The translations under genes and the position numbers were made by a program. Below, one piece after another: positions 1 to 64,000 of a stretch of DNA of 64,000 bases; the stretch's first letter is position 1; each line of letters begins with the position of its first letter. The DNA is from Planctomycetota bacterium. Its GTDB lineage: Bacteria; Planctomycetota; Planctomycetia; Pirellulales; Pirellulaceae. The DNA lies in contig JAPLNI010000027.1 of NCBI GenBank assembly GCA_026692865.1, positions 1 through 64,000 of the forward strand. Direction: 5' to 3'. The notes beneath the pieces are model-generated. The model was not told the origin of the DNA. It did not search any database and saw only the letters and a list, made by a program, of their open reading frames with translations.

Positions 1-445
1 GCCACAGTCAGGATTTTTGATAGCCTCAAGAGTCTTTGGCCCCTGTAACTCACTTCCACGAAAGGACGTCAAGCGAATAAACGATGCAGTGGAATCGGAA
101 ACATGCCCATTGGTTAGCGTGAAAGCACAGACAGGAACAGTAGCTTCAGCAAATCCTGAATACTCAAGCTGAACCAAACTAGTTAGCGAATGTTCCGTAA
201 TCATCCGCAGACGGACTTGCTCGTGGGTAGAAATAAACATCCAAACGAAAGGTGACATGAAACCTAGATTTCCGTCCACCTTCGCAAAGAAGCCATTGCG
301 TACAATAAAACATGAGAAGATATCTTTTTCGTATCCGTCAAAGACACTCTTTGTAAAATGCTTTAGTGGACCGTTTTGAAACTTGCGTCCCATATACGGT
401 GGATTGGCAACCACGGCATCGTATTGCCGTGCCAGCAAAATAGCT
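1..445 (-). pseudogene. pglX: PglX (BREX type 1 adenine methyltransferase), internal fragment
   Basis: Reading the minus strand from about 445 to the left edge gives one open frame with the N6-adenine methyltransferase motif NPPY (codons near 393-404) inside ARQYDAVVANPPYMG, followed by GFMSPFVWMFIS and RGSELQGPKTLEAI. These blocks are typical of PglX, the methyltransferase of BREX type 1, which marks host DNA and is needed for phage exclusion. There is no start codon: upstream the frame meets a TGA near 466-468 and sequence homologous to PglX begins only at about 440. The whole N-terminal part, which should precede NPPY by several hundred residues, is absent. The frame is open at base 1, so the 3' part may continue outside the window. 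It follows the brxC fragment directly, in normal BREX gene order, so a deletion joined the two genes. A generic type II methyltransferase is possible but less likely given the neighbour. Confidence 0.85.
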
Positions 446-452
446 TGTTGCA

Positions 453-1436
453 CTAGGCACCTGTATCAGCCAAGGACTTGTAGTTCGACAAAGAGGACTG
501 CCAATCACGGCTTTTACCTCTCAAGAACTCGAACAATCCATCTTCACTGTCTGGTCCCATTTCAGAGAAGACATCTTTGCCAAGGTTGCGGCATTGTTGC
601 AGAACCTTGGGGTCGGTCATCTTGCGACGGGCAACAGTGATGCTTCGTTGCTTGCGTGGTGCGGTGATATTCTCAAACACTTTGTCGATGGTGATCGGAG
701 CACCATTCATCATCAGTTGAATCTCGCCCAGCACTAACAAGCTGGAGATCAAGATCAGCACTTCATCATCAGGCCAGCCGTAGGGACGCTTGCCATACTT
801 TTCAAGCATGTCGAACAGAACAATCGGATGATTGGCTTTGTCTGAAAGCGTAATGAAGTCTCGGCACTCCTCCATCGCTTGCGTGTTCGCACCAGCGATT
901 GCAGTCTTTTGGAGATCATTGGACCTGAGAATTGCTTGAAGCTCCCGTTTCGGGTCGTCGCTGAATTTCCCGATGTAGGCCATCTTAGGGAAAGTGTTGT
1001 CGATCAGATATTCAAGAGCTTCGTCCAATGCCATCGATGGTGACGAAGATTTGATTTCGACCTTTTGTCCAGCAGCGAAATACAAAGCATCCGATACTAG
1101 TTGCCCAAGTACATTCTTGAGACGTTCCCTGCGTTCACGATTCTCTTCAGCCATTGAACGATGAATACGCTTAGTTGTTTCAGGCAGCGTATCATCGGAT
1201 TTGGTCCGAAGATATTTTTCCGTTTGGATGTATTGGCGTAGTTCACGCTCTAAGGTTGGGTCATCGTCCAGTTTTATAACGACCTGACCGCCATCCGTTG
1301 AGCTATCACGTTGGAATCGTGAGTTCTCCCAAAGCCCTGGTTCTGCTGTGGTCCACCTTAGATTCCGCCTTCGCTTCGGACCACCATCCAGAAGAACCCA
1401 ATCAAGGCGTTGCCAAGTAAAGCGAGAACAATCCAT
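453..1436 (-). pseudogene. brxC: BrxC (BREX P-loop ATPase), internal fragment
   Basis: The frame carries the conserved C-terminal portion of BrxC: TEKYLRTK, a stretch on a subunit-like helical region, KRPYGWPDDEVL, GEIQLMMNGAPI, ARRKMTDPKVL and WQSSLSNYKSLADTG. BrxC is a roughly 1,200-residue ATPase of BREX type 1. The N-terminal two thirds, with the Walker motifs, is missing: similarity begins around residue 30-45, and the first residues come from read-through of the 3' end of the neighbouring membrane-protein gene. The C-terminus is also cut, since intact BrxC continues for roughly another hundred residues after the LADTG region but here a TAG follows at once. Immediately after it the PglX fragment starts. 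I read this as a dead remnant left by two deletions. Annotation from the ATG at 1436 would be misleading. Confidence 0.85.
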
Positions 1437-1720
1437 ACTGCTTTTGATTTCACACTGTTGCTGAACACTGCATAAGCAATGAGTGAAAGGGCAACGAGAA
1501 AGGGTTCAATCTGCATTCGGACTAGTACGAATGCAACCGAAACAAATTTGACCATTCCCGTCCTTCCTAGCGCTGGGCCATCGATATGAAATAGCAAGAT
1601 CATGATGGCTGGAGTTAGCGTCAACAACAACACGCAAACTCCAAAGGTTGCGACACGCTGCGAAAGAACACTGTAAGTGGAATTCGAGTTTGGAGTTGGT
1701 TCGTGGATACTAGTATTCAT
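1358..1720 (-). CDS. Small membrane protein, unknown function
   Basis: About 120 residues with three to four predicted membrane segments (roughly residues 22-45, 60-80 and 95-115 counted from the ATG at 1720) and a short polar tail ending VVRSEGGI. A longer frame starts with TTG at 1798; the ATG at 1720 is preferred because it follows no better signal but avoids a polar, Cys-containing extension. Its 3' end overlaps the 5' end of the open frame holding the brxC fragment by about 80 bases, which marks the point where the brxC remnant was joined to unrelated DNA. I do not recognise the family. It could be an intact passenger gene of the island or a leftover of another element. Confidence 0.5.
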   Translation of the reverse strand: MNTSIHEPTPNSNSTYSVLSQRVATFGVCVLLLTLTPAIMILLFHIDGPALGRTGMVKFVSVAFVLVRMQIEPFLVALSLIAYAVFSNSVKSKAVWIVLALLGNALIGFFWMVVRSEGGI

Positions 1721-1957
1721 CTGATTGCGGATAAAAAAGAAACTGATTCTGTCATTCGTTTCAGCACAGCCTAGCAACAGGAGCTTGACCGGCTTCAAGC
1801 AGACTCAAATCCTATGCATCTCAAGGGATTCTTGGTAGTAGCAGAATCGCTCACCCAATTCATCACGGATTTGCATTTAAAGTTTAGATGATTCTGACTT
1901 TCGTTAATTACAATTAGATTTTCCCCGTGAGCAACATCCCTAAGAAAAAGAGAAACA

Positions 1958-2272
1958 ATGAAGAAGAAAGTAAACAAATCGGAACTGATCCGAGACATGG
2001 TTTCCAAGAACCCAACAGCAAAGGCTCCAGAAGTTCGAGCACTTTTGAAAAAAGATGGCGTTGCTGTATCCTTACCCCTCATCTATCAAGCGATGAGTAA
2101 AAGCAGTTCGCCGAAGACTAAGGCTACTGTTAAACGAGTCCGAAAGACTACTGCTGCTGTTGTTGCAAAAGCCTCCTCTACTAACGACTTGTTTGCCTCG
2201 ATGAAGTCCTTTGTCGAAGCAGCGGGCGGCTTGGACAAAGCCATTGAAATCTTGAGTATCTTCAAGAAGTAG
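1958..2272 (+). CDS. Small basic protein with HTH-like N-terminus
   Basis: A 104-residue, lysine-rich protein. The first 50 residues (KSELIRDMVSKNPTAKAPEV, then a predicted second helix pair around LLKKDGVAVSLPLIYQAMSK) resemble a compact helix-turn-helix unit found in small planctomycete proteins I know only as hypothetical. A Lys/Ala/Thr-rich linker (residues 50-75) leads to a C-terminal helix SFVEAAGGLDKAIEILSIF. Start ATG follows a purine-rich AAGAGAAACA. The layout (DNA-binding-like head, basic linker, short helical tail) suggests a nucleoid-associated or regulatory role, but that is inference only. It stands alone between the minus-strand membrane protein and the PEP-CTERM protease gene. 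Confidence 0.7.
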   Translation: MKKKVNKSELIRDMVSKNPTAKAPEVRALLKKDGVAVSLPLIYQAMSKSSSPKTKATVKRVRKTTAAVVAKASSTNDLFASMKSFVEAAGGLDKAIEILSIFKK

Positions 2273-2515
2273 TTTGATCAGGATGTAAAGATGGTGGCGT
2301 TTACAGCGTCACCACCCTGAACATTCAAGGTAGAATTGATTTGCCATCTTCCCTGTTCTCTCTGGAGGCGAATTGCAAGAAGCCCTTCAAGCATTTCTTT
2401 GTGCGTTCTCTTTCATAACCCAGAGGACCAAAGTAGACTTGAACATCTGCTTTTCCTCTTACACGTTTAACGCCGGATTGGGGCCGATTCCCAGTGCAAG
2501 AATAAGAATTCGGAC

Positions 2516-3418
2516 ATGAAGAAGATTTTTGGAGTTTGTTTGGCAGTGTTTTTGATGATTGCAGGATTTATGCAGGAGTCAAAAGCGGGATTGATATTTG
2601 GCGATGGGGCGGCGAATTTGGCGTTAGGGGCGAACTTTCCTTATGTGGGGTGGGTTGAATCGATTGACGGAGGAAATACGCAGTTTAATAGCAGCGGAGT
2701 TCTTATTGCTCCCAATTGGGTTTTGCTTAGTGGCCACCAAACTCTAGCGGTTGATAGCGATCTCAATACGAGACATGGTTCGCTGCGAGTTGGTTTCGGA
2801 TCAAATGTTTTTACTAATCGTGGTGAAAACCAAATAGCCTCAGAAGTCTTTCTTCATCCAGCCTACAAAGACCCTCAAATTCGTGACGGCGGTCTGAACT
2901 ATGACCTTGCCCTTCTATACTTCGAAAGTCCGTTTGCAACGATTGCTCCAGTTCAGTTTTACGTTGGAGGGATTGCGGTTGGTGATAGCTCGTCTATCGC
3001 AGGATATGGACTATTCCAAGATGTAAACGATCCGACTCATTCACAGACTTTAACAGGTAATCGTTATGCTGGTAATAACATAATTTCATCTATCAGTGTT
3101 CCACTTAGACCAAGCTATGTTCAAACTTATGTTTGTACAGATCAATTTAGTCCTGAATGTCAAATATCACCGCAAATGGGTGGTCGGGTTGGTGATTCAG
3201 GTGGGCCTTTAATTATTAACGGACAGGTTGCCGGAGTCCTTAGTAGGGTTGGTGGAGATACTAATTTTATTAACTTTACTCAGTACACACGTCTTGATAA
3301 CGATTGGATAAATTCCACCATCACTTCAGTACCTGAACCTGGAAGTATGCTACTGCTGGTGGTATGTGGCTCAATCTTCATGTGTAGAAGATATTCCCAA
3401 GCCAAACACTTGAAGTAG
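2516..3418 (+). CDS. PEP-CTERM trypsin-like serine protease (S1 family)
   Basis: A 300-residue exported protein. Residues 1-24 form a signal peptide ending QESKA. The S1 chymotrypsin-like triad is visible: His about 74 in LLSGHQT (degenerate relative to the usual TAAHC), Asp about 130 in YDLALL and Ser about 228 in GDSGGPL. Residues from about 272 form a PEP-CTERM sorting signal: VPEPGS, a hydrophobic helix and a basic end RRYSQ. Such proteins are processed by an exosortase and linked to the cell surface or exopolysaccharide in many Gram-negatives; no exosortase is in this window. The gene is visibly richer in A+T than the core genes further right, in keeping with an island location. Likely role: secreted protease of unknown target. 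Confidence 0.9.
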   Translation: MKKIFGVCLAVFLMIAGFMQESKAGLIFGDGAANLALGANFPYVGWVESIDGGNTQFNSSGVLIAPNWVLLSGHQTLAVDSDLNTRHGSLRVGFGSNVFTNRGENQIASEVFLHPAYKDPQIRDGGLNYDLALLYFESPFATIAPVQFYVGGIAVGDSSSIAGYGLFQDVNDPTHSQTLTGNRYAGNNIISSISVPLRPSYVQTYVCTDQFSPECQISPQMGGRVGDSGGPLIINGQVAGVLSRVGGDTNFINFTQYTRLDNDWINSTITSVPEPGSMLLLVVCGSIFMCRRYSQAKHLK

Positions 3419-3530
3419 AGAAGTTGGCGGGATAAAACCAATCTGTGAGCATGCTTGAAGCAAATTAGAATCATTTGCCAGCTTGCCTATAATGGTTGGC
3501 TGTGTGGGCTCTGACAGCGGTGATCTCTTC

Positions 3531-4340
3531 TCAATCCAAGAACGCTACGTTTCGCATCGCCTTCGATTCGTTCTCGGTGTTCATCACGACTTGATGCCAT
3601 CCGTGTAGCGTGATCGTTGCGTGATCTGCATGACGAACTCGACCTTTGACATAGACTCCGGGATTTCGACGCATCGTTCGCCATCCCCAAGTTCTTGCAT
3701 TTGGGTTACCAGACAAGATCGTTTTGTATTGGCTTTCCGTCACTCCGTTTGGATGGCGAGTGCAAACATGCACTGTTTCTCCACCAGTTCGATAGCAGAA
3801 TTCAGCCCAGTGCGGCTTTCCTCCGTTGCCTCGACGTAGTGGCTCGTTTCTCAAAACTAATGATTCATTGATTGAATATTCAACCGTTGGCAAAAAGAAC
3901 CATTCTCCTTGACGAATAAACGCCGAGTTCTTTCGGCTGTTGAGTGATTTCCCGGAAACACCTTGCCGAGCTACTGCACGTCGAACTTCCCGAGGTTGTA
4001 AAGCTTCTTTGGCTTGTCGCACAGTACCAACGGGTGCCGTTTCAGGAATGCCAGCTACGAACCAATGTCGCTCATCATGTCCGCATAAGAACTTGCTCTT
4101 TTCGTTATCCTCTCGAACTAGCAGGAGTAAATGACGATCCACCGGCTGAACATCTAAGACTTCAACAACAGGCTCAGAAGCAGTGACCTTCTGTACCTCA
4201 AAGTATTCGCCTCGTCGGTCTTCTGAGATGTCTAATTGGAGCGTCCCAGAAGTTCTGCTGAACCATCGAGGTGAGCGATCAACAACCTTCAGGCGGGCTC
4301 CTATTCGTTCAAACTTTTGACTTAGTAATGCAGTATCCAT
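3531..4340 (-). CDS. Conserved hypothetical protein, 269 residues
   Basis: A soluble protein without signal peptide or membrane segment, starting at the ATG at 4340. Notable stretches are CGHDERHWFVAGIPE near residues 87-100, a central Arg/Lys-rich part (AKEALQPREVRRAVARQG), RQGEWFFLP near 142-150 and, near the C-terminus, a His-rich block HADHATITLHGWHQV. I recall similar CGHDERHWFVA proteins as uncharacterised genes in diverse bacteria, but I cannot name a domain or function. The order of the conserved Cys/His residues could point to metal binding; that is a guess. It sits alone in the island between the protease gene and the exported phosphodiesterase gene, transcribed convergently with the former. 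Confidence 0.75.
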   Translation of the reverse strand: MDTALLSQKFERIGARLKVVDRSPRWFSRTSGTLQLDISEDRRGEYFEVQKVTASEPVVEVLDVQPVDRHLLLLVREDNEKSKFLCGHDERHWFVAGIPETAPVGTVRQAKEALQPREVRRAVARQGVSGKSLNSRKNSAFIRQGEWFFLPTVEYSINESLVLRNEPLRRGNGGKPHWAEFCYRTGGETVHVCTRHPNGVTESQYKTILSGNPNARTWGWRTMRRNPGVYVKGRVRHADHATITLHGWHQVVMNTENESKAMRNVAFLD

Positions 4341-4521
4341 GCCCCTGAAGACAACTGGATATTGAGAAGGTTCAGACCTTCCAATTTTTAATCTTAAAGA
4401 TTCATCCTTTTTTCAGCCAAAGATCATGCCTCAAATACCTGTTCGAATCTGTACCGATTCGTGAAAGTAGTGTCGAATCTGTTTATCACTGAGGTTCACA
4501 GAATTTTGTAGGATAACATTC

Positions 4522-5391
4522 ATGTTGAGATTTTTGGGACTAGTTTTTGTTGTCGCTTCTTCTGTCCACTGTCATGCACAGAGCACTACAGATACACAAC
4601 AACCAGCAGTACAAAAAACTGCTTCAAGTGAGACTATTTCTGTCCTTGCTTGGAATCTTGAATCCGGTGGTAGTGATCCCGCTGTCATTGCTCAGCAATT
4701 GAAAGACCTCGGTGCGCACGACATCTACTGTCTGACAGAGGTTGATCCCAAGACGTTTGAGCAAAACGCTTCGTCACTTGGCAGCAAGTACGAGGCGATA
4801 AACGGAAATACAGGACGAGATGATCGACTCCAAATCATCTACAACAAAGATCGTTTTGAATTGCTGGAGCAAAAGGAGTTGATGGAGTATCGGGACTTCA
4901 TCCTTAACAATGGTAACCATCGATCACCGCTTTACGCTCGGCTAAAGGACAAAGCCACGGGCTTACAATTCATCGTGATGACCAACCATCTTGCTCGTGG
5001 AAATGCTGAACTACGAACCAAACAAGCAATCGGTTTGCGTGAATGGGCTAGAGATCAAAATGTTGGTGTGATCAATATTGGCGACTTCAACATGGATTTT
5101 GATTTTCGAACTGAACGTGGAAACGAAGCATTCCCGGAGGTCCTCAGGGACAACATCTTTACTTGGGTAAGACCCGCTGTACTGATCGACACTAATTGGG
5201 CTGACAAAAATGGCGACGGACTAGACGAATACCCTGATTCGATGCTTGATTTTGCGTTTGTTTCTGGTCCCGCTAAGGATTGGAAACCCGTTTGTCGTGT
5301 GATCGTTCGGGAGGGGGACTTTCCAGATGACCAAGCAACAAGTGACCATAGACCGATTGAATTGAAATTGACTGTGCCGGTTGCAAAGTGA
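4522..5391 (+). CDS. Secreted endonuclease/exonuclease/phosphatase (EEP) family protein
   Basis: A 289-residue protein with a signal peptide (residues 1-20, ending VHCHAQS). The EEP fold signature is complete: LAWNLESGG (Asn near 48), the metal-binding Glu in CLTEVDP (about 72), TNHLARGN (His about 155), the GDFNMD block (about 187) and the final SDHRPIE (about 273), which holds the catalytic His. Enzymes of this fold cleave phosphodiesters in DNA, RNA, phospholipids or inositol phosphates; the sequence alone does not say which. A small insertion DKNGDGLDEYPD resembles a calcium-binding loop. The next gene downstream encodes an exported thermonuclease, so a role in degrading external nucleic acid is plausible. 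The ATG follows GTAGGATAACATTC, a reasonable ribosome binding site. Confidence 0.85.
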   Translation: MLRFLGLVFVVASSVHCHAQSTTDTQQPAVQKTASSETISVLAWNLESGGSDPAVIAQQLKDLGAHDIYCLTEVDPKTFEQNASSLGSKYEAINGNTGRDDRLQIIYNKDRFELLEQKELMEYRDFILNNGNHRSPLYARLKDKATGLQFIVMTNHLARGNAELRTKQAIGLREWARDQNVGVINIGDFNMDFDFRTERGNEAFPEVLRDNIFTWVRPAVLIDTNWADKNGDGLDEYPDSMLDFAFVSGPAKDWKPVCRVIVREGDFPDDQATSDHRPIELKLTVPVAK

Positions 5392-5525
5392 GGGGCAAAA
5401 TAGTCTTTTCAGAATACGACTTTGCCCGTGATCTAAAGCTGTATATCGTGGATGGATCGCTTTGAGAATTTTTCTAGCTTGATCCGGTTTTGTATTGATC
5501 AGTCGTCTGAAAAGTAAGATTGTTT

Positions 5526-5990
5526 ATGGTTCGAAAGATTTTTGCTCCAATTTTGCTTCTGTTGGTCACCGCTACTCTTCAGGCAGAAGAACTGCGGGGA
5601 AAAGTCGTAGGGATTTCAGACGGGGACACGATCACAGTGCTGGATGCCCAAAATGTCCAACACAAAATCCGACTTCAGGGTGTCGATGCTCCTGAAACGT
5701 CACAAGCATTCGGGGCACGGTGCAAGCAGCACCTTGGCGAAAAAATCTTCGGAAAGCAGGTCGTTGTGACTTGGACCGAGAAGGATCGCTACGACCGAAT
5801 CCTGGGCGAAGTCACTTTGGGCAACCGGAACATTGCCCTGGAAATGGTCCGGGACGGAGCAGCTTGGCACTACAAGCAATTTTCCAAATCAACGGAATTG
5901 GCCGAAGCTGAGGTCGAGGCAAGGAAGGCGAAAAAAGGGCTGTGGGTGGACAAAGAGCCAGTGCCGCCTTGGGAATTCAGAAAGAAGTAG
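5526..5990 (+). CDS. Exported thermonuclease (SNase family)
   Basis: About 154 residues, a typical length for a staphylococcal-nuclease-type enzyme. Residues 1-20 form a signal peptide ending LQAEE. The OB-fold core follows, with GKVVGISDGDTITVL, then IRLQGVDAPE (holding the equivalents of the catalytic Arg and metal-binding Asp), KDRYDRILGEV (second catalytic Arg) and a C-terminal GLWVDKEPVPPWEFR, the usual GLW...PWEWR ending. It should hydrolyse DNA and RNA in a calcium-dependent way outside the cytoplasm. A TTG six bases upstream is an alternative start; the ATG at 5526 gives the better signal peptide. It follows the EEP protein gene on the same strand after 134 bases. Confidence 0.9.
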   Translation: MVRKIFAPILLLLVTATLQAEELRGKVVGISDGDTITVLDAQNVQHKIRLQGVDAPETSQAFGARCKQHLGEKIFGKQVVVTWTEKDRYDRILGEVTLGNRNIALEMVRDGAAWHYKQFSKSTELAEAEVEARKAKKGLWVDKEPVPPWEFRKK

Positions 5991-6009
5991 AGGTGAGGAA
6001 AGCGATGAT

Positions 6010-6267
6010 TCAGCTAGACCTGCCGCTAACCCTCGTTTCCGCCCACGCTTCAACCAAGATGCGGTCGAACTGCCATTTTCCGGATTGGTCGGACCTTTGG
6101 ACTATGCATTTGCTGGGAATCGCTCCGAGGCGAGCTAACCGACAAACCAACGTTGAAGTACAGCCGAGTACGCTTGAAACGTACTCTGATCCTACGATTT
6201 TTTTCGGTATTTTCTGGAATTCTTCACCTGAATAGGTTCGATCAATCAACGCACAATTTGAAACCAT
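6010..6267 (-). CDS. Excisionase-like helix-turn-helix protein
   Basis: An 85-residue protein. Residues 29-78 read like an excisionase/MerR-type winged helix: VSSVLGCTSTLVCRLARLGA as the recognition helix region, IPSKCIVQ...GKWQFDR as the wing and VEAWAETR as the last helix. This W-F-D-R-x-x-L-E-A-W pattern is typical of small 'excisionase family DNA-binding' proteins that bend DNA for a phage or island integrase. The N-terminal 25 residues do not resemble the family and their start codon lies within the comM remnant, so the true start may be a later codon. It sits exactly at the junction of the accessory region with comM, where an excisionase of an integrated element would be expected. No integrase is seen in the window. 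It might be a degraded copy. Confidence 0.5.
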   Translation of the reverse strand: MVSNCALIDRTYSGEEFQKIPKKIVGSEYVSSVLGCTSTLVCRLARLGAIPSKCIVQRSDQSGKWQFDRILVEAWAETRVSGRSS

Positions 6268-6967
6268 CAGTGATGCAGGTTTGGTCGGCGGCGGAAATCC
6301 TCCGTCCCCGGGCGAAATCAGTCTTTCCCATCATGGTGTACTCTTCTTAGACGAGCTCCCTGAATTTAATCGCAGAACGCTCGAAGTCATGCGTCAGCCG
6401 CTCGAAGATCGTGTGGTGACGATTTCTCGAGCCTTGCGAAGCACTACTTTTCCTGCTGATTTTATGCTTGTCGCGGCTTTGAATCCATGTCCGTGCGGTT
6501 ACCGAACCGATCCACGACGTAGTTGTCATTGTGCGCCACCAGTGATCGAAAAGTATATGGGAAAAGTGAGCGGTCCTCTTTTGGATAGAATCGATATTCA
6601 TATCGAAGTTCCTGCAGTAGCCTTCAGTGAGCTTCAGTCGGGCGCACCAGGCACCAGCAGTAGCGAGATGCGCGAGCAAGTCATGCGGGCGCGAATGATT
6701 CAAGCGAAGCGCTTCGAAGGCAAATCCACTCGCGTTAACTCGCAACTCAATACTCGCCAGTTACGTGAGGTGTGTGTGCTCGGAACCACTGAGCGAAACA
6801 TGCTTCGCGATGCAGTCAATGACAATGGACTTTCCGCACGCGCCCATGACAAAATTCTAAGGCTCGCCAGAACAATCGCCGATTTGGATGATGCGGCCAA
6901 CATTAAAGCCGAACACATCCACGAAGCGATCAACTATCGAATACTCGACCGCGATATTTGGAAGTAA
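6263..6967 (+). pseudogene. comM: ComM/YifB (Mg-chelatase-like AAA+ ATPase), 3' half
   Basis: From TISDAGLVGGGNPPSPG onward the frame is an excellent match to the C-terminal half of ComM: the Walker B block GVLFLDELPEF, VAALNPCPCGY with the four-Cys zinc site CPCGY...CHC, LLDRIDIHIEV and the C-terminal helical lid ending AINYRILDRDIW. ComM is a hexameric helicase that promotes branch migration during natural transformation. The N-terminal half (about 260 residues with the Lon-protease-like domain and Walker A) is absent; upstream of TISDAG the expected FRSPHH is replaced by unrelated sequence. comM is a known insertion hotspot for islands, so the 5' half may lie to the left of the window. As seen here the product cannot bind ATP. 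Confidence 0.9.
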
Positions 6968-7036
6968 GACGAGCGGCAAGCTTCACCCTGCCCAAGAATC
7001 CATCCGAACTAATTTGTACAATCTAAAATATCCGAA

Positions 7037-7927
7037 CTAGGCTTTAAGGTAGGTCATACTTTTCGCGATGCTGTCGAGTGGAGACGGCGATTGATCTTGC
7101 TCTACGTGGCAGTTGCAGACACCGATCGATTGAGCTGCTTCGATTACTTTCGCCATGTTGATATTTCCAGAACCGACCTCTTTGAAGGCTTCGTTGGGGA
7201 CCTTGCCTTCGTCGAAGATGTTGGCGGTGCCGGGCAGCAAGTCTTTCAGATGGACTTGAGCGACACGGCCCTTTAGTTTTTGCAAAAGATCGACTGGATC
7301 ATGGCCACCGATAGCGGCCCAGAAGACATCGATCTCGAACTGCATCAATTCAGGCGAAAATCGCTCCACGAAGACGTCGAACCCAGTGGTTGGTTTTCCA
7401 GATTCTAGCTTCTGAAACTCGAAGGAATGGTGGTGATAACAAAGTTGAACGCCGGCTACTTTGCAAGCTTCGCCAGCCGCGTTGGATCGGTCGGCCATGG
7501 CTTTGTATTGATCAGCAGTCTCGCGGTGGCCTTTGCCGATGTACCCAAAAACGAGGTATCGAAGTTTGTGCTTGGCGGCTTTGTCGATGGTTGCTTGAAG
7601 TGTGGGGATATTTTTTGCGGACGGATTCCCAAGAATTTCCCAGCTAATGAAACTGCTAGTAACGTCAAGTCCGTGCTCTTTGGCGAGCGGAACCATCGTG
7701 TCGGCATCGTTGACGTCCATGAGTTCGACTTGGGCGTATCCAGCGTCCTTAACAGCTTGCAGTGTGGCTGTCGGCTTTGTTGCCATCTGATTGCGAAGAG
7801 TATAAAGCTGCAGCCCGATGTTTCCAGCGTATTTACCTGTAATCGCACCGAATGAACTGGCCGGTCGGATGGTGGTGAGAGCGGCTGCGGCGAATGTCGA
7901 TTGGAGGAGGAACCGTCGATTGATCAT
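7037..7927 (-). CDS. Tat-exported sugar phosphate isomerase/epimerase-type TIM-barrel protein
   Basis: About 296 residues from the ATG at 7927. The N-terminus MINRRFLLQSTFAAAALTT is a Tat-like signal (Arg pair followed by FLLQST). The rest is an AP-endonuclease-2/xylose-isomerase-like TIM barrel: GLQLYTLR, VKDAGYAQVELMDV, a YHHHSFEF block with likely metal or substrate His, Glu in MQFEIDVFWA, VAQVHLKDL and the closing CNCHVEQDQ. Planctomycetes encode many such exported proteins, presumably acting on sugars in the periplasm; the substrate cannot be read from sequence. The longer reading starting with TTG at 7954 is less likely. It stands alone, divergent from the ACP gene. Confidence 0.88.
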   Translation of the reverse strand: MINRRFLLQSTFAAAALTTIRPASSFGAITGKYAGNIGLQLYTLRNQMATKPTATLQAVKDAGYAQVELMDVNDADTMVPLAKEHGLDVTSSFISWEILGNPSAKNIPTLQATIDKAAKHKLRYLVFGYIGKGHRETADQYKAMADRSNAAGEACKVAGVQLCYHHHSFEFQKLESGKPTTGFDVFVERFSPELMQFEIDVFWAAIGGHDPVDLLQKLKGRVAQVHLKDLLPGTANIFDEGKVPNEAFKEVGSGNINMAKVIEAAQSIGVCNCHVEQDQSPSPLDSIAKSMTYLKA

Positions 7928-8115
7928 GGTCAAAGTCTCATTTCGAAGTTGCAAAATAGCGGTTTTTTTGGGGAGTAGGTCTACCCAATTTCTTGGAAAA
8001 CGAGTATCTAGCTACCCGTGGGAACCGATTGCGGTTCGTAGCGAGGATAGCTAACTTGTTTATCCGAAACTATTTAACACTATATTTGGTTGAGAAAGAA
8101 TAAGGGAAGTACGAC

Positions 8116-8499
8116 ATGTCAGCCATCGACGAAGAGGTTTTTTCCAAGGTTCAGTCCGCGTTAGTCGATGCTTTGGGGGTCGACGATGATGAAGTGACTC
8201 CAGAAGCGACGATGGTCGGAGATCTGGGTGCTGAGTCGATCGACTTCTTGGATATCGTTTTTAAGCTTGAGAAAGCCTTCAGCATCAAGATTCCTCGTGA
8301 GGAGCTATTTCCCGAAGACATCTTGACCAACGCCAATTACATCAAGGATGGAAAAGTTGCGGAAGCAGGCTTGGTCGAATTGAAGAAGCGAATGCCTTGG
8401 GCAGATCTTGCAAAGTTCGAGAGCAATCCACGCGTTCAAGATTTCGGCGATCTGCTTACGGTCGGCGACCTTTGCCGCTACGTTCAATCGAAGCTTTAG
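8116..8499 (+). CDS. Acyl carrier protein, long form
   Basis: A 127-residue acyl carrier protein, longer than the usual 75-80. The phosphopantetheine attachment serine is Ser41 in DLGAESIDFLD. The helices on either side are normal, but helix III is followed by an insert of about 40 residues (YIKDGKVAEAGLVELKKRMPWADL) before the last helix GDLLTVGDLCRYVQSKL. This form recurs in planctomycete clusters with a hot-dog dehydratase and ketosynthase. It is followed by the dehydratase gene after 24 bases and then by the ketosynthase, so the three likely work in one acyl-chain pathway. Start ATG follows AAGGGAAGTACGAC, a good ribosome binding site. Confidence 0.92.
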   Translation: MSAIDEEVFSKVQSALVDALGVDDDEVTPEATMVGDLGAESIDFLDIVFKLEKAFSIKIPREELFPEDILTNANYIKDGKVAEAGLVELKKRMPWADLAKFESNPRVQDFGDLLTVGDLCRYVQSKL

Positions 8500-8523
8500 T
8501 CCTCCCGAAAGCTTAAGAACAGC

Positions 8524-9060
8524 ATGCGATGGTTTTGGATCGATCGTTTTGACGAGTTTGTGCGGAACAAGCACGCGGTGACTATCAAGAATGTTACCTT
8601 CGGCGAAGAGCCGTTGGACGACTACATGATGGGTCATCCACACTATCCGCATTCGCTGGTGATCGAAGGAATGGCTCAGACGGGCGGCTTGCTCGTCGCC
8701 GAGCCATCGGGATTTCAGAAGCGTGTCGTCCTGGCGAAAATTGGCAAGGCCATCTTTCACCGACAAGCACTTCCTGGAGACCAGCTTCGACTTCAAGCAA
8801 ACATTCAGGATGTTCAAGATTCTGGAGCCGTTATTGCAGGTTCAGTAACGATCAATGGGGAGCTTATGGCGGACCTGGAGATCTGGTTTGCTTTCTTGGG
8901 CGATCGCTTTGGACAAGGTTCTCTGTTCCCGCCAGCCGAATTTTTGCGAGTTCTCCGCGTGCTACGTCTGTATGACGTGGCAGTCGATTCATCGGGGAAT
9001 CGAATCTCGCCGCCGGAAGAATTTTTGGCTGCGGAACGGGCTGAATTCGCTTCTGGATAG
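8524..9060 (+). CDS. FabZ/FabA-like beta-hydroxyacyl-ACP dehydratase
   Basis: A 178-residue hot-dog-fold protein. The active-site helix region GHPHYPHSLVIEGMAQTGG (residues 38-56) corresponds to the HFPxxPVxPGVLxxEAMAQ motif of FabZ, but the second Pro-Gly segment reads HSLVIEG, with His where FabZ has Pro-Gly. The later core strand VVLAKIGKAIFHRQALPGDQLRL is standard for FabZ. The C-terminal 50 residues (from about 125, rich in charged residues around SPPEEFLAAERAEF) extend beyond the family norm. Located between the ACP and ketosynthase genes, it probably dehydrates a 3-hydroxyacyl-ACP made by that pair. Whether it is catalytic or only a binding subunit is uncertain because the catalytic acid equivalent (Glu in IEGMAQ) is kept but its surroundings differ. 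Confidence 0.85.
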   Translation: MRWFWIDRFDEFVRNKHAVTIKNVTFGEEPLDDYMMGHPHYPHSLVIEGMAQTGGLLVAEPSGFQKRVVLAKIGKAIFHRQALPGDQLRLQANIQDVQDSGAVIAGSVTINGELMADLEIWFAFLGDRFGQGSLFPPAEFLRVLRVLRLYDVAVDSSGNRISPPEEFLAAERAEFASG

Positions 9061-9117
9061 CTTTGGATTTCTTCGTGCGAGAAGCGGACATCTGATCTCG
9101 GGTGCTGGCTTTTAATC

Positions 9118-9170
9118 TGTAGTAAAATCAACACTCGTGGCTAGCGCCATCGGCTCAGTGATGATCAGGT
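9118..9170 (-). repeat. Dispersed repeat family 1, partial copy
   Basis: On the minus strand this contains GAGCCGATGGCGCTAGCC followed by a diverged copy of the downstream part. It aligns without gaps over about 50 bases to the copies at 28388-28474 and 42044-42130. It lies between the dehydratase and the ketosynthase genes. Confidence 0.7.
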
Positions 9171-9286
9171 TAGATTGGGCGTGTGGTTGGAGCGATTCTG
9201 GCTTAGAATGGCTGGAAGTCTGACTGAATTTATTATTGCAATGCGGTTGGTGTCGCTTGCTCGGTAAGCTTTTGGAGTTCAATTGA

Positions 9287-10570
9287 ATGCGTCGACGTGT
9301 TGTTGTAACAGGTGTTGGATCGATCAATCCACTTGGAAACGATGTTCCAACCGTCTGGAAGGCGCTTCAGGAGAGCAAGAGTGGCGTTGCAGGTATTACG
9401 ATCTTCGATGCTTCCGGTTTTCCGACTACGATTGCCGCGGAGATCAAAGGCTGGGACGTTAGTTACGCTGGGGAAGAAATAGAAATTTGGAATCGACGTG
9501 GTCGTCATTCGCGATTCGCAATCGGAGCCGCCAAGCAAGCCGTCGAAGATTCCGGCTTTCTGGATCACCACAAAGATCCGACTCGAATCGGTGTCTACAT
9601 GGGAGCCGGAGAAGGTAGCCAGGACTTCGTGAAGTTCACAGCCACGATGGCTGCTGGATTTGCAGGTACTGACACGTTTGCAATGAACCCGATGATGGAA
9701 TATGGGCTAAAGAATCTGGATTCCATGCTTGAGCTTGAGCAAGAGCCCAATATGCCGGCTGCTCATTTGGGTGCTTACTTTAATGCCCAAGGCCCAAATG
9801 CAAATTGCTTGACCGCATGTGCTGCTAGTAGCCAGGCGATCGGCGAGGCAACTGAACTTATTCGAACAGGTGAAGCCGACGTCATGATCGCTGGCGGTGC
9901 TCACAGCATGATTCATCCGTTCGGGCTGACTGGCTTCAGTCTCCTAACGACTCTGTCAAAACGAAATGAAGAGCCAACGCGAGCGTCGCGCCCCTTTGAT
10001 CGTATGCGCGATGGCTTCGTGCTCGGCGAAGGTTCCGCGATTGTCATTTTGGAAGAGCTGGAAGCGGCTAAAAAGCGAGGCGCACACATCTATGGCGAGG
10101 TCCTTGGCTATGGCAGTACGGCAGACGCTTATCGAATCACTGACATTCATCCCGAAGGTCGCGGAGCAATTGGATGTATGCGAGCGGCCATCGCCGATGC
10201 AAAGCTGAATCCATCAGACATTGGCTATGTGAACGCTCACGGAACAAGTACGTCGGTTAATGATAAAACAGAAACCATGGCGTGTAGGTCGGTGTTTGGA
10301 GATCTCGCAAAGAAGGTTCCCGTATCTAGTACCAATAGCATGATGGGTCACTTGATTGCTGCAGCTGGTGTTACTGAGATGATCGTCTGCTTGATGGCGA
10401 TTCGAGATGGTGTACTTCCACCAACAATTAATCTCGAGAACCCAGATCCGGACTGCGATCTCGATTACATTCCTAACGAAGCTCGACAATCAAAAATCAA
10501 TGTCGCGCTCAACAATAGCTTTGGTTTCGGTGGCCAAAACGTGACGCTTGCTGTCGGTAAGATGCGGTAA
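9287..10570 (+). CDS. fabF: 3-oxoacyl-ACP synthase (FabF/KAS II family), Lys replaced by Asn
   Basis: A 427-residue ketosynthase. The N-terminus MRRRVVVTGVGSINPLG, the nucleophile Cys178 in LTACAASS, His318 in NAHGTSTS and His355 in MMGHL are all present. Counting residues, every one is offset by exactly 15 from E. coli FabF (Cys163, His303, His340). At the same offset, the invariant Lys335 of FabF (motif STKSMTGH) is Asn350 here (STNSMMGH). That lysine is known to matter for condensation in KAS I/II, so this enzyme may be altered in activity or act as a partner subunit. The rest, including the FGFGGQN glycine-rich end, is normal. It is the third gene of the ACP-dehydratase-KS cluster, 226 bases after the dehydratase. 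Confidence 0.92.
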   Translation: MRRRVVVTGVGSINPLGNDVPTVWKALQESKSGVAGITIFDASGFPTTIAAEIKGWDVSYAGEEIEIWNRRGRHSRFAIGAAKQAVEDSGFLDHHKDPTRIGVYMGAGEGSQDFVKFTATMAAGFAGTDTFAMNPMMEYGLKNLDSMLELEQEPNMPAAHLGAYFNAQGPNANCLTACAASSQAIGEATELIRTGEADVMIAGGAHSMIHPFGLTGFSLLTTLSKRNEEPTRASRPFDRMRDGFVLGEGSAIVILEELEAAKKRGAHIYGEVLGYGSTADAYRITDIHPEGRGAIGCMRAAIADAKLNPSDIGYVNAHGTSTSVNDKTETMACRSVFGDLAKKVPVSSTNSMMGHLIAAAGVTEMIVCLMAIRDGVLPPTINLENPDPDCDLDYIPNEARQSKINVALNNSFGFGGQNVTLAVGKMR

Positions 10571-10708
10571 GTTGTTACGTGGCCCGTAAAACGCGATAAG
10601 TCTGTAAGAGGTAGTTCACGAATCTCACTACGAGCTGAAGGCTAGTTCAAAACGAGTGTGACAACCTTGGCTATGGTATGAGAGGCAAAAAGATTAGGCC
10701 GACTTTTT

Positions 10709-11131
10709 ATGTTGAACTACTCGGACGAAGAGCTCGTGGCTTACTTGGAAGAGTCGCTTCCTCTCGATAAGGCTGCCGATTTAGAGAAGCTTCTGCGAAA
10801 CCCCGAAGACGTTGAAAGTAAGGCACTGCTAGATCGGCTGCAGCAGTTGATCTTCTCGCGTGATTCAGGCACACATACGATCGGTGAGATCTGGAAGAGG
10901 CATCGCCTTAGCTGCCCGACTCGAGAGGATCTTGGAAGGTACATTTTGGAAGCCATGTCGGACGACGAAGCGGCCTACATAAAAATCCATATTGAAGAGA
11001 TTGAGTGCGAGGTGTGCCGGTCTAACTTGGATGATCTCCGTCGCTCGGCAAGTCCGTCCGACCAAGCATCCATCAAAGATCGTCGAAGTCGTTACTTTCA
11101 AAGCAGCGTCGGAAGGCTAAAAAAGCAGTAG
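10709..11131 (+). CDS. Hypothetical protein, putative anti-sigma-like fold
   Basis: A 140-residue soluble protein. The first half begins YSDEELVAYLEESLPLDKAADLEKLL, the layout of the short N-terminal helical segment seen in planctomycete anti-sigma and zinc-finger proteins. The second half has CPTREDLGRYILEAMSDDEAAYIKIH followed by EIECEVCRSNLDDLR, i.e. a His and two Cys spaced like a ZAS zinc site (H-x-n-C-x-x-C), then a basic tail. I know similar proteins only as uncharacterised planctomycete genes. It might sense or bind a partner protein; no sigma factor gene is adjacent. It follows fabF by 138 bases on the same strand. Confidence 0.7.
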   Translation: MLNYSDEELVAYLEESLPLDKAADLEKLLRNPEDVESKALLDRLQQLIFSRDSGTHTIGEIWKRHRLSCPTREDLGRYILEAMSDDEAAYIKIHIEEIECEVCRSNLDDLRRSASPSDQASIKDRRSRYFQSSVGRLKKQ

Positions 11132-11211
11132 TTCAGAAAGCGGTAACGATGTCGCGCTCGATAAATTCGTGAGCATGGTAATTGTCCGAATAGTATTAAC
11201 TTTGTACCAAG

Positions 11212-11299
11212 TTGAGCCGCATGCGCTAGCCGTGGTCGAATGACTAGCCAACCGCTTGCGCTGCAACGTCCACTAACGCGGCTAGCGCCGTCGGCTCAA
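11212..11299. repeat. Inverted repeat built from repeat family 1
   Basis: Left arm 11212-11232 (TTGAGCCGCATGCGCTAGCCG) and right arm 11279-11299 are inverted copies differing at three positions by my count, with about 46 bases between them. Each arm carries the GAGCCG...GCGCTAGCC core of family 1. It could form a long hairpin in the leader of the downstream oxidase gene. Confidence 0.7.
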
Positions 11300-11386
11300 T
11301 ACATTTCGAGAATAAATTGTAAAGTAACTGCCGTTTGGCTATCGCCGACGAGCCGACGAGCCGACGTCAGAATTCTTTCAGAGATT

Positions 11387-12988
11387 ATGAACATTTCAGA
11401 ATCAGATAAACCACAACGAATCGCAGTGATTGGTGGAGGCATTAGTGGTCTCTCCGCAGCGTGCTATTTGCATCACGAATTGCAGTCGCTGGGCCACCAG
11501 CTGGTTAATTCGCAGGGCAACGCAAACTCGCAAGTTGTTCTGTTCGAATCGAGCTCGCGGGTAGGCGGAGTAATTGAAACGCTCGACATGAGTGATGCGT
11601 CTCCCGGTAAAGCGTCCCCCAGTAATGATTCCCCCAGTAATGATTCCCACGGGGGCCCGTTCCCTTTTGCAAACATCGTCGAAAAGGGTGCCGACAACTT
11701 TGCGACGTTAATGCCGGATGCACTTGAGCTCAGTCGATTAGTCGGTGCGGAAGACATGCTGATCAAACCGCGGTTGGAAAGTCGTCTTGCGCGAGTCGTG
11801 TGTCGTGGCGAGATCTATCCAATCCCAGAAGGGTTTTCGTTGATGCAGCCAACGCGACTTCTTCCGCTTCTCCGATCACCCATACTTTCGATTTTCGGGA
11901 AGTTTCGTGTGCTTCGCGAATTTTTTGTTTCCAAGAATGCCAGCGACGAAGATGAAAGCCTGAAGTCCTTTGCGATTCGTCGGTTGGGTCGGGAAGCTTT
12001 TGATCGGCTTGTAGAGCCCATCATCGGCGGAATATTCACGGCCGATGCGGGGCTGCTCAGTATGAAAGCGGCCATGCCTCAGTTCGTTGAAATGGAACGC
12101 AAGTATGGCGGGCTGATACGAGCCGCTCGGAGCACCAAGTCGCACTTCATCTCCACGCAACCAAATCTTGAGTCGAGCGAAAGTCAACTTCGTCGGTCTT
12201 CGCAGAAAGCAACGGGTGCTCGCTACGATCAATTCTTAGCCCCACGACTCGGAATGAACGCTTGGCTTGGCCACATTGCGAACTGGTTACCTGCCGGAGT
12301 TATTCAACTCAATAGTCCCATCGATCGGATCGAGTTGAATCAACAACGTCAGTGGCAGTTGGAATCATCGAACCGGAGTGCTGCGTTAGAGCAGTTGCTT
12401 CAAGAACCATTTGATGCATTGATTGTCGCTACGCCCTCTCAAGTCGCAGGCCGTCTGTTGAAGAGTGTCGATAAAGAATTGGGTGAGGGTCTCACAAGTA
12501 TTCAATACGCTGATTCCGCTGTCGTTTGCTTGTGCGTAGAGCGAAGTGAGATTTCCAAAGAGCATCTTTGCTTTGGTATTGTGATCCCTAAGATCGAACG
12601 ACGGGACTGCTTGGCAATCAGTTTGACAAGTGAAAAGTACGAGGGAAGGATGGACGGTAGTAAGGTCCTTCTGCGAATCTTTATGGGAGGAGCCGTTCGG
12701 CCAGAGTTGATGACCGAAAGTGATAACACGCTTACCGAGCTGGCTTGGAATGAAGCCAAGTCTTTATTGCGATTGAAGACAGAACCTTCATGGAGTCGTG
12801 TTGTTCGTTGGCCATCGGCGATGCCACAGTATCACGTCGGTCATCTTGCTCGACTTGAATCGATACAGACTCGTGTCGATGCATTGCCGCGATTTGCCTT
12901 AGCCGGTAACGCTTATCGAGGTGTGGGTATTCCGCAGTGTGTTCGGTCAGGAAAGATCGCAGCGAAGAAAGTGCTTGCGGCTCGGTAA
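11387..12988 (+). CDS. hemG: Protoporphyrinogen/coproporphyrinogen oxidase (HemY class)
   Basis: About 533 residues from the ATG at 11387; a longer frame reaching 11240 runs through a repeat hairpin and is unlikely to be translated. The N-terminal FAD-binding motif IAVIGGGISGLSAACYL is clear, followed by VVLFESSSRVGGVIET, the substrate domain (FRVLREFFVS... FAIRRLGREAFDRLVEPIIGGIFTADA) and the C-terminal FAD-closing GNAYRGVGIPQCVRSGKIAA. This is the oxygen-dependent oxidase of heme synthesis (HemY/CgoX type; the TIGRFAM name is hemG). An insert near residues 70-90 (DASPGKASPSNDSPSNDS) contains a 15-base tandem repeat in the DNA (about 11615-11655) and probably forms a disordered loop. Nearby heme genes are absent. 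Confidence 0.9.
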   Translation: MNISESDKPQRIAVIGGGISGLSAACYLHHELQSLGHQLVNSQGNANSQVVLFESSSRVGGVIETLDMSDASPGKASPSNDSPSNDSHGGPFPFANIVEKGADNFATLMPDALELSRLVGAEDMLIKPRLESRLARVVCRGEIYPIPEGFSLMQPTRLLPLLRSPILSIFGKFRVLREFFVSKNASDEDESLKSFAIRRLGREAFDRLVEPIIGGIFTADAGLLSMKAAMPQFVEMERKYGGLIRAARSTKSHFISTQPNLESSESQLRRSSQKATGARYDQFLAPRLGMNAWLGHIANWLPAGVIQLNSPIDRIELNQQRQWQLESSNRSAALEQLLQEPFDALIVATPSQVAGRLLKSVDKELGEGLTSIQYADSAVVCLCVERSEISKEHLCFGIVIPKIERRDCLAISLTSEKYEGRMDGSKVLLRIFMGGAVRPELMTESDNTLTELAWNEAKSLLRLKTEPSWSRVVRWPSAMPQYHVGHLARLESIQTRVDALPRFALAGNAYRGVGIPQCVRSGKIAAKKVLAAR

Positions 12989-13031
12989 TTAGGAATTCAA
13001 CTTCCTGCAGAATCGCGATTGCGAAACGAAA

Positions 13032-13056
13032 AAGGCCAGTAAATTCTTACTGGCCG
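13032..13056 (-). terminator. Rho-independent terminator of the NRDE gene
   Basis: Perfect 9-bp stem GGCCAGTAA / TTACTGGCC with an ATTC loop; read on the minus strand it is followed by CTTTTTCGTT. It lies 37 bases beyond the stop of the minus-strand NRDE gene. Confidence 0.75.
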
Positions 13057-13092
13057 TCATGGGTTGGTTTGGGGGAAGTAAAGCAGGTCGTG

Positions 13093-13869
13093 CTACGCGC
13101 TTACTGCTTTGCTTCGTGACTCACGCAAGCCGCGGCTGAGGATGTCTCGCAGGAGTGGTGAGTAATCCTCGTAACGTGATGCATCTGGCGAACCGTCGGA
13201 GTATTGCAAGATGGCGTCGCGTGGCTTGGTGCCGAGAGCAAGAAGTGTGCTGCTAACGGTACCGTACTCGTTACCACGAATGACCATGCTGGGTCGACCT
13301 GGTGGTGATGGAGTTCGCGAGAAGACACGGCTAGCAACCGCAAGGAACTTAACAGGCGAGTCCAACGTCTGAAGCGTCAACAATCGTTTCGCCATTTGAA
13401 CTCGCTCGTCCAATGGATCGTTAAGGTTGTGACTTCCAACAATGTTTAAGCCAGGCTCCAAATTGCGGACTTCATCAGCCATATCATGATGGAGAATGAA
13501 GCCAGATTCACGATCTGCGATGACGAGGTTGAAGCCTTCGAAGACATGCTCTCGCAATTCTTCGAGAGCCTTATCAAGACCCTTTCGTGCAGAAGATGCT
13601 CGGAGAATTTCCTTGCACAAGAGCCCTCGCGATTTGTTACCCGTTATGGGTTCCAACATTCGACGGTTACACAATCCAACAAACATTCCATTTTGATTGA
13701 CACCGATCCATGTTCCGCCAGCTCGTTGATCTCCTGGGCATAAGATTCTTGGTTTGCCAGAAAGAATCGCAGGAGATGATGACCGCCGATCGTAAAATTC
13801 CTCACGATTGGCAGCAACAAGGATGGGACTTTCCGGAACCAATCGATACTGAATGGCCAGCAAGCACAT
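13093..13869 (-). CDS. NRDE family protein (TANGO2-like)
   Basis: About 258 residues. It begins MCLLAIQYR: members of this family keep a Cys at position 2, and exposure of that Cys as an N-terminal nucleophile after Met removal is a known possibility. The start is therefore placed at the ATG at 13869 rather than at 13881. The family signature ANREE is at residues 20-24, followed by RAGGTWIGVNQNGMFVGLCNR, the GTWIG block found in all NRDE proteins, and GSHNLNDPLDERV. The protein resembles human TANGO2, linked to heme or lipid handling, but its reaction is not known. It is convergent with the protoporphyrinogen oxidase gene, which ends 105 bases away; that fits loosely with heme biology but proves nothing. 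Confidence 0.88.
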   Translation of the reverse strand: MCLLAIQYRLVPESPILVAANREEFYDRRSSSPAILSGKPRILCPGDQRAGGTWIGVNQNGMFVGLCNRRMLEPITGNKSRGLLCKEILRASSARKGLDKALEELREHVFEGFNLVIADRESGFILHHDMADEVRNLEPGLNIVGSHNLNDPLDERVQMAKRLLTLQTLDSPVKFLAVASRVFSRTPSPPGRPSMVIRGNEYGTVSSTLLALGTKPRDAILQYSDGSPDASRYEDYSPLLRDILSRGLRESRSKAVSA

Positions 13870-13881
13870 CGCGTATAACAA

Positions 13882-14228
13882 CTACACTTTCTATTCAGCG
13901 GTAAGTTGCCCGAACAAAGTTGTCTCTCCCACACCACGGTACCAAGCGCGGTAGGCAGGCTCGGGTCGTCACGTACTCTAATTTAACTTCTGGCCCCTCT
14001 CCAGGTCACCCCCTACTGGGTGGTTTTTGTTGTTTTCTCGCCCTAAGATGCTAAAGATGGGTTGGATATGCACAGTTGAAAGTCGTCGCGAAGGCGTTTT
14101 TGAGGCGGTGGGGAGCTCGAGTTCGACTTCCCGACCGCTAGACGGCTTGTATGGTATGAAACGAACCCACAGAATGCTTGTAGTTATTTTCGATTGAAGC
14201 AGTCTTTTCAAGGAATTTTGGGACAGTC
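13882..14228. other. Intergenic region with possible stem-loop
   Basis: About 350 bases with no gene I can support. Bases 14105-14138 form an imperfect stem (GCGGTGGGGAG against CTTCCCGACCGC) around a loop, roughly 90 bases before the transhydrogenase start. A weaker CACCC/GGGTG hairpin followed by GTTTTT lies near 14006-14030. Confidence 0.4.
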
Positions 14229-15611
14229 GTGGAACAGGAATTTGATGTTGTCGTGATTGGAACCGGTCCCGGGGGTGAGGGGGCTGCGATGCAATCGGCC
14301 AAGGGCGGAAGTCGCGTCGCCGTCGCGGAAGCCTACGACAAAATCGGTGGTGGATGTACCCATTGGGGCACTATTCCAAGCAAAGCCCTCCGTTATGCGA
14401 TCTATTCAATAACCGAGGCTCTCAACAACCCAATCATCCGTGATTTGGGCGTGCACGTGAATCCAACCTTTGCACAGCTTCGGTCGAGTAGTAAAGCAAT
14501 TATCTCGGCGCAAGTTCGGATGCGGCAGACATTCTACGAACGCAATAACGTTCCAATCTTTGGCGGACACGCTCGCTTCGCAGATGCCCACACAATCGAA
14601 GTCGGCGACGAACTGAGGCTCCACGGCAAGTCGATCGTAATTGCGACCGGTTCACGTCCGTTCCATCCCCCGGAAGTGGACTTCTCGCATCCTCGCATTT
14701 TCGACTCCGATACGATCCTGGACCTTTCCTTCAAGCCGCAGTCGATCACGATTTATGGTGCTGGTGTTATCGGTGTTGAGTACGCATCGATGTTTCGTAA
14801 CCTTGGGATCAAAGTCAACCTAGTTAACACTCGCAACAAGTTGCTAGAGTTTCTCGACGACGAAATCATCGACGCTTTGAGTTATCAAATGCGCGACTCT
14901 GGAGTGTTGATTCGACACAATGAAGCGTTCGCAAAAATCGAAGGACACGATGATGGCGTTGTGCTCTCGCTTCAAAGTGGCAAGCAAGTCAAGACGGATA
15001 TCTTGCTGTGGGCCAACGGTCGATCTGGAAACACTGAGAATCTTGGTCTCGAACGAATCGGAATCATCCCCAACTCACGAGGTGTTCTTGAGGTGAATGA
15101 CTGCTACCAAACTTCGGTGCCGCACATTTATGCTGTCGGTGATGTAGTTGGTTATCCTTCGCTGGCAAGTGCAGCTTACATGCAGGGCCGAGCTGCTGCC
15201 CAACACATCGAAGGGAATCACGATTATCGGTTGAGCATGGACGATATTCCGACAGGTATCTATACAAGCCCAGAAATCAGCTCCATCGGAAAATCGGAAC
15301 GTGAGCTTACGGAAGCCAAGATTCCTTACGAGGTCGGGCACTCGCAGTTTAAGAGTCTTGCTCGAGCCCAGATCACCGGTCGAGCTCAAGGGATGCTCAA
15401 ACTGCTCTTTCATCGTGACACGCGAGCAATTTTAGGCGTTCACTGTTTCGGGCCGAACGCTTCGGAAATTATCCACATTGGGCAGGCCGTCATGAAACAG
15501 CCACCTCCGAATAACACGCTTGACTACTTCATCAACACGACCTTCAACTACCCAACCATGGCCGAGGCCTATCGCGTTGCGGCCCTCAATGGATTTAACA
15601 GGCTCTTTTGA
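14229..15611 (+). CDS. sthA: Soluble NAD(P)+ transhydrogenase
   Basis: A 460-residue flavoprotein starting with GTG. The FAD-binding motif [10 protein letters not shown] is at residues 11-20. The redox-site region reads [16 protein letters not shown] at residues 41-56: one Cys (Cys43) is kept and the second is Thr, which is the diagnostic difference between SthA and disulfide reductases such as lipoamide dehydrogenase. A second nucleotide-binding motif [13 protein letters not shown] is near residue 177, and the dimerisation domain ends with the usual [16 protein letters not shown]. It transfers reducing equivalents between NADPH and NAD+ and in most bacteria runs in the NADPH-oxidising direction. 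It stands alone. Confidence 0.93.
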
Positions 15612-15644
15612 TTGAGTAGGAGTTTTGCATTGTGCAAATCAGAG

Positions 15645-15989
15645 TTAGCTTTCGGACAAAGCTTCCGAAGGTGTTTCGTCGATGTCCCGGCGATTTGACG
15701 AAGTCTTTGAACTCGGGAATCGGTTGGAATAGAATAGCCTTTCCCAGAGACTTGGTTTACGTAGGCGTGCGTCGCAAATCGGAACCGCGTGGACCTTGCC
15801 GCGTCGAGTCTCCAAAACGAGTTCCTGTTGGTTTCGAACTTCTAGAACAGCCCAATATTTATCGACTTCGTAAGAGTATAGTTCTCCATGCAGCGCGGGG
15901 CTCACGTTCTTTGCTCGTGGACCTGGCGAGGGGCTATGTTTTTCTCGAGTATAAACTACCCAATCACCCACTAAATAAGGTTTTGCCAT
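15645..15989 (-). CDS. Planctomycete conserved hypothetical protein
   Basis: About 114 residues from the ATG at 15989 (a longer frame from 16127 would add a hydrophobic segment and is less convincing). The start MAKPYLVGDWVVYTREKHSP is followed by SPGPRAKNVSPALHGELYSY, a block (YxxxKHSPxPGPRAxNVxPA..GExYxYxVDK) that I recall from several planctomycete genomes, always without function. The middle VDKYWAVLEVRNQQELVLETRRGK reads as a small beta-barrel. It is convergent with sthA. It is probably cytoplasmic; there is nothing to suggest an enzyme. Confidence 0.75.
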   Translation of the reverse strand: MAKPYLVGDWVVYTREKHSPSPGPRAKNVSPALHGELYSYEVDKYWAVLEVRNQQELVLETRRGKVHAVPICDARLRKPSLWERLFYSNRFPSSKTSSNRRDIDETPSEALSES

Positions 15990-16259
15990 TTCTTCGCGGA
16001 GCCTTTCACCGGGCCATGGAGACGAGCGTTCGAATTTGAAGAGGATGGAGAGGAATAGGTAAAATAGAATACATTTCTGATTCATCAATCCGGCAATGCA
16101 TTCTGGATCGAATCGGCAGAAAATCAAAGATCAACTTTGGCAATTCAATCAAACACGCGAAAATTGATGGAATCTTAACTGATTTAGGGGTTGGATCACC
16201 GTTCAAAAGCGAGTTCAGTCACGCAGAAATTTAGCCAGCATTCCGAAAATCCGCCGCCT

Positions 16260-16760
16260 ATGAACGAACAAGTCAATTTGAGCCCGTCCATTTCGATTCT
16301 CTTTGTATGTCTAGGAAACATCTGCCGATCGCCCGCCGCGGAGGGTGTGATGCGAGCTTTGACGTCCGCAGCCAATATGCCCGAGTCGATCCATATCGAA
16401 TCGGCTGGTACTGGCGGTTACCACGATGGGAAGTTGCCCGACTCAAGAATGCGAGGTGCGGCAAAAAAGCGAGGCTACCCGTTAGATAGTCGTGCACAAA
16501 CAATCGCTCTTAAAGATTTCGAAAGATTCGATCTGATCATCGCCATGGACCGAGACAACGTTCAAGCGATTCATCGCGTCGGCAATCCAATTCCAGGCCA
16601 GCTAAAGTTGCTCAGTGACTATCTGGGAAATGACTGGCCGACCGATGTGCCTGATCCATACTATGGTGGCGAAGACGGCTTCGAATATGTGCTCGACATG
16701 TTAGAAGCCGCTTGCCCAAAAATCCTCGAAGAAATTCAGCGAGAATTTCGTGCGAGATAA
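16260..16760 (+). CDS. Low-molecular-weight protein tyrosine phosphatase
   Basis: About 166 residues from the ATG at 16260. The P-loop is C17-LGNIC-R23-S near the N-terminus, immediately after ISILFV, and the general-acid aspartate is in DVPDPYYGG. The order and spacing match LMW-PTP/arsenate reductase-like phosphatases. It hydrolyses phosphotyrosine esters and, in bacteria, often reverses autophosphorylation of BY-kinases that drive exopolysaccharide export; this genome has such a kinase at 30754-33186, so that is a plausible, untested substrate. A frame starting at 16191 would add an unsupported 23-residue extension. The two cyclophilin genes follow convergently. Confidence 0.92.
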   Translation: MNEQVNLSPSISILFVCLGNICRSPAAEGVMRALTSAANMPESIHIESAGTGGYHDGKLPDSRMRGAAKKRGYPLDSRAQTIALKDFERFDLIIAMDRDNVQAIHRVGNPIPGQLKLLSDYLGNDWPTDVPDPYYGGEDGFEYVLDMLEAACPKILEEIQREFRAR

Positions 16761-16763
16761 AAA

Positions 16764-17267
16764 TTACTCGGCGACGACGATTGTCACTTCAAGGATTTCG
16801 ATCGGCTTGACTGGCACGTCTCCGTGACCACCTTTGTTGCCGGTGTCGACTGTACCAATCTCGTCGACCACGTCGAATCCATCGGTGACTTCGCCGAAGA
16901 CTGCATATCCGACTCCATCGGATGATTGATCGCGATTGAGGAATCCATTGTCTTTGGTGTTGATAAAGAACTGAGACGTAGCGCTATCGGGTACGCTCGT
17001 TCGAGCCATCGCGATCGAGTACTTCTTGTTCTTCAGACCATTGCCGCCTTCGTTTTTAATACCGCCTCGAGTCTTCTTTTGTTTCATGTCAGCCGTCATA
17101 CCGCCGCACTGAATCATGAAGCCATCGATGACACGGTGGAAGATCGTTCCTGCGTAATGGCCATCATTGGCGTATTGCACGAAATTAGCGACCGAGACTG
17201 GTGCTTTTGCTTCGTCGAGGGAAAGAGTAATGTCACCCATGGATGTCTTGAGAATCGCAGTTGTCAC
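16764..17267 (-). CDS. Cytoplasmic cyclophilin-type peptidyl-prolyl isomerase
   Basis: A 167-residue protein with the complete small bacterial cyclophilin domain: GDITLSLDEAKAPVSVANFV, GTIFHRVIDGFMIQCGG (active-site Arg in FHRVI), KNEGGNGLKNKKYSIAMART, SQFFINTKDN (Phe/Gln of the substrate pocket) and AVFGEVTDGFDVVDEI. No signal peptide, so it acts in the cytosol on proline bonds during folding. It ends only three bases from the convergent phosphatase gene. Its paralogue with a signal peptide lies 56 bases upstream on the same strand, so the two are probably a tandem duplication and may share a transcript. Confidence 0.93.
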   Translation of the reverse strand: MTTAILKTSMGDITLSLDEAKAPVSVANFVQYANDGHYAGTIFHRVIDGFMIQCGGMTADMKQKKTRGGIKNEGGNGLKNKKYSIAMARTSVPDSATSQFFINTKDNGFLNRDQSSDGVGYAVFGEVTDGFDVVDEIGTVDTGNKGGHGDVPVKPIEILEVTIVVAE

Positions 17268-17323
17268 GAATATGCTTTCAATAAGTAGGAAATTGTCAGT
17301 TCAGGTTTTAATTGACGTGTGGG

Positions 17324-17998
17324 TTACGGTTGGGCTACAGGTGTACTTGCAACCGGAACAACGACTTGGATTTTTTGAATAACGACTGGCGTCACCGGTT
17401 CGCTGGGGCCATCACCAGGAGCACCGTTAGAAGACGGCTTCACAGGTACCGAGGCGATCTTGTCAACGACTTCAATCCCTTTTACTACCTTTGCGAAAAC
17501 TGCGTAACCGAATCCATCGGGCGAGTTCTTTCGATCCAGGAAGTTGTTGTTGCTAGTGTTGATAAAAAATTGAGCAGTCGCGCTGTTGGGATCACCTGTT
17601 CGAGCCATAGCGACGGTGTACCGTTGGTTGCTGATGGCATTTCCTGCTTCGTTCTTAATGCCGGCACCAGTGCGTTTCTCGCGTCCAGGACTCTTAACAT
17701 CGAACCCACCACCTTGAATCATGAAGTCCTTGATAACTCGATGGAAAATGGTCCCTTCGTAGTGACCTTTTTCGACGTAATCCAGAAAGTTTTTGACTGA
17801 GATTGGAGCTTTTTCTGTCTCGAGAAGCAGAACAATGTTACCTTGATTGGTGATGATTTCAACAAATGTCCGCGGGTCGCTGACTGGTGGTGTAGCGGAA
17901 GCGGGAGCCGAAGTTGCAGTGCTCTCCTGAGCAAACATGTGATCGCATCCGAACAAGCTCGCAGAGATTGCGAGGATCCAAAAAAACTGGCGGCACAT
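17324..17998 (-). CDS. Exported cyclophilin-type peptidyl-prolyl isomerase
   Basis: A 224-residue protein with an N-terminal hydrophobic signal MCRQFFWILAISASLFGCDH; the Cys following LFG could be lipidated, although the box is not canonical. A Ser/Thr/Pro/Ala-rich linker (residues 24-42) follows, then a full cyclophilin domain with VKNFLDYVEKGHYEGTIFHR, FMIQGGGFD, RYTVAMARTGDPNS, QFFINTSNNN and AVFAKVVKGIEVVDKI. It should catalyse proline isomerisation in the periplasm or at a membrane. The C-terminal tail PVVIQKIQVVVPVASTPVAQP is longer than in the cytosolic paralogue next door. Confidence 0.92.
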   Translation of the reverse strand: MCRQFFWILAISASLFGCDHMFAQESTATSAPASATPPVSDPRTFVEIITNQGNIVLLLETEKAPISVKNFLDYVEKGHYEGTIFHRVIKDFMIQGGGFDVKSPGREKRTGAGIKNEAGNAISNQRYTVAMARTGDPNSATAQFFINTSNNNFLDRKNSPDGFGYAVFAKVVKGIEVVDKIASVPVKPSSNGAPGDGPSEPVTPVVIQKIQVVVPVASTPVAQP

Positions 17999-18311
17999 AG
18001 TTCAATATTCCTTAACTGATCCAACATATTTTTCAAATTTCAACAGGCATGACACCCCGATTGCAGTCGTGAGAGTCCTTACGCCGCTTACATTGTAGGC
18101 TGCCCCGCAAAACCGTCAAAGGCGTCGTTCTCGTCCATTTCAGCGGCGTTGTGCCTGGAGCAGAACGAAACGCAAGGCGGCAAACCTTTAGCGAAAGATA
18201 CTGCCTTAGATTATCCTGTGTCTCTGTTGTTGCGAGTTCCTTCCGGCAAGCATGGCATTGAAAGAAGTGCCAAAAAGCCTAGGCAATATGTCTCTGAGAA
18301 CTGAGAAACCC

Positions 18312-19169
18312 ATGCAAATCAATAAAGCTGTTATCACTGCGGCAGGACCCGGGCAAACGTCGCTTCCGCTACAGCGGTTGGTCGACCGCGATGGATGCGA
18401 GAAATCTGCCTTGGAAATGATTGTCGAAGAGGTGGATTCGGCTGGCATCGAATCGGTTGGGATTATCATTCGTCCGGGCGATGAAGAGGCCTATCGGCGG
18501 GCCGCTGGAAAACATGTCGAGCGTCTATGCTTCATCCCACAATCTGAGCCGAAAGGTTATGGCGACGCGATCCTACGTGCTCGAACTTTTACCGGAAGCG
18601 ATAGTTTCTTGCACTTGGTGGGTGACCACTTGTACCTAAGCCGAATCGAAGCACGCTGTGCCGAGCAGCTCATCAAAATAGCAACCGAAGAAGCGTGTCC
18701 AGTCTCTGCGGTGCAAGCGACTCGCGAATCGATGTTGCCTTACTTTGGTACCATCGCGGGGAATCGACTACCTAGGCACGATAGGCTTTATGAAGTCAAA
18801 CGTGTTGTTGAAAAGCCGACTCCGACACAAGCCGAACAAGACCTAACAGTCTCGGGATTTCGCAGCGGTGTCTATCTTTGTTTCTTCGGAATGCACGTCC
18901 TGACCAACAGCGTGATGAATGTCTTGGAAGAGTTTTCAACCCGCTACGATCGCCCGGTAAGCCTATCAGAAGCGATGTCCGAAGTCGCCTCGCGTGAGCG
19001 TTACTTGGCTTACGAAATACAAGGCACCCGATACAACATGGGAGTGAAATACGGGCTGCTGAATACTCAACTAGCCCTTTCGCTTTCAGGCGTCGATCGT
19101 GACCGCGTCCTGACCGAAATGGTAGAACTTCTTGCCCATCAGCCGAACATCTCGACGAGTGCACGATGA
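18312..19169 (+). CDS. GalU-like nucleotidyltransferase
   Basis: About 285 residues from the ATG at 18312, chosen because sugar-nucleotide transferases begin a few residues before the first beta strand (QINKAVITAAG); ATGs at 18252 and 18288 are in frame. The usual signature GxGTRxxP...K is degenerate (AAGPGQTSLPLQRL), but the remainder follows the UTP-glucose-1-phosphate uridylyltransferase/dTDP-glucose synthase plan: LEMIVEEVDSAGI, SEPKGYGDAILRAR, FLHLVGDHLYLS (Asp-His metal site region), RVVEKPTP and GVYLCFFGMHV. The stop overlaps the start of the following kinase/pyrophosphorylase fusion gene (ATGA), so the two proteins are made together and presumably act on one sugar-nucleotide. The sugar is not evident; with the signature degenerate, it may be a regulatory or altered enzyme. 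Confidence 0.8.
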   Translation: MQINKAVITAAGPGQTSLPLQRLVDRDGCEKSALEMIVEEVDSAGIESVGIIIRPGDEEAYRRAAGKHVERLCFIPQSEPKGYGDAILRARTFTGSDSFLHLVGDHLYLSRIEARCAEQLIKIATEEACPVSAVQATRESMLPYFGTIAGNRLPRHDRLYEVKRVVEKPTPTQAEQDLTVSGFRSGVYLCFFGMHVLTNSVMNVLEEFSTRYDRPVSLSEAMSEVASRERYLAYEIQGTRYNMGVKYGLLNTQLALSLSGVDRDRVLTEMVELLAHQPNISTSAR

Positions 19170-22100
19170 CATCTGATTCAAAGACATCCGCTGTTTTATC
19201 TTCGGGCTTGAACAATTCCTTGGAGGCCAATTCTTTGGAGGCATGGGTTGATACCATCCTGTCCGAGGACGAAGCGACTCGTCATCGTTCATTGGAGTCA
19301 CTTTGCACGGGTTTGAGTAGCCAAGAACTCCTCGCTGCAGCCGACCGACTGGATGCCTTTCGTCGGCAGTCTAGCAATCTCTATCATCGTGTTCGCGCAC
19401 TGTTTTATCTGTCGGCAATCTACCGATATTTTCTACCGCGCAAGATCTCTGAATCGCATGCGGGACTACTAGACCAAGCGGCCTATGAGCACATTTTGCA
19501 ACGCCGATTTGGCGAAGCGATCGACAGCTTGCTTGTCACTCAACGCTCCGAAGGGCCGACCCTTGCGATCACGAGTGCGCTTGCTAAAGCCTATTACCAA
19601 ATGGGTTTTCAGACGCTCGCGGATCAAGTTCGACAGAGCGTTCGAACCGTCCGCGGCAATCAATGGATGTTTCGAATTGGCCATCCAGCAGATCATCCGC
19701 TTCGACTTGCGAAACGGCTCATGGAATACGACGCAGCCACACGAACCATGCCGGTGCTTGTCGAGAAGACGAGTGTGCGAATGGATTTTTCGCATTCGGG
19801 TTGGAGCGATATATTTTTTCTCGGAATGGACTATCCGGAAGGAGCTCAAGTCATCAATGCAGCGATCAACTTGGGGGTCTATGGTCGCGATGATGCGCCG
19901 CGACCACCGGTGGAAGCCTATGTCCGCGTGATCGATCGGCCTGTACTTCGTCTGGTGAGCGTGGACTTGGGCGCGGAAGCCGAACTGACGGAGATCGATG
20001 ATGTATTTGATTTTGCCAAGGACTATCTCGGGCTTTTGAAGGCGGCTTTGATTGCTTCGGGTGTAGTGCCACCTGCGATGGAAGGCTGTCACCGAAAAGT
20101 CAGTGAGCTACTTGAAACGCTTATGGGGCAAAGTGGGCTAGGATTGGAAATAGTCAGTCAAGTCAATAACATTCCCAAAGGTTCTCGGTTAGCGGTTTCA
20201 ACAAACTTGCTCGGTTCGCTTATCTCGGCATTGATGCGAGCGACCGGTCAGGTCAGCTTATTAGAAGGTGGATTGCAAGACTCGGATCGCCGGTTGATTA
20301 CGGCCCGGGCAATCCTCGGCGAGTGGCTTGGAGGATCGGGCGGTGGTTGGCAAGACTCCGGCGGTATCTGGCCTGGTATTAAACTTATCGAGGGCTGCTT
20401 GGCGGAGCCTGGTGACCCTGAATATGGAATCAGCCGCGGTCGTCTTATGCCGCAGCACACACACTTTAATGTCGATCGGATTTCTGCTGAAGCACGTAAG
20501 AAACTGGAAAGCAGTTTAATCTTGATCTACGGCGGTATGGCTCAGAACGTTGGGCCGATCCTTGAGATGGTTACCGAAAAGTATCTCATACGCGGTGAGA
20601 AAGAATGGATTGCTCGTCAACAAGCGATAACGATTCTCACTGAAATTTCGTCAGCTCTCGAAGCAGGTGACGTTCGTCGTGTTGGAGAACTAACCACACG
20701 GAACTTCACTGGCCCGCTGCAAACAATTATTCCTTGGTGTACGAACCGTTACACCGATTCATTGATTGAAAAATGCCGTGCGCATTACGGAGATAAGTTT
20801 TGGGGATTCTGGATGCTTGGTGGGATGTCGGGTGGCGGGATGGGATTCTTGTTCGATCCGGCAATTCAATCGGAAGCTCGTCAATGGTTGCTTGCAACGC
20901 TTGTTTCAACCAAGCGTGAGCTACAAACAAGCCTCCCATTTGCCATGGATCCAGTCGTTTATGACTTTGAAATCAACGAGCGAGGATCGTGGGCGACCTT
21001 GCTCAAGGGAGAGGATGCGAGTATGCCCGAAAGCTACTACGCAATCGTTGCACCGAAGTGGCTCAAACGCGAGATGCGAGATTTGAGTGAGCAATCCCAA
21101 GCCGAATTGATGCGACTGAGCGGAAAGATCCGAGGCGGTGAATCGGAGTCGACTTGGCTATTGGACCGGTTACTGCCTCAGCCAAGCCGACAAAGCGAAG
21201 GTGCATTTCGTCTCAAGGAGATGTTGAAAGAAAATGGCTTTGATCGTCAAGCGCATGAGCAGATTCGAAATGAACTTGTTTCCGGCCGTCTAGGATTGTC
21301 GCAAAATCGCCTTCCGTCGCAGTCGACAATCGAGGATATCACAGCTGATGATTTCATCGACATGCGAACCAGCGATGGCGACAAAGAAACTATTCCCGTT
21401 GGTGAACAAGCGATCGCCGACGGCGCTGCGGCAGTGGTGACTCTCGCAGCCGGTGTTGGCAGCCGTTGGACCGGGGGAGCGGGGGTTGTGAAAGGGCTGC
21501 ATCCATTCTGTAAATTCGATGGACGGCACCGCAGCTTTATCGAGCTTCATCTTGCCAAATCGCGAGCGATTGCACAACGTTACGATTGCACCGTTCCGCA
21601 TGTCTTTACAACCGGTTACATGACGCATCAACCGATCGCCGATCAGCTTGCTGCTGTTCAGAACTATGGTTATGACGGTCCGGTTTATTTGTCTCGAGGA
21701 GCATCTGTTGGACTTCGTATGGTTCCAACGGTCCGTGATTTGAAGTTTTTCTGGGAAGAGACTTCTCATCAAGTGCTCGATGAACAGCAGCAGAAAGTGC
21801 GCGATGGTTTGCATACGGCCTTGATGTCATGGGCTAGGTCTGCCGGTGAAGCGAGCGACTACACCGACAACCTTCCCATGCAGTGTATGCATCCTGTAGG
21901 CCACTGGTACGAGATTCCAAATCTTTTGCGCAACGGTTTGTTATTGAAGATGATTCAAGAACGCCCTCAGTTGAAGTACCTGATGCTTCATAACATTGAT
22001 ACTTTGGGTGCAACGCTGGACCCGCGGATGCTAGGGCGGCATATCGTTTCTAAGAGCGCATTGAGTTACGAAGTTATCGCTCGCCGTGTAGATGATCGTG

Positions 22101-22552
22101 GCGGTGGACTTGCGAGAGTCGATGGGAAGCTGCGCTTGGTCGAAGGGCTTGCGTTGCCGAGAGAATCGGACGAATTCAAGCTGACCTTTTATAACTCGTT
22201 AACGACATGGATCGATATCGATCAGTTGTTGGGCTATTTTGAGCTAGACCGAAAGACACTCTCCGATGCCAAAGCGGTCGATGCGGGAATTCGGAAGCTA
22301 GCCCTTCGGCTACCAACTTACATCACCATCAAAGACGTAAAGAAACGTTGGGGACATGGCCAGGAGGATGTCTTTCCAATCTCGCAATTTGAAAAGCTGT
22401 GGGGCGATATGACTGCGCTACCGGAAGTTCGTTGTGAGTTCTTCGCGGTACCAACCATGCGGGGTCAGCAAATGAAAGATCCAGCCCAGTTGGACGGTTG
22501 GGTCCGCGACGGGTCTGCCGAATACATCAAATCCTTGTGCAAGTGGAGCTGA
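19166..22552 (+). CDS. GHMP-kinase / UDPGP-type pyrophosphorylase fusion protein
   Basis: A 1,128-residue protein with at least three parts. Residues 1-200 are helical and unrecognised. Residues about 200-570 match the fucokinase/heptokinase branch of GHMP kinases: RMDFSHSGWSDIFFLGMDYP, NNIPKGSRLAVSTNLLGSL (the ATP loop, missing the usual Gly-Leu-Gly), LGGSGGGWQDSGGIWPGIK and MLGGMSGGGMGFLF. Residues about 750-1120 are a UDPGP-family uridylyltransferase: LAAGVGSRWTGGAGVVKGLHP, MTHQPIADQL and LMLHNIDTLGATLDPRML. A kinase plus pyrophosphorylase in one chain recalls bifunctional FKP of Bacteroides, but the order is reversed. It likely makes a nucleotide sugar by salvage: phosphorylation at C1, then nucleotide transfer. 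The upstream nucleotidyltransferase overlaps by four bases. The sugar is unknown. Confidence 0.8.
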   Translation: MTSDSKTSAVLSSGLNNSLEANSLEAWVDTILSEDEATRHRSLESLCTGLSSQELLAAADRLDAFRRQSSNLYHRVRALFYLSAIYRYFLPRKISESHAGLLDQAAYEHILQRRFGEAIDSLLVTQRSEGPTLAITSALAKAYYQMGFQTLADQVRQSVRTVRGNQWMFRIGHPADHPLRLAKRLMEYDAATRTMPVLVEKTSVRMDFSHSGWSDIFFLGMDYPEGAQVINAAINLGVYGRDDAPRPPVEAYVRVIDRPVLRLVSVDLGAEAELTEIDDVFDFAKDYLGLLKAALIASGVVPPAMEGCHRKVSELLETLMGQSGLGLEIVSQVNNIPKGSRLAVSTNLLGSLISALMRATGQVSLLEGGLQDSDRRLITARAILGEWLGGSGGGWQDSGGIWPGIKLIEGCLAEPGDPEYGISRGRLMPQHTHFNVDRISAEARKKLESSLILIYGGMAQNVGPILEMVTEKYLIRGEKEWIARQQAITILTEISSALEAGDVRRVGELTTRNFTGPLQTIIPWCTNRYTDSLIEKCRAHYGDKFWGFWMLGGMSGGGMGFLFDPAIQSEARQWLLATLVSTKRELQTSLPFAMDPVVYDFEINERGSWATLLKGEDASMPESYYAIVAPKWLKREMRDLSEQSQAELMRLSGKIRGGESESTWLLDRLLPQPSRQSEGAFRLKEMLKENGFDRQAHEQIRNELVSGRLGLSQNRLPSQSTIEDITADDFIDMRTSDGDKETIPVGEQAIADGAAAVVTLAAGVGSRWTGGAGVVKGLHPFCKFDGRHRSFIELHLAKSRAIAQRYDCTVPHVFTTGYMTHQPIADQLAAVQNYGYDGPVYLSRGASVGLRMVPTVRDLKFFWEETSHQVLDEQQQKVRDGLHTALMSWARSAGEASDYTDNLPMQCMHPVGHWYEIPNLLRNGLLLKMIQERPQLKYLMLHNIDTLGATLDPRMLGRHIVSKSALSYEVIARRVDDRGGGLARVDGKLRLVEGLALPRESDEFKLTFYNSLTTWIDIDQLLGYFELDRKTLSDAKAVDAGIRKLALRLPTYITIKDVKKRWGHGQEDVFPISQFEKLWGDMTALPEVRCEFFAVPTMRGQQMKDPAQLDGWVRDGSAEYIKSLCKWS

Positions 22553-22594
22553 GACGACCTGTTGTCCCAAGCGTAGAATAAAGAATTTCGCGCA

Positions 22595-22889
22595 TCAATT
22601 TGTTTTTCGCGATTCGAGCAAAGTATCGATCCGCCGGGGATCTTGACGTGCATCCAAGATTGCGTAAATCTCGATCCATCCATCGGTCATTTTGCAGAAG
22701 ATGGAAAACGGAAATCGTTTTGCAAGCAATCGATAAAATCCACGATATTGTTCATGGATACGGCCATAGAACCTAAGTGATTCGATATCACTTCTCAGGC
22801 AATCGGTGAAGTATCTGCCAATTTGCTTCATAGAAATTTGAACCAATCTCAAGATCACGCTCTGCCTCTTGGAGCAGACGGATCTTCAT
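22595..22889 (-). pseudogene. ParE/RelE-type toxin, frameshifted by internal deletion
   Basis: From the ATG at 22889, which overlaps the antitoxin stop (ATGA), the frame gives MKIRLLQEAERDLEIGSNFYEA, the start of a RelE/ParE-like toxin, and stops after 33 codons. From about 22820 a different frame continues with GRYFTDCLRSDIESLRFYG, YRGFYRLLAKRFPFSIF and IYAILDARQDPRR, the rest of the same fold. About four to six residues expected between FYE and GRYF are also missing, so a deletion that is not a multiple of three explains the break. Overall the two pieces together form an almost complete toxin. The intact antitoxin lies directly upstream. Confidence 0.75.
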
Positions 22890-23110
22890 TTAAACCGCTC
22901 CCGAAGTCGTTCTTTTGCGGCATCCCACTCAACAAATGAAGCCCGTCCTTCGCGGACTGCTGCTTCGCGTTCAGCAAGTATTTCTCCATGCCAATTGGGA
23001 GACGCAATGTCTGACGGATTTCGGGAAAGGTGCTCCCAAAGACGTTGCATTAATAGCAGTTTATCAGTAACTGATAAGGCGTCGATCGGTAACGAAGAGA
23101 CTGTTGTCAT
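22886..23110 (-). CDS. Antitoxin, addiction-module component family
   Basis: About 74 residues from the ATG at 23110; a frame reaching 23173 adds an unlikely extension. The sequence PIDALSVTDKLLLMQRLWEHL, then SPNWHGEILAEREAAVREGRASFVEWDAAKERL, is the standard 'putative addiction module component' plan, in which helices neutralise a ParE/RelE-like toxin. Its TGA overlaps the toxin start in the ATGA arrangement typical of such pairs. Since the toxin is broken, the antitoxin may be decaying or may serve to neutralise related toxins elsewhere. Its own frame is intact. Confidence 0.8.
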   Translation of the reverse strand: MTTVSSLPIDALSVTDKLLLMQRLWEHLSRNPSDIASPNWHGEILAEREAAVREGRASFVEWDAAKERLRERFK

Positions 23111-23237
23111 GAGATTGATCGATCCCACGATGGCTTTTTGATTGCTTGAATTCTCTTTTGCCACAATCGGCAACTACCATGCGATTATATAAGGTGGATG
23201 CGCGAGGAATTTGTAATTAGTTTTCTATTTCAAATTT

Positions 23238-24937
<1,700 letters not shown>

Positions 24938-26236
24938 ATGCGAGTTTTAATAGTTGGAAACGGTGGTCGTGAACATGCATTGGCTTGGAAGCTTTCGAAA
25001 AGTCCTCGTCTGAAGAAGTTGTGGGTGGCTCCGGGAAACGCAGGAACTGGCTTGGAAGCCGCTAATATTCCAATCGCGGCCGACAACATTGCAGGTTTGG
25101 TCGCGTTTGCGAAGAAGGAAAAAGTAGACTTGGTTGTGGTTGGTCCTGAGGCTCCGCTGACTCTTGGATTAGTCGACGCGTTGGCTGAGGAAAAGATCCG
25201 CGCGTTTGGTCCTTCGAAGGCCGCAGCACAGCTTGAAGGAAGCAAGGTATTTTGTAAGCAGCTACTGCGGCAAGCAGACGTGCCGACAGCTGACTATCAA
25301 ACGTTCCGCGACGCCGATAGCGCGATGCGATATATCAAGGCGCGATATCCGCTTGAGAATGATAAAGCTCCAATCGTCGTCAAGGCGGACGGTCTTGCTA
25401 GCGGTAAAGGTGTCATTGTGTGCAGTCGTCGTGAGGATGCACTCGACGCGATCGATCGCATTGGCCGTAAAAACGAGTTTGGTAAAGCCGGCTCGCAAAT
25501 GATCATCGAAGAACGACTGGAAGGCCCCGAAGTTAGCGTGCTAGCCATTACCGATGGTAAGACGATATTTACCCTACCACCAGCGCAAGACCACAAACCT
25601 GCCTTCGACGGTGACAAAGGCCCCAACACGGGCGGCATGGGTGCTTACTGTCCAACACCGATCATCGATCAAGAGATGATTGAAATGATTGAAGATAGAA
25701 TTTTGGTACCAACCATTCACACGATGAAACGCAACCGTAAGCCGTTTCGTGGAGTGCTCTATGCTGGTTTGATGATGACCACTGCAGGACCGAAAGTGCT
25801 TGAGTACAACGTGCGATTCGGAGACCCTGAGTGTCAACCGCTGCTTATGCGATTGCAGAGTGACTTGCTGGATATCTTGGAAGCGACCGTCGATGGTCGC
25901 CTCTCAGAAATTGACGCGCCCGTTTGGGACCCACGACCAGCGATCTGCGTTGTCGTGGCTAGTTCGGGTTATCCCGGCGAGTATGAAACAGGCAAAGAAA
26001 TCACAGGAATTGACGCTGCGGATTCGATGCCCAACGTCAAAGTGTTTCATGCAGGAACCCGCTTGGAGAACGGAGCGGTGCTTACCGATGGTGGTCGCGT
26101 GCTAGGTGTTACCGCAATTGGTGACAGTATTTCTGAGGCAAAGCTTCACGCTTACACGGCTGTGCAAAAAGTTCGATGGCCAGGTGCATGGTGTCGCAAA
26201 GACATCAGTGATAAGGCGCTCGTCGCAGGCGGATAA
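24938..26236 (+). CDS. purD: Phosphoribosylamine-glycine ligase
   Basis: A 432-residue ATP-grasp ligase. The N-terminal VLIVGNGGREHALAWKL and WVAPGNAGTG, the ATP-grasp core APIVVKADGLASGKGVIVC, the EERLEGPEVSVLAI strand, the GPNTGGMGAYCPTPII loop and LEYNVRFGDPECQPLLM are all present in family order. It makes glycinamide ribonucleotide in step two of purine synthesis. It is a monocistronic-looking gene preceded by repeat family 2, and is convergent with the protein kinase gene 44 bases downstream. Normal length, nothing unusual. Confidence 0.95.
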   Translation: MRVLIVGNGGREHALAWKLSKSPRLKKLWVAPGNAGTGLEAANIPIAADNIAGLVAFAKKEKVDLVVVGPEAPLTLGLVDALAEEKIRAFGPSKAAAQLEGSKVFCKQLLRQADVPTADYQTFRDADSAMRYIKARYPLENDKAPIVVKADGLASGKGVIVCSRREDALDAIDRIGRKNEFGKAGSQMIIEERLEGPEVSVLAITDGKTIFTLPPAQDHKPAFDGDKGPNTGGMGAYCPTPIIDQEMIEMIEDRILVPTIHTMKRNRKPFRGVLYAGLMMTTAGPKVLEYNVRFGDPECQPLLMRLQSDLLDILEATVDGRLSEIDAPVWDPRPAICVVVASSGYPGEYETGKEITGIDAADSMPNVKVFHAGTRLENGAVLTDGGRVLGVTAIGDSISEAKLHAYTAVQKVRWPGAWCRKDISDKALVAGG

Positions 26237-26280
26237 GTCGTAGGTTAAGCCAAGGCTAAATCAATGGCATTACCAACATG

Positions 26281-27144
26281 TTATCTTGAAACACGCTGTG
26301 CAGCGAATCTCATTGAGCGAGGTTTCACGCGACGAAACACGTGAAGCATTTCGTTAGCGTCGCGATAGCGTTTGTTGGGTCGCATCTCGAGAGATCGTCG
26401 AATGACTTCAATCAAATCCGGATGGGCTTTGCGGCGAAGCGTTGCGTAACCAGCAGGCGGCCAATCGAAAGGCCATTCGGGAAGTTGTCCGGTCAATACC
26501 TTGTACATCAGTAGCCCGAGTGAAAAGACGTCCGACCGAGCACTAGGTCGCCCCATTGCTTGTTCGGGGGCCATAAAACCTACCGTCCCCGAACCTGATG
26601 CAACCATGGTTCGAACGATGGTGCGATGAGCGACTTTGGCGATTCCGAAATCCATCAATTGCAGTCGCCCGTTTGCTAGCAGGATCATATTGTCTGGTTT
26701 GATATCACAGTGAATGATCTTGTTTCGATGCGCGTAAGCAACCGCATCAATCATCTGGTCGATGAAATCAATAGCATGAATGAAAGAGATACGTTTACGA
26801 AGTCGATCGGTGAGGGTTTGCTCGCCGAGCTTCGATGTGATAACAAATCGTCCGTCGATGAACGAAGCATCCTTCAACGGAAGGATGTTCGGGTGATCAA
26901 GCTTTGCGACGAGTCTAGCTTCACGATGAAACGTGTTGAGCATGTGCGGCGTCACGTTTGCTTGGTGAGGCATCTTCAACGCAACGTGAACTCCCTCGAT
27001 CGTATCAAATGCTTGATAGACATGAGCGAACCCGCCTTGTGCAAGGCGCTTCTCAATACGATATTTCCCGAGCTTTTGACGGCTTCGAAGGGTCGTCGCT
27101 TCGGGGCGGGACTTTACCATCACATCAATACTTTGTGCAATCAT
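26281..27144 (-). CDS. Serine/threonine protein kinase, short cytoplasmic form
   Basis: A 287-residue Hanks-type kinase: LAQGGFAHVYQAF (glycine loop), VALKMPHQ (catalytic Lys), HCDIKPDNMILL (catalytic loop, with Cys where most have Arg), DFGIAKV, GTVGFMAPEQAMG (activation segment) and SDVFSLGLLMYKVLTG. Replacement of the HRD arginine by Cys is a 'non-RD' arrangement, which in other systems goes with less dependence on activation-loop phosphorylation. There is no membrane helix or sensory domain, only an N-terminal stretch of about 25 residues. The target is unknown. It is divergent from the lipoprotein gene at 27469. Confidence 0.9.
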   Translation of the reverse strand: MIAQSIDVMVKSRPEATTLRSRQKLGKYRIEKRLAQGGFAHVYQAFDTIEGVHVALKMPHQANVTPHMLNTFHREARLVAKLDHPNILPLKDASFIDGRFVITSKLGEQTLTDRLRKRISFIHAIDFIDQMIDAVAYAHRNKIIHCDIKPDNMILLANGRLQLMDFGIAKVAHRTIVRTMVASGSGTVGFMAPEQAMGRPSARSDVFSLGLLMYKVLTGQLPEWPFDWPPAGYATLRRKAHPDLIEVIRRSLEMRPNKRYRDANEMLHVFRRVKPRSMRFAAQRVSR

Positions 27145-27468
27145 GCCAGAGAAATCTTTGAAAAGTATTCTATTCTCAACACGCCTCGAAATAGTGGTTT
27201 AACCACTGATTTTTGCACGAAAGTCAAAATGTGTTTGCAACGCTTCGAACAGTACGTTGGTTGGTATATCGGATTTTATGGTTCCGCGGCTACGGTAGCT
27301 TCGGTAGGATTGCCCGAATTTTCTCGGGCTAGGTAATAAAACCGGCAATGTGTGTCGGTCTAAATTACCTAATCTGACTTGGTCGTGCGGTCGAATTCCC
27401 CTATCCTCGACGACATGAGTCCCGCTTTTTCAAATCCAATTTTTTTAATCATCCGCAGACCGCCCGGA

Positions 27469-28386
27469 ATGCCTGTGCCGAAAAGGGTACAGGAGTGGCT
27501 ATCCGCATGCCCTCTATGGATAGGCCTGTTTTTTTTGTCGGTGGCTTGTGGATGCGGTGCAACGAAGTCGTACACAGCAACCGATCAATTGCTGATGTCC
27601 GACGCGGTTGACTCGACGATTTCCAAAATCGACTTTCGTCCGCTGGGCATGCAGAAAGTGTTCCTTGATACAACTTACACGGCTGCTGCTGGGAAAGCGG
27701 TCCCCGGCGTTCCACAGCCAATGAATCTGGTGACGAGTGACTATGTTATTAGCGCGATTCGCCAACAGATGGTTGCGGCGGGCTGTCTTTTGGCTGAAAA
27801 ACGGGAAGATGCGGATGTCATATGCGAGGTCCGTTGTGGTGCTTTGGGAACCGATGGGCACAGCGTTGTCTACGGTATTCCGGCCAGCAATGCCCTTGGC
27901 GGCGTCGGTTCGTTGATCCCAGGTGCACCCGCAGCTATCCCGGCAATTCCAGAGCTCGCTTTCGCAAAGCGCGAGCTCAAATCTGCAGCGACTAAGGTTG
28001 CAGTTTTTGCATACGATCGTGTGACGCGTGAACCCATTTGGCAGTCGGGAATCGCTCAAGCAGGAAGCAACGCTCGGGATACTTGGTTCATGGGAATCGG
28101 GCCATGGCAGTACGGAACCATCTATCGAGGGACTCGATTCGCTGGCAAACGGATAAAAGGGACTGGCGTTGAGGAGATCCGAACTGAGTTTGCTGCTAAT
28201 CAAATCAACGGCGTCGATCACAGGGAGGGATTTTTGTTTGACCCAGAGCGGCATCTTAGAACGGCCGAAGCCGTTGCTCCTAACCCACCCGCGCTAAGTG
28301 CCGATCCGCCAGCCCAGCAACCCACGCCGCCGCAAGCAGCTAACTTGATGTTTAACGCAGGTCAAAACGCCGGCATACAAAGGTAG
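27469..28386 (+). CDS. DUF6655-like planctomycete lipoprotein
   Basis: About 305 residues from the ATG at 27469 (a frame to 27379 is open but adds a poor extension). A signal region SACPLWIGLFFLSVACGC suggests a lipoprotein. The mature start CGATKSYTATDQLLMSDAVD is the hallmark of a planctomycete family I believe is DUF6655, followed by VFLDTTY, NLVTSDYVISAIRQQMVAAG and VICEVRCGALGTDGH. The C-terminal 60 residues are Pro/Ala/Gln-rich and disordered (PPAQQPTPPQ). Function not known; probably located in the outer membrane or periplasm. A family 1 repeat begins directly after its stop codon. Confidence 0.75.
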   Translation: MPVPKRVQEWLSACPLWIGLFFLSVACGCGATKSYTATDQLLMSDAVDSTISKIDFRPLGMQKVFLDTTYTAAAGKAVPGVPQPMNLVTSDYVISAIRQQMVAAGCLLAEKREDADVICEVRCGALGTDGHSVVYGIPASNALGGVGSLIPGAPAAIPAIPELAFAKRELKSAATKVAVFAYDRVTREPIWQSGIAQAGSNARDTWFMGIGPWQYGTIYRGTRFAGKRIKGTGVEEIRTEFAANQINGVDHREGFLFDPERHLRTAEAVAPNPPALSADPPAQQPTPPQAANLMFNAGQNAGIQR

Positions 28387-28387
28387 G

Positions 28388-28474
28388 GTGGGCTGATGAA
28401 ACCTGAGCCGATGACGCTAGCCATGGGCTTCGACTTTGCCACAATTTGCCCAATAGCACTCGAGGCTAACGCCT
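28388..28474 (+). repeat. Dispersed repeat family 1, full copy
   Basis: About 87 bases, starting GTGGGCTGATGAAACC and ending GAGGCTAACGCCT. It aligns without gaps to the copy inside the AMP-ligase gene (42044-42130) with about 74 of 86 bases identical by hand count. The GACGCTAGCC near the middle and GGCTAACGCC at the end are inverted, which allows a stem-loop. Confidence 0.8.
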
Positions 28475-28519
28475 TTTGAAGTTACGTTTTGGGTACTCGA
28501 GACGCTTCGTTCCTCGATT

Positions 28520-28612
28520 TTCGTCCTCGTGATCAGTCGAAGACGGTGCTCTTGCTCCAATCCGGTCGTTCAAGTAAGAGCACCATTTTATTGAGCACGA
28601 GCACGATTTATT
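28520..28612 (+). repeat. Dispersed repeat family 2, diverged copy
   Basis: Contains AGAGCACCATTTTATTGAGC and then ACGAGCACGA, matching the core of the copy at 24806-24880 with mostly A/T-to-G/C changes. It lies 45 bases after a family 1 copy, the same pairing as at 58061-58190. Confidence 0.6.
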
Positions 28613-28809
28613 GGTCTGGTCTTCAAATAGCGCAACTTCAAAACGAGCGCCAACGGCTCAAGAAAATCGCTTTTTTTCATCTGTCCACCCCTTAGGTAGG
28701 GCCACTGCGAATACTTACGCAGTCGTGATCGCTTGCCAATCGAACCTGTAATCTCGAGTTCGGTCAAATACTGATAGTTGGGCATTAACGATTGCAAGCG
28801 GAGAGCTGC

Positions 28810-29034
28810 TCAGGAAGTGCTTGAGGGATGCGACTTATCCCAGACACTCATGGCGACGCGAATCTCTTTCATTCGGCACCATCGACCATGTGTTTTTGTC
28901 GTGCTCGAGAGCATTGTCTCGGGTTGTACTACACCATGCTCGATCTTGTCACGAAGATCGGACTCCGAGATGGGTCCGACTTTTTTGCTGCCGCCAAAAA
29001 AACCCGTTTTTAAGAAATACCAATCCGCTGACAT
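28810..29034 (-). CDS. GYF_2-domain protein, 74 residues
   Basis: A short protein beginning MSADWYFLKTGFFGGSKKVG and continuing PISESDLRDKIEHGVVQPETML, the order W-Y-x...G-P-I-S-x-x-x-L-x-x-x-I-x-x-G-x-x-x-P-x-T typical of GYF_2 domains, which bind proline-rich segments or act as membrane-protein adaptors in many bacteria. The remaining residues are basic and probably disordered. No membrane segment. In planctomycetes the domain is often appended to larger proteins; here it stands almost alone. Partner not known; several Pro-rich proteins are encoded in this window. Confidence 0.7.
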   Translation of the reverse strand: MSADWYFLKTGFFGGSKKVGPISESDLRDKIEHGVVQPETMLSSTTKTHGRWCRMKEIRVAMSVWDKSHPSSTS

Positions 29035-29223
29035 AGGATATCTCCTTTCGCTCGTCTGATAATGCTACGAGCATGGAAATTGCTGGATCAAACCTCTTTA
29101 AGGATCTTTTATAACACTATTTTACTCACAAGGTTCCGGTTCTTTAAAAAACCCCGAAGTTTTCTCGACGGTGATCCATTACAAAATGGGTCCGACATGG
29201 ATGGTTCAATGCGTCAGTTCGGG

Positions 29224-30735
29224 TCAGGATACGTTCAGGTTTTGATAGCCAATTTTCACCAGATGATTGTTGAATCGATTCCCGGCGTCTTTCATCCAGC
29301 CGATTGGTTCTCCGCGGCACGTTGCAACACACCAGGGTGTTTGCGATGCATCGATAGGGGGCAAATTTTGTGAACCGTTCGCATGCAAAGTTAATACTCC
29401 AGTGGTTGCTTTCGCGATTGATTGACCAGCGAGAAATGCTATTACTTGTTGGTCGTCAAGTTCGAGGGTGCGATGTGGCTTGAAGTACTCAGCACCTGCG
29501 ATCGCTAACGCGTGTTGTGGCTCCCATCGTCCGGATGAACCTTGAAGTAGTTCTGGCCAACGGCATTCCAACATTGCTTGATCGATATGAATGTCTTCGG
29601 ATAGTGCTGACAATCGGTCGTCCGTGAGTTTCGTATGCAGTCGTACTGGTACACCAAATCGTTGCAGTAACTGCAAGTCGTCAGAGACTTCGGAATCGTT
29701 TGCGTTCGACTTGATATGCCCCGACTTCTTCAGGCGATCAAAGTTGCCTCGTTGAAGTTTGTCGCGTTGATCTTGTTTCCGTTTACGAGCAGGTAGTTCC
29801 CGATTGGATTCAGTGATGTCCAGTGGATGTTCCAGCCCTAGTTCACCAACCAAACGCAAGCCAGCTGCGAACGCACCTGCTGTCGGATCACGATGAGGCC
29901 ATACTCGATAGCATCCAGCGGCAATCGGCGATGCCCATGGTACAAGCGATAGTGGTTGAATAGGTTCCCAAGCACCAGGAAACGAATCCAACAAAAAGTC
30001 GATTTGCGCTTCGTTCTCTTCGATGGCAAACGTACAAGTGGAATAGATCAACCGTCCGCCGGGCTTTAAAAGCCGAACGGCTTCCATCAGGATTCGTCGC
30101 TGCCGTGCTGCGCTGTGTTCGATCAGTCGAGGGTCAAAAGCGTTCTCGTCGTGTTTGTCATTTGCGACGAGTGCTTGCCCGCTGCAAGGAGCGTCGACAA
30201 CCACCGCATCAAATCGCGAGGGGAAACGCAGTGCGACTTGCGATGGGTCTTGATTCATTGTCACGAATCGCAGATGTCCAGTCCGAGCTAATGCATACTC
30301 TAGGATCGCCATTCGCGTTCGGATTGGCTCATTGGCAAGGAGCCAGCCACCAATAACTTTCGCATCTGCCGAGCCTTCGGGATCTACTTCCGAAAGCGAT
30401 TCCAGAATAGATGAAGCCTTACCGCCAGGCGACGCGCAGAGATCGCAGATTGCTTCTCCGGGCCTAGTATCCAGCAGGGCTAATGCGAGCATCGAGCCCG
30501 CGTCTTGGATGTAGTAGTCGCCATTTGCATACTCTAAAAACTGCGACGGTCTTATTGCAGAGGAATCCACGATTCGCCCTCTTGGAAACCAAGGCACGGG
30601 ACGAGTCGCCATCGGTGTCGGTCGGGAGGCCTTTGAAGGCCGAAGACGAATTGCTCGGGGTGGATACTCCGATAGGCTCTTTTCAAGCGACGAATGCTCG
30701 TGCTCGGGGAGCAGCCTTAAGAGACTTGAAATCAT
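29224..30735 (-). CDS. RsmF-like rRNA (cytosine-C5) methyltransferase
   Basis: A 503-residue class I methyltransferase of the RsmB/NOP2/Sun family. The SAM motif LCASPGGKASSILE is followed by NEPIRTRMAILEYALARTGH, the catalytic/binding block VVVDAPCSGQALVANDKHDEN and the second Cys block GGRLIYSTCTFAIEENEAQI. The two Cys residues (one nucleophile, one for product release) are both kept. The C-terminal 150 residues contain an RsmF-type extension with PHRTLELDDQQVIAFLAG and a final GEPIGWMKDAGNRFNNHLVK. It likely methylates a cytosine in 16S rRNA; which one is an inference from RsmF. It ends 18 bases before the exopolysaccharide kinase gene on the same strand. Confidence 0.88.
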   Translation of the reverse strand: MISSLLRLLPEHEHSSLEKSLSEYPPRAIRLRPSKASRPTPMATRPVPWFPRGRIVDSSAIRPSQFLEYANGDYYIQDAGSMLALALLDTRPGEAICDLCASPGGKASSILESLSEVDPEGSADAKVIGGWLLANEPIRTRMAILEYALARTGHLRFVTMNQDPSQVALRFPSRFDAVVVDAPCSGQALVANDKHDENAFDPRLIEHSAARQRRILMEAVRLLKPGGRLIYSTCTFAIEENEAQIDFLLDSFPGAWEPIQPLSLVPWASPIAAGCYRVWPHRDPTAGAFAAGLRLVGELGLEHPLDITESNRELPARKRKQDQRDKLQRGNFDRLKKSGHIKSNANDSEVSDDLQLLQRFGVPVRLHTKLTDDRLSALSEDIHIDQAMLECRWPELLQGSSGRWEPQHALAIAGAEYFKPHRTLELDDQQVIAFLAGQSIAKATTGVLTLHANGSQNLPPIDASQTPWCVATCRGEPIGWMKDAGNRFNNHLVKIGYQNLNVS

Positions 30736-30753
30736 TACGCTTCCAGGTCTTTA

Positions 30754-33186
30754 TTAGGTACTCGCAGAGGCCTTCTCCGAATAATCGGTGTTGACTGCAT
30801 CGTAGTATCGAGTGCTTCCGGAGTAGTACGCTCCTCGATAGTAGTATCCGTATTCATTGTAGTACACGTTCTCATCCATGCCGTTCACGATGACGCCCAA
30901 GACATTGCCATGAACCATATCCAGTTGTTCTTTTGCTTTTCGCGAAGCGAGCATCACACCGCGACGAATTCGAAGAACAAGGAAAATACCGTCGACGTGT
31001 GATGCCATTGCGGTTGCATCTGCAACGGGAAGAACTGGCGGCGAATCGATTAATACGTAGTCGAACTTCTCACGAAGCTGAGCGATCATGTTATGGAAAT
31101 CGATCCCCGATACGATTTCACCAGGATTCTTTGGTCGTCCACCTGTTGTAAGAAGCGAAAGGTTTGTTTGGATTTCGGTCGTTCGTAAGGCTTCTTCAAG
31201 CGATACCTTTCCATCCAAATAATCAACCGATCCTGGCTCAAACTGCACACCAAAATACTGTTGAACACGAGGGCGACGATAATCGGCATCGACTAAGACA
31301 ACTTTTTTGCCGGACTGGGCAAGCGACACAGCAAGATTACACGTCGTGGTTGACTTACCATCGCCGGGCGACGGGCTTGTGAAAAGGAATACGCGGCCGT
31401 CCATCTTCTGGGCAGCGAACATAATCGCAGTTCGCGCGGCTCTGAACGTCTCGGCAGCAGGACTATTTGGTCTGGATGCCGCGACAAGCATTGGTGATCC
31501 GATAAAGGACGGATCTGGTTTGCCTCGTTTAATGTTGGGGACTTTGCAAATGACGGGTGCTCGCAAGTTGTGATGGATATCGATTGGTGTGCGATAAGAC
31601 AAATCCGATTGGTCAATCAAAACGGCAAGACCTGATCCTAAAACCGCGCCGGCTAAGATACCGAGAGCCAAATACTTCAGAAGAATTGGTGCGACTTGTT
31701 CTCCGATAGACGCGTTTTGGATTAAGCGGACTTTCGTTGAATTAAAGTTTGAGGATACAATGTTGATTGCGGACAGCTTTTCAAGCAATTGAGTGATTGC
31801 CGCGCGACGGTCTTCGATACGCTCTTTCAGAACATTCAACTCTGCCATATCCCCTGCGATGATTGAAGCTTGTTCTTCGAGCAGAGCCGCTCTTTGAGAA
31901 AGCTCGTCGACGGTCGCCTTGTACTTGCTTTGAAGACGTACCAAGTCGGTTGCGTACAAGCGAACGAGTTCAGTTTCTTTCTCGCGTTGTCGCTTTGCTT
32001 CTTGGTTCCCTTGGGTTGATTGAGCGGTCTCCAGGCTAGATTCAACGGACGCGTAAAGATCTTCAAGTGCTGCTTTCGTACCTGTTTGTTGTTCGCGAAG
32101 CGTTTCTATTTCTGTATCCAGTTTAAGAACCGATTGATGCTTCGCTCCGAGGGATTTGAGTAGGTTGGACTTTCGTGCTTCGGCTTCAAGGAGGGATGCC
32201 TCGATGCCTTCTAGGCGTTGTTTGAAGCGTGATGCAGAGTTCCGTGTTTCGGCGTCGGCGAAGCTCAAATCGAAATCGTCTGACTGCTGTTGCGTCATTT
32301 GGAAGAATTTTTTGGCATCCATTACCGCCAACCGAAAGAGTTCAGGACGGGTCGTTTCCAGTTCCATTGCTTGACGCACTTGGTCGACTAGGGCGTTGTA
32401 TTCGCGAAGTTCGGTGGTAGCCTCTTCGCGATCCTCCTTGACTCGTCGAATATCGTCCGAATATGGATTGATCCACGAGCCACGTTCATTCTCGGCCGAT
32501 AGATTGAGGTTCTTAACAAGTTGCAGATACCTTTTGCTTGAGATGTCCTGATCGCTTTTTAGTTGTTCTTGAACTTTTTCGAGCAGCATTACCGATTCTT
32601 TGCCCGCGGCTGCATTGTCTTCTTCCAAGATGGACACATAGGCAGAATAAACTTGTTCAAGAATTACACGGCAATCTTTGGCAACAGGGCATTGGCAGGT
32701 GATATCGATTGAATCTGACTCTCGCTCTTTGTCTGAAGGTTGAACCTTGATCATCTTTGCCAAAGCTGCCAGCGGAAATGTTTCATCCTGGAACGATTCC
32801 AGTTTGTCGAGATTTCCGTTCTTAACAGCCGCAGAAAGGATTAATTCGCTTGAGATGAGGTTGATTTGTTTGGGAATGGAAACATTTCGCTGTATGGCCT
32901 CGCCATTGACGATGCTCGGTGGAGCTTCGGTCCAAATCATTAGTCTGGCGGATGAAGCAAACTGTGGCTTTGCTTGAGTGTAGAGCAAATAAGCAACCCC
33001 AGCACCAATGAGCGAAAGCAAGATGACGACAAACTTTCGTCGGACAATGGCTCCCCAAAAGTCGATGGACGGTTGACTTACCTCGGGTGGCTGGTCTCCG
33101 TAACCATAGCCATTGTTTTCATTAGCCGGAGGCCCATAACCGTAACCGGGAGGCGTATCGGAATTTGCATTTGTGATAATGGACAT
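30754..33186 (-). CDS. Exopolysaccharide BY-kinase (Wzc-type tyrosine autokinase)
   Basis: An 810-residue membrane protein. Residues 1-35 are Gly/Tyr/Pro-rich; a first membrane helix (about 50-70) begins the Wzz domain, followed by a periplasmic part with long coiled coils (about 190-480) and a second helix (about 520-540). The kinase domain carries Walker A SPSPGDGKSTT near residue 605, Walker A' VVLVDADYRRPRV and Walker B YVLIDSPPV. A Tyr cluster at the C-terminus (YYNEYGYYYRGAYYSGSTRYY) is the autophosphorylation tail. It should control chain length and export of an exopolysaccharide. Only the copolymerase/kinase and a TPR protein are here, not the rest of an export operon. The LMW phosphatase at 16260 might reverse it. 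Confidence 0.92.
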   Translation of the reverse strand: MSIITNANSDTPPGYGYGPPANENNGYGYGDQPPEVSQPSIDFWGAIVRRKFVVILLSLIGAGVAYLLYTQAKPQFASSARLMIWTEAPPSIVNGEAIQRNVSIPKQINLISSELILSAAVKNGNLDKLESFQDETFPLAALAKMIKVQPSDKERESDSIDITCQCPVAKDCRVILEQVYSAYVSILEEDNAAAGKESVMLLEKVQEQLKSDQDISSKRYLQLVKNLNLSAENERGSWINPYSDDIRRVKEDREEATTELREYNALVDQVRQAMELETTRPELFRLAVMDAKKFFQMTQQQSDDFDLSFADAETRNSASRFKQRLEGIEASLLEAEARKSNLLKSLGAKHQSVLKLDTEIETLREQQTGTKAALEDLYASVESSLETAQSTQGNQEAKRQREKETELVRLYATDLVRLQSKYKATVDELSQRAALLEEQASIIAGDMAELNVLKERIEDRRAAITQLLEKLSAINIVSSNFNSTKVRLIQNASIGEQVAPILLKYLALGILAGAVLGSGLAVLIDQSDLSYRTPIDIHHNLRAPVICKVPNIKRGKPDPSFIGSPMLVAASRPNSPAAETFRAARTAIMFAAQKMDGRVFLFTSPSPGDGKSTTTCNLAVSLAQSGKKVVLVDADYRRPRVQQYFGVQFEPGSVDYLDGKVSLEEALRTTEIQTNLSLLTTGGRPKNPGEIVSGIDFHNMIAQLREKFDYVLIDSPPVLPVADATAMASHVDGIFLVLRIRRGVMLASRKAKEQLDMVHGNVLGVIVNGMDENVYYNEYGYYYRGAYYSGSTRYYDAVNTDYSEKASAST

Positions 33187-33445
33187 AGACTGCTTTACTT
33201 CAAAAAATGCGATGGTTCCATGCCGGACTGATTGGCACTTTTTCGTTACGGTGAAAGTTTATTCAACGGGGCCCAGGATTGTATTGGGCGGTAAGTAATA
33301 GGGTGGTAAGTAATAGGGTGGTAAGTAGTAAGTAGTAATAGGGCAGATTCGATTGCCAAAGATGCCAGATCCCGTCTCCCTATTAGACGCGATGGAGCGA
33401 CCCCATGCTAGCTTTTTAAAATTGGCTTTGATTGCTTGGCCTTTA
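33187..33445. repeat. Intergenic short tandem repeat upstream of the tyrosine kinase
   Basis: Bases about 33288-33352 repeat GGGTGGTAAGTAATA with small changes (15-base unit, two full copies and shortened units built from GTAAGTA and GTAATA). It lies about 100 bases before the kinase start on the minus strand. Confidence 0.75.
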
Positions 33446-35062
33446 TTACTTAGATTTATCCTCATGTAATTTTGCCAAACTTGGTTGGTCCAATTGCTTA
33501 TACATGTCCGCAAGTTTTCGATGCGCTACGCGTGGATCGGGCAACTGAGCCAGGATTCGCTCGTACTCAGCGATCGCCAAATCCAGTTTGCCTTGCTTCA
33601 TAAGGATGGTTGCAAAGGTATCTCTAAACGAAATCACTTCTGGAGCGTATTTCATCGCAGATTGCACTAAGTCCATAGCTCGATCAAGGTCCGGATCTTC
33701 CGAATGTGCCAATATCCAAGCGAGATTGTTAGTCACCACCGGCAAGTTTGGATTGAGTTTGTAAGATTGGTTTAGATGGAATTCTGCCTGCTTCGAGTTT
33801 CTTTCGAGAAGATAGATACTACTGAGGGCAAAGTGACCAAGTGAGGGAGATCTGCCTTCGCTAATCATCGATTCGAGCATCCCACGAATTTTCGCCCCTT
33901 CTTTGGAGTCCTTTGCACGCCCGTAGAGGGTGATCATGCGGTTGTAAATTTCGAGGTTATTTACATCGAGTGCGAGTGCATTCTCGATATATCTCATTTG
34001 AGTCGTGATGTCCTCGGGATCGCTTTGGGCAATTTTGTCGTATCGAACAATGAAGAAACTGGAAGCTTCTCGCTTCATCTTCGCGTCAGGATGTAGCCTG
34101 ACACCGGTGAGAACCGTGTTTTCAGCTGCTTCAATGTTGTTCATTCGGCTTTGCACAAGTGCGAGCAACAATCTCTCTTCTCGCAAAAGCGGATCGTCGC
34201 GAAGCTTTTTTGAAAAGTAATCTTCAGCGGCTCTCAAAGCTCGCGATTCGCCTGGTGTATTGCCTGATTTTTGATACAAATCTGAAAGTGAGAGATAGAT
34301 CTTGGGATCCATTTTCGCCGCAATTTCAAGATGCTTTGCCGCTTCACTTGGTTGATTGACAGTCATGAAGTAGCTGCCCCAAAGCTGTTCGATTGCCACG
34401 TTCGGTTCTTCGCCGCTATGTTCTAGGTGCCAACGCAGTCGCTCCAGAAGCTTTTCGTCAGGCGCTTTCCCGGCTCGTGAAGCCACCGTCATCGCTTGAA
34501 TGCGATGGGCCTCGAAGTAACCCGGCGAATCATCCGGTGCCAACTCTTCGATCATTTGCGATGCTCGTTCGGACTCCCCGGTCTGATCGAGCGCAATTGC
34601 ATAACGAAACTTAGTTTCCGGGTCTGGTATTTTGCCGGGCTCGAACAATCGATTTCCTACTACTTTTGCTTGGTTGAAGTCTTTAATGGCCAACGCAATA
34701 TTCATTTGATTTCGATAGCGGTCATTGATCTTATTGGTTGAGATAAATGAAAAAACCGAAATCCCTATCGTTGCCAAAAACACTAAGATCGCTGGACATC
34801 CGAGCAAAAATGCAGTCCGAGCGCGAGGGCCAAGACTCGACAAACTTAATGGATAAGAGAGGATCGTAAAGAAAGCTGTCCACAACCAATACGGAATAAG
34901 AACCGGAAGAAGAAGGACGGTTTTCCACCAAGGCCGAGACGGGTTTTCCTCATCCGGAACACGTCCACCACCTCCGAGAGACTGTAACAGCAATTCGAAA
35001 ATCTCGGAAAATCCTCGTAAGAGGCCGAGTAACCAACGAAAGGGTTCGAGCAGGAAATTCAT
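33446..35062 (-). CDS. TPR-repeat membrane protein
   Basis: A 538-residue protein. The N-terminal 120 residues contain two membrane segments (LLLPVLIPYWLWTAFFTIL near 50-70 and AFLLGCPAILVFLATIGISV near 85-105). The rest is helical with about eight tetratricopeptide-like repeats, recognisable as A-x-x-x-L/Y-x-x-x-x-x-x-x-P patterns (AAKHLEIAAKMDPKIYLSLS; AEFHLNQSYKLNPNLPVVTN; LDLAIAEYERILAQLPD). Such proteins act as scaffolds for secretion or polysaccharide assembly. Its position upstream of a BY-kinase on the same strand suggests a joint role in exopolysaccharide export, as in some exosortase/EPS loci, but there is a 260-base gap. Confidence 0.85.
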   Translation of the reverse strand: MNFLLEPFRWLLGLLRGFSEIFELLLQSLGGGGRVPDEENPSRPWWKTVLLLPVLIPYWLWTAFFTILSYPLSLSSLGPRARTAFLLGCPAILVFLATIGISVFSFISTNKINDRYRNQMNIALAIKDFNQAKVVGNRLFEPGKIPDPETKFRYAIALDQTGESERASQMIEELAPDDSPGYFEAHRIQAMTVASRAGKAPDEKLLERLRWHLEHSGEEPNVAIEQLWGSYFMTVNQPSEAAKHLEIAAKMDPKIYLSLSDLYQKSGNTPGESRALRAAEDYFSKKLRDDPLLREERLLLALVQSRMNNIEAAENTVLTGVRLHPDAKMKREASSFFIVRYDKIAQSDPEDITTQMRYIENALALDVNNLEIYNRMITLYGRAKDSKEGAKIRGMLESMISEGRSPSLGHFALSSIYLLERNSKQAEFHLNQSYKLNPNLPVVTNNLAWILAHSEDPDLDRAMDLVQSAMKYAPEVISFRDTFATILMKQGKLDLAIAEYERILAQLPDPRVAHRKLADMYKQLDQPSLAKLHEDKSK

Positions 35063-35523
35063 AAAAACCTAAAAATCATTGTTAGGTGTTGCGTGAACGC
35101 AGATCTGCACGATGCACAGAGCGCGAGCCATCGCCTAGACAAAGGCGAAGCAAAACGACCTCTTCTAAGCATATCAATCCATCCCCAAATCACCAATCAA
35201 AACTAGCTCGGCGCACCAAATTTTCATTAAGATGACGGCTATTCTGCGTAATGGTTATAGTCGCCCCGTTCTTACTAACCCGGGCAATCCGCAAGTAAGG
35301 ATCTTGAGATCAGTCGGGAGCTTCGAAACACACACTACGACGTGTCTCAAGAAAAGTTGCACGCGATTTTGACTAACTTTGCCTTTAGCGAGATTTGCTT
35401 TCGGAAAAGAAAGTCTTTCCATGACCAAGACGGTCGCAACCCATTTCCAAGCTATGTAGGTTCGTGAAATAATGCGATTCGCGTGTCTATGTGAAATTGG
35501 AAACGAGAAAAAGGAGCGTCTGA
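35063..35523. other. Intergenic region, nothing recognised
   Basis: About 460 bases between divergently transcribed genes. An open frame on the minus strand exists but shows no family resemblance. Presumed to hold the promoters of both neighbours. Confidence 0.5.
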
Positions 35524-36039
35524 TTGCCAATTTACGAATTTTATTGCCCACCCTGCCACACGGTTTTCAGCTTCCTGGCCAAAACCGCGAATCCCGCCAT
35601 TTCCCCAAAGTGTCCACGTTGCGGAGCAAAAAAGCTCAATAAGCAGGTGTCGCGATTTGCCATCTCAAAGGGTCTGACAGAGTCATCGAAGTCGGCCGAA
35701 GACCCGTTTGCGAACGTCGACGAATCGGTCATGGAGAATCTCATGGCGGAGATGTCCGAAACGTTCGGCGAAGACGGTGAAAGCGGAGCCGAGGATCCAC
35801 GCAAAATGGCCGCCATGATGAGAAAGATTTTTCAAGCAACGGGTATGGAACCCACGGGGGCCATGTTGGAAGCGATGAAGCGCATGGAGTCGGGCGAAGA
35901 TCCCGACAAGATTGACGAAGAAATGGGAGACCTTCTGGACTCCCAGGACCCCATGCCCGGCGGTGACTCGTCAGTAAAAGGTAGGCTTAAGCGACTAATG
36001 GAACCCCCAAACGTTGATCCAGGCCTTTACGATGTGTAG
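35524..36039 (+). CDS. FmdB-type zinc-ribbon protein
   Basis: A 171-residue protein starting with TTG (no earlier or later ATG fits): MPIYEFYCPPCHTVFSFL is the standard start of FmdB/CxxC zinc-ribbon proteins. The ribbon has CPPC and CPRCG, with spacing of about 26 residues. The remaining 130 residues are acidic and Met-rich (DPRKMAAMMRKIFQATGMEP, MKRMESGEDPDKI) and contain a helical hairpin. The function of FmdB-like proteins is poorly known; regulatory roles have been proposed. It begins four bases after GGAGCGTC-like purines, weakly supporting the TTG. Confidence 0.85.
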   Translation: MPIYEFYCPPCHTVFSFLAKTANPAISPKCPRCGAKKLNKQVSRFAISKGLTESSKSAEDPFANVDESVMENLMAEMSETFGEDGESGAEDPRKMAAMMRKIFQATGMEPTGAMLEAMKRMESGEDPDKIDEEMGDLLDSQDPMPGGDSSVKGRLKRLMEPPNVDPGLYDV

Positions 36040-36229
36040 TACAACGTTTAGCCACATCAAGATTTAGCTTCATCGATTTCAATCTTCCGCATTAAGCGTA
36101 TCATCTTGGAAATGTGAGAAGCTATCGCCCTCGCGCTAGAACTCCACAACTTCAGAATTTCATTTGCAACCGATGGATGGGGCAGGAACCTTGAATACAA
36201 ATGTCCAGATTCAAATGTCGACTTGCCAC

Positions 36230-39200
36230 ATGCTAAAGATTTTCTTAATCTGTGGCATTGCGTTTAGCCTACGTTTTTTCTTGCCCTGCCAAGTGCAGTC
36301 AGTCGCAGCATCCGAACCTACCGATTCTCCATCAAAGCCAGCCACTTCGGCCTTGGAGTACCATCCTGATCTTGATTGCCCCGAAGGCTTTGTCCTCGAA
36401 GCAGTCGCCGATGACAAATGGGTTCACGACGCGTTTTCAATGACGACTGATTCTCGCGGCAACGTGGTGGTGTCCGGGCCCGGCTACATTCGCACACTCA
36501 CTGATTTGGACGCTTCCGGACGATTCACTCGCGCGATCGATCTCAAAGCGACTATAAATCAGGGAGCCCACGGACTTTGGTGTGAGGTAGGAAAGTATTA
36601 CTTCGTTGCCGATGGTGGGCTTTGGGTTGTAAGCGACGCTAACGGCGATTGTGTGGCGGATGGTCCTCGCAAAAAAATGCTCGATCTTCCCACAGGCGGC
36701 GAGCACGATGCCCATGCGATTCGTCGCGGTCCCGATGGATGGTGGTACTTGATTGTTGGGAACTTTGCATCGACGATCGGGAAATTGAGAAACGATCCCG
36801 ACTCGCCTGTACCGCAGCCTCGCGCGGGAACACTTTGGCGTATAAGTCCCGATTTTTCAAAACGTGGCGTGTGGGCACATGGTCTTCGAAACGCTTACGA
36901 CTTCGACTTTCTCGCCGATGGCAGTATCGTCACCTACGATAGCGACGAGGAGCGTGAGCTCACGCTTCCTTGGTATCGCCAAACGCGAGTCGTCGTTTTA
37001 TCGGCTGGCTCAGATGCAGGTTGGCTCAACAGCGCCTGGGCGGATCTCGCCAGCCGCAGCACGATGCCGCACACGCTCTCGGGACTTGGACGAGGCTCAC
37101 CAACGGGTGTCAAAGTTTATGACCATACGAGCTTTCCCCAAAAGTATCACAATGCGATTTTTGTCCAGGATTGGACGTTTGGACGAATTCTCGCAATCTA
37201 CCCACAACCCAAAGATGCCACTGACGCTGACCAAGTTCCCGAACGGTTGATGGCTGAGACTGTCATACAGACCAATGGAAAGGTAGGCTTCGCTCCGACA
37301 GATATAACGGTCGCTCCCGATGGAAGCCTTTTGATCTGTTCCGGTGGTCGCGGAACAACAGGTGCGCTCTATCGTCTTCGTTACAACTCAACTGGCACCG
37401 ATGCTGATAGCAGCAACACAAAAAACAGTGACACAAAAAACAGTGAAGTTGTTGCAACTATTGCCGGAAATGAAGCTCCGCTTGTATCGAAACAAACTGC
37501 GAAACAAAGTGCAACGTTGAGTTCAACAGAAACGCTCGTGTCGTGCCTGTCAGCACCAAGTCCTCTCGAGGCTTGGAGCCGCGCTCAATGGGAACCGATC
37601 TGGCGACGCGCGTCAAAGGAGGCTCGTAGCAACGCAATTTCAAATTCAATGAGTTTTCAATCGGCGGCATTCAACTCATTATCGGTTGCATATCCTGCAG
37701 CTTACTCTCTACAAAGACGAGCCATTCAATGCGAAGTTGACCTTCAAAGTCGAGGCGCATTTGCAGTCGATCAGCGAGTTTCACTCACCGAATTCCAGAA
37801 GCTGTGTTTGGCTTCGAACGCAATCCACTCACAAGCAACCACTTCCGCCTCGGAGTCCTTTCCGCCCGCCTCGACGCGTCAGACCGCATGGTGGGCTTTG
37901 GGCCATCTTCCTGTTCCCGCTACGCAATTCAACGCGTGGATGCAAACACTCAATTCAGTCGACCCATCACAATCGACGAAGAACTTTGATTCCACACTTT
38001 CGGTGCCGATTGAAGCAATAATCGGCGATCCAGTCATTCGTGCTTTTTACGAATGCATCGGACTCCATCGTGGATCGCTTCCTTCGAAAGGTATCTGGGA
38101 GACACACCGAGCCGCCATTTCAGGCAAAGATGCTCGGACTGCAGAAACACAACGCACAGTTCGACAGGTACAGCTTTGGGCGGCTTCTCGCACAAACGCA
38201 ATCACCCAAGCGACCAGCAGTGCAGACCTCGCATTGGATACTCGAGCTTTCGATGCCTCCGTAGGACGTCGACTGTTCGGACCCAATAGCAACGCAATTG
38301 ACGCATCGCTACTCGACCAACTTGCACACCGCTGTTCCAAAAAATTGATTACTTTTACATCTCCAGAGGTTCTCGAAGCCTTGGCGATCCTGCAGACCTC
38401 ACTAGGTGACTATCGATTTGCGATGCCTGCTCACCAAGCACCCCCAACATCAGAAGTGATCGACGGTTATCGGTGTTTGTACGGCTCGAAGATACCAGAC
38501 GCAATTCGCGAGAACTGGTCCAGGTGGTGCATGATCATCGCAGAATCGCAAACCTCTGAATCTTGGAAAGCGATAGTCGTACCGGAAGCACTTCGTGCGC
38601 TAGCGATGCTTACACCAAAGTCTCCCGCCGCGGTCACTTTTTGTTTAGAGCAGATCACCCCTTCTAGCCATCCTACATCTGACATTCACGCATTGATTAC
38701 TCTCTCCTGCTGCAATGCTCCTCGAGCTAGTGAACAAACTCTTGCCACCGGTGATGCGCTCGCTGGACTACTGGGAAAGGTAAAATCACTGGCTATGAAT
38801 ACCGAAAGCAAATGGGCCGCGCGACTGGGAGAAATCTGGAAGCGACTAGTAGAAAAAGACCCGCAACTACCGAGCCTGTTTGCTTCTCGAGAAAAGTTCG
38901 GCACCAGTGACGATCTATTCTGGGTCAAGCTCTGTCCAGAACAATCCCAATCTACAGGTCAATCTCGTTTCAAGCAGGCCTTGCTGCGAACGCCGCTTAA
39001 AGATTGGGAAGCGGATGTCGCTCGTTATGTTTGGTCGAATCCAAAGCAAGTCACACCGGAAGTATATGAATACATTCGAAAACAATGTGCAGGACAAAGC
39101 GAACCCCATTCCGCTCTCACGATCGAATTGCTTTCGTCGAATCCATCAAAAGTGGACTACGACACTTTTCTCTCTGCTATCGAATCAAATGATCGATCAT

Positions 39201-40027
39201 GTCTGGCCAACGCTTGGAACGGGCTGAGCTTATTACCCGTTGAAGAGCCTGATCGAGAGATGATTGCAGTAGCTCGGTTATGGAGCGTGCAGAATCAATC
39301 CAACCTGCCGGAAGTGAAACTAAATACCATCGCAAAGCGAATTCGAATGGTTGCTACCAAAGCAAAAGCGGATCAAGTTTCCAAGGTTAAGGATAACTCA
39401 GGTGAACTAGTCACGGACAAATCAAAGAGCGACTCGGAAACAGATGCAACCAAGACCGTATTACCCTCAAGTGACTCATGGAACGATTGGGAACCGTATT
39501 TGAAAACGGTCCTTGGAGATAGGTTTCCGGAATCCAAGGCGATGGCTGACGCAACCGATGTGTCGTTACCAAAAGAGTGGCAAGACCGCGTCAAAGCTAT
39601 AGATAAATTGGTCGGTGATGTGGACCGAGGTAGGTTGATCTATCAAGCATCCAAATGTGCGAGTTGTCATGGCGGCGAAAACGCAAACACCGCTAACGCT
39701 TTAGGCCCAAGTCTTACTGGCGTAGCAAAACGATTCTCTGCCGAAGATTTGTTTCGAGCAATCTTTGAACCAAGCCGAGACATCTCCGATCGGTATCGAG
39801 CAACGAAAGTTCTCACGACAGATGGAACCATCTTCGTTGGTATGAAAATCTACGACAGCGTAGACGGAATCACTTTACAACTCGCAGACGGTATGTTGGC
39901 AAGAGTCAATCAAGCGGACATTGAAGAAAAGGCATTCTCCGACCAATCGATTATGCCTGCCGGTTTGGTCGATGCGAAGTCCCCCAAAGAGCTCGCCGAT
40001 TTGTATGCCTATCTAAAAGGCCTTTGA
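36230..40027 (+). CDS. PVC-type heme-binding CxxCH protein with beta-propeller
   Basis: About 1,265 residues from the ATG at 36230 (an earlier start would precede the hydrophobic signal LKIFLICGIAFSLRFFLP). After the signal, residues about 45-390 form a beta-propeller with repeated W/D blocks (GVWAHGLRNAYDFDFLADGS, FVQDWTFGRILAIYPQP, GFAPTDITVAPDGSLLICSG), as in membrane-bound glucose/sorbosone dehydrogenase-like proteins. A long helical middle follows. Near residue 1,140 is a single c-type heme site CASCHGG with a later SIMPAGL methionine ligand. Planctomycetes encode many such giant proteins, thought to oxidise sugars or other substrates in the periplasm. A tandem 12-base repeat encodes NTKNSDTKNSE near residue 395. 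Confidence 0.9.
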   Translation: MLKIFLICGIAFSLRFFLPCQVQSVAASEPTDSPSKPATSALEYHPDLDCPEGFVLEAVADDKWVHDAFSMTTDSRGNVVVSGPGYIRTLTDLDASGRFTRAIDLKATINQGAHGLWCEVGKYYFVADGGLWVVSDANGDCVADGPRKKMLDLPTGGEHDAHAIRRGPDGWWYLIVGNFASTIGKLRNDPDSPVPQPRAGTLWRISPDFSKRGVWAHGLRNAYDFDFLADGSIVTYDSDEERELTLPWYRQTRVVVLSAGSDAGWLNSAWADLASRSTMPHTLSGLGRGSPTGVKVYDHTSFPQKYHNAIFVQDWTFGRILAIYPQPKDATDADQVPERLMAETVIQTNGKVGFAPTDITVAPDGSLLICSGGRGTTGALYRLRYNSTGTDADSSNTKNSDTKNSEVVATIAGNEAPLVSKQTAKQSATLSSTETLVSCLSAPSPLEAWSRAQWEPIWRRASKEARSNAISNSMSFQSAAFNSLSVAYPAAYSLQRRAIQCEVDLQSRGAFAVDQRVSLTEFQKLCLASNAIHSQATTSASESFPPASTRQTAWWALGHLPVPATQFNAWMQTLNSVDPSQSTKNFDSTLSVPIEAIIGDPVIRAFYECIGLHRGSLPSKGIWETHRAAISGKDARTAETQRTVRQVQLWAASRTNAITQATSSADLALDTRAFDASVGRRLFGPNSNAIDASLLDQLAHRCSKKLITFTSPEVLEALAILQTSLGDYRFAMPAHQAPPTSEVIDGYRCLYGSKIPDAIRENWSRWCMIIAESQTSESWKAIVVPEALRALAMLTPKSPAAVTFCLEQITPSSHPTSDIHALITLSCCNAPRASEQTLATGDALAGLLGKVKSLAMNTESKWAARLGEIWKRLVEKDPQLPSLFASREKFGTSDDLFWVKLCPEQSQSTGQSRFKQALLRTPLKDWEADVARYVWSNPKQVTPEVYEYIRKQCAGQSEPHSALTIELLSSNPSKVDYDTFLSAIESNDRSCLANAWNGLSLLPVEEPDREMIAVARLWSVQNQSNLPEVKLNTIAKRIRMVATKAKADQVSKVKDNSGELVTDKSKSDSETDATKTVLPSSDSWNDWEPYLKTVLGDRFPESKAMADATDVSLPKEWQDRVKAIDKLVGDVDRGRLIYQASKCASCHGGENANTANALGPSLTGVAKRFSAEDLFRAIFEPSRDISDRYRATKVLTTDGTIFVGMKIYDSVDGITLQLADGMLARVNQADIEEKAFSDQSIMPAGLVDAKSPKELADLYAYLKGL

Positions 40028-40058
40028 TGCTGACCTCAGGCATGCGATATTTCATTAC

Positions 40059-40120
40059 TATCATTTCGCTTTTCTTCGTTCTTGGTGGTCACCAAAAGCG
40101 AATTTGCTGCCGCTAAGAAC
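40059..40120. other. Possible stem-loop upstream of the alpha-CTD gene
   Basis: TTCGCTTTT and AAAAGCGAA are inverted around a loop that contains a second small hairpin (TTGGT/ACCAA); a further CGTTCTT/AAGAACG pair and a GTTTTT follow within 40 bases. It may be a terminator for the heme-protein gene. Confidence 0.4.
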
Positions 40121-40240
40121 GAGGGTTTTTGGCTGGTTATCGGTTTTTAATAAAAACGCTGGAGAAAAAGTCAACTATTTGTTATATTTCGCTACCGCTT
40201 GGATGGCATCATCCCTGGATGCGGTGAAGGATTCTAAATT

Positions 40241-40247
40241 TTAAGGA
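40241..40247 (+). promoter_or_regulatory. Shine-Dalgarno of the alpha-CTD gene
   Basis: TAAGGAG followed by AAA and ATG at 40252; one of the few strong ribosome binding sites in the window, suggesting high translation. Confidence 0.75.
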
Positions 40248-40251
40248 GAAA

Positions 40252-40521
40252 ATGCGAATGACTCGTGTTCCACTCAGTCGCGTCGATGAAGACGCTCGGC
40301 TTCAACAGGAACGGCTTGATCTCAGTATTGCGGAGATCGACCTGCAAGTTCGAACCACTAATTGCCTTGAGGAAAAAGGAATTCTGACCGTTCGAGATCT
40401 TCTCAACAGCAAGCCTGAAACGCTTCTCACGATTTCAAATTTCGGCGAGAAAACACTCGAAGAAGTTTATCAAGCCTTGGCCAAACTGGGCTTTCATCGC
40501 AACGGGCGTAGACCTAAGTAA
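40252..40521 (+). CDS. Stand-alone RNA polymerase alpha C-terminal domain protein
   Basis: An 89-residue protein that is an alpha-CTD without the rest of the alpha subunit. Residues 20-85 match the domain: LSIAEIDLQVRTTNCLEEKG, LTVRDLLNSKPETLLTISNF, GEKTLEEVYQALAKLGF. Aligned to E. coli RpoA with a constant offset of 231, the DNA-contact residues are retained: Arg34 (265), Asn37 (268), Cys38 (269), Asn63 (294), Gly65 (296), Lys67 (298), Thr68 (Ser299) and Glu71 (302). The N-terminal 20 residues are charged, the C-terminus basic (GRRPK). It could bind UP elements or activators in trans, perhaps competing with the polymerase. It has a strong ribosome binding site. I recall similar small proteins in planctomycetes; their function is not known. 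Confidence 0.88.
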   Translation: MRMTRVPLSRVDEDARLQQERLDLSIAEIDLQVRTTNCLEEKGILTVRDLLNSKPETLLTISNFGEKTLEEVYQALAKLGFHRNGRRPK

Positions 40522-40554
40522 ACGGTACTAAGCAAGATCGCTAAACCTTAAATC

Positions 40555-40902
40555 ATGGACTATCGCAGAGCTGCTTGCGGAATTTTTGCGATTGGATTCG
40601 GTTTAGCGGCAGTTGCTCTTGGATTCTTTGGGCTTGTGTCATCGAACACGGCCTCTTGGGCACTGGGTACCTTTGGTAAGGTCGCATTCCTTCTTGCCTT
40701 TGTTTGGCTCGCGTGGCCGCAACTGGTTTGGCTAAGCGAGCTCCCGGGCGGTGGAATCGCTATCATCGCTCTTTCTGTTGGCGGGCTGTTTTTTATCCTG
40801 CGCCCGCGGGCCATGCTTTACGTTGTACCGGCGATCTTAGCGACAATCGTCCTCTTCGTTGCGATTGGATTTATCCAGCGTTACTTGATTCCTCCCAAGT
40901 AA
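40555..40902 (+). CDS. Small four-helix membrane protein
   Basis: A 115-residue hydrophobic protein with four predicted membrane segments (about 8-28, 36-56, 64-82 and 88-108) and few charged residues. It begins MDYRRAACGIFAIGFG, and its last residues IQRYLIPPK are polar. It follows the alpha-CTD gene by 33 bases on the same strand, so the two may share a transcript. I know similar proteins only as unnamed planctomycete genes. Its 3' end overlaps the convergent ligase gene by 22 bases. Confidence 0.75.
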   Translation: MDYRRAACGIFAIGFGLAAVALGFFGLVSSNTASWALGTFGKVAFLLAFVWLAWPQLVWLSELPGGGIAIIALSVGGLFFILRPRAMLYVVPAILATIVLFVAIGFIQRYLIPPK

Positions 40903-42590
40903 CGCGACGCAATGCGATAGCGTTGCAAAGCTCCCTTTGCATTGAGCATCCCCGTTGCCTCACTCCAATCGTTTTCAACCTTCAACAACTCCACTGGAAA
41001 AGCATAGCTGGGCTCGTCAGCGATCGAATCTCTGATGAATCGTAAACAATCGGTCGGCTCCGATCTTGGTGGCTGGATTCCATGAAAGCCCTTAGAGCCA
41101 TTCACCGGAACAATCAGCAATAGTCGTTGAAGATCATTCAGCGTGAGCAAACAATGGTCCACACCAAGCACTTTGCAGATCTTCCGTTCAATCGGGCTTG
41201 GATCGATTTTGTATCCGTTTGGTAGCGTGATACGATCGTCGATGCGGCCAAGAATTCGAACCGCTCCCTCCGAGGTCCACTCGGCCAAATCGCCCGTATC
41301 CAACCAGCCATCACAAATCCTTTCTCGCGTGGCCTCTTCATCCCCGTCATAGCCCAACATGACGCCTGGACCTTTCACAAACAGTCTCTGATCGGAGTCA
41401 ATGCGAATGCAAGTCTCGGCAACAGGAAACCCAACATTGTTTGATGAAGGGCTAGGATAGCGATTCGAACAGACAACCGGTCCCGCTTCGGTGAGCCCAT
41501 AACCTTGGTAGATAGGATATCCGCACGCAGAGAACCAATCGAATGTCGCTTTATCCAGGCCCGCTCCACCTGCTGCGAGCATCCGAAGTTGTGTACCTAA
41601 AGCCTTGCGAAGTGCAGATTGATTCTCGACCGAATCGTTATCCTCCGCCTCCTCGCTTCGGTGCAACGATTTGTTTTGACGCACATGCTTTTGGATTCGC
41701 TTGAACAAGTAAGGAACCCCGTTGATCAACGTCGGCTCGAATTGAGGTGCTACACGAAGCAGCATCTCAATCGAATCAACGGTCATTATCGAGGAGCCCG
41801 AAACGATCCAAGTAGAAAGCTCGCACGTTCTTGCGTAAGCATGCGAGAACGGAAGAAGGTTCAAGCGACGGTCGCTTGTGAATTGCGGCATCGCATCGAG
41901 TTTCGCACGAGCATTTGAAAGCAGATTCTTGTGCGAAAGCTGGACTCCCTTGGGCGAAGAAGTCGAACCGGATGTATAAAGAATCGTCGCGATGGAATCG
42001 GACTTGGGCGGGGGTAATGAAAAGAGCCTTGTTCCTGATCCGTAGGCGTTAGCCTCGGGTGCTATCGGGGAAATTGTAGCGATGTCGAAACCCGTGGCTA
42101 GCGCCATCGGCTCCGATTTCATCAGCCCAGGCTTAGCGAGGGGCGATGCTTGTGGTAATTGGACGGGACAGTGGTCCCATCCTACTTTACCGATTACGTT
42201 AGTCGTCGATTGATCGAGGAAAGCGAAGGCTTCCGCGTTTTCCAAGACGACGAACAGTAAGGGATTCGTGCGGTGGCAGATACTTTGCTTGCTGGAATCC
42301 GAAAGCCGCGTGTCGATCGGCACGTGTATCCAATTCATCGCTTGGCATGCGAGGTCTACAAGCACCCACTGCAAACTATTGCGATCGCATGTGACGATTC
42401 GTGATTCGTTTGGCAGATTAAGCACCCGAAAACGGGAGATGGTATTGAGCAGTCGAAGCCGAAATTCTTGCCAAGAGATCGGCTGGAATTGCGAATTTGC
42501 CTTTTCTAGCCACCAAGCCGGACTGCTCGGCGTTTGGTCAGCCCAATGGTCGATGTAGTGGAGAAATGAATTCAATTCATGGAACGGCAT
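40881..42590 (-). CDS. AMP-dependent synthetase/ligase with in-frame repeat insertion
   Basis: About 569 residues from the ATG at 42590 (an open frame reaches a TTG at 42671). The adenylate-forming family motifs are clear: TILYTSGSTSSPKGVQLSH (ATP loop), NLLPFSHAYART, AAGGAGLDKATFDWFSACGY, YQGYGLTEAGPVVCS, DGWLDTGDLAEW and GRIDDRITLPNGYKIDP. It activates a carboxylate, probably a fatty acid, as acyl-AMP and then acyl-CoA or acyl-ACP. About 30 residues before the ATP loop (GLMKSEPMALATGFDIATIS and the following PIAPEANAYG) are not a family element: they are encoded by a family 1 repeat inserted in frame. The gene is convergent with the small membrane-protein gene. Confidence 0.9.
   Translation of the reverse strand: MPFHELNSFLHYIDHWADQTPSSPAWWLEKANSQFQPISWQEFRLRLLNTISRFRVLNLPNESRIVTCDRNSLQWVLVDLACQAMNWIHVPIDTRLSDSSKQSICHRTNPLLFVVLENAEAFAFLDQSTTNVIGKVGWDHCPVQLPQASPLAKPGLMKSEPMALATGFDIATISPIAPEANAYGSGTRLFSLPPPKSDSIATILYTSGSTSSPKGVQLSHKNLLSNARAKLDAMPQFTSDRRLNLLPFSHAYARTCELSTWIVSGSSIMTVDSIEMLLRVAPQFEPTLINGVPYLFKRIQKHVRQNKSLHRSEEAEDNDSVENQSALRKALGTQLRMLAAGGAGLDKATFDWFSACGYPIYQGYGLTEAGPVVCSNRYPSPSSNNVGFPVAETCIRIDSDQRLFVKGPGVMLGYDGDEEATRERICDGWLDTGDLAEWTSEGAVRILGRIDDRITLPNGYKIDPSPIERKICKVLGVDHCLLTLNDLQRLLLIVPVNGSKGFHGIQPPRSEPTDCLRFIRDSIADEPSYAFPVELLKVENDWSEATGMLNAKGALQRYRIASRYLGGIK
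42044..42130 (-). repeat. Dispersed repeat family 1, copy inside a coding sequence
   Basis: On the minus strand it reads from CTGGGCTGATGAAATC to GAGGCTAACGCC and is the closest relative of the intergenic copy at 28388-28474. GGCGCTAGCCACGGGT and ACCCGAGGCTAACGCC are inverted with two mismatches, so it can form a 16-bp stem with a 29-base loop. The frame of the ligase is open through it. Confidence 0.85.
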
Positions 42591-42702
42591 ATATTCCGCC
42601 AAGGGAATAGCAAAGGCTGAAGCCAACCGTAGGATGGGACCATCGCCGCGTCCAATTATCGTTCGAGACAATGATCCCTAACTACACGACAACAGTTGAG
42701 CT

Positions 42703-43377
42703 TTACTTTTCGATTGGTTTTGGCATCGAGTCGACAACTTTATCGATAAGACCGTAGGCCACTGCTTCTTCGGGGTCCATGAAGCGGTCGCGATCGGTAT
42801 CTTTTTCGATTTGCTCAAGCGACTGCCCGCAATGCGTAATGAGGATCTGATTGAGCCTCTTCTTGGTTCTACGGAACTCGCGAACGTGAATGTCGATCTC
42901 TTCTGCCGTACCTTGCATTCCAGCCAAAGGTTGGTGAATCATGATGCGGGAGTTTGGCAACGAGTAACGCTTGCCTTTGGCTCCAGCGGTCAGCAGGACG
43001 GCCCCCATGGAGGCTGCTTGACCGATGCAATAGGTGGCCACGTCGCATGAAATGAATTGCATCGTGTCATAGATCGCCATTCCCGCGCTGACGCTTCCGC
43101 CGGGGCTGTTGATGTACATGTGGATGTCGGCCTTGGGGTCATCCGACTGCAGGAACAACATTTGAGCGACCAAAGCGTTAGCCACTTCGTCGTCGACTTG
43201 CGTTCCGAGAAAAACGATTCGATCTTTTAGAAGACGAGAGTAAATATCGTAGACGCGTTCTTCTCGACCATCTTTTTCAATAACGTACGGGATCATCGGC
43301 ATGATAAGATTTCTCTGTAAAATTTCTTTGGGAGTATTTTTTGGATTTGTCTGAGTGGCTTTATTACTTGTCGTCAT
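42703..43377 (-). CDS. clpP: ATP-dependent Clp protease proteolytic subunit (second of tandem)
   Basis: A 224-residue ClpP. The catalytic triad is visible: Ser in [11 protein letters not shown], His in [10 protein letters not shown] and Asp in [12 protein letters not shown]. The N-terminal loop ([29 protein letters not shown]) is standard. The ATG at 43377 overlaps the end of the other clpP gene by 14 bases; an internal ATG at 43302 gives the more usual N-terminus and may be the real start after a 25-residue extension. The protein forms the heptameric proteolytic ring with ClpX/ClpA/ClpC (not in the window). Confidence 0.95.
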
Positions 43378-43990
43378 CAGCAGGGAGTTCCTGCTTCATC
43401 AGAATCTCATCGACCAAGCCATACTCTTTCGCCATTTGTGCTGTGAGGAAAAAATCGCGATCTGTATCCTTGGCAATGGTTGCAGACTCTTTGCCTGTAT
43501 GCTTTGCAAGGATCTCGTTGAGCTGTTGACGCATCCGAAGGATTTCGGTCGCTTGGATCTCGATATCGGAGACTTGTCCACGTACGCCGCCGTGCGGTTG
43601 GTGAACCATGACGGTGCTATTTGGTAAGCAGAATCGTTTGCCTTTTGCTCCACCGGCTAGAAGAACTGCGGCACCGCTGGCAGCTTGTCCAACGCAATAG
43701 GTTGCTACTTGGCAAGATAGCATTTGCATCGTGTCGTAGATCGCGAGCGTGGAAACGACTTCACCACCGGGCGAGTTAAGATAAAAGTGAATATCTTTGC
43801 GACGATTTTCGCTTTGCAAGAACAAAAGCTTCATAACAACTTCGTTTGCGTTGCCTGTATAGATTTCGCCTTGAAGAAAAATGATTCGATTCTCCAGAAG
43901 CAAGTCTCCGAGCGTCATTTGACGTTGTCGCTGATAGCTCTGGTAAGCGTGCGAATCCATAGGTGGCTGCATGGAATGAAAAGCGTTCAA
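43364..43990 (-). CDS. clpP: ATP-dependent Clp protease proteolytic subunit (first of tandem)
   Basis: A 208-residue ClpP paralogue. Triad: Ser in [20 protein letters not shown], His in [11 protein letters not shown] and Asp in [10 protein letters not shown]. The Ser motif reads AASGAA in place of AASMGA, so Met is replaced by Gly-Ala next to the nucleophile. Divergent tandem ClpP pairs form mixed double rings in other bacteria (mycobacteria, listeria); here the genes overlap by 14 bases and are probably co-translated, which suggests a mixed ring. The start [20 protein letters not shown] lacks the typical propeptide. Upstream lies the divergent polX. Confidence 0.93.
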
Positions 43991-44210
43991 GGCATTGATC
44001 CTTACTTGTTTCGGTTACAATCTCATGGCTGCGGAAGACATCTATTCCGCAGACGGACCGTCATGATACGGCATGACTCCATGAGCCACCGCGTATCGAT
44101 GAATGGTAATGTTTGCATTCTTCGCTCCTTTGACAAGGGCACTAACCACGAAACCATTGCACGCGAGAGACTTGCGGCACACGATCACCCCTTAAGGTCC
44201 CCCGTAATTG

Positions 44211-46046
44211 ATGCAGAACGCCGAGATCGCTGATTGTTTTGATGAGATGGCCGACTTGCTTGAAATCTCAGGCGAAAGTCCGTTTCGAATAAAAGCTTAT
44301 CGCAACGGATCGCAAGTGATTCGCGATTTGCCTGAGTCCGTCAGCCAGTTGATTGGCGATGGTAAAGACCTTACAAAAATAGATGGCATTGGAAGTACGC
44401 TCGCAGAAAAATCCAAAGTCCTGATCGAATCGGGGCATTTACCAGCCCTTGAAGAACTGCGAAAAAAAATCCCAACTACTTTGAGAACACTTCTTCGCGT
44501 TCCTGGCCTGGGAGCCAAGAAGGTCGCGGTGCTTCATCGCGAATTGGGCGTTAAAGATCTCGCAGAGCTCAAAGTTGCCTGCGATTCGAATCTTGTAAAG
44601 GATCTTAAAGGCTTTGGAGCCAAGACCCAGCAGGCGATCTTAGATGGCATGGCGATCGCAGTTGCTGCCGGTCAGCGGCTACGTCGCGATCAAGCCGACC
44701 AGCTCGTTGATCAGCTTCGAAATCACATGTTGGCAAACTCAGATGTGGATCGTATCGAGTTCGCCGGGTCGTATCGCCGCGGAAAGGAAACGATCGGCGA
44801 CATCGATATCTTGGTGACTAGTCAGAAGCCCGAAGCGGTGATGCGGCATTTTTGTAGCTTCCCGGCAACCCAAGAAATTGTTGCTCAAGGGGAAACGAAA
44901 TCCTCGATCCGGGTCCAAAAGTCTTTTCAAGTCGACCTACGAGTGGTCGAAGCGGATTCTTGGGGAGCCGCGCTGCAATACTTCACAGGAAGCAAGGAAC
45001 ACAACGTAACGCTTCGCGGACTTGCCAAGAAGCAAGGACTTAAAGTCAATGAGTACGGAGTCTTTCGAGTTGACGAATCAGACGAAAAAAGTCGACCTGA
45101 AATATCCCCAATAGCCTCAAACAAATCCGATAAAGCCAAATCGAGCAAATCAAAATCGCCCACATCTAATTCAGCAACTTCAGCGAATTCAATTTCGGGA
45201 GCCGAAGAGCAATCGGTATATCACGCTCTGGGGATTCCCTACATCTTGCCAGAGTTTCGTGAGAATCGATTCGAATGGCTGGAGGATTATGAAGCAAGAG
45301 CCTCCTCCATTATCCAATTGTCGGATATTCGTGGAGACCTTCACATGCACACCACGGCGACCGACGGAGTAAACTCCATTGAAGAGATGAAGGCCGCTGC
45401 GATCGCGAGAGGGCTTTGCTATATCGCTATCACCGACCATAGCAAACGCGTGAGTATGGCTCGTGGATTGGATTCGGAGCGCGTTTTGGCTCAATGGCGA
45501 GAGATTGACGTTATTAATGATGCATCAGACACAACTGCATTTTTAATACTAAAAAGCATTGAGTGCGACATCTTGGAAAACGGCGAGATGGATTTGCCTG
45601 ATGAAGTGTTGGCCCAAGCCGATTGGGTCATGGCGAGCATCCATTACGGGCAAAAGCAATCTCGAGATCAAATCACCAATCGCATTCTTGGAGCGATCGC
45701 ACATCCAAGTGTTTCTGCGATTTCCCACCCGACCGGTCGATTGCTGGGTCGTCGTGAAGCCTACCAAGTCGATATGGACGCAGTAATTCAGGCGGCGGCC
45801 GAGCACAAAAAGCTGCTCGAAATCAATGCTTCTCCGATGCGGCTAGATCTGAGCGACGTTCATTGCATGGCCGCGATCGCTGCCGGCGTTCAATTGGTGA
45901 TCTCAACCGACGCCCACAGCACGGGCGAATTAGATGCCATGCAATACGGAATTCAGGTCGCTCGTCGGGCTGGCGTCCGAACGGAGCAGGTTTTCAATGC
46001 GTTAACGTTGGAACAAGTAAAATCCGGCTTGAAGCGACCTCGCTAG
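44211..46046 (+). CDS. polX: Family X DNA polymerase/3'-5' exonuclease (PolX)
   Basis: About 612 residues. The N-terminal helix-hairpin-helix region ([55 protein letters not shown]) leads to the nucleotidyltransferase site [19 protein letters not shown] (about residues 184-202; two catalytic Asp). From about 374 a PHP domain follows: [49 protein letters not shown] and [16 protein letters not shown], a metal-dependent 3'-5' exonuclease. It is a repair polymerase, acting on short gaps. A Ser/Lys-rich insert of about 30 residues ([17 protein letters not shown]...) sits between the two parts and is unusual. Confidence 0.95.
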
Positions 46047-46211
46047 GGTGTTTCTCGCCTTTGGACGATTGCTCTTGTTGGAGTTAAAAAAAGCAACCAA
46101 TTAACCCTAATCGGCCCTCCGCTGAGAACCGTTGAGCCCACATCGAGGCGCGATTACGACGCTTGGCTAGGTCATAGTGGGGGGTAATCTGACGAAAAAC
46201 CGATGGTTTCG

Positions 46212-46241
46212 TTGACACACGAAATTTCGCGTAACTATACT
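46212..46241 (+). promoter_or_regulatory. Sigma-70-type promoter of the coiled-coil protein gene
   Basis: TTGACA at 46212-46217, an 18-base spacer and TATACT at 46236-46241, followed about 58 bases later by the ATG at 46299. The spacer contains the perfect 10-base palindrome CGAAATTTCG (46220-46229), a possible operator. Confidence 0.75.
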
Positions 46242-46298
46242 TGGTTTTATCGTTGGCTTTAGCGCGTCCTGGAATTGGTGGCGAGGAGTTGCGGGAAT

Positions 46299-47153
46299 AT
46301 GACCCTGCTCGGAAAAGTTTTCATGTTTGTTACCCTGCTTTTGAGCGGGATTTTCTTTGCTTTGGCGTTGGCTATTAATGCCAGTCATACCAATTGGCGG
46401 GACGCTGCGACCGGTCCGAAAGGCTTTCAGGCTCAGATTAAAGAGCTTAAGCAGACCAACACGGAGCTGAAGGCGGCGATCGAAAAGGCTCAAAACGAGC
46501 TCGGTACTGAGCAAGCGGCTCGTCGGGTTGCCCTTGCAGCTCTCCAAACCCAGTTGGCCGAAGAGCGAGAAAAGACTTCCGAGAAGGAAGCCCTGCTTCT
46601 GAGCCTTCAAGGAACCAACACGCTCCTAAATCAGACGCTGAACCAAACGCAGCAAGATAACAATCGGCTCGCTACCGAAAACGATCTGATCAAAAAGCAG
46701 ATCGACCAGATCATTCAGGATCGGAACACGCAGCGGCTGAAGGTTGTCGCCCTGACCGACCAGCTCAACAGCCTCCAATCGGTGATGGCTGATTTGCGAG
46801 CCGAGGAAGAAAAGCTCCGAAACCAAAACACGCTTCTTGAAGCCCGAACTCAAACGATGCGAGCCACCTTAGTCAGCGCGGGCTTGAGCGAAGATCCTGA
46901 TGATGCTCCACCAGCAGGTCTCAAAGGTGAAGTTCTTGCGGTTGGTAAAGACAATATGATCGAAGTCTCGGTCGGTCGCGATGACGGCATCAAAGCGGGG
47001 CACCAGTTGGAGATTTATCGCGGTTCGCAGTATTTGGGTCGTGTTAGCATCTTGCGAGTTGAAGACGACAAAGCGATCGGTGCGATTGTTCCTGGTTTCC
47101 GTAAGGGTCGAATCCTAGCCGGAGATCAAGTCGCTGCGAACATCGGAAGCTAA
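46299..47153 (+). CDS. Membrane-anchored coiled-coil protein
   Basis: About 284 residues from the ATG at 46299, which follows GAGGAG-like purines. A single membrane segment (MFVTLLLSGIFFALALAI, residues 8-26) is followed by a very long coiled coil (about 45-200, with heptads such as LKQTNTELKAAIEKAQNELG and LRNQNTLLEARTQTMRATL). A small C-terminal domain (LKGEVLAVGKDNMIEVSVGR, DDGIKAGHQLEIYR, LGRVSILRVEDDKAIGAIV) is a beta-barrel of a kind seen in planctomycete proteins I cannot name. It probably sits in the inner membrane with the coil in the periplasm. It has a strong promoter. The 64-residue protein gene follows. Confidence 0.85.
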   Translation: MTLLGKVFMFVTLLLSGIFFALALAINASHTNWRDAATGPKGFQAQIKELKQTNTELKAAIEKAQNELGTEQAARRVALAALQTQLAEEREKTSEKEALLLSLQGTNTLLNQTLNQTQQDNNRLATENDLIKKQIDQIIQDRNTQRLKVVALTDQLNSLQSVMADLRAEEEKLRNQNTLLEARTQTMRATLVSAGLSEDPDDAPPAGLKGEVLAVGKDNMIEVSVGRDDGIKAGHQLEIYRGSQYLGRVSILRVEDDKAIGAIVPGFRKGRILAGDQVAANIGS

Positions 47154-47298
47154 CTGAGTTTTACTTGCTTCGGAGCAATACGAACGATCGCTGCGGTCAA
47201 GCTGCAGAAAAATATATATTGCAGATCCGTTCTGCGAGCGAAATAGACAAACGACTTTTCCAAAAGACATCAGACAACAAGATTTGACTGTACTAGCC

Positions 47299-47478
47299 AT
47301 GAATCCATCGAAGCAACCTATCAACGTTTACTTCATCATGATGGTCGCCTCCGCATTGCTCATGCTTATTGCATGCATTTTGATGTTCTTTGAAAGCGCA
47401 CGATACGGGTCTCCTTGGGAGAAGACGGGTGTGCCTCGAGTTCATGTCGTTGAGCAGATGTATAAGACTACTGTTTAG
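47299..47478 (+). CDS. Small membrane protein, 59 residues
   Basis: A small protein with one membrane segment (YFIMMVASALLMLIACILMFF, about residues 10-30) and a polar C-terminus ESARYGSPWEKTGVPRVHVV. It is on the same strand as the coiled-coil gene 145 bases upstream and may be made with it. A GTG at 47284 is an alternative start. I do not recognise the family. Confidence 0.6.
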   Translation: MNPSKQPINVYFIMMVASALLMLIACILMFFESARYGSPWEKTGVPRVHVVEQMYKTTV

Positions 47479-47804
47479 CAGTTCTCTTCAAAGTCACGCA
47501 GTCAACGCGAGATCCGAGCGATCTGAATCGATAAAAAACACCGATCAAGCTGACTTTGACGACAAAAGGTTCGGATTCGATCGGCAAGCCGAACTACAAG
47601 TCCGATCATTCCGTCCGCAACGCGCGGGGGTTTGAATTTCTTCTTCAGTGAGCGCAATACCATCGATTGAGCCCTTGTCGAATCGCCGATGACAGATCCA
47701 CGGAGTGCGTTATTTGCAGTGCCGTGTGGATGATCGGCAACGATCTAGATCTGAGCGGACAGTATGCGCACTCGATGGAATGACATCACGGAGGATGATC
47801 TCAG
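47479..47804. other. Intergenic region, nothing recognised except a ribosome binding site
   Basis: About 325 bases without a gene. CGGAGG at 47789-47794 lies ten bases before the TTG start of the TolC-like gene and supports that start. Confidence 0.5.
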
Positions 47805-50519
47805 TTGGGTACCGAACTCAAACCACGAACAAGAATCGCGGACGAAAGCATTTGGCAAATGCTTTATCGCCTGTTCGCGATCACGCTGACTGTCGTGGTA
47901 GGTCTGTCGTACACAACATCTTTGGCTCACGGTCAATCGGTCAAATTAGCAACTCCGGAAGCAACTTCTAAAGTCCCGCCAGCGACCGCTCCAACACTCA
48001 AACCCTCTACAAAGTCGACCGTTGTAGAAGCTTTTAATCCCGCGACGGCCCTCGATGCGGCCTCGTCAGCAACGGGTAAGGAAGCGACCAAAGCACGCTC
48101 CCCTGTTGGCGATGCTCAAGTAGGCAGCAAGTCCGCTAGTCGCCCCAAGATGGAAGCAAGTAAAGTCACAAGCCCGGACATCTCCATCGCCATCGAGAAC
48201 TCAGGAGCGATCATCAGAATACCTGAGAAGTCGATTGCTATCCCGGCGGCTACCAAGCCCGTTGAGAACATGATCGCCCCCGGATCAGCAAGTATCTCAT
48301 ACCGCGCAGCATTCCCCGTCAACTCGGCGAAAACGTTTCCGTCGAAGGTCTCTTCTGCCGCCAAGCGTGCAACTCCTGTTGTTGTGAAAGCACTGGATGA
48401 AGCACCGCTCTTTCAAGAACCAACCCCATTAACCGGAGCGGAGTCAAAGGCAGCTTCAACGCCATTGATGAACCCAGCATTGCTTGCTGAGCCCAGCGCA
48501 ATTCCTCCCGCAAGTGTTGTGGCCCAGCCGATCCCAGGACAGCAGCCGATTCCAGGTCAAGCTCTACCGCCAGCACTATCAATAGATGCAAGCGTAGCTG
48601 GGCAATCGGCAACTGGCGTTGTCACTAACCCAACGACGCCCGCCCCCATCGCTGCGGCTGATCAGCCACAAATTCAATCTAGCGTCGTAAAGCCAGGTGT
48701 GGCAGAACTGCCCCCAGCACAGCCGCAGTCTATGGCAATTGCTTCGGGATTAGAGACTCCTTCTGTAAGTCCCACTTCAACGATACCGCCAATCGGCATC
48801 TCGGTCCCAGCCGCGATCGCTACGAACGAAGTACAGACGACCGCTACAGCTCCAGCCACTATTGCACCGAACGACGTTGCAGTCCCCACAATGCCCGAAC
48901 AGGTCGTCGCTGGCGGGCTATCAGTTAGTGAGCAAGCTGATGCCGAGCAGGGCACGATAACCGCAGCACCGCAAGGCCCGCTATCACCCGCCGAGAGTGT
49001 CGCCCCCTACTGGACCGTCGAGGGACTGTTGGCCATTAAAGCAACAGCAGATCGCTCGGCAGTAGTCGACCTAGAGTCGCTCGTTTGGGCCGCACTGGCT
49101 CATTCACCTTACGTGCAATCGATCAAGCTCACTCCATTGATTCGGGAAACAGAAATTCAACAAGCGCAGGGAGCTTTCGACCCAACACGCTTTGTCGATT
49201 CTATTTGGAACGATCGCTCTGACCCAGTCGGTAACACTTTGACAACCGGTGGACCACCGCGATTGAACGATAAGACCATGAACAACAAAGCGGGTATCAG
49301 AAACAAAAATACATATGGTGGAAATCTCGAAGCATCGCAAGAAATCATTCTGCACAACAGTAACTCGCTATTCTTCGTGCCCAGACAACAAGCCGATACA
49401 AAAATGTTCATGCGGTACACGCAGCCGCTTATGCGTGGAGCCGGGCAGGCCTACAATCGCGCGACGATCACCATTGCCGAACTGAATACGGCTGCCGCGG
49501 GGAATGATTCCAATCAAGCGCTGCAGCTCCACGTGATGGATCTTTCAGAAGCGTATTGGCAACTGTTCTATCATCGATCGCAACTTCTCCAGCTTCGTCG
49601 CGGTGTCGAAAGACTGAAGGTAATCGCACGTCAGTTAGAAAACCGAAGGGATCTGGATTTACTTGAGAATCAACTCTATCGTGCCCAGGCTGCCGTCAAG
49701 ACTTTTGAGTCGCGCATTGCTCGAACAATCGCAGACATTATTGAAGACGAGCAGCGTATCCGCCGCTTCGTGAATGCCCCGTGGATTCAGAATCTGGTCT
49801 GTGACGAGATCATCACAGGATCAGTGCCGATGACTGGGGCCGTCGTATTGTCACCAGAACAGGAGCTAGGTGCCGCTTTCATCAACCGCCCCGATGTTCT
49901 TGCGGTTCGCGATGAGATTCAAGCGGCGCGAGTAAAACTGAACGTTGCGGAGAACGAGCTAAGGCCCACGCTTAACTTGGTAACCGACATGTATGTACGG
50001 GGCTTGAACGGGCAATACGACATTGCAAATTCCCTTGGTGATCAGTTTGCCAATGGCCGACCATCCTATTCAGGCGGCCTGGAATATCAGCGTCCACGAA
50101 ACCTTGATTTGGCAAAGGCAATCAAACGGCAGCGTAGCTTAGAACTGCAGCAGATTCTCTTTCGCTTGGACGACCGGCTTCTCGATGTATCGCGCGAAGT
50201 CCTCTCGGCAGTTGCACAGGTGGATGCAGCTTTGGCAGAACTCAACGCAAGCGTTGGATCAACGATGGCGACGAAATCCGAACTTGAGTATCTTGAGTCT
50301 CGATGGGCCAGCAGCGAGTTTCTTGAGACAAGCCAGATTAGTTTGAACCTTGAACAGTTGATGGACGCTCAACAACGATTGATAAATGCCGAAAGCTCTT
50401 GGGCACTTTCTCAAGCCCAATACATGATCGCACTATGCCGACTTCGGTTTTCCACAGGGACTCTTTTGACCTTGGGAATACTCGACGAACCAGGTGTCCA
50501 GCCCGCAGAAATTCGGTAG
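47805..50519 (+). CDS. TolC-family outer membrane efflux protein with long disordered N-terminus
   Basis: A 904-residue protein starting with TTG (preceded by GGAGG); an ATG at 47859 is the alternative. A membrane/signal segment (LYRLFAITLTVVVGLSYTTS, residues 20-40) is followed by about 360 residues that are rich in Pro, Ala, Thr and Ser (for example PIPGQQPIPGQALPP) and look disordered. From about residue 420 the OEP/TolC repeats appear: LVWAALAHSPYVQSIKLTPL, MQYTQPL-like MRYTQPLMRGAG, VMDLSEAYWQLFYHRSQLLQ, RPDVLAVRDEIQAARVKLNV, DRLLDVSREVLSAVAQVDAAL and YMIALCRLRFSTGTLLTL. It should form the outer-membrane channel of an efflux or secretion system; partner genes are not in the window. No lipobox is visible. 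Confidence 0.88.
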   Translation: MGTELKPRTRIADESIWQMLYRLFAITLTVVVGLSYTTSLAHGQSVKLATPEATSKVPPATAPTLKPSTKSTVVEAFNPATALDAASSATGKEATKARSPVGDAQVGSKSASRPKMEASKVTSPDISIAIENSGAIIRIPEKSIAIPAATKPVENMIAPGSASISYRAAFPVNSAKTFPSKVSSAAKRATPVVVKALDEAPLFQEPTPLTGAESKAASTPLMNPALLAEPSAIPPASVVAQPIPGQQPIPGQALPPALSIDASVAGQSATGVVTNPTTPAPIAAADQPQIQSSVVKPGVAELPPAQPQSMAIASGLETPSVSPTSTIPPIGISVPAAIATNEVQTTATAPATIAPNDVAVPTMPEQVVAGGLSVSEQADAEQGTITAAPQGPLSPAESVAPYWTVEGLLAIKATADRSAVVDLESLVWAALAHSPYVQSIKLTPLIRETEIQQAQGAFDPTRFVDSIWNDRSDPVGNTLTTGGPPRLNDKTMNNKAGIRNKNTYGGNLEASQEIILHNSNSLFFVPRQQADTKMFMRYTQPLMRGAGQAYNRATITIAELNTAAAGNDSNQALQLHVMDLSEAYWQLFYHRSQLLQLRRGVERLKVIARQLENRRDLDLLENQLYRAQAAVKTFESRIARTIADIIEDEQRIRRFVNAPWIQNLVCDEIITGSVPMTGAVVLSPEQELGAAFINRPDVLAVRDEIQAARVKLNVAENELRPTLNLVTDMYVRGLNGQYDIANSLGDQFANGRPSYSGGLEYQRPRNLDLAKAIKRQRSLELQQILFRLDDRLLDVSREVLSAVAQVDAALAELNASVGSTMATKSELEYLESRWASSEFLETSQISLNLEQLMDAQQRLINAESSWALSQAQYMIALCRLRFSTGTLLTLGILDEPGVQPAEIR

Positions 50520-50838
50520 CCGCATTTCTCTAGTGCGTCAACTTAACTGGGTTCGGACTCGTAGCAGATGTTGTAAGACATCTGAAGAGCATAGGTTTTG
50601 TCTCTGTTTCCAAGCACTTCTGAATTCTTACGAATTCAGCTACCTCAAAATTGAAACCGGGGAGAGCGATGACGCCTTAGGCTCAAGGAGACCCAAATTT
50701 CATGTTGCTTCCTCGCCTTGCCGCTCGGTATGTGAAATTCTGGTGAATCCAGGAAAGCTTTGACTCGGGCGGGTTACTTCGACTATAATCTTGCCGTCAC
50801 GTTGGTCGCTTTAAGGTCGTGAAAACGGATACTAAGTT
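50520..50838. other. Intergenic region upstream of the ECF sigma gene
   Basis: About 320 bases without a gene. Contains the promoter at 50760-50789 described separately. Confidence 0.6.
50760..50789 (+). promoter_or_regulatory. Sigma-70-type promoter of the ECF sigma factor gene
   Basis: TTGACT (50760-50765), an 18-base spacer and a consensus TATAAT (50784-50789), 50 bases before the ATG at 50839. It suggests that the sigma factor is made by housekeeping polymerase. Confidence 0.75.
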
Positions 50839-51516
50839 ATGTTAAGGCAAAACGAAAGCGCAAAGAACGAAAGCTTGTCGATCCAAAACCGGTCGCGGGA
50901 CGTTCTCAATGAATCACTATCCGACGAGGAGTTGGCAGCCGAGTATTTGCGGGATCGCTCCCCCAAAGTATTCGAAACGCTGATGCGTCGATACGAGCGT
51001 GAAATGTATGCGTTTCTGCGTCGTTACTTGGGAAGCGAAGATCAAGCAGAGGATGCTTTCCAAGCGACCTTTATCACCGTTCATCTTCGAATCGATCAAT
51101 ACGAAGTTGGCCGAAGATTTCGCCCCTGGCTTTACGCCATTGCAACGAATAAAGCGATTGACCTGAAGCGTCACTTGAAACGTCGTGCAGCAGGTAGTCT
51201 GGATAGCAGAAGCTCGACGGACGGCGACGATAACTGGAACTGTCTACGGAGCGCGATTCCCTCGCGAGAGTCGACACCCTTGGATGCTTCGATTCAATCC
51301 GAGCAAGCCATGCGAGTGCGAGCTCTGATCCATCAAATGAATGAACCAACGCAACAGCTTTTGCAGATGGTTTTCTACCAGGGCATGAAATACTCCGATA
51401 TCAGCGAGGCCCTCAACATACCGGTTGGGACCGTAAAAAGTCGAGTTTTTAACGCGATGCGTAAACTGAATGAAGTCTGGCAACGTATGTATCCGGGTAC
51501 AACACCAGATGATTAA
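50839..51516 (+). CDS. ECF-family RNA polymerase sigma factor
   Basis: A 225-residue sigma factor. An N-terminal extension of about 30 polar residues precedes region 2 (AAEYLRDRSPKVFETLMRRY, AEDAFQATFITVHLRIDQY, RPWLYAIATNKAIDLKRHLK) and region 4 (PTQQLLQMVFYQGMKYSDIS, EALNIPVGTVKSRVFNAMRKL). These are the -10 and -35 recognition domains of ECF sigmas. The next gene, 14 bases downstream, encodes a membrane protein with an anti-sigma-like start and is the probable regulator. Its own promoter looks like a sigma-70 promoter rather than an autoregulated ECF one. Confidence 0.93.
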   Translation: MLRQNESAKNESLSIQNRSRDVLNESLSDEELAAEYLRDRSPKVFETLMRRYEREMYAFLRRYLGSEDQAEDAFQATFITVHLRIDQYEVGRRFRPWLYAIATNKAIDLKRHLKRRAAGSLDSRSSTDGDDNWNCLRSAIPSRESTPLDASIQSEQAMRVRALIHQMNEPTQQLLQMVFYQGMKYSDISEALNIPVGTVKSRVFNAMRKLNEVWQRMYPGTTPDD

Positions 51517-51530
51517 CAGGTTTATCCAAC

Positions 51531-52580
51531 GTGGCTGACCGCTTCATATCCGACGAAACTCTCATGGGCTATCTTCTGGATGCGCTCACCGACGACGAAG
51601 TCCTAGCTGTTGAAAATGAACTGGCTTTGAACTCGCATCTGCGACTCCGTTTGAAGTCGATGCGAGAGATGCTGTTCCCGCTCGCAGAAGACAACGACCT
51701 ATATGAGCCGCCAAGTGGTCTTTCGGACCGCGTCTTGGGAGCCATGGACGACGTCGTGGACACCGCAGCTGACTTCGAAACCAATCGTGTTGAACAATCT
51801 CAGTTGCCGGTCCTCTCGGCAAGCGAACGTGACAAGGGTAATTCAAAAGCACCTTGCGGTTGGTCGGATCTGTTCGTTGTATTATCTGCTGCGATCGTTG
51901 GGCTGTGTATCCTCTCACCGGCGATTCTCAAGTTGCAGGAAGGAGCCAGGACAGCTCGGTGCGCGGGGCAGCTTCACGAAATCGGACAGATGATTCGAGA
52001 CTACGCCTTCTATCGTCCCAAACACGTTGTTCCCGAAGTTGACGCCACCGGGCCTCTTGCCTTTGCCGGGGTCTACGCGATTCGACTCAGTGACGCTGGT
52101 TTGCTTGATGACCGTTCGATGCTTTGGTGCCCCAACAACCAACCATCAGATCAACTCACCTTCTCGCTCGGGTCAGGTCCAGCCCCCAAAATTGCAGAGC
52201 TTCTGACAATGCCCCAATCACGTCAAGAAATGTGGCAACGCATTGCCGGTGGGTCCTATGCCTACAACTTGGGAATCATGATTGACCGACAGCACGCGAC
52301 GCCTGAAATGCAAAATCGCCCTAGTTTTGCAATTCTTGCAGATGCGCCACTCCGAGAATCCACAGACAAAAAAGTCTGGACTGTCCATTTTGGATCCTCC
52401 AGCAACGTCCTGTTCGAGGATGGCCATATCCAATTAATGCGATTCGACGAGCACCTTGATCTCTTGGACCATCCCTATTGGAATCATCAAGGTGAAAATC
52501 GAGCGGGTGTCGACTCTAATGATAGCGTGCTCGGAAGAAGCGGTCGCAACCCGTTGGATTTGCCTCGAAATCATCGATAG
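51531..52580 (+). CDS. Membrane anti-sigma protein with DUF1559-like exported domain
   Basis: A 349-residue protein with a GTG start 14 bases after the sigma gene. Residues 1-70 (FISDETLMGYLLDALTDDEV, LALNSHLRLRLKSMREML) are the short helical anti-sigma-type cytoplasmic head. A single membrane helix lies at about 111-134 (WSDLFVVLSAAIVGLCILSP). The exported part starts ARTARCAGQLHEIGQMIRDY, like the pseudopilin-type DUF1559 proteins of planctomycetes (where R-x-x-C-x-x-N-L-x-x-I follows the N-methylation helix), and ends with VLFEDGHIQLM, a DUF1559-style DGH block. I infer that the outer domain senses a signal and the head holds the ECF sigma. No prepilin cleavage site is seen. Confidence 0.8.
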   Translation: MADRFISDETLMGYLLDALTDDEVLAVENELALNSHLRLRLKSMREMLFPLAEDNDLYEPPSGLSDRVLGAMDDVVDTAADFETNRVEQSQLPVLSASERDKGNSKAPCGWSDLFVVLSAAIVGLCILSPAILKLQEGARTARCAGQLHEIGQMIRDYAFYRPKHVVPEVDATGPLAFAGVYAIRLSDAGLLDDRSMLWCPNNQPSDQLTFSLGSGPAPKIAELLTMPQSRQEMWQRIAGGSYAYNLGIMIDRQHATPEMQNRPSFAILADAPLRESTDKKVWTVHFGSSSNVLFEDGHIQLMRFDEHLDLLDHPYWNHQGENRAGVDSNDSVLGRSGRNPLDLPRNHR

Positions 52581-52835
52581 TAGTTTTAGCTCAGCCTTCT
52601 AAGAAGAACGCAATGCATCGTTCGGCACGCGTATCAAAGAGCATCGCATGGGTTGTATTTCCGATTCGATGAGATGTCGTTTTTTCGACCATGATTGAAA
52701 GTCTCACTTTTCGTCTTCTTACGGCAGGTACCGTCGCCACAATCCCTACAAGTCTCCTGTGCAGAGAACGAGTGGCAAGCGATTTGTTTCTGAATGACAT
52801 GTTATTTCAGCGACAATACCCAAAGTGGATCTAGC

Positions 52836-53523
52836 GTGCGAAGCCGTAAAGTGGCTGCCAAAAACCTGATCGATTTTTGCATTGCAGGACTTGTGTTTTG
52901 GGTCTTCGGATTCGGACTAATGTTTGGCCAATCGTGGTTTCATGTCGCGGGCGCGAGCTTCTTTTGTTTAGACGGGATCACTAGCGGTAAGCTTCTTACG
53001 TTCTTCTTTTTAAGTTGGTCTTTTGTGGGACTGAGACAACCGTCATTTCCGATGCGGTCGCAGAGCGGATTCGCTTAAGAGCGTATCTAATCTTTAGCGC
53101 GCTGGTAAGCGGTTTGGTTTATCCGTTCTTCGGACACTGGGCTTGGGGTGGCGTGATCGAAGGAACATCCCCTGGTTAGTTAGCAGAGCTAGGTTTTGTT
53201 GATTTCGTAGGGTCGGCATACGATATCACTCTAACTCACCATGAACGCTTTAACGGAACCGGCTATCCGCAAGGCGTTAGCGGTCATGACATCTCCTCAA
53301 GCGGTCGAATCGTCGCTCTGGTAGACGTCTACGATGCATTTACAACGAAGCGAGTTTGTATGGCCGCTTTCTCTCACCACGAAGCACGCAAGATCATCAT
53401 TGACGGTTCAGGCAATCACTTCGATCCCGAGATCGTTCGCGTCTTCATTGACTGTGAAGACGAATTCGATGTGATCCGTGCGAAATTAGCAGATGAAGTG
53501 CCAGTTGTCACGCCAATGAAGTA
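52836..53523 (+). pseudogene. Ammonium transporter fragment fused to HD-GYP fragment
   Basis: Reading 52836 onward in shifting frames gives the Amt transporter sequence VAAKNLIDFCIAGLVFWVFG, FGLMFGQS, then after a frameshift near 53010-53025 LVFCGTETTVISDAVAERIR, LVSGLVYPFFGHWAWGG, a TAG in place of the Trp codon, and LAELGFVDFVGS. At about 53217 the text changes abruptly to an HD-GYP phosphodiesterase: LTHHERFNGTGYPQGVSGHD, GRIVALVDVYDAFTTKRV and GSGNHFDPEIVRVFIDC, open to the TAG at 53521. The 5' part of amt, its 3' part and the N-terminal part of the HD-GYP protein are missing. So a deletion fused two genes (or removed the middle of one Amt-sensor protein), then point changes followed. Confidence 0.85.
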
Positions 53524-53571
53524 GTTGTCGGCCGGTGATCAAACAAGTCGTCGATCAAGCTATCGAACAAA

Positions 53572-54246
53572 CTACTTTAGCTTGGTCAACTTGATGTCTT
53601 TGAACTGAACAGTCATCGGTTCTCCAACGTGAATCTGGAGGGCGATCTTCCCCTTCGTTGCAGCCTTGCTAGTTTGCCCATCTTGAACTTCGCTCATGAG
53701 AACGTCGTTGATGTAGTGCTGGACAACGGACCCTTTAGCAACGATTCGATAGCGGTTCCAATCCTTCGGCGAGATCAAGCTAAGTAGCGCATCTTTATCG
53801 CCCGAGCTGCCGACGACTTTCTTCGCACCTTCAGCGTCAATGGCGACGATTTGGCCACGCTCAGCAAGAATGCCTCGGCCTTTTTCTTCGTAGTTGATTC
53901 CCGTGTAACGCGGCTTCGAATCGATGTCGGCTTGGTAACCACCAACGACAAACTTTTCTGCGTTGATAATCTTGCTGCGATATTGGACTCCGGAATTGCC
54001 GCCTTGGATGCGGTACTGAAGAGTCAGCTCGAAATCGCCTGCCTCGCCATCCCATACAAGAAACGTATTCTCCTTCAGCGGATTATCTGCTGTCGTTCGG
54101 CCAGTGATTGCGCCCTCTTCAACGGACCAATTTGCCGGTCGACCTGTCCAACCATTGAGGTCAGTGCCATTAAAAAGAACTTCAGGAGAATCGCCAAGGA
54201 CCGGAGAAATTAACGCTAGGGTGAGACACACGGAGAGGAATCGCAT
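53572..54246 (-). CDS. Secreted DUF1080 (3-keto-disaccharide hydrolase) protein
   Basis: About 224 residues from the ATG at 54246, with a signal peptide MRFLSVCLTLALISPVLGDS. The single DUF1080 domain reads VLFNGTDLNGWTGRPANWSV, GAITGRTTADNPLKENTFLV, DFELTLQYRIQGGNSGVQYR, GYQADIDSKPRYTGINYEEK and GKIALQIHVGEPMTVQFKDI, the laminin-G-like beta-sandwich of this family. Such proteins hydrolyse 3-keto-glycosides in planctomycetes and Bacteroidetes and are often found in many copies. No sugar oxidoreductase partner is adjacent. Pseudogene upstream on the opposite strand. Confidence 0.93.
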   Translation of the reverse strand: MRFLSVCLTLALISPVLGDSPEVLFNGTDLNGWTGRPANWSVEEGAITGRTTADNPLKENTFLVWDGEAGDFELTLQYRIQGGNSGVQYRSKIINAEKFVVGGYQADIDSKPRYTGINYEEKGRGILAERGQIVAIDAEGAKKVVGSSGDKDALLSLISPKDWNRYRIVAKGSVVQHYINDVLMSEVQDGQTSKAATKGKIALQIHVGEPMTVQFKDIKLTKLK

Positions 54247-54498
54247 TTGTAATTCTTTCAAAATCGGAGGGAGAAACAGGGCAAGGCTTGACCCGGAGAG
54301 GGCGTAATTCAGATCTGCAAATTGTAGCTGGAACTAAGGATAATTGAAACAATCGGAACGTTCGGAACGGGGAATGCATAAAAGATAAAAGATTGGCGGA
54401 GATCTGCTCAAGCTTTGTTGACGATCGCCTCCCGTATGCAACTAATCATTGTCGACAAGTCTTTAACCAGACTCAACGGGCTCAGGAGATTATTTGAA

Positions 54499-56382
54499 AT
54501 GCGAATTCGAAAATTACGATGGCGCAGTTTGTTCCGATTATCAGGAATGGTCGCTGCGTCATCGTTTCTTGGCCTCGGGCAGCCAATTGCGGCTCACGCG
54601 GGGACTTTCGCGGACATGTGGTCCGGCGGTAGCGCGTACTCGGGCTACCCCAACACCAGTTACTCGCCAGTATTGCCGGCTGGGATTCCTCAAGCTCAAG
54701 TCGGAGTGCTGCCAACGGGTGCATATGCCAGCCAGTACTATCGCGCCCCGACGACCTACTATCGCCCTGTAACCTCGTTCGACCCAAGACTTGGAACAAC
54801 CGTTACCAGTCTTCAGCCATGTACTTCCTATCAGTACCAAGCGCAGCGTGTACCACTTCTCGTTCCACAAACGCATTCCACAGCTGCCTACGGAAGCTAC
54901 GGCGTCTCTCCTCAAAGCCGCTACGCCCCTGGAATGGTCACTAACACCAACGCCAGCGCCTCCGGTCAATCGACCATGTCTATACCAAGCGGAATGGGAA
55001 GTCAGTACACGGCTCCTGTCGTGCAAATGCCCAACAACGGCATTGCGATGTATTCACAAGCACCAACGCAAGTTCCGCAAACTCAGTACATGCCCCAAGC
55101 ACAATTCCCTACAAGCACGAACACCTTTGGTCAGCAGGCAGTTCCCGTCTACGACGGTGTTCAGTACGGACCAACCGCAATCAATCCGACGCCAAGCTAC
55201 AACACAACCGTAACAAGCCCTGTTGCGACGGCTGTTGTTCCTGCCGCTGCTTGGACAACCACAACCACCAATGGTGGCTACATCGGGAATGGACCGCAGC
55301 AGTTCACGCAACCAGCAATCTCGACTCAGCCAAATGTGTATTCTGGAAACGCATCGGTGTACTCTGGAAATGGCTCTTCGAACGGAGTTTCCTACAATGG
55401 TACTCCTTACAGCGGAGCTCCGGTAAACGCACCGCAGTACGGCCCAGGAGCAACCATGACTCCGCTTGGCCCGCCAGTCATCTCGTCGGTCCCAGCAAAT
55501 CAAAACGTACCTGCGAATGGAGCAAACACGACTCCTGCCTTCGGGCCAATGCCCGGAGCGATGGGATCCTCTGTCATGCCAGGGGCCGTTTATCCGTCCA
55601 CAAGCTATCCTCCAAGCACAACAGTTCCTGGAATCTCCTCGACGGGGACTTACCCTTCAGGAACCTACCTACCTAATTCTGTTTATCCAGGAAACCCTTC
55701 AACAGTCGCTCCTAGTCTACGTGACAGCGAATCATCTGTCGCACCACAACTTCCGCCGACAACTTTGAAGCCAGTCTTGCCGCCAGAGACCACGTATGCT
55801 CCGTCAAATCAACCGACTGAGATCATGCCTACGAACATACTGCCAGATACAGCCGACGACCCGACTCGGTTTCAACTGCGACGTGTTGAGCGAGATATGA
55901 TTGGCCCGTCCACATCTCAAAGCCCGACACTCAATAGCACGGCACCTACAAATCCTTTTGGTTCGCAAAACGATCCGCAAACACTCAATAAGCTCAACAG
56001 CGAAACCGATGCGGGTGCCGCGGGATCGAATCCCGCTCTCATGCCAACGCCTTCGCTAGATAAACCCGCCAGCAACGAAACGACTCCCGGTTTAGAAATG
56101 AAGCTTGAGTCGCTGAAACCGATCCCAGCGCCGCCGTCGTTCGATGCATCACCTACATGGCGTCCAGTCCTGCTGACCCCACGCGATCAAACTGCTGGCC
56201 TTCCTGACAGAACACCAAGTTCCAATTATGCAGCTTCCCATTCGATTGCTCCAAGCAGTCCAGTAAGCGTGCGGCCAAGTCGTGCACCTGCACCAGTCAA
56301 CGAAAGCTTGATTTCTGCTGATGAAGAACTGCAATCAAATCTCGTTTACTTCAACCGTAGCCAACCAACTCGTAAACAGTAA
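54499..56382 (+). CDS. Low-complexity Pro/Ser/Thr/Tyr-rich secreted protein
   Basis: About 627 residues from the ATG at 54499, which follows AGGAGATTATTTGAA. A basic N-terminus MRIRKLRWRSLFRLSG and hydrophobic segment ending AHAG form a signal peptide. The remainder lacks a recognisable fold: repeated words such as QYGP, YSGN, TTYYRP and long Pro/Thr/Gly/Asn-rich stretches (VYSGNASVYSGNGSS), with few charged residues until an acidic, Pro-rich C-terminus. Planctomycetes have several such secreted proteins, perhaps in the cell wall or surface layer. It might bind the GYF protein or others by its Pro-rich segments; that is a guess. A sharp drop in complexity makes homology searches unreliable. 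Confidence 0.8.
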   Translation: MRIRKLRWRSLFRLSGMVAASSFLGLGQPIAAHAGTFADMWSGGSAYSGYPNTSYSPVLPAGIPQAQVGVLPTGAYASQYYRAPTTYYRPVTSFDPRLGTTVTSLQPCTSYQYQAQRVPLLVPQTHSTAAYGSYGVSPQSRYAPGMVTNTNASASGQSTMSIPSGMGSQYTAPVVQMPNNGIAMYSQAPTQVPQTQYMPQAQFPTSTNTFGQQAVPVYDGVQYGPTAINPTPSYNTTVTSPVATAVVPAAAWTTTTTNGGYIGNGPQQFTQPAISTQPNVYSGNASVYSGNGSSNGVSYNGTPYSGAPVNAPQYGPGATMTPLGPPVISSVPANQNVPANGANTTPAFGPMPGAMGSSVMPGAVYPSTSYPPSTTVPGISSTGTYPSGTYLPNSVYPGNPSTVAPSLRDSESSVAPQLPPTTLKPVLPPETTYAPSNQPTEIMPTNILPDTADDPTRFQLRRVERDMIGPSTSQSPTLNSTAPTNPFGSQNDPQTLNKLNSETDAGAAGSNPALMPTPSLDKPASNETTPGLEMKLESLKPIPAPPSFDASPTWRPVLLTPRDQTAGLPDRTPSSNYAASHSIAPSSPVSVRPSRAPAPVNESLISADEELQSNLVYFNRSQPTRKQ

Positions 56383-56867
56383 TTGCGACAGTGGAGGCTG
56401 TTTAAAGCCAGCTTTTGTTCCGGCATAAGCGTCCCTGCTAATCTCGCGTGCGCAGCTTTGAAGGTCTGACCTGCTTTAAGCCTAAACCGATGTCGTTACG
56501 GCTTAATGCCTTTACATTGACCTCTTTTGTAGCTGGCTAAACGGCTTTCTCTTGCCTTTAAACGCATTCTGTTAGCGTGGCGATTAGAACTTGGTTTTGT
56601 CAAAACGCCATATTCAGTCGCGTGGTAGTCGCAAAACGTATGTCACATCAGCGTGCTGCGATAAGTGCTAATCGTTGCGTGGATCTGTCAAACCTTTTCA
56701 AAACAGAATAAGTTCCGGCAATCGCTTGCCATTAATGCCAGCTTTTTCCGTAAAAACATAGGAAAAGATATGGAAAAGATTGCGTTGATTGGATTAATCT
56801 GTATGGCAAGTCGGATATGGCAATGGCAACAAGCTTAATTCAGTGGTCGCGATGAGGAAAAGTCAAG
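56383..56867. other. Intergenic region upstream of the LacI regulator
   Basis: About 485 bases without a gene. GTTTTGTCAAAAC (56595-56607) is a small palindrome; its function is not known. Confidence 0.5.
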
Positions 56868-57887
56868 ATGAACAGTGGTGCTAATCCCCGCATGCGAGAC
56901 GTTGCTTTGCGCTGCGGAGTTTCAGAATCTACAGTCTCGCACGTGCTCAATGGAACGAAGAAAGTTGCCGAGCAAACGCGTGAGAAGATTCTAGCTGCGA
57001 TTCGAGAATTGAATTACCACCGCGATTCCGATGCGCGTCGACTTGCTCGTGGTCGAAGCAATTTCCTTGGATTGATCATCTCGGATATCGAAAATCCGTT
57101 CTATCCCGGACTGATCAAATCGTTTGAAACAGCCGCAATCGAGTTTGGATATGAGATGCTTCTGTGCACAACCAACTATCAACAGGAGCGTACCGAGAGC
57201 GCTTTTCGGAAGATGATTGAGAATAAAGTGCCAGGGGTCGCGGTGATGACTTCGCGAGTCGCACCTTCGATGGCAGACTACTTGGCTGAACAAGGCATCG
57301 CGTCTGTTTTTCTCGATTCTGTCGCTAGTGGTGCCATGAGAAGCAACATTCGTGTGGATTATATGAATGGAGTCGCGGGTGCCGTCAATCATTTACACCA
57401 CATGGGACACAGGGACTTCGCTTTGGTCGCAGGACCTCAAGACCGCGCCTCCCACGTTGCGTATCGCGACGCTTTCGAACTTGCCCTCGAACACTGGAAG
57501 CTTGTGCCTCGCATCATTGAAGGTAACAACGACTCCGATAGCGGTGAGCAAGCAGTGACCGAGCTGTTGACCGCCAAGCGACTGCCGACCGCCATACTCT
57601 GTAGCAATGACGTTACGGCAATGAGTGACATTCGTGCCTTCGCGAAATGCGGAGTCCGAGTTCCAGAAGATGTTTCGGTCGTCGGTGCTGATGATATTCC
57701 CGTTGCTTCACTCACGCAGCCGCCACTTACAACCGTTCGCATGCCGCGAGAACGCTTGGGTGCGCTCGCTCTCCAAACTCTCCACGAAATGCTTTCTACA
57801 CGATCGCAAGGAGGAGTCGAACTGACCGTAGAGACCGAGCTAATCCTGCGCGAAACGACACGAATTGCTTGTCAGATTGGTGCATAG
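56868..57887 (+). CDS. LacI-family transcriptional regulator
   Basis: A 339-residue protein. The N-terminal helix-turn-helix and hinge (MRDVALRCGVSESTVSHVLN, GTKKVAEQTREKILAAIREL) are canonical, as is the hinge helix region DARRLARGRSNFLGLIISD. The periplasmic-binding-like ligand domain follows: IENPFYPGLIKSFETAAIEF, GHRDFALVAGPQDRASHVAYR, ILCSNDVTAMSDIRAFAKCG and VVGADDIPVASLTQPPLTTV. It should bind an operator and respond to a sugar or related ligand. No sugar catabolic operon is directly downstream; the nearest transcriptional neighbours are the GlcG/malate-synthase genes on the opposite strand. Confidence 0.92.
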   Translation: MNSGANPRMRDVALRCGVSESTVSHVLNGTKKVAEQTREKILAAIRELNYHRDSDARRLARGRSNFLGLIISDIENPFYPGLIKSFETAAIEFGYEMLLCTTNYQQERTESAFRKMIENKVPGVAVMTSRVAPSMADYLAEQGIASVFLDSVASGAMRSNIRVDYMNGVAGAVNHLHHMGHRDFALVAGPQDRASHVAYRDAFELALEHWKLVPRIIEGNNDSDSGEQAVTELLTAKRLPTAILCSNDVTAMSDIRAFAKCGVRVPEDVSVVGADDIPVASLTQPPLTTVRMPRERLGALALQTLHEMLSTRSQGGVELTVETELILRETTRIACQIGA

Positions 57888-58060
57888 GGTTGATCGTTTC
57901 GCAGAGACTCTTGTGGATCTTTCCGATGGTGCCGCCTTTCAAGACATCAGCCGGCAGGCAGACGAGTTTTTACAGCTTTGAAAACTGAGTTAAGTGTCGT
58001 TTTGCGGTGGTTTGGACCGATCAGCCGGAAGCGTTAAGGAGCGTCCCGCTTAGCGATTCC

Positions 58061-58150
58061 ATTAGTTCGTACTCGTACTCAAGGAAATGGTACTCGAATC
58101 GACCGCAATCCGATCGAGTACCGGCTTACGCCTGAGTACGAGCCAACGAT
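58061..58150 (-). repeat. Dispersed repeat family 2
   Basis: On the minus strand it contains CGAGTACCATTTCCTTGAGT followed by ACGAGTACGAAC. The arms GTACTC/GAGTAC recur several times, so it can form hairpins. Confidence 0.7.
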
Positions 58151-58153
58151 ATG

Positions 58154-58186
58154 GACGAGCGTCATCGGCTCAGGCGTCATCAGTTC
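58154..58186 (-). repeat. Dispersed repeat family 1, partial copy
   Basis: Minus-strand text GAACTGATGACGCCTGAGCC then GATGACGCTCGTC matches the first third of the family 1 copies. Confidence 0.6.
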
Positions 58187-58228
58187 AAAAAGTGTACCTT
58201 GATCTGATCCATTCGCGTACTGAAAGCA

Positions 58229-58663
58229 TCAGCTCGCTAAGACAGCCAATCCAGCTTGAGCTACTTGTCCATCTTGAGCACTTGTCCCGCCAGAGATGCC
58301 GATGCCGCCGACGATCACACCATCGGCGATGATTGGCAACCCGCCATCGATCGGAACCGCGCCACTCATTCCAAGCATCCGCACACCTTCACCGCCGGCG
58401 GCGATCATGTCATGGAAGGCCTTGGTGGGCCGTCGGAAGGCCACGGCAGATCTTGCCTTGTCCTGGGCGACTTGAACGCTGCCAAATTGCGCGTTGTCCA
58501 TGCGTTCAAGGAGCACCAAGTGGCCGCCAGCGTCCATAATCGCAACGACCATGCAGCAGCCGTTGCGTACTGCTTCGGCCTGTGCGGCAGCGGAGACTAC
58601 TTTCGCGTATTCGAGAGTAATGGCTAGCCCGTAGGCTGGGATTTGCGGGATTGGGGTGCTCAC
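58229..58663 (-). CDS. glcG: GlcG/HbpS-type heme-binding family protein
   Basis: A 144-residue single-domain protein of the DUF336 family: LTLEYA-like ITLEYAKVVSAAAQAEAVRN, VVAIMDAGGHLVLLERMD, AFRRPTKAFHDMIAAGG and the signature VPIDGGLPIIADGVIVGGIG then GTSAQDGQVAQAGL. GlcG lies in the E. coli glycolate operon next to glcB; HbpS of Streptomyces is a heme/redox sensor. Here it follows the malate synthase G gene on the same strand after 164 bases, repeating the E. coli glcB-glcG neighbourhood. No glycolate oxidase is in the window. Role therefore likely in glyoxylate metabolism, mechanism unknown. Confidence 0.88.
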   Translation of the reverse strand: MSTPIPQIPAYGLAITLEYAKVVSAAAQAEAVRNGCCMVVAIMDAGGHLVLLERMDNAQFGSVQVAQDKARSAVAFRRPTKAFHDMIAAGGEGVRMLGMSGAVPIDGGLPIIADGVIVGGIGISGGTSAQDGQVAQAGLAVLAS

Positions 58664-58827
58664 TAGTTCGTTTCCTTTTGATGCGAGGCGATTTTAAGTA
58701 ATAACGTTGCGATTGAATGTTTCTTTGCATGTCGTTGGCAAAATGCATTGAACTGATCAGAGCAATTGCGCTAGCCGAAGCCAAGTCTTAAGTGGTTGGA
58801 TTGCGATGCGGCTCTTATCAATTTGCT

Positions 58828-61008
58828 TCAATGAATGTTGCGCGATTTCACTTCGCGTCGACGTGCATGCAAAATGAACTCGGTGTAGCCGTTAGGTTGC
58901 GAGACACCTTTAAAGACAAGATCGCACGCGGCTTGGAATGCGACATTATCATCGAAGTTTGGCGACATGGGTCGATAGCTTGGGTCACTTGCATTTTGGC
59001 GATCGACCACGGCAGCCATCCGCCGAAGTGTTTCGGTGACTTGCTCCTTCGAACAGACACCGTGCCGCAACCAGTTGGCAATATGCTGGCTGGAGATACG
59101 CAACGTGGCTCGGTCTTCCATCAGACCGACATCATGTATATCAGGTACTTTCGAGCACCCCACGCCGCTGTCGATCCATCGCACAACGTAGCCGAGAATG
59201 CTTTGCACATTGTTGTCGAGTTCTTGTTGGACTTCCTGAGCCGTCGGCCATGTCGCTCCTTGCAGCGGTAATGTCAGGATATCATCCAGACTAGCACGCG
59301 ATCGTTTGGCAACTTCTGTCTGGCGCTGTGCGACGTTTACATCGTGATAATGCATCGCATGAAGTGTGGCCGCCGTCGGAGAGGGGACCCAAGCAGTGTT
59401 TGCTCCGGCCATGGGATGCGCACGTTTGGTTGCGACCATCTGCGCCATGAGGTCGGGCATGGCATACATTCCTTTGCCGATCTGTGCGCGACCTCGTAGT
59501 CCGCAGGCCAGTCCGTTGTCCACATTCCAATCTTCATACGCGAGAATCCAAGGCTGCGACTTCATAACGTTCTTTCGAACGACCGGACCCGCTTCCATGC
59601 TAGTGTGAATCTCATCGCCCGTGCGGTCGAGAAAACCAGTATTGATAAACACCACGCGATCCTTGGCAACGCGAATGCATTCCTTGAGGTTGATCGTGGT
59701 GCGACGCTCTTCGTCCATGATTCCAACTTTGACTGAAAAGCGAGGCAGACTGAGAGCGTCTTCGATGCGACTGAAAAGTTCACAGGTCAACGCGACTTCC
59801 TCGGGTCCGTGCATCTTGGGCTTTACGATGTAGATATTGCCTACTCGGGAATTGCGGAACTTGCCAAGCCCTTTAACATCGAGTGATGAAATCAAGCATG
59901 TGAAAAATGCATCGAGAAAACCCTCGGGGATTTCTTTACCATCGCCATCGAGCAAGGCATCGGTGAACATGTGATGGCCGACGTTTCTCGCAAAGAGCAA
60001 ACTGCGACCCGGCAGAGTCATGGTTCCGCCGTCCGGTTTCGTATAGGTCCGGTCAGGGTGAAGCTTACGAGTCAGCGAATGCCCACCCTTGGTGAACGTC
60101 TCGGACAAATCACCTTGGATCAAGCCGAGCCAATTTGCATAAGTAATCGCCTTATCTGCAGCATCTACAACCGATACGGAATCTTCCATGTCTTGAATTG
60201 TTGTAATCGCAGATTCAAGCACGACGTCCTTAATGCCTGCAGCATCGGTCTTGCCGATAGTGTGATTGCGGTCAAATTGAATCTCGATGTGCAAACCGTG
60301 ATTGACCAGCAAGATTCCAGACGGTGTCGCAGGTTCGCCAACATAGCCAGTAAATTTCGTCGCGTCTGACAGAGTGGTCTGTTGGTTGTCAATCAATTTA
60401 ACAACAAGCTTTCCGCCTTGCACAGAATACCCAGAGGCGTCTTTATGACTGCCGCTAGCGAGTGGGGCAGCCTTGTCCAAAAAATCGCGAGTGAATGCTA
60501 TGACTTTCGCACCACGCTTTGGGTTAAAGCCGCCAGTCTTTTCACAACCGTCGGATTCGGGAATCACATCTGTTCCGTAGATTGCATCATAAAGACTGCC
60601 CCAGCGCGCGTTGGTTGCATTGAGTGCATAGCGAGCGTTTGTGACTGGCACAACCAGTTGCGGCCCGGCGATGTTCGCAACTTCATTATCGACGCTCTCG
60701 GTAGTTGCCGAGAAATCTGGACCCTCAGTGAGAAGATAACCGATCTCAGTCAAGAAATTTTTGTAAGCTCCTGCATCATGCGGTTGACCAGCATGCGATC
60801 GATGCCACTGATCGATGCTTGATTGGAGAGCGTCTCGCTTGGCCAATAGTGCGTGGACTTGAGGCGTAAGGTCGGCAACTATTTTTTCAAATGCGGCCCA
60901 TACAATTGCAGGGTCGAACCCGGTGCGAGGACTGATATGTTGAGTAAGAAGATCATTCAGGACGGTGGCGACTTGGAGACGGCCTTGTGGGATGCGTTGT
61001 GTCATCAT
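58828..61008 (-). CDS. glcB: Malate synthase G
   Basis: A 726-residue enzyme, the size of GlcB-type malate synthases (about 720). Recognisable blocks: [120 protein letters not shown] and [20 protein letters not shown]. It condenses glyoxylate with acetyl-CoA. The gene is followed by the GlcG-like protein; no isocitrate lyase is nearby, so the glyoxylate could come from glycolate oxidation. Normal length, no defects. Confidence 0.95.
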
Positions 61009-61051
61009 GTTGATTTGGTTTAATCTCCGTGCTGCGTTTCTTTGTTGACTT

Positions 61052-61836
61052 TTATTTTGCTGTGAATTTTATTGGCGGGTCGCTGCGAAATGGTGATGCA
61101 GGCAGCCCGTTTCGATTGTACAAGTTCACGTCCGGTACCGTAGCCCATCCATATTGAACAGCAACGGGTTTCGAAACACTTTGGGAGCTAACGACGACAG
61201 TCGAATCTTCGATGGCTGCCTTGGCCGGGATGAACTTCCCATCTTCGTCGGCAATAGTAAAGCCTTTCAGCGTATCACCCTTTGCCATCAGCCCCTCACC
61301 AATATGCGTGAACGAAACCACCGCGCGGTCGCTAACGATGGTGACGCCGGCCAATATAGGCCCAGAGTACTCGATTGATTGCTTATAACTCAGTGCGTAA
61401 GCTGCCAAGGCCAATCGCTCTCCAACCGGTCGCTTGCGTATGGGATGAATGTTGGTAGCGTCACCAACGTCGGTGGTAACAACCATTGCTGCATGTTGGA
61501 TTGCCCTGAGCAAAGCCAGACGTCACCGACAACAACATCGGCAAGCTTGGATTTTCGATCGCCAACCGTGGATTGAACAATTAGCACGCGTCCCTCTGCA
61601 AAAACAGCCATCAGATCCGGTGTGACAAACCATCTGCCATTTGCGTTGGCTGTCTGTGTCTTGGATTGTCCAGCAAATTGGACCGTGATTGCTTCGCCCG
61701 GATTAGCCCAACCCCACAGCGGTACTGGCTGCTCACGCTGCAGTACCATTTGGTCGGCGAACAAACCGGCTGGCTGAAGTTCATTCGCTTGGGATGGCGA
61801 TACAAAGGCGATGAAAATCGCTACGAATAGGCTCAC
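61052..61836 (-). pseudogene. Sialate O-acetylesterase with large internal deletion
   Basis: From a GTG near 61836 the frame begins with a signal peptide (VSLFVAIFIAFVSPSQA) and the N-terminal domain of sialate O-acetylesterases: LFADQMVLQREQPVPLWGWA and GDVWLCSGQSNMQQ, which contains the catalytic serine. Near 61495 the text jumps: in another frame it continues AMVVTTDVGDATNIHPIRKR, PVGERLALAAYALSY and the C-terminal beta-domain ending WATVPDVNLYNRNGLPASPF. About 300 residues between these blocks, including the region of the catalytic His, are missing and the frame is shifted. The N-terminal frame ends shortly after (61390). So the gene is a remnant; the loss looks like one clean deletion. 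Confidence 0.85.
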
Positions 61837-61886
61837 GAGTTGTTTCGCAGTTTGCAGAGACGCGGCTACGTGTATGCAAACGAAGC

Positions 61887-62831
61887 CTAGTGCGAATGAG
61901 AGTGTTGCCCGTGGCTTTCGCCTTCGTGCAGATGAGCCGGTTCTAGAAAACCGATCGCCCACGCGATTGCGATACCGATGATTAAAACTACCGAAAGTCT
62001 TATACGATTGTGCGAGTGGAACTCCATCTCGGGTAAAAGATCCGAAAGTGCAATACACAAAAAGACACCAGCAGAAAAAGCTAGTCCCCAGCCTGCAATC
62101 GATTGCGACATGGGACCACCCAAGCTGCCAAAGAGAAGTACAAGCATCGCGCCGACAGGAACCATCGACGAAAAAAGGATGTTGACCAGTGCGCATTTCC
62201 CGCTCGACGCTCCCTGGGCTCGCATCAGTGAAGTGATCGACATCGCGTCCAACGGCTTATGAAGTAAGATCGCGAGAAAAACTCCGAAGCCCATCAGAGT
62301 CGAATGTCCGTGGGCATGATTCGCTTCCACTTGCATGGTCGAAACCAACGCGACCCCGTCCAAAAGCGTGTGAAAGCCGAGTCCAACCAGGACACCAATC
62401 CAACTTAATCCCGATGCATGCGAATGATCGTGGTGATGGGCATGTGAACCGTGGTCAAGAGAATGATCGTGGTTGCACTTCTGCGTAGATTGATCGTTAC
62501 TGGTCCCGTCTTTTTGGTTGCTGAAATCTACTTCGTCATGGTTATGAAAATGAAAGAACCTCAGCATAAAGAACATGATCACCATACCGGTCATCATTGC
62601 CCAAGAAACTTCACCCAGCCGTGCGATTCCCAATTCGTGTACTGCGTGCGGCAATAAATGAAATACCGCAATCCCTAGCATTAACCCACCAACCAAGCTG
62701 ATCAAAGTCTGCATTCGTGTATGAGTAAAACGAATGAACTTTGGGAGCCAACCGCCGAGCAAGCTTGCCGCGACAATGATCAGGCTGTAGATCGCAAGCA
62801 GGCCCAAAAATGAGCTATTCAAAGGAGGCAT
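61887..62831 (-). CDS. ZIP-family metal transporter
   Basis: About 314 residues from the ATG at 62831. Eight predicted membrane helices in the ZIP plan, with HHHDHSHASG and other His-rich stretches in the loop between helices III and IV (about 125-155) and at the end (EGESHGQHSHSH). The pore helices carry FHTLLDGVALV and ILLHKPLDAMSITSL, the metal-binding HxxxD and HxxxE-like motifs, here with Asp in place of Glu in the second. ZIP proteins take up Zn2+ or other divalent metals into the cytoplasm. The gene lies 50 bases upstream of the esterase remnant. Confidence 0.9.
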   Translation of the reverse strand: MPPLNSSFLGLLAIYSLIIVAASLLGGWLPKFIRFTHTRMQTLISLVGGLMLGIAVFHLLPHAVHELGIARLGEVSWAMMTGMVIMFFMLRFFHFHNHDEVDFSNQKDGTSNDQSTQKCNHDHSLDHGSHAHHHDHSHASGLSWIGVLVGLGFHTLLDGVALVSTMQVEANHAHGHSTLMGFGVFLAILLHKPLDAMSITSLMRAQGASSGKCALVNILFSSMVPVGAMLVLLFGSLGGPMSQSIAGWGLAFSAGVFLCIALSDLLPEMEFHSHNRIRLSVVLIIGIAIAWAIGFLEPAHLHEGESHGQHSHSH

Positions 62832-62974
62832 GTTCGCTGGTGAGACTTCCTGCAAGTTACACAGTGCTTGTAAGTAAGCACGACAGCATAACAATTACCG
62901 ACAAATTTGGCGAGGACCGATCTCAATCTGCCGCGTTGAAATGAAGCGTTCACTCGGCAATTTCTCTCAATAAA

Positions 62975-62997
62975 CAGAGCCGACGGCGCTAGCCGCG
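62975..62997 (+). repeat. Dispersed repeat family 1, core only
   Basis: GAGCCGACGGCGCTAGCCGCG at 62977-62997, the same core as at 11279-11299 in inverted orientation. It lies in the spacer between the ZIP and aldehyde dehydrogenase genes. Confidence 0.55.
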
Positions 62998-63110
62998 TTC
63001 AAACGCCTCCCCGCTTGTGCAGGAAAGTTCACCAACTCAGCTTAAAAGGAATACCTCCGATGCACTGCGTCTTCAATGGACGCGGTGGTTGGGCTCAACG
63101 TACTTCGACT

Positions 63111-64000
63111 TTAGCTGTTCGACGCTGCTTCCGCCAACTCGCGAACCGCAATCGGGGCAATTTGGTAAGCTCGCGAACGGAAGAGGAAGTCAATCAAGTT
63201 ACCTTCGTGCGGCTGTAGCCAATTGAGCTTGCTGGTTGGAATCGGGCCGATATTCAACCTGTCGATATGAACAGCATCCGTCAACTCCTCGATCCACGAA
63301 GAATCTGTAGTCAGAGCCGTTCCAACAAGCGTTGGGCCGATCGCGCCGAGCATCTGCTTCTGCGGGCACTCGACGACAGAGACGAATGGGAACATGTACT
63401 CCTTCATCGCAACGGCTCGAGTCGGGCCGTCAGCATGAACGACGACCGGCCGCAAATACGCACATCGCTCGTGCTCAACCAATCGAGTTCCGTATCCTGC
63501 AGTCATGTCGGTGACGCCTGATTCGGCCAAGTCTTGTTGGACCATCGACCAAGTGCCGGTAGCCATCGCTGGATTCGTGAACGCCGCGAGTTGTGCCGTT
63601 GGATCTGATGGTGGCTTGATCTCGATTCCACCAATCCGTTCAGCGATAGCAGCGGCGATCTCTTTTGTATTTCGCGATGCCCAAATACCCGAGCAGTTGA
63701 TGCAACTACGACCGGAATTGCTCAAAACACTCTCAACCATCATGTCCAAATAATCTTCCCACTGATCCACGCAGTCGTCACCGAGCAAAATCTTTGACCA
63801 TCCTGGCCCGTGTGCTTGGACTCGAGGGTTCCCCGCATATTGCTGCACGGTTTGAGCACTACCGAAAATCATGGCTCGCGGCGACTTACCAAGAATAGTT
63901 GAACCGACATCATGCGAGCCTGGGTAAAGGCAGAAGGCTTCTGCCGGGATCCCTGCTTCGATGAAAGCCGCAATCATTCGATACGGGGTCCAAGGTTCTT
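63111..64000 (-). CDS. Aldehyde dehydrogenase family protein, C-terminal part (cut by window edge)
   Basis: Only the last about 296 residues are visible; the frame runs to the right edge (EPWTPYRMIAAFIEAGIPAE at its start). The catalytic Cys lies in SNSGRSCINCSGIWASRN, followed by the C-terminal blocks of the family. The final MKEYMFPFVSVVECPQKQML is the usual PFGP/F-x-P-x-x-x-V stretch, and LNIGPIPTSKLNWLQPHEGN is the closing segment. In planctomycetes such enzymes oxidise aldehydes with NAD(P); the specific substrate is not known. The N-terminal half, with the nucleotide-binding site, is outside the window. Confidence 0.9.
   Translation of the reverse strand, partial: EPWTPYRMIAAFIEAGIPAEAFCLYPGSHDVGSTILGKSPRAMIFGSAQTVQQYAGNPRVQAHGPGWSKILLGDDCVDQWEDYLDMMVESVLSNSGRSCINCSGIWASRNTKEIAAAIAERIGGIEIKPPSDPTAQLAAFTNPAMATGTWSMVQQDLAESGVTDMTAGYGTRLVEHERCAYLRPVVVHADGPTRAVAMKEYMFPFVSVVECPQKQMLGAIGPTLVGTALTTDSSWIEELTDAVHIDRLNIGPIPTSKLNWLQPHEGNLIDFLFRSRAYQIAPIAVRELAEAASNS

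What the first reader, a model, noticed from the sequence alone, without database searches (positions are those of the whole stretch)
1..1345. Relic of a BREX type 1 phage-defence operon: brxC fragment joined to pglX fragment
Seen: on the minus strand a frame with strong BrxC C-terminal motifs (KRPYGWP, GEIQLM, ARRKM) ends at 453, and within about 10 bases a frame with the PglX NPPY motif begins. Known: BREX type 1 operons are ordered brxA-brxB-brxC-pglX-pglZ-brxL. Inferred: one deletion removed the BrxC C-terminus, the intergenic DNA and the N-terminal part of PglX; a second removed the BrxC N-terminus with its ATPase site. The relic shows that this lineage once had BREX and lost it, while flanking island genes stayed.
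Basis: partly seen in the sequence, partly recalled or inferred. Interest (0 to 1): 0.7.

Follow-up and report, generated by a model that had tools for sequence, protein, structure and literature searches.

The report
Broken remnant of a BREX operon
The start of this bacterial contig holds two internal pieces of a known phage-defence operon, apparently fused by a deletion; it looks like an ordinary wreck of a BREX system, and one of its apparent cuts is only the end of the assembled contig.

Summary
Minus strand 459-1349 encodes the middle of BrxC; 1-456 encodes the middle of a BREX-1 PglX, starting within about 3 bases. A planctomycete of another family (85% identical BrxC) and an Acinetobacter plasmid have full-length brxC followed by pglX, so an internal deletion of about 2.4-3.3 kb explains the join. 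A relative with the same right flank, without BREX in the 18.8 kb held, puts the other edge near 1345-1349.

Corrections: the window starts at its contig's first base, so PglX's far cut is an assembly end. The BrxC piece is central (residues 634-930 of 1193). Its closest homologue is in another family, so recent horizontal arrival is likelier than ancestral BREX. No other brxC, pglZ, brxL or brxB was found in the 99.4%-complete assembly, but they could lie in a gap. No stop in 449 codons: the break is recent.

Parallels: one-contig genome G199 has its own brxC|pglX join, and G038 a collapsed brxC/pglZ|brxL operon. Recent loss by deletion is the best reading; a chimera at the contig tip is the main rival. 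Known kind, low interest.

The parts
1..456 (-). Internal fragment of BREX-1 PglX methyltransferase (about residues 471-622 of a 1161-aa PglX), with NPPY but without the SAM-binding DPACGSG motif; open at the contig edge
   Evidence: NF033452 E 9e-36; 63% over 152 aa to intact PglX; motif positions in two references; contig starts at base 1
453..459 (-). Join brxC|pglX, in different frames, at most about 3 bases of uncertain origin
   Evidence: By-eye comparison with L028 brxC and L069/L064 pglX DNA as proxies
459..1349 (-). Internal fragment of brxC (L028 BrxC residues 634-930 of 1193): part of the alpha+beta domain, the second wHTH, start of the helical region; no ATPase, no C-terminal end
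   Evidence: NF033441 E 1.4e-55; 85% aa and 75.5% nt identity to L028; residues 634-930, Walker A at 75
1345..1349 (.). Second join: brxC codon about 634 next to flanking DNA that a relative without BREX shares
   Evidence: L036 aligns from 1348 on, L028 up to 1349; no BREX gene of L028 matches L036
1358..1798 (-). Flanking gene, 146-aa protein (hydrophobic by eye), conserved in L036 (85% aa)
1958..2272 (+). Flanking gene, 104-aa protein, conserved in L036 (72%) and in same-genus G001 (92%), there without BREX beside it

Best explanation
This is the non-functional remnant of a BREX type 1 operon that a planctomycete probably acquired horizontally and lost recently. One illegitimate deletion of about 2.4-3.3 kb removed roughly the last quarter of brxC, what lay between the genes (a DUF429-type gene in the closest relative) and about the first 470 codons of pglX. 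A second break left out brxA, brxB and about the first 633 codons of brxC. The piece cannot give a working BrxC or PglX: BrxC lacks its AAA+ ATPase and its C-terminal part, and PglX its SAM-binding motif. Shown: the identity of both pieces, both joins in the assembly, and no other brxC, pglZ, brxL or brxB match in it. Inferred: that deletions in the cell made the joins, that they are recent, and that the operon came horizontally.
For: Profile and pairwise matches. Same strand, order and orientation as in the operons L063, L064 and L069 and in the part of one in L028, as a deletion predicts. At most about 3 uncertain bases at the join. Right edge set by L036 and L028. In G000 one BrxC match only; PglX: this one and two weak hits on one C63 methylase-like ORF, which the six BREX proteins of L069 do not match; no PglZ, controls ringing in 4 of 14 genomes; no BrxL, where 3 of the 5 genomes given matched. 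pN 0.092 against pS 0.789 to L028, and no stop in 449 codons. Parallels: G199, one contig, with brxC to residue 1072 then pglX from 359 within about 12 bases; G038:C6 with a brxC C-terminal piece and pglZ 1-289 running into brxL 386-679.
Against: Both joins lie in the last 1.35 kb of a contig, where assemblies are least reliable, and no reads are at hand. The rest of the operon could lie in a gap or an unbinned contig. L028's own contig also ends inside pglX, so breaks there may be an assembly habit. No intact operon at this very site was found in a relative. The deleted DNA itself is unknown, so microhomology was judged from relatives at about 75% DNA identity. The BrxB search had no positive control and BrxA was not searched.
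Confidence: 0.72

Rival explanations
1. Library or assembly chimera at the contig tip: the cell, or a co-assembled strain, carries an intact BREX operon and the two joins are artefacts.
For: Both joins are within 1.35 kb of the contig end; partial BrxC hits in other genomes do sit at contig ends, e.g. G082:C78, G057:C39, G353:C109 and G443:C254; frames are undecayed.
Against: A k-mer assembler needs a shared word to misjoin (general knowledge); the brxC|pglX join shows at most about 3 uncertain bases, and window 1-1348 shares no 17-mer with the window from 1401 on. The pieces are in native order and orientation. A join of the same kind lies inside a one-contig genome. No second brxC in the assembly.
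Confidence: 0.16
2. The piece arrived already broken: a short brxC-pglX fragment was captured next to the conserved flank, so this cell line never had a working BREX.
For: Nearest homologue in another family; no BrxC match in same-genus G001; L036 has the flank with a different gene in place of BREX; no brxB, pglZ or brxL found in the genome.
Against: The contig end hides the other boundary. Only chance-level repeats in window 1-3000 and no tRNA in the window; transposases were not searched for.
Confidence: 0.1
3. The 327-aa ORF 453-1436 is a functional truncated BrxC, for example a DNA-binding decoy built on the second wHTH domain.
For: The frame is open and holds a whole wHTH domain (126 of 126 profile positions).
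Against: Its first 29 codons precede the BrxC homology and overlap the end of the flanking gene on the same strand in another frame; the neighbouring domains are cut; no hit listed or 40 is this fused protein (L036 matches residues 1-32 alone).
Confidence: 0.02

Closest known systems
BREX type 1 operon (brxA-brxB-brxC-pglX-pglZ-brxL)
   Same: Both pieces belong to BREX-1 families, in operon order and orientation
   Different: Only the middle of brxC and the middle of pglX are present; no pglZ, brxL or brxB found in the assembly
Planctomycetota MAG contig VGYC01000006.1 (L028, lying inside G351:C6)
   Same: BrxC 85% identical over the 297 shared residues
   Different: Full-length brxC after brxA- and brxB-like genes, then a DUF429-type gene and pglX, cut by its own contig end
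Collapsed operon in G199 (L101)
   Same: brxC joined to the middle of pglX
   Different: Other breakpoints (brxC 1072 | pglX 359); brxA and brxB still there; matches spread over several frames, which could partly be sequencing error
Truncated pglX and brxL in Ca. Regnicoccus frigidus MAGs (PMC9716671, passages seen)
   Same: Partial BREX-1 genes in environmental MAGs, varying within the population
   Different: No brxC|pglX join is mentioned in the passages seen

Membership tests
BREX type 1 system, functional | Full-length BrxC with AAA+ ATPase (Walker A) | tested here: not met
   Fragment spans L028 BrxC 634-930; Walker A is at 75; no other BrxC match in G000
BREX type 1 system, functional | Full-length PglX with SAM-binding and NPPY motifs | tested here: not met
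   NPPY present; DPACGSG (residue 312 of L069 PglX) would lie before the join; what follows residue 622 is beyond the contig end
BREX type 1 system, functional | PglZ and BrxL | tested here: not met
   No match in the 72-contig assembly; a gap at the contig end remains possible
BREX type 1 system, functional | BrxA and BrxB | tested here: inconclusive
   BrxB of L028: no match, but no positive control in that search; BrxA not searched in G000
Remnant of a BREX type 1 operon | Pieces homologous to BREX-1 BrxC and PglX, in native order | tested here: met
Remnant of a BREX type 1 operon | Joins present in the cell's DNA, not in the assembly only | not testable with these tools
   No reads available

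The most novel reading that the evidence does not exclude
A deletion that joins late brxC to mid pglX is a recurrent way out of BREX: it removes the restriction partner and the methyltransferase in one step, so no harmful half-working intermediate has to be survived (in Salmonella StySA a pglX deletion could not be recovered in three allelic contexts; passage of PMC9009780 seen). G000 and G199 would be two independent cases with different breakpoints.
Probability: 0.1. Interest if true: 0.45.

Novelty: new member of a known kind. Interest (0 to 1): 0.15.

Why it matters
It is an undecayed example of a defence operon apparently lost by internal deletion, with a second example of the same kind of join in a one-contig genome, so routes of BREX loss could be counted across planctomycetes. 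It also warns that partial BREX genes at contig ends should not be read as relics by themselves.

Tried and rejected
Shorter native BrxC family: rejected, because the 85% homologue is full length. Second BREX copy in the genome: no other BrxC. Viral carrier: no stretch of the viral contigs matched the peptide patterns, which reach close relatives only. Repeats and tRNA at the border: only chance-level repeats, no tRNA; transposases not searched. A BrxC break near model position 920 shared with G046:C3 and G082:C78: dropped, since L028 BrxC hardly matches those loci. G443:C42 (model 622-891, with stops) looked like a twin but matched neither L028 nor L069 BrxC; G443:C254 has brxA, brxB and the first 88 residues of a brxC 68% identical to L028's, cut by its contig end, so a same-family relative closer than 56% may exist. 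Housekeeping yardstick for horizontal transfer: ArgG was useless, since four other genomes of the family have only 34-37% matches; no second yardstick was run. BrxC tree: 32 reference loci given, a selection of those held; 11 dropped before alignment (2 without a match, 9 matching over too short a span); 21 kept plus the window; support at the deeper nodes beside the window was low (0.56-0.69). L028 and L071 in it are the same genome, G351. DNA search of 147 relatives with window 1-4500: 20 of 147 matched, but only 2 candidates per genome were scored, and in the BREX part the sole listed match outside G000 was G066. Papers: searches (0 papers; 2,517, 25 listed; 12; 24, 15 listed; 7) gave no title or abstract start naming a brxC-pglX join; beyond listings I saw only passages of three papers. 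This is no claim of absence from print.

Full report
Observation. The window is contig C27 of genome G000 (5.55 Mb, 72 contigs, 99.4% complete) from its first base. On the minus strand, ORF 453-1436 matches BrxC (NF033441 positions 626-919 of 1173, E 1.4e-55) and frame 1-453 matches BREX-1 PglX (NF033452 499-649 of 1210, E 9e-36), both below the whole-protein cut-offs as fragments must be; Pfam and PADLOC agree. The PglX frame aligns at 63% over 152 residues to an annotated intact PglX in a complete BREX operon on an Acinetobacter plasmid.

What the pieces are. The closest BrxC found is 85% identical over 297 residues, in L028, a planctomycete MAG contig with brxA- and brxB-like genes, full-length brxC, a DUF429-type gene (weak Pfam match) and pglX up to the contig end. 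The window piece is residues 634-930 of its 1193; Walker A is at 75. In the Acinetobacter BrxC described in PMC13326643 (passages seen) the corresponding region falls in the central part with an alpha+beta domain and a second wHTH; the ATPase and the C-terminal dimerization domain are outside it. The PglX piece has NPPY; the SAM motif of two reference PglX proteins lies before the join.

Joins. brxC homology ends at about 459 and pglX homology begins at about 456, with at most about 3 bases of uncertain origin, judged by eye from relatives. Compared with the plasmid operon the missing stretch is 2,356 bases; with L028 about 3.3 kb, an estimate because its pglX is cut. The right edge lies at about 1345-1349: L028 aligns up to 1349, and L036, a planctomycete contig in whose 18.8 kb none of five L028 BREX-locus proteins matched, aligns from 1348 through 2402 at 83%. 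In L036 the next gene is DinB-like (named from its sequence by recall), and that stretch has no DNA match in G000. The left side has no boundary: the contig ends.

Rest of the genome. One BrxC match; no other BREX-1 PglX apart from two weak hits on one C63 ORF; no PglZ; no BrxL (where 3 of 5 genomes matched; G000 and G001 did not); no BrxB (no control). BrxA was not searched. A working system is therefore unlikely, but the missing half of pglX and the genes after it could lie in an assembly gap.

Age and origin. Against L028, pS is 0.789 (too high for a dS estimate) and pN 0.092 over 297 codons, and 449 codons hold no stop. Under neutral drift of 5% the chance of no stop is 0.06, and 0.001 with frameshifts at an assumed 0.1 indel per substitution. 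The break is recent, or an artefact. In a tree of 21 references the piece groups (support 1.0) with L028 and L071, which are one genome, G351, of another family; the best same-family BrxC given is 56% identical. The one same-genus genome found, G001 (87% complete), has no BrxC match. Horizontal acquisition is the likelier history, but not proved: the tree used a selection of loci, a cut brxC start in same-family G443 is 68% identical to L028's, and the one housekeeping yardstick tried failed.

Is it real? Against an artefact: native order and orientation, no long shared word seen at the join, no 17-mer shared between window 1-1348 and the window from 1401 on, and parallels. G199 (one contig) carries brxA, brxB and brxC to residue 1072, followed within about 12 bases by pglX from residue 359; the matches change frame several times, which could partly be sequencing error, and no pglZ or brxL match lies in the 19.9 kb fetched. 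G038:C6, inside a 617-kb contig, carries a brxC C-terminal piece, a GmrSD-type gene and pglZ 1-289 running into brxL 386-679, while its contig C5 has full-length BrxC and BrxL matches. For an artefact: both joins sit at the contig tip. BrxC matches were found in 21 of 147 relatives (15 over the family cut-off) and in 55 of 397 genomes of the class (45 over the cut-off); at least four of the partial hits end at contig ends, so a cut at a contig end alone means nothing.

Verdict. A recent, partly visible wreck of a BREX type 1 operon, probably horizontally acquired; a known kind of event. Partial BREX genes in environmental MAGs are in print (PMC9716671, passages), and mutant brxC and pglZ, with growth effects and unrecoverable pglX deletions, are described for Salmonella StySA (PMC9009780, passages).

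Noticed in passing
window 3531-4340 (-): A 269-aa gene without a Pfam match has an 83%-identical copy at G000:C25 and DNA matches in many of the relatives searched, one of them about 8 kb from the BREX brxC in G046:C5.
   Followed up: partly
L061 (G038:C6), 5695-9994: A second collapsed BREX operon: brxC C-terminal piece, GmrSD-type gene, then pglZ 1-289 running into brxL 386-679 in another frame.
   Followed up: partly
L101 (G199:C1), about 13010-18020: A BREX-1 operon in several frames, with brxC joined to mid pglX, in a one-contig genome.
   Followed up: partly
window 23238-24572 (-): ArgG-like protein of 444 aa (named by recall), 98% identical in same-genus G001 but only 34-37% to the best match in the four other family genomes searched, suggesting a replaced gene.
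   Followed up: no
window 1348-1384: A 7-base inverted repeat sits in the flank at the brxC border; seen by eye, may be chance.
   Followed up: no
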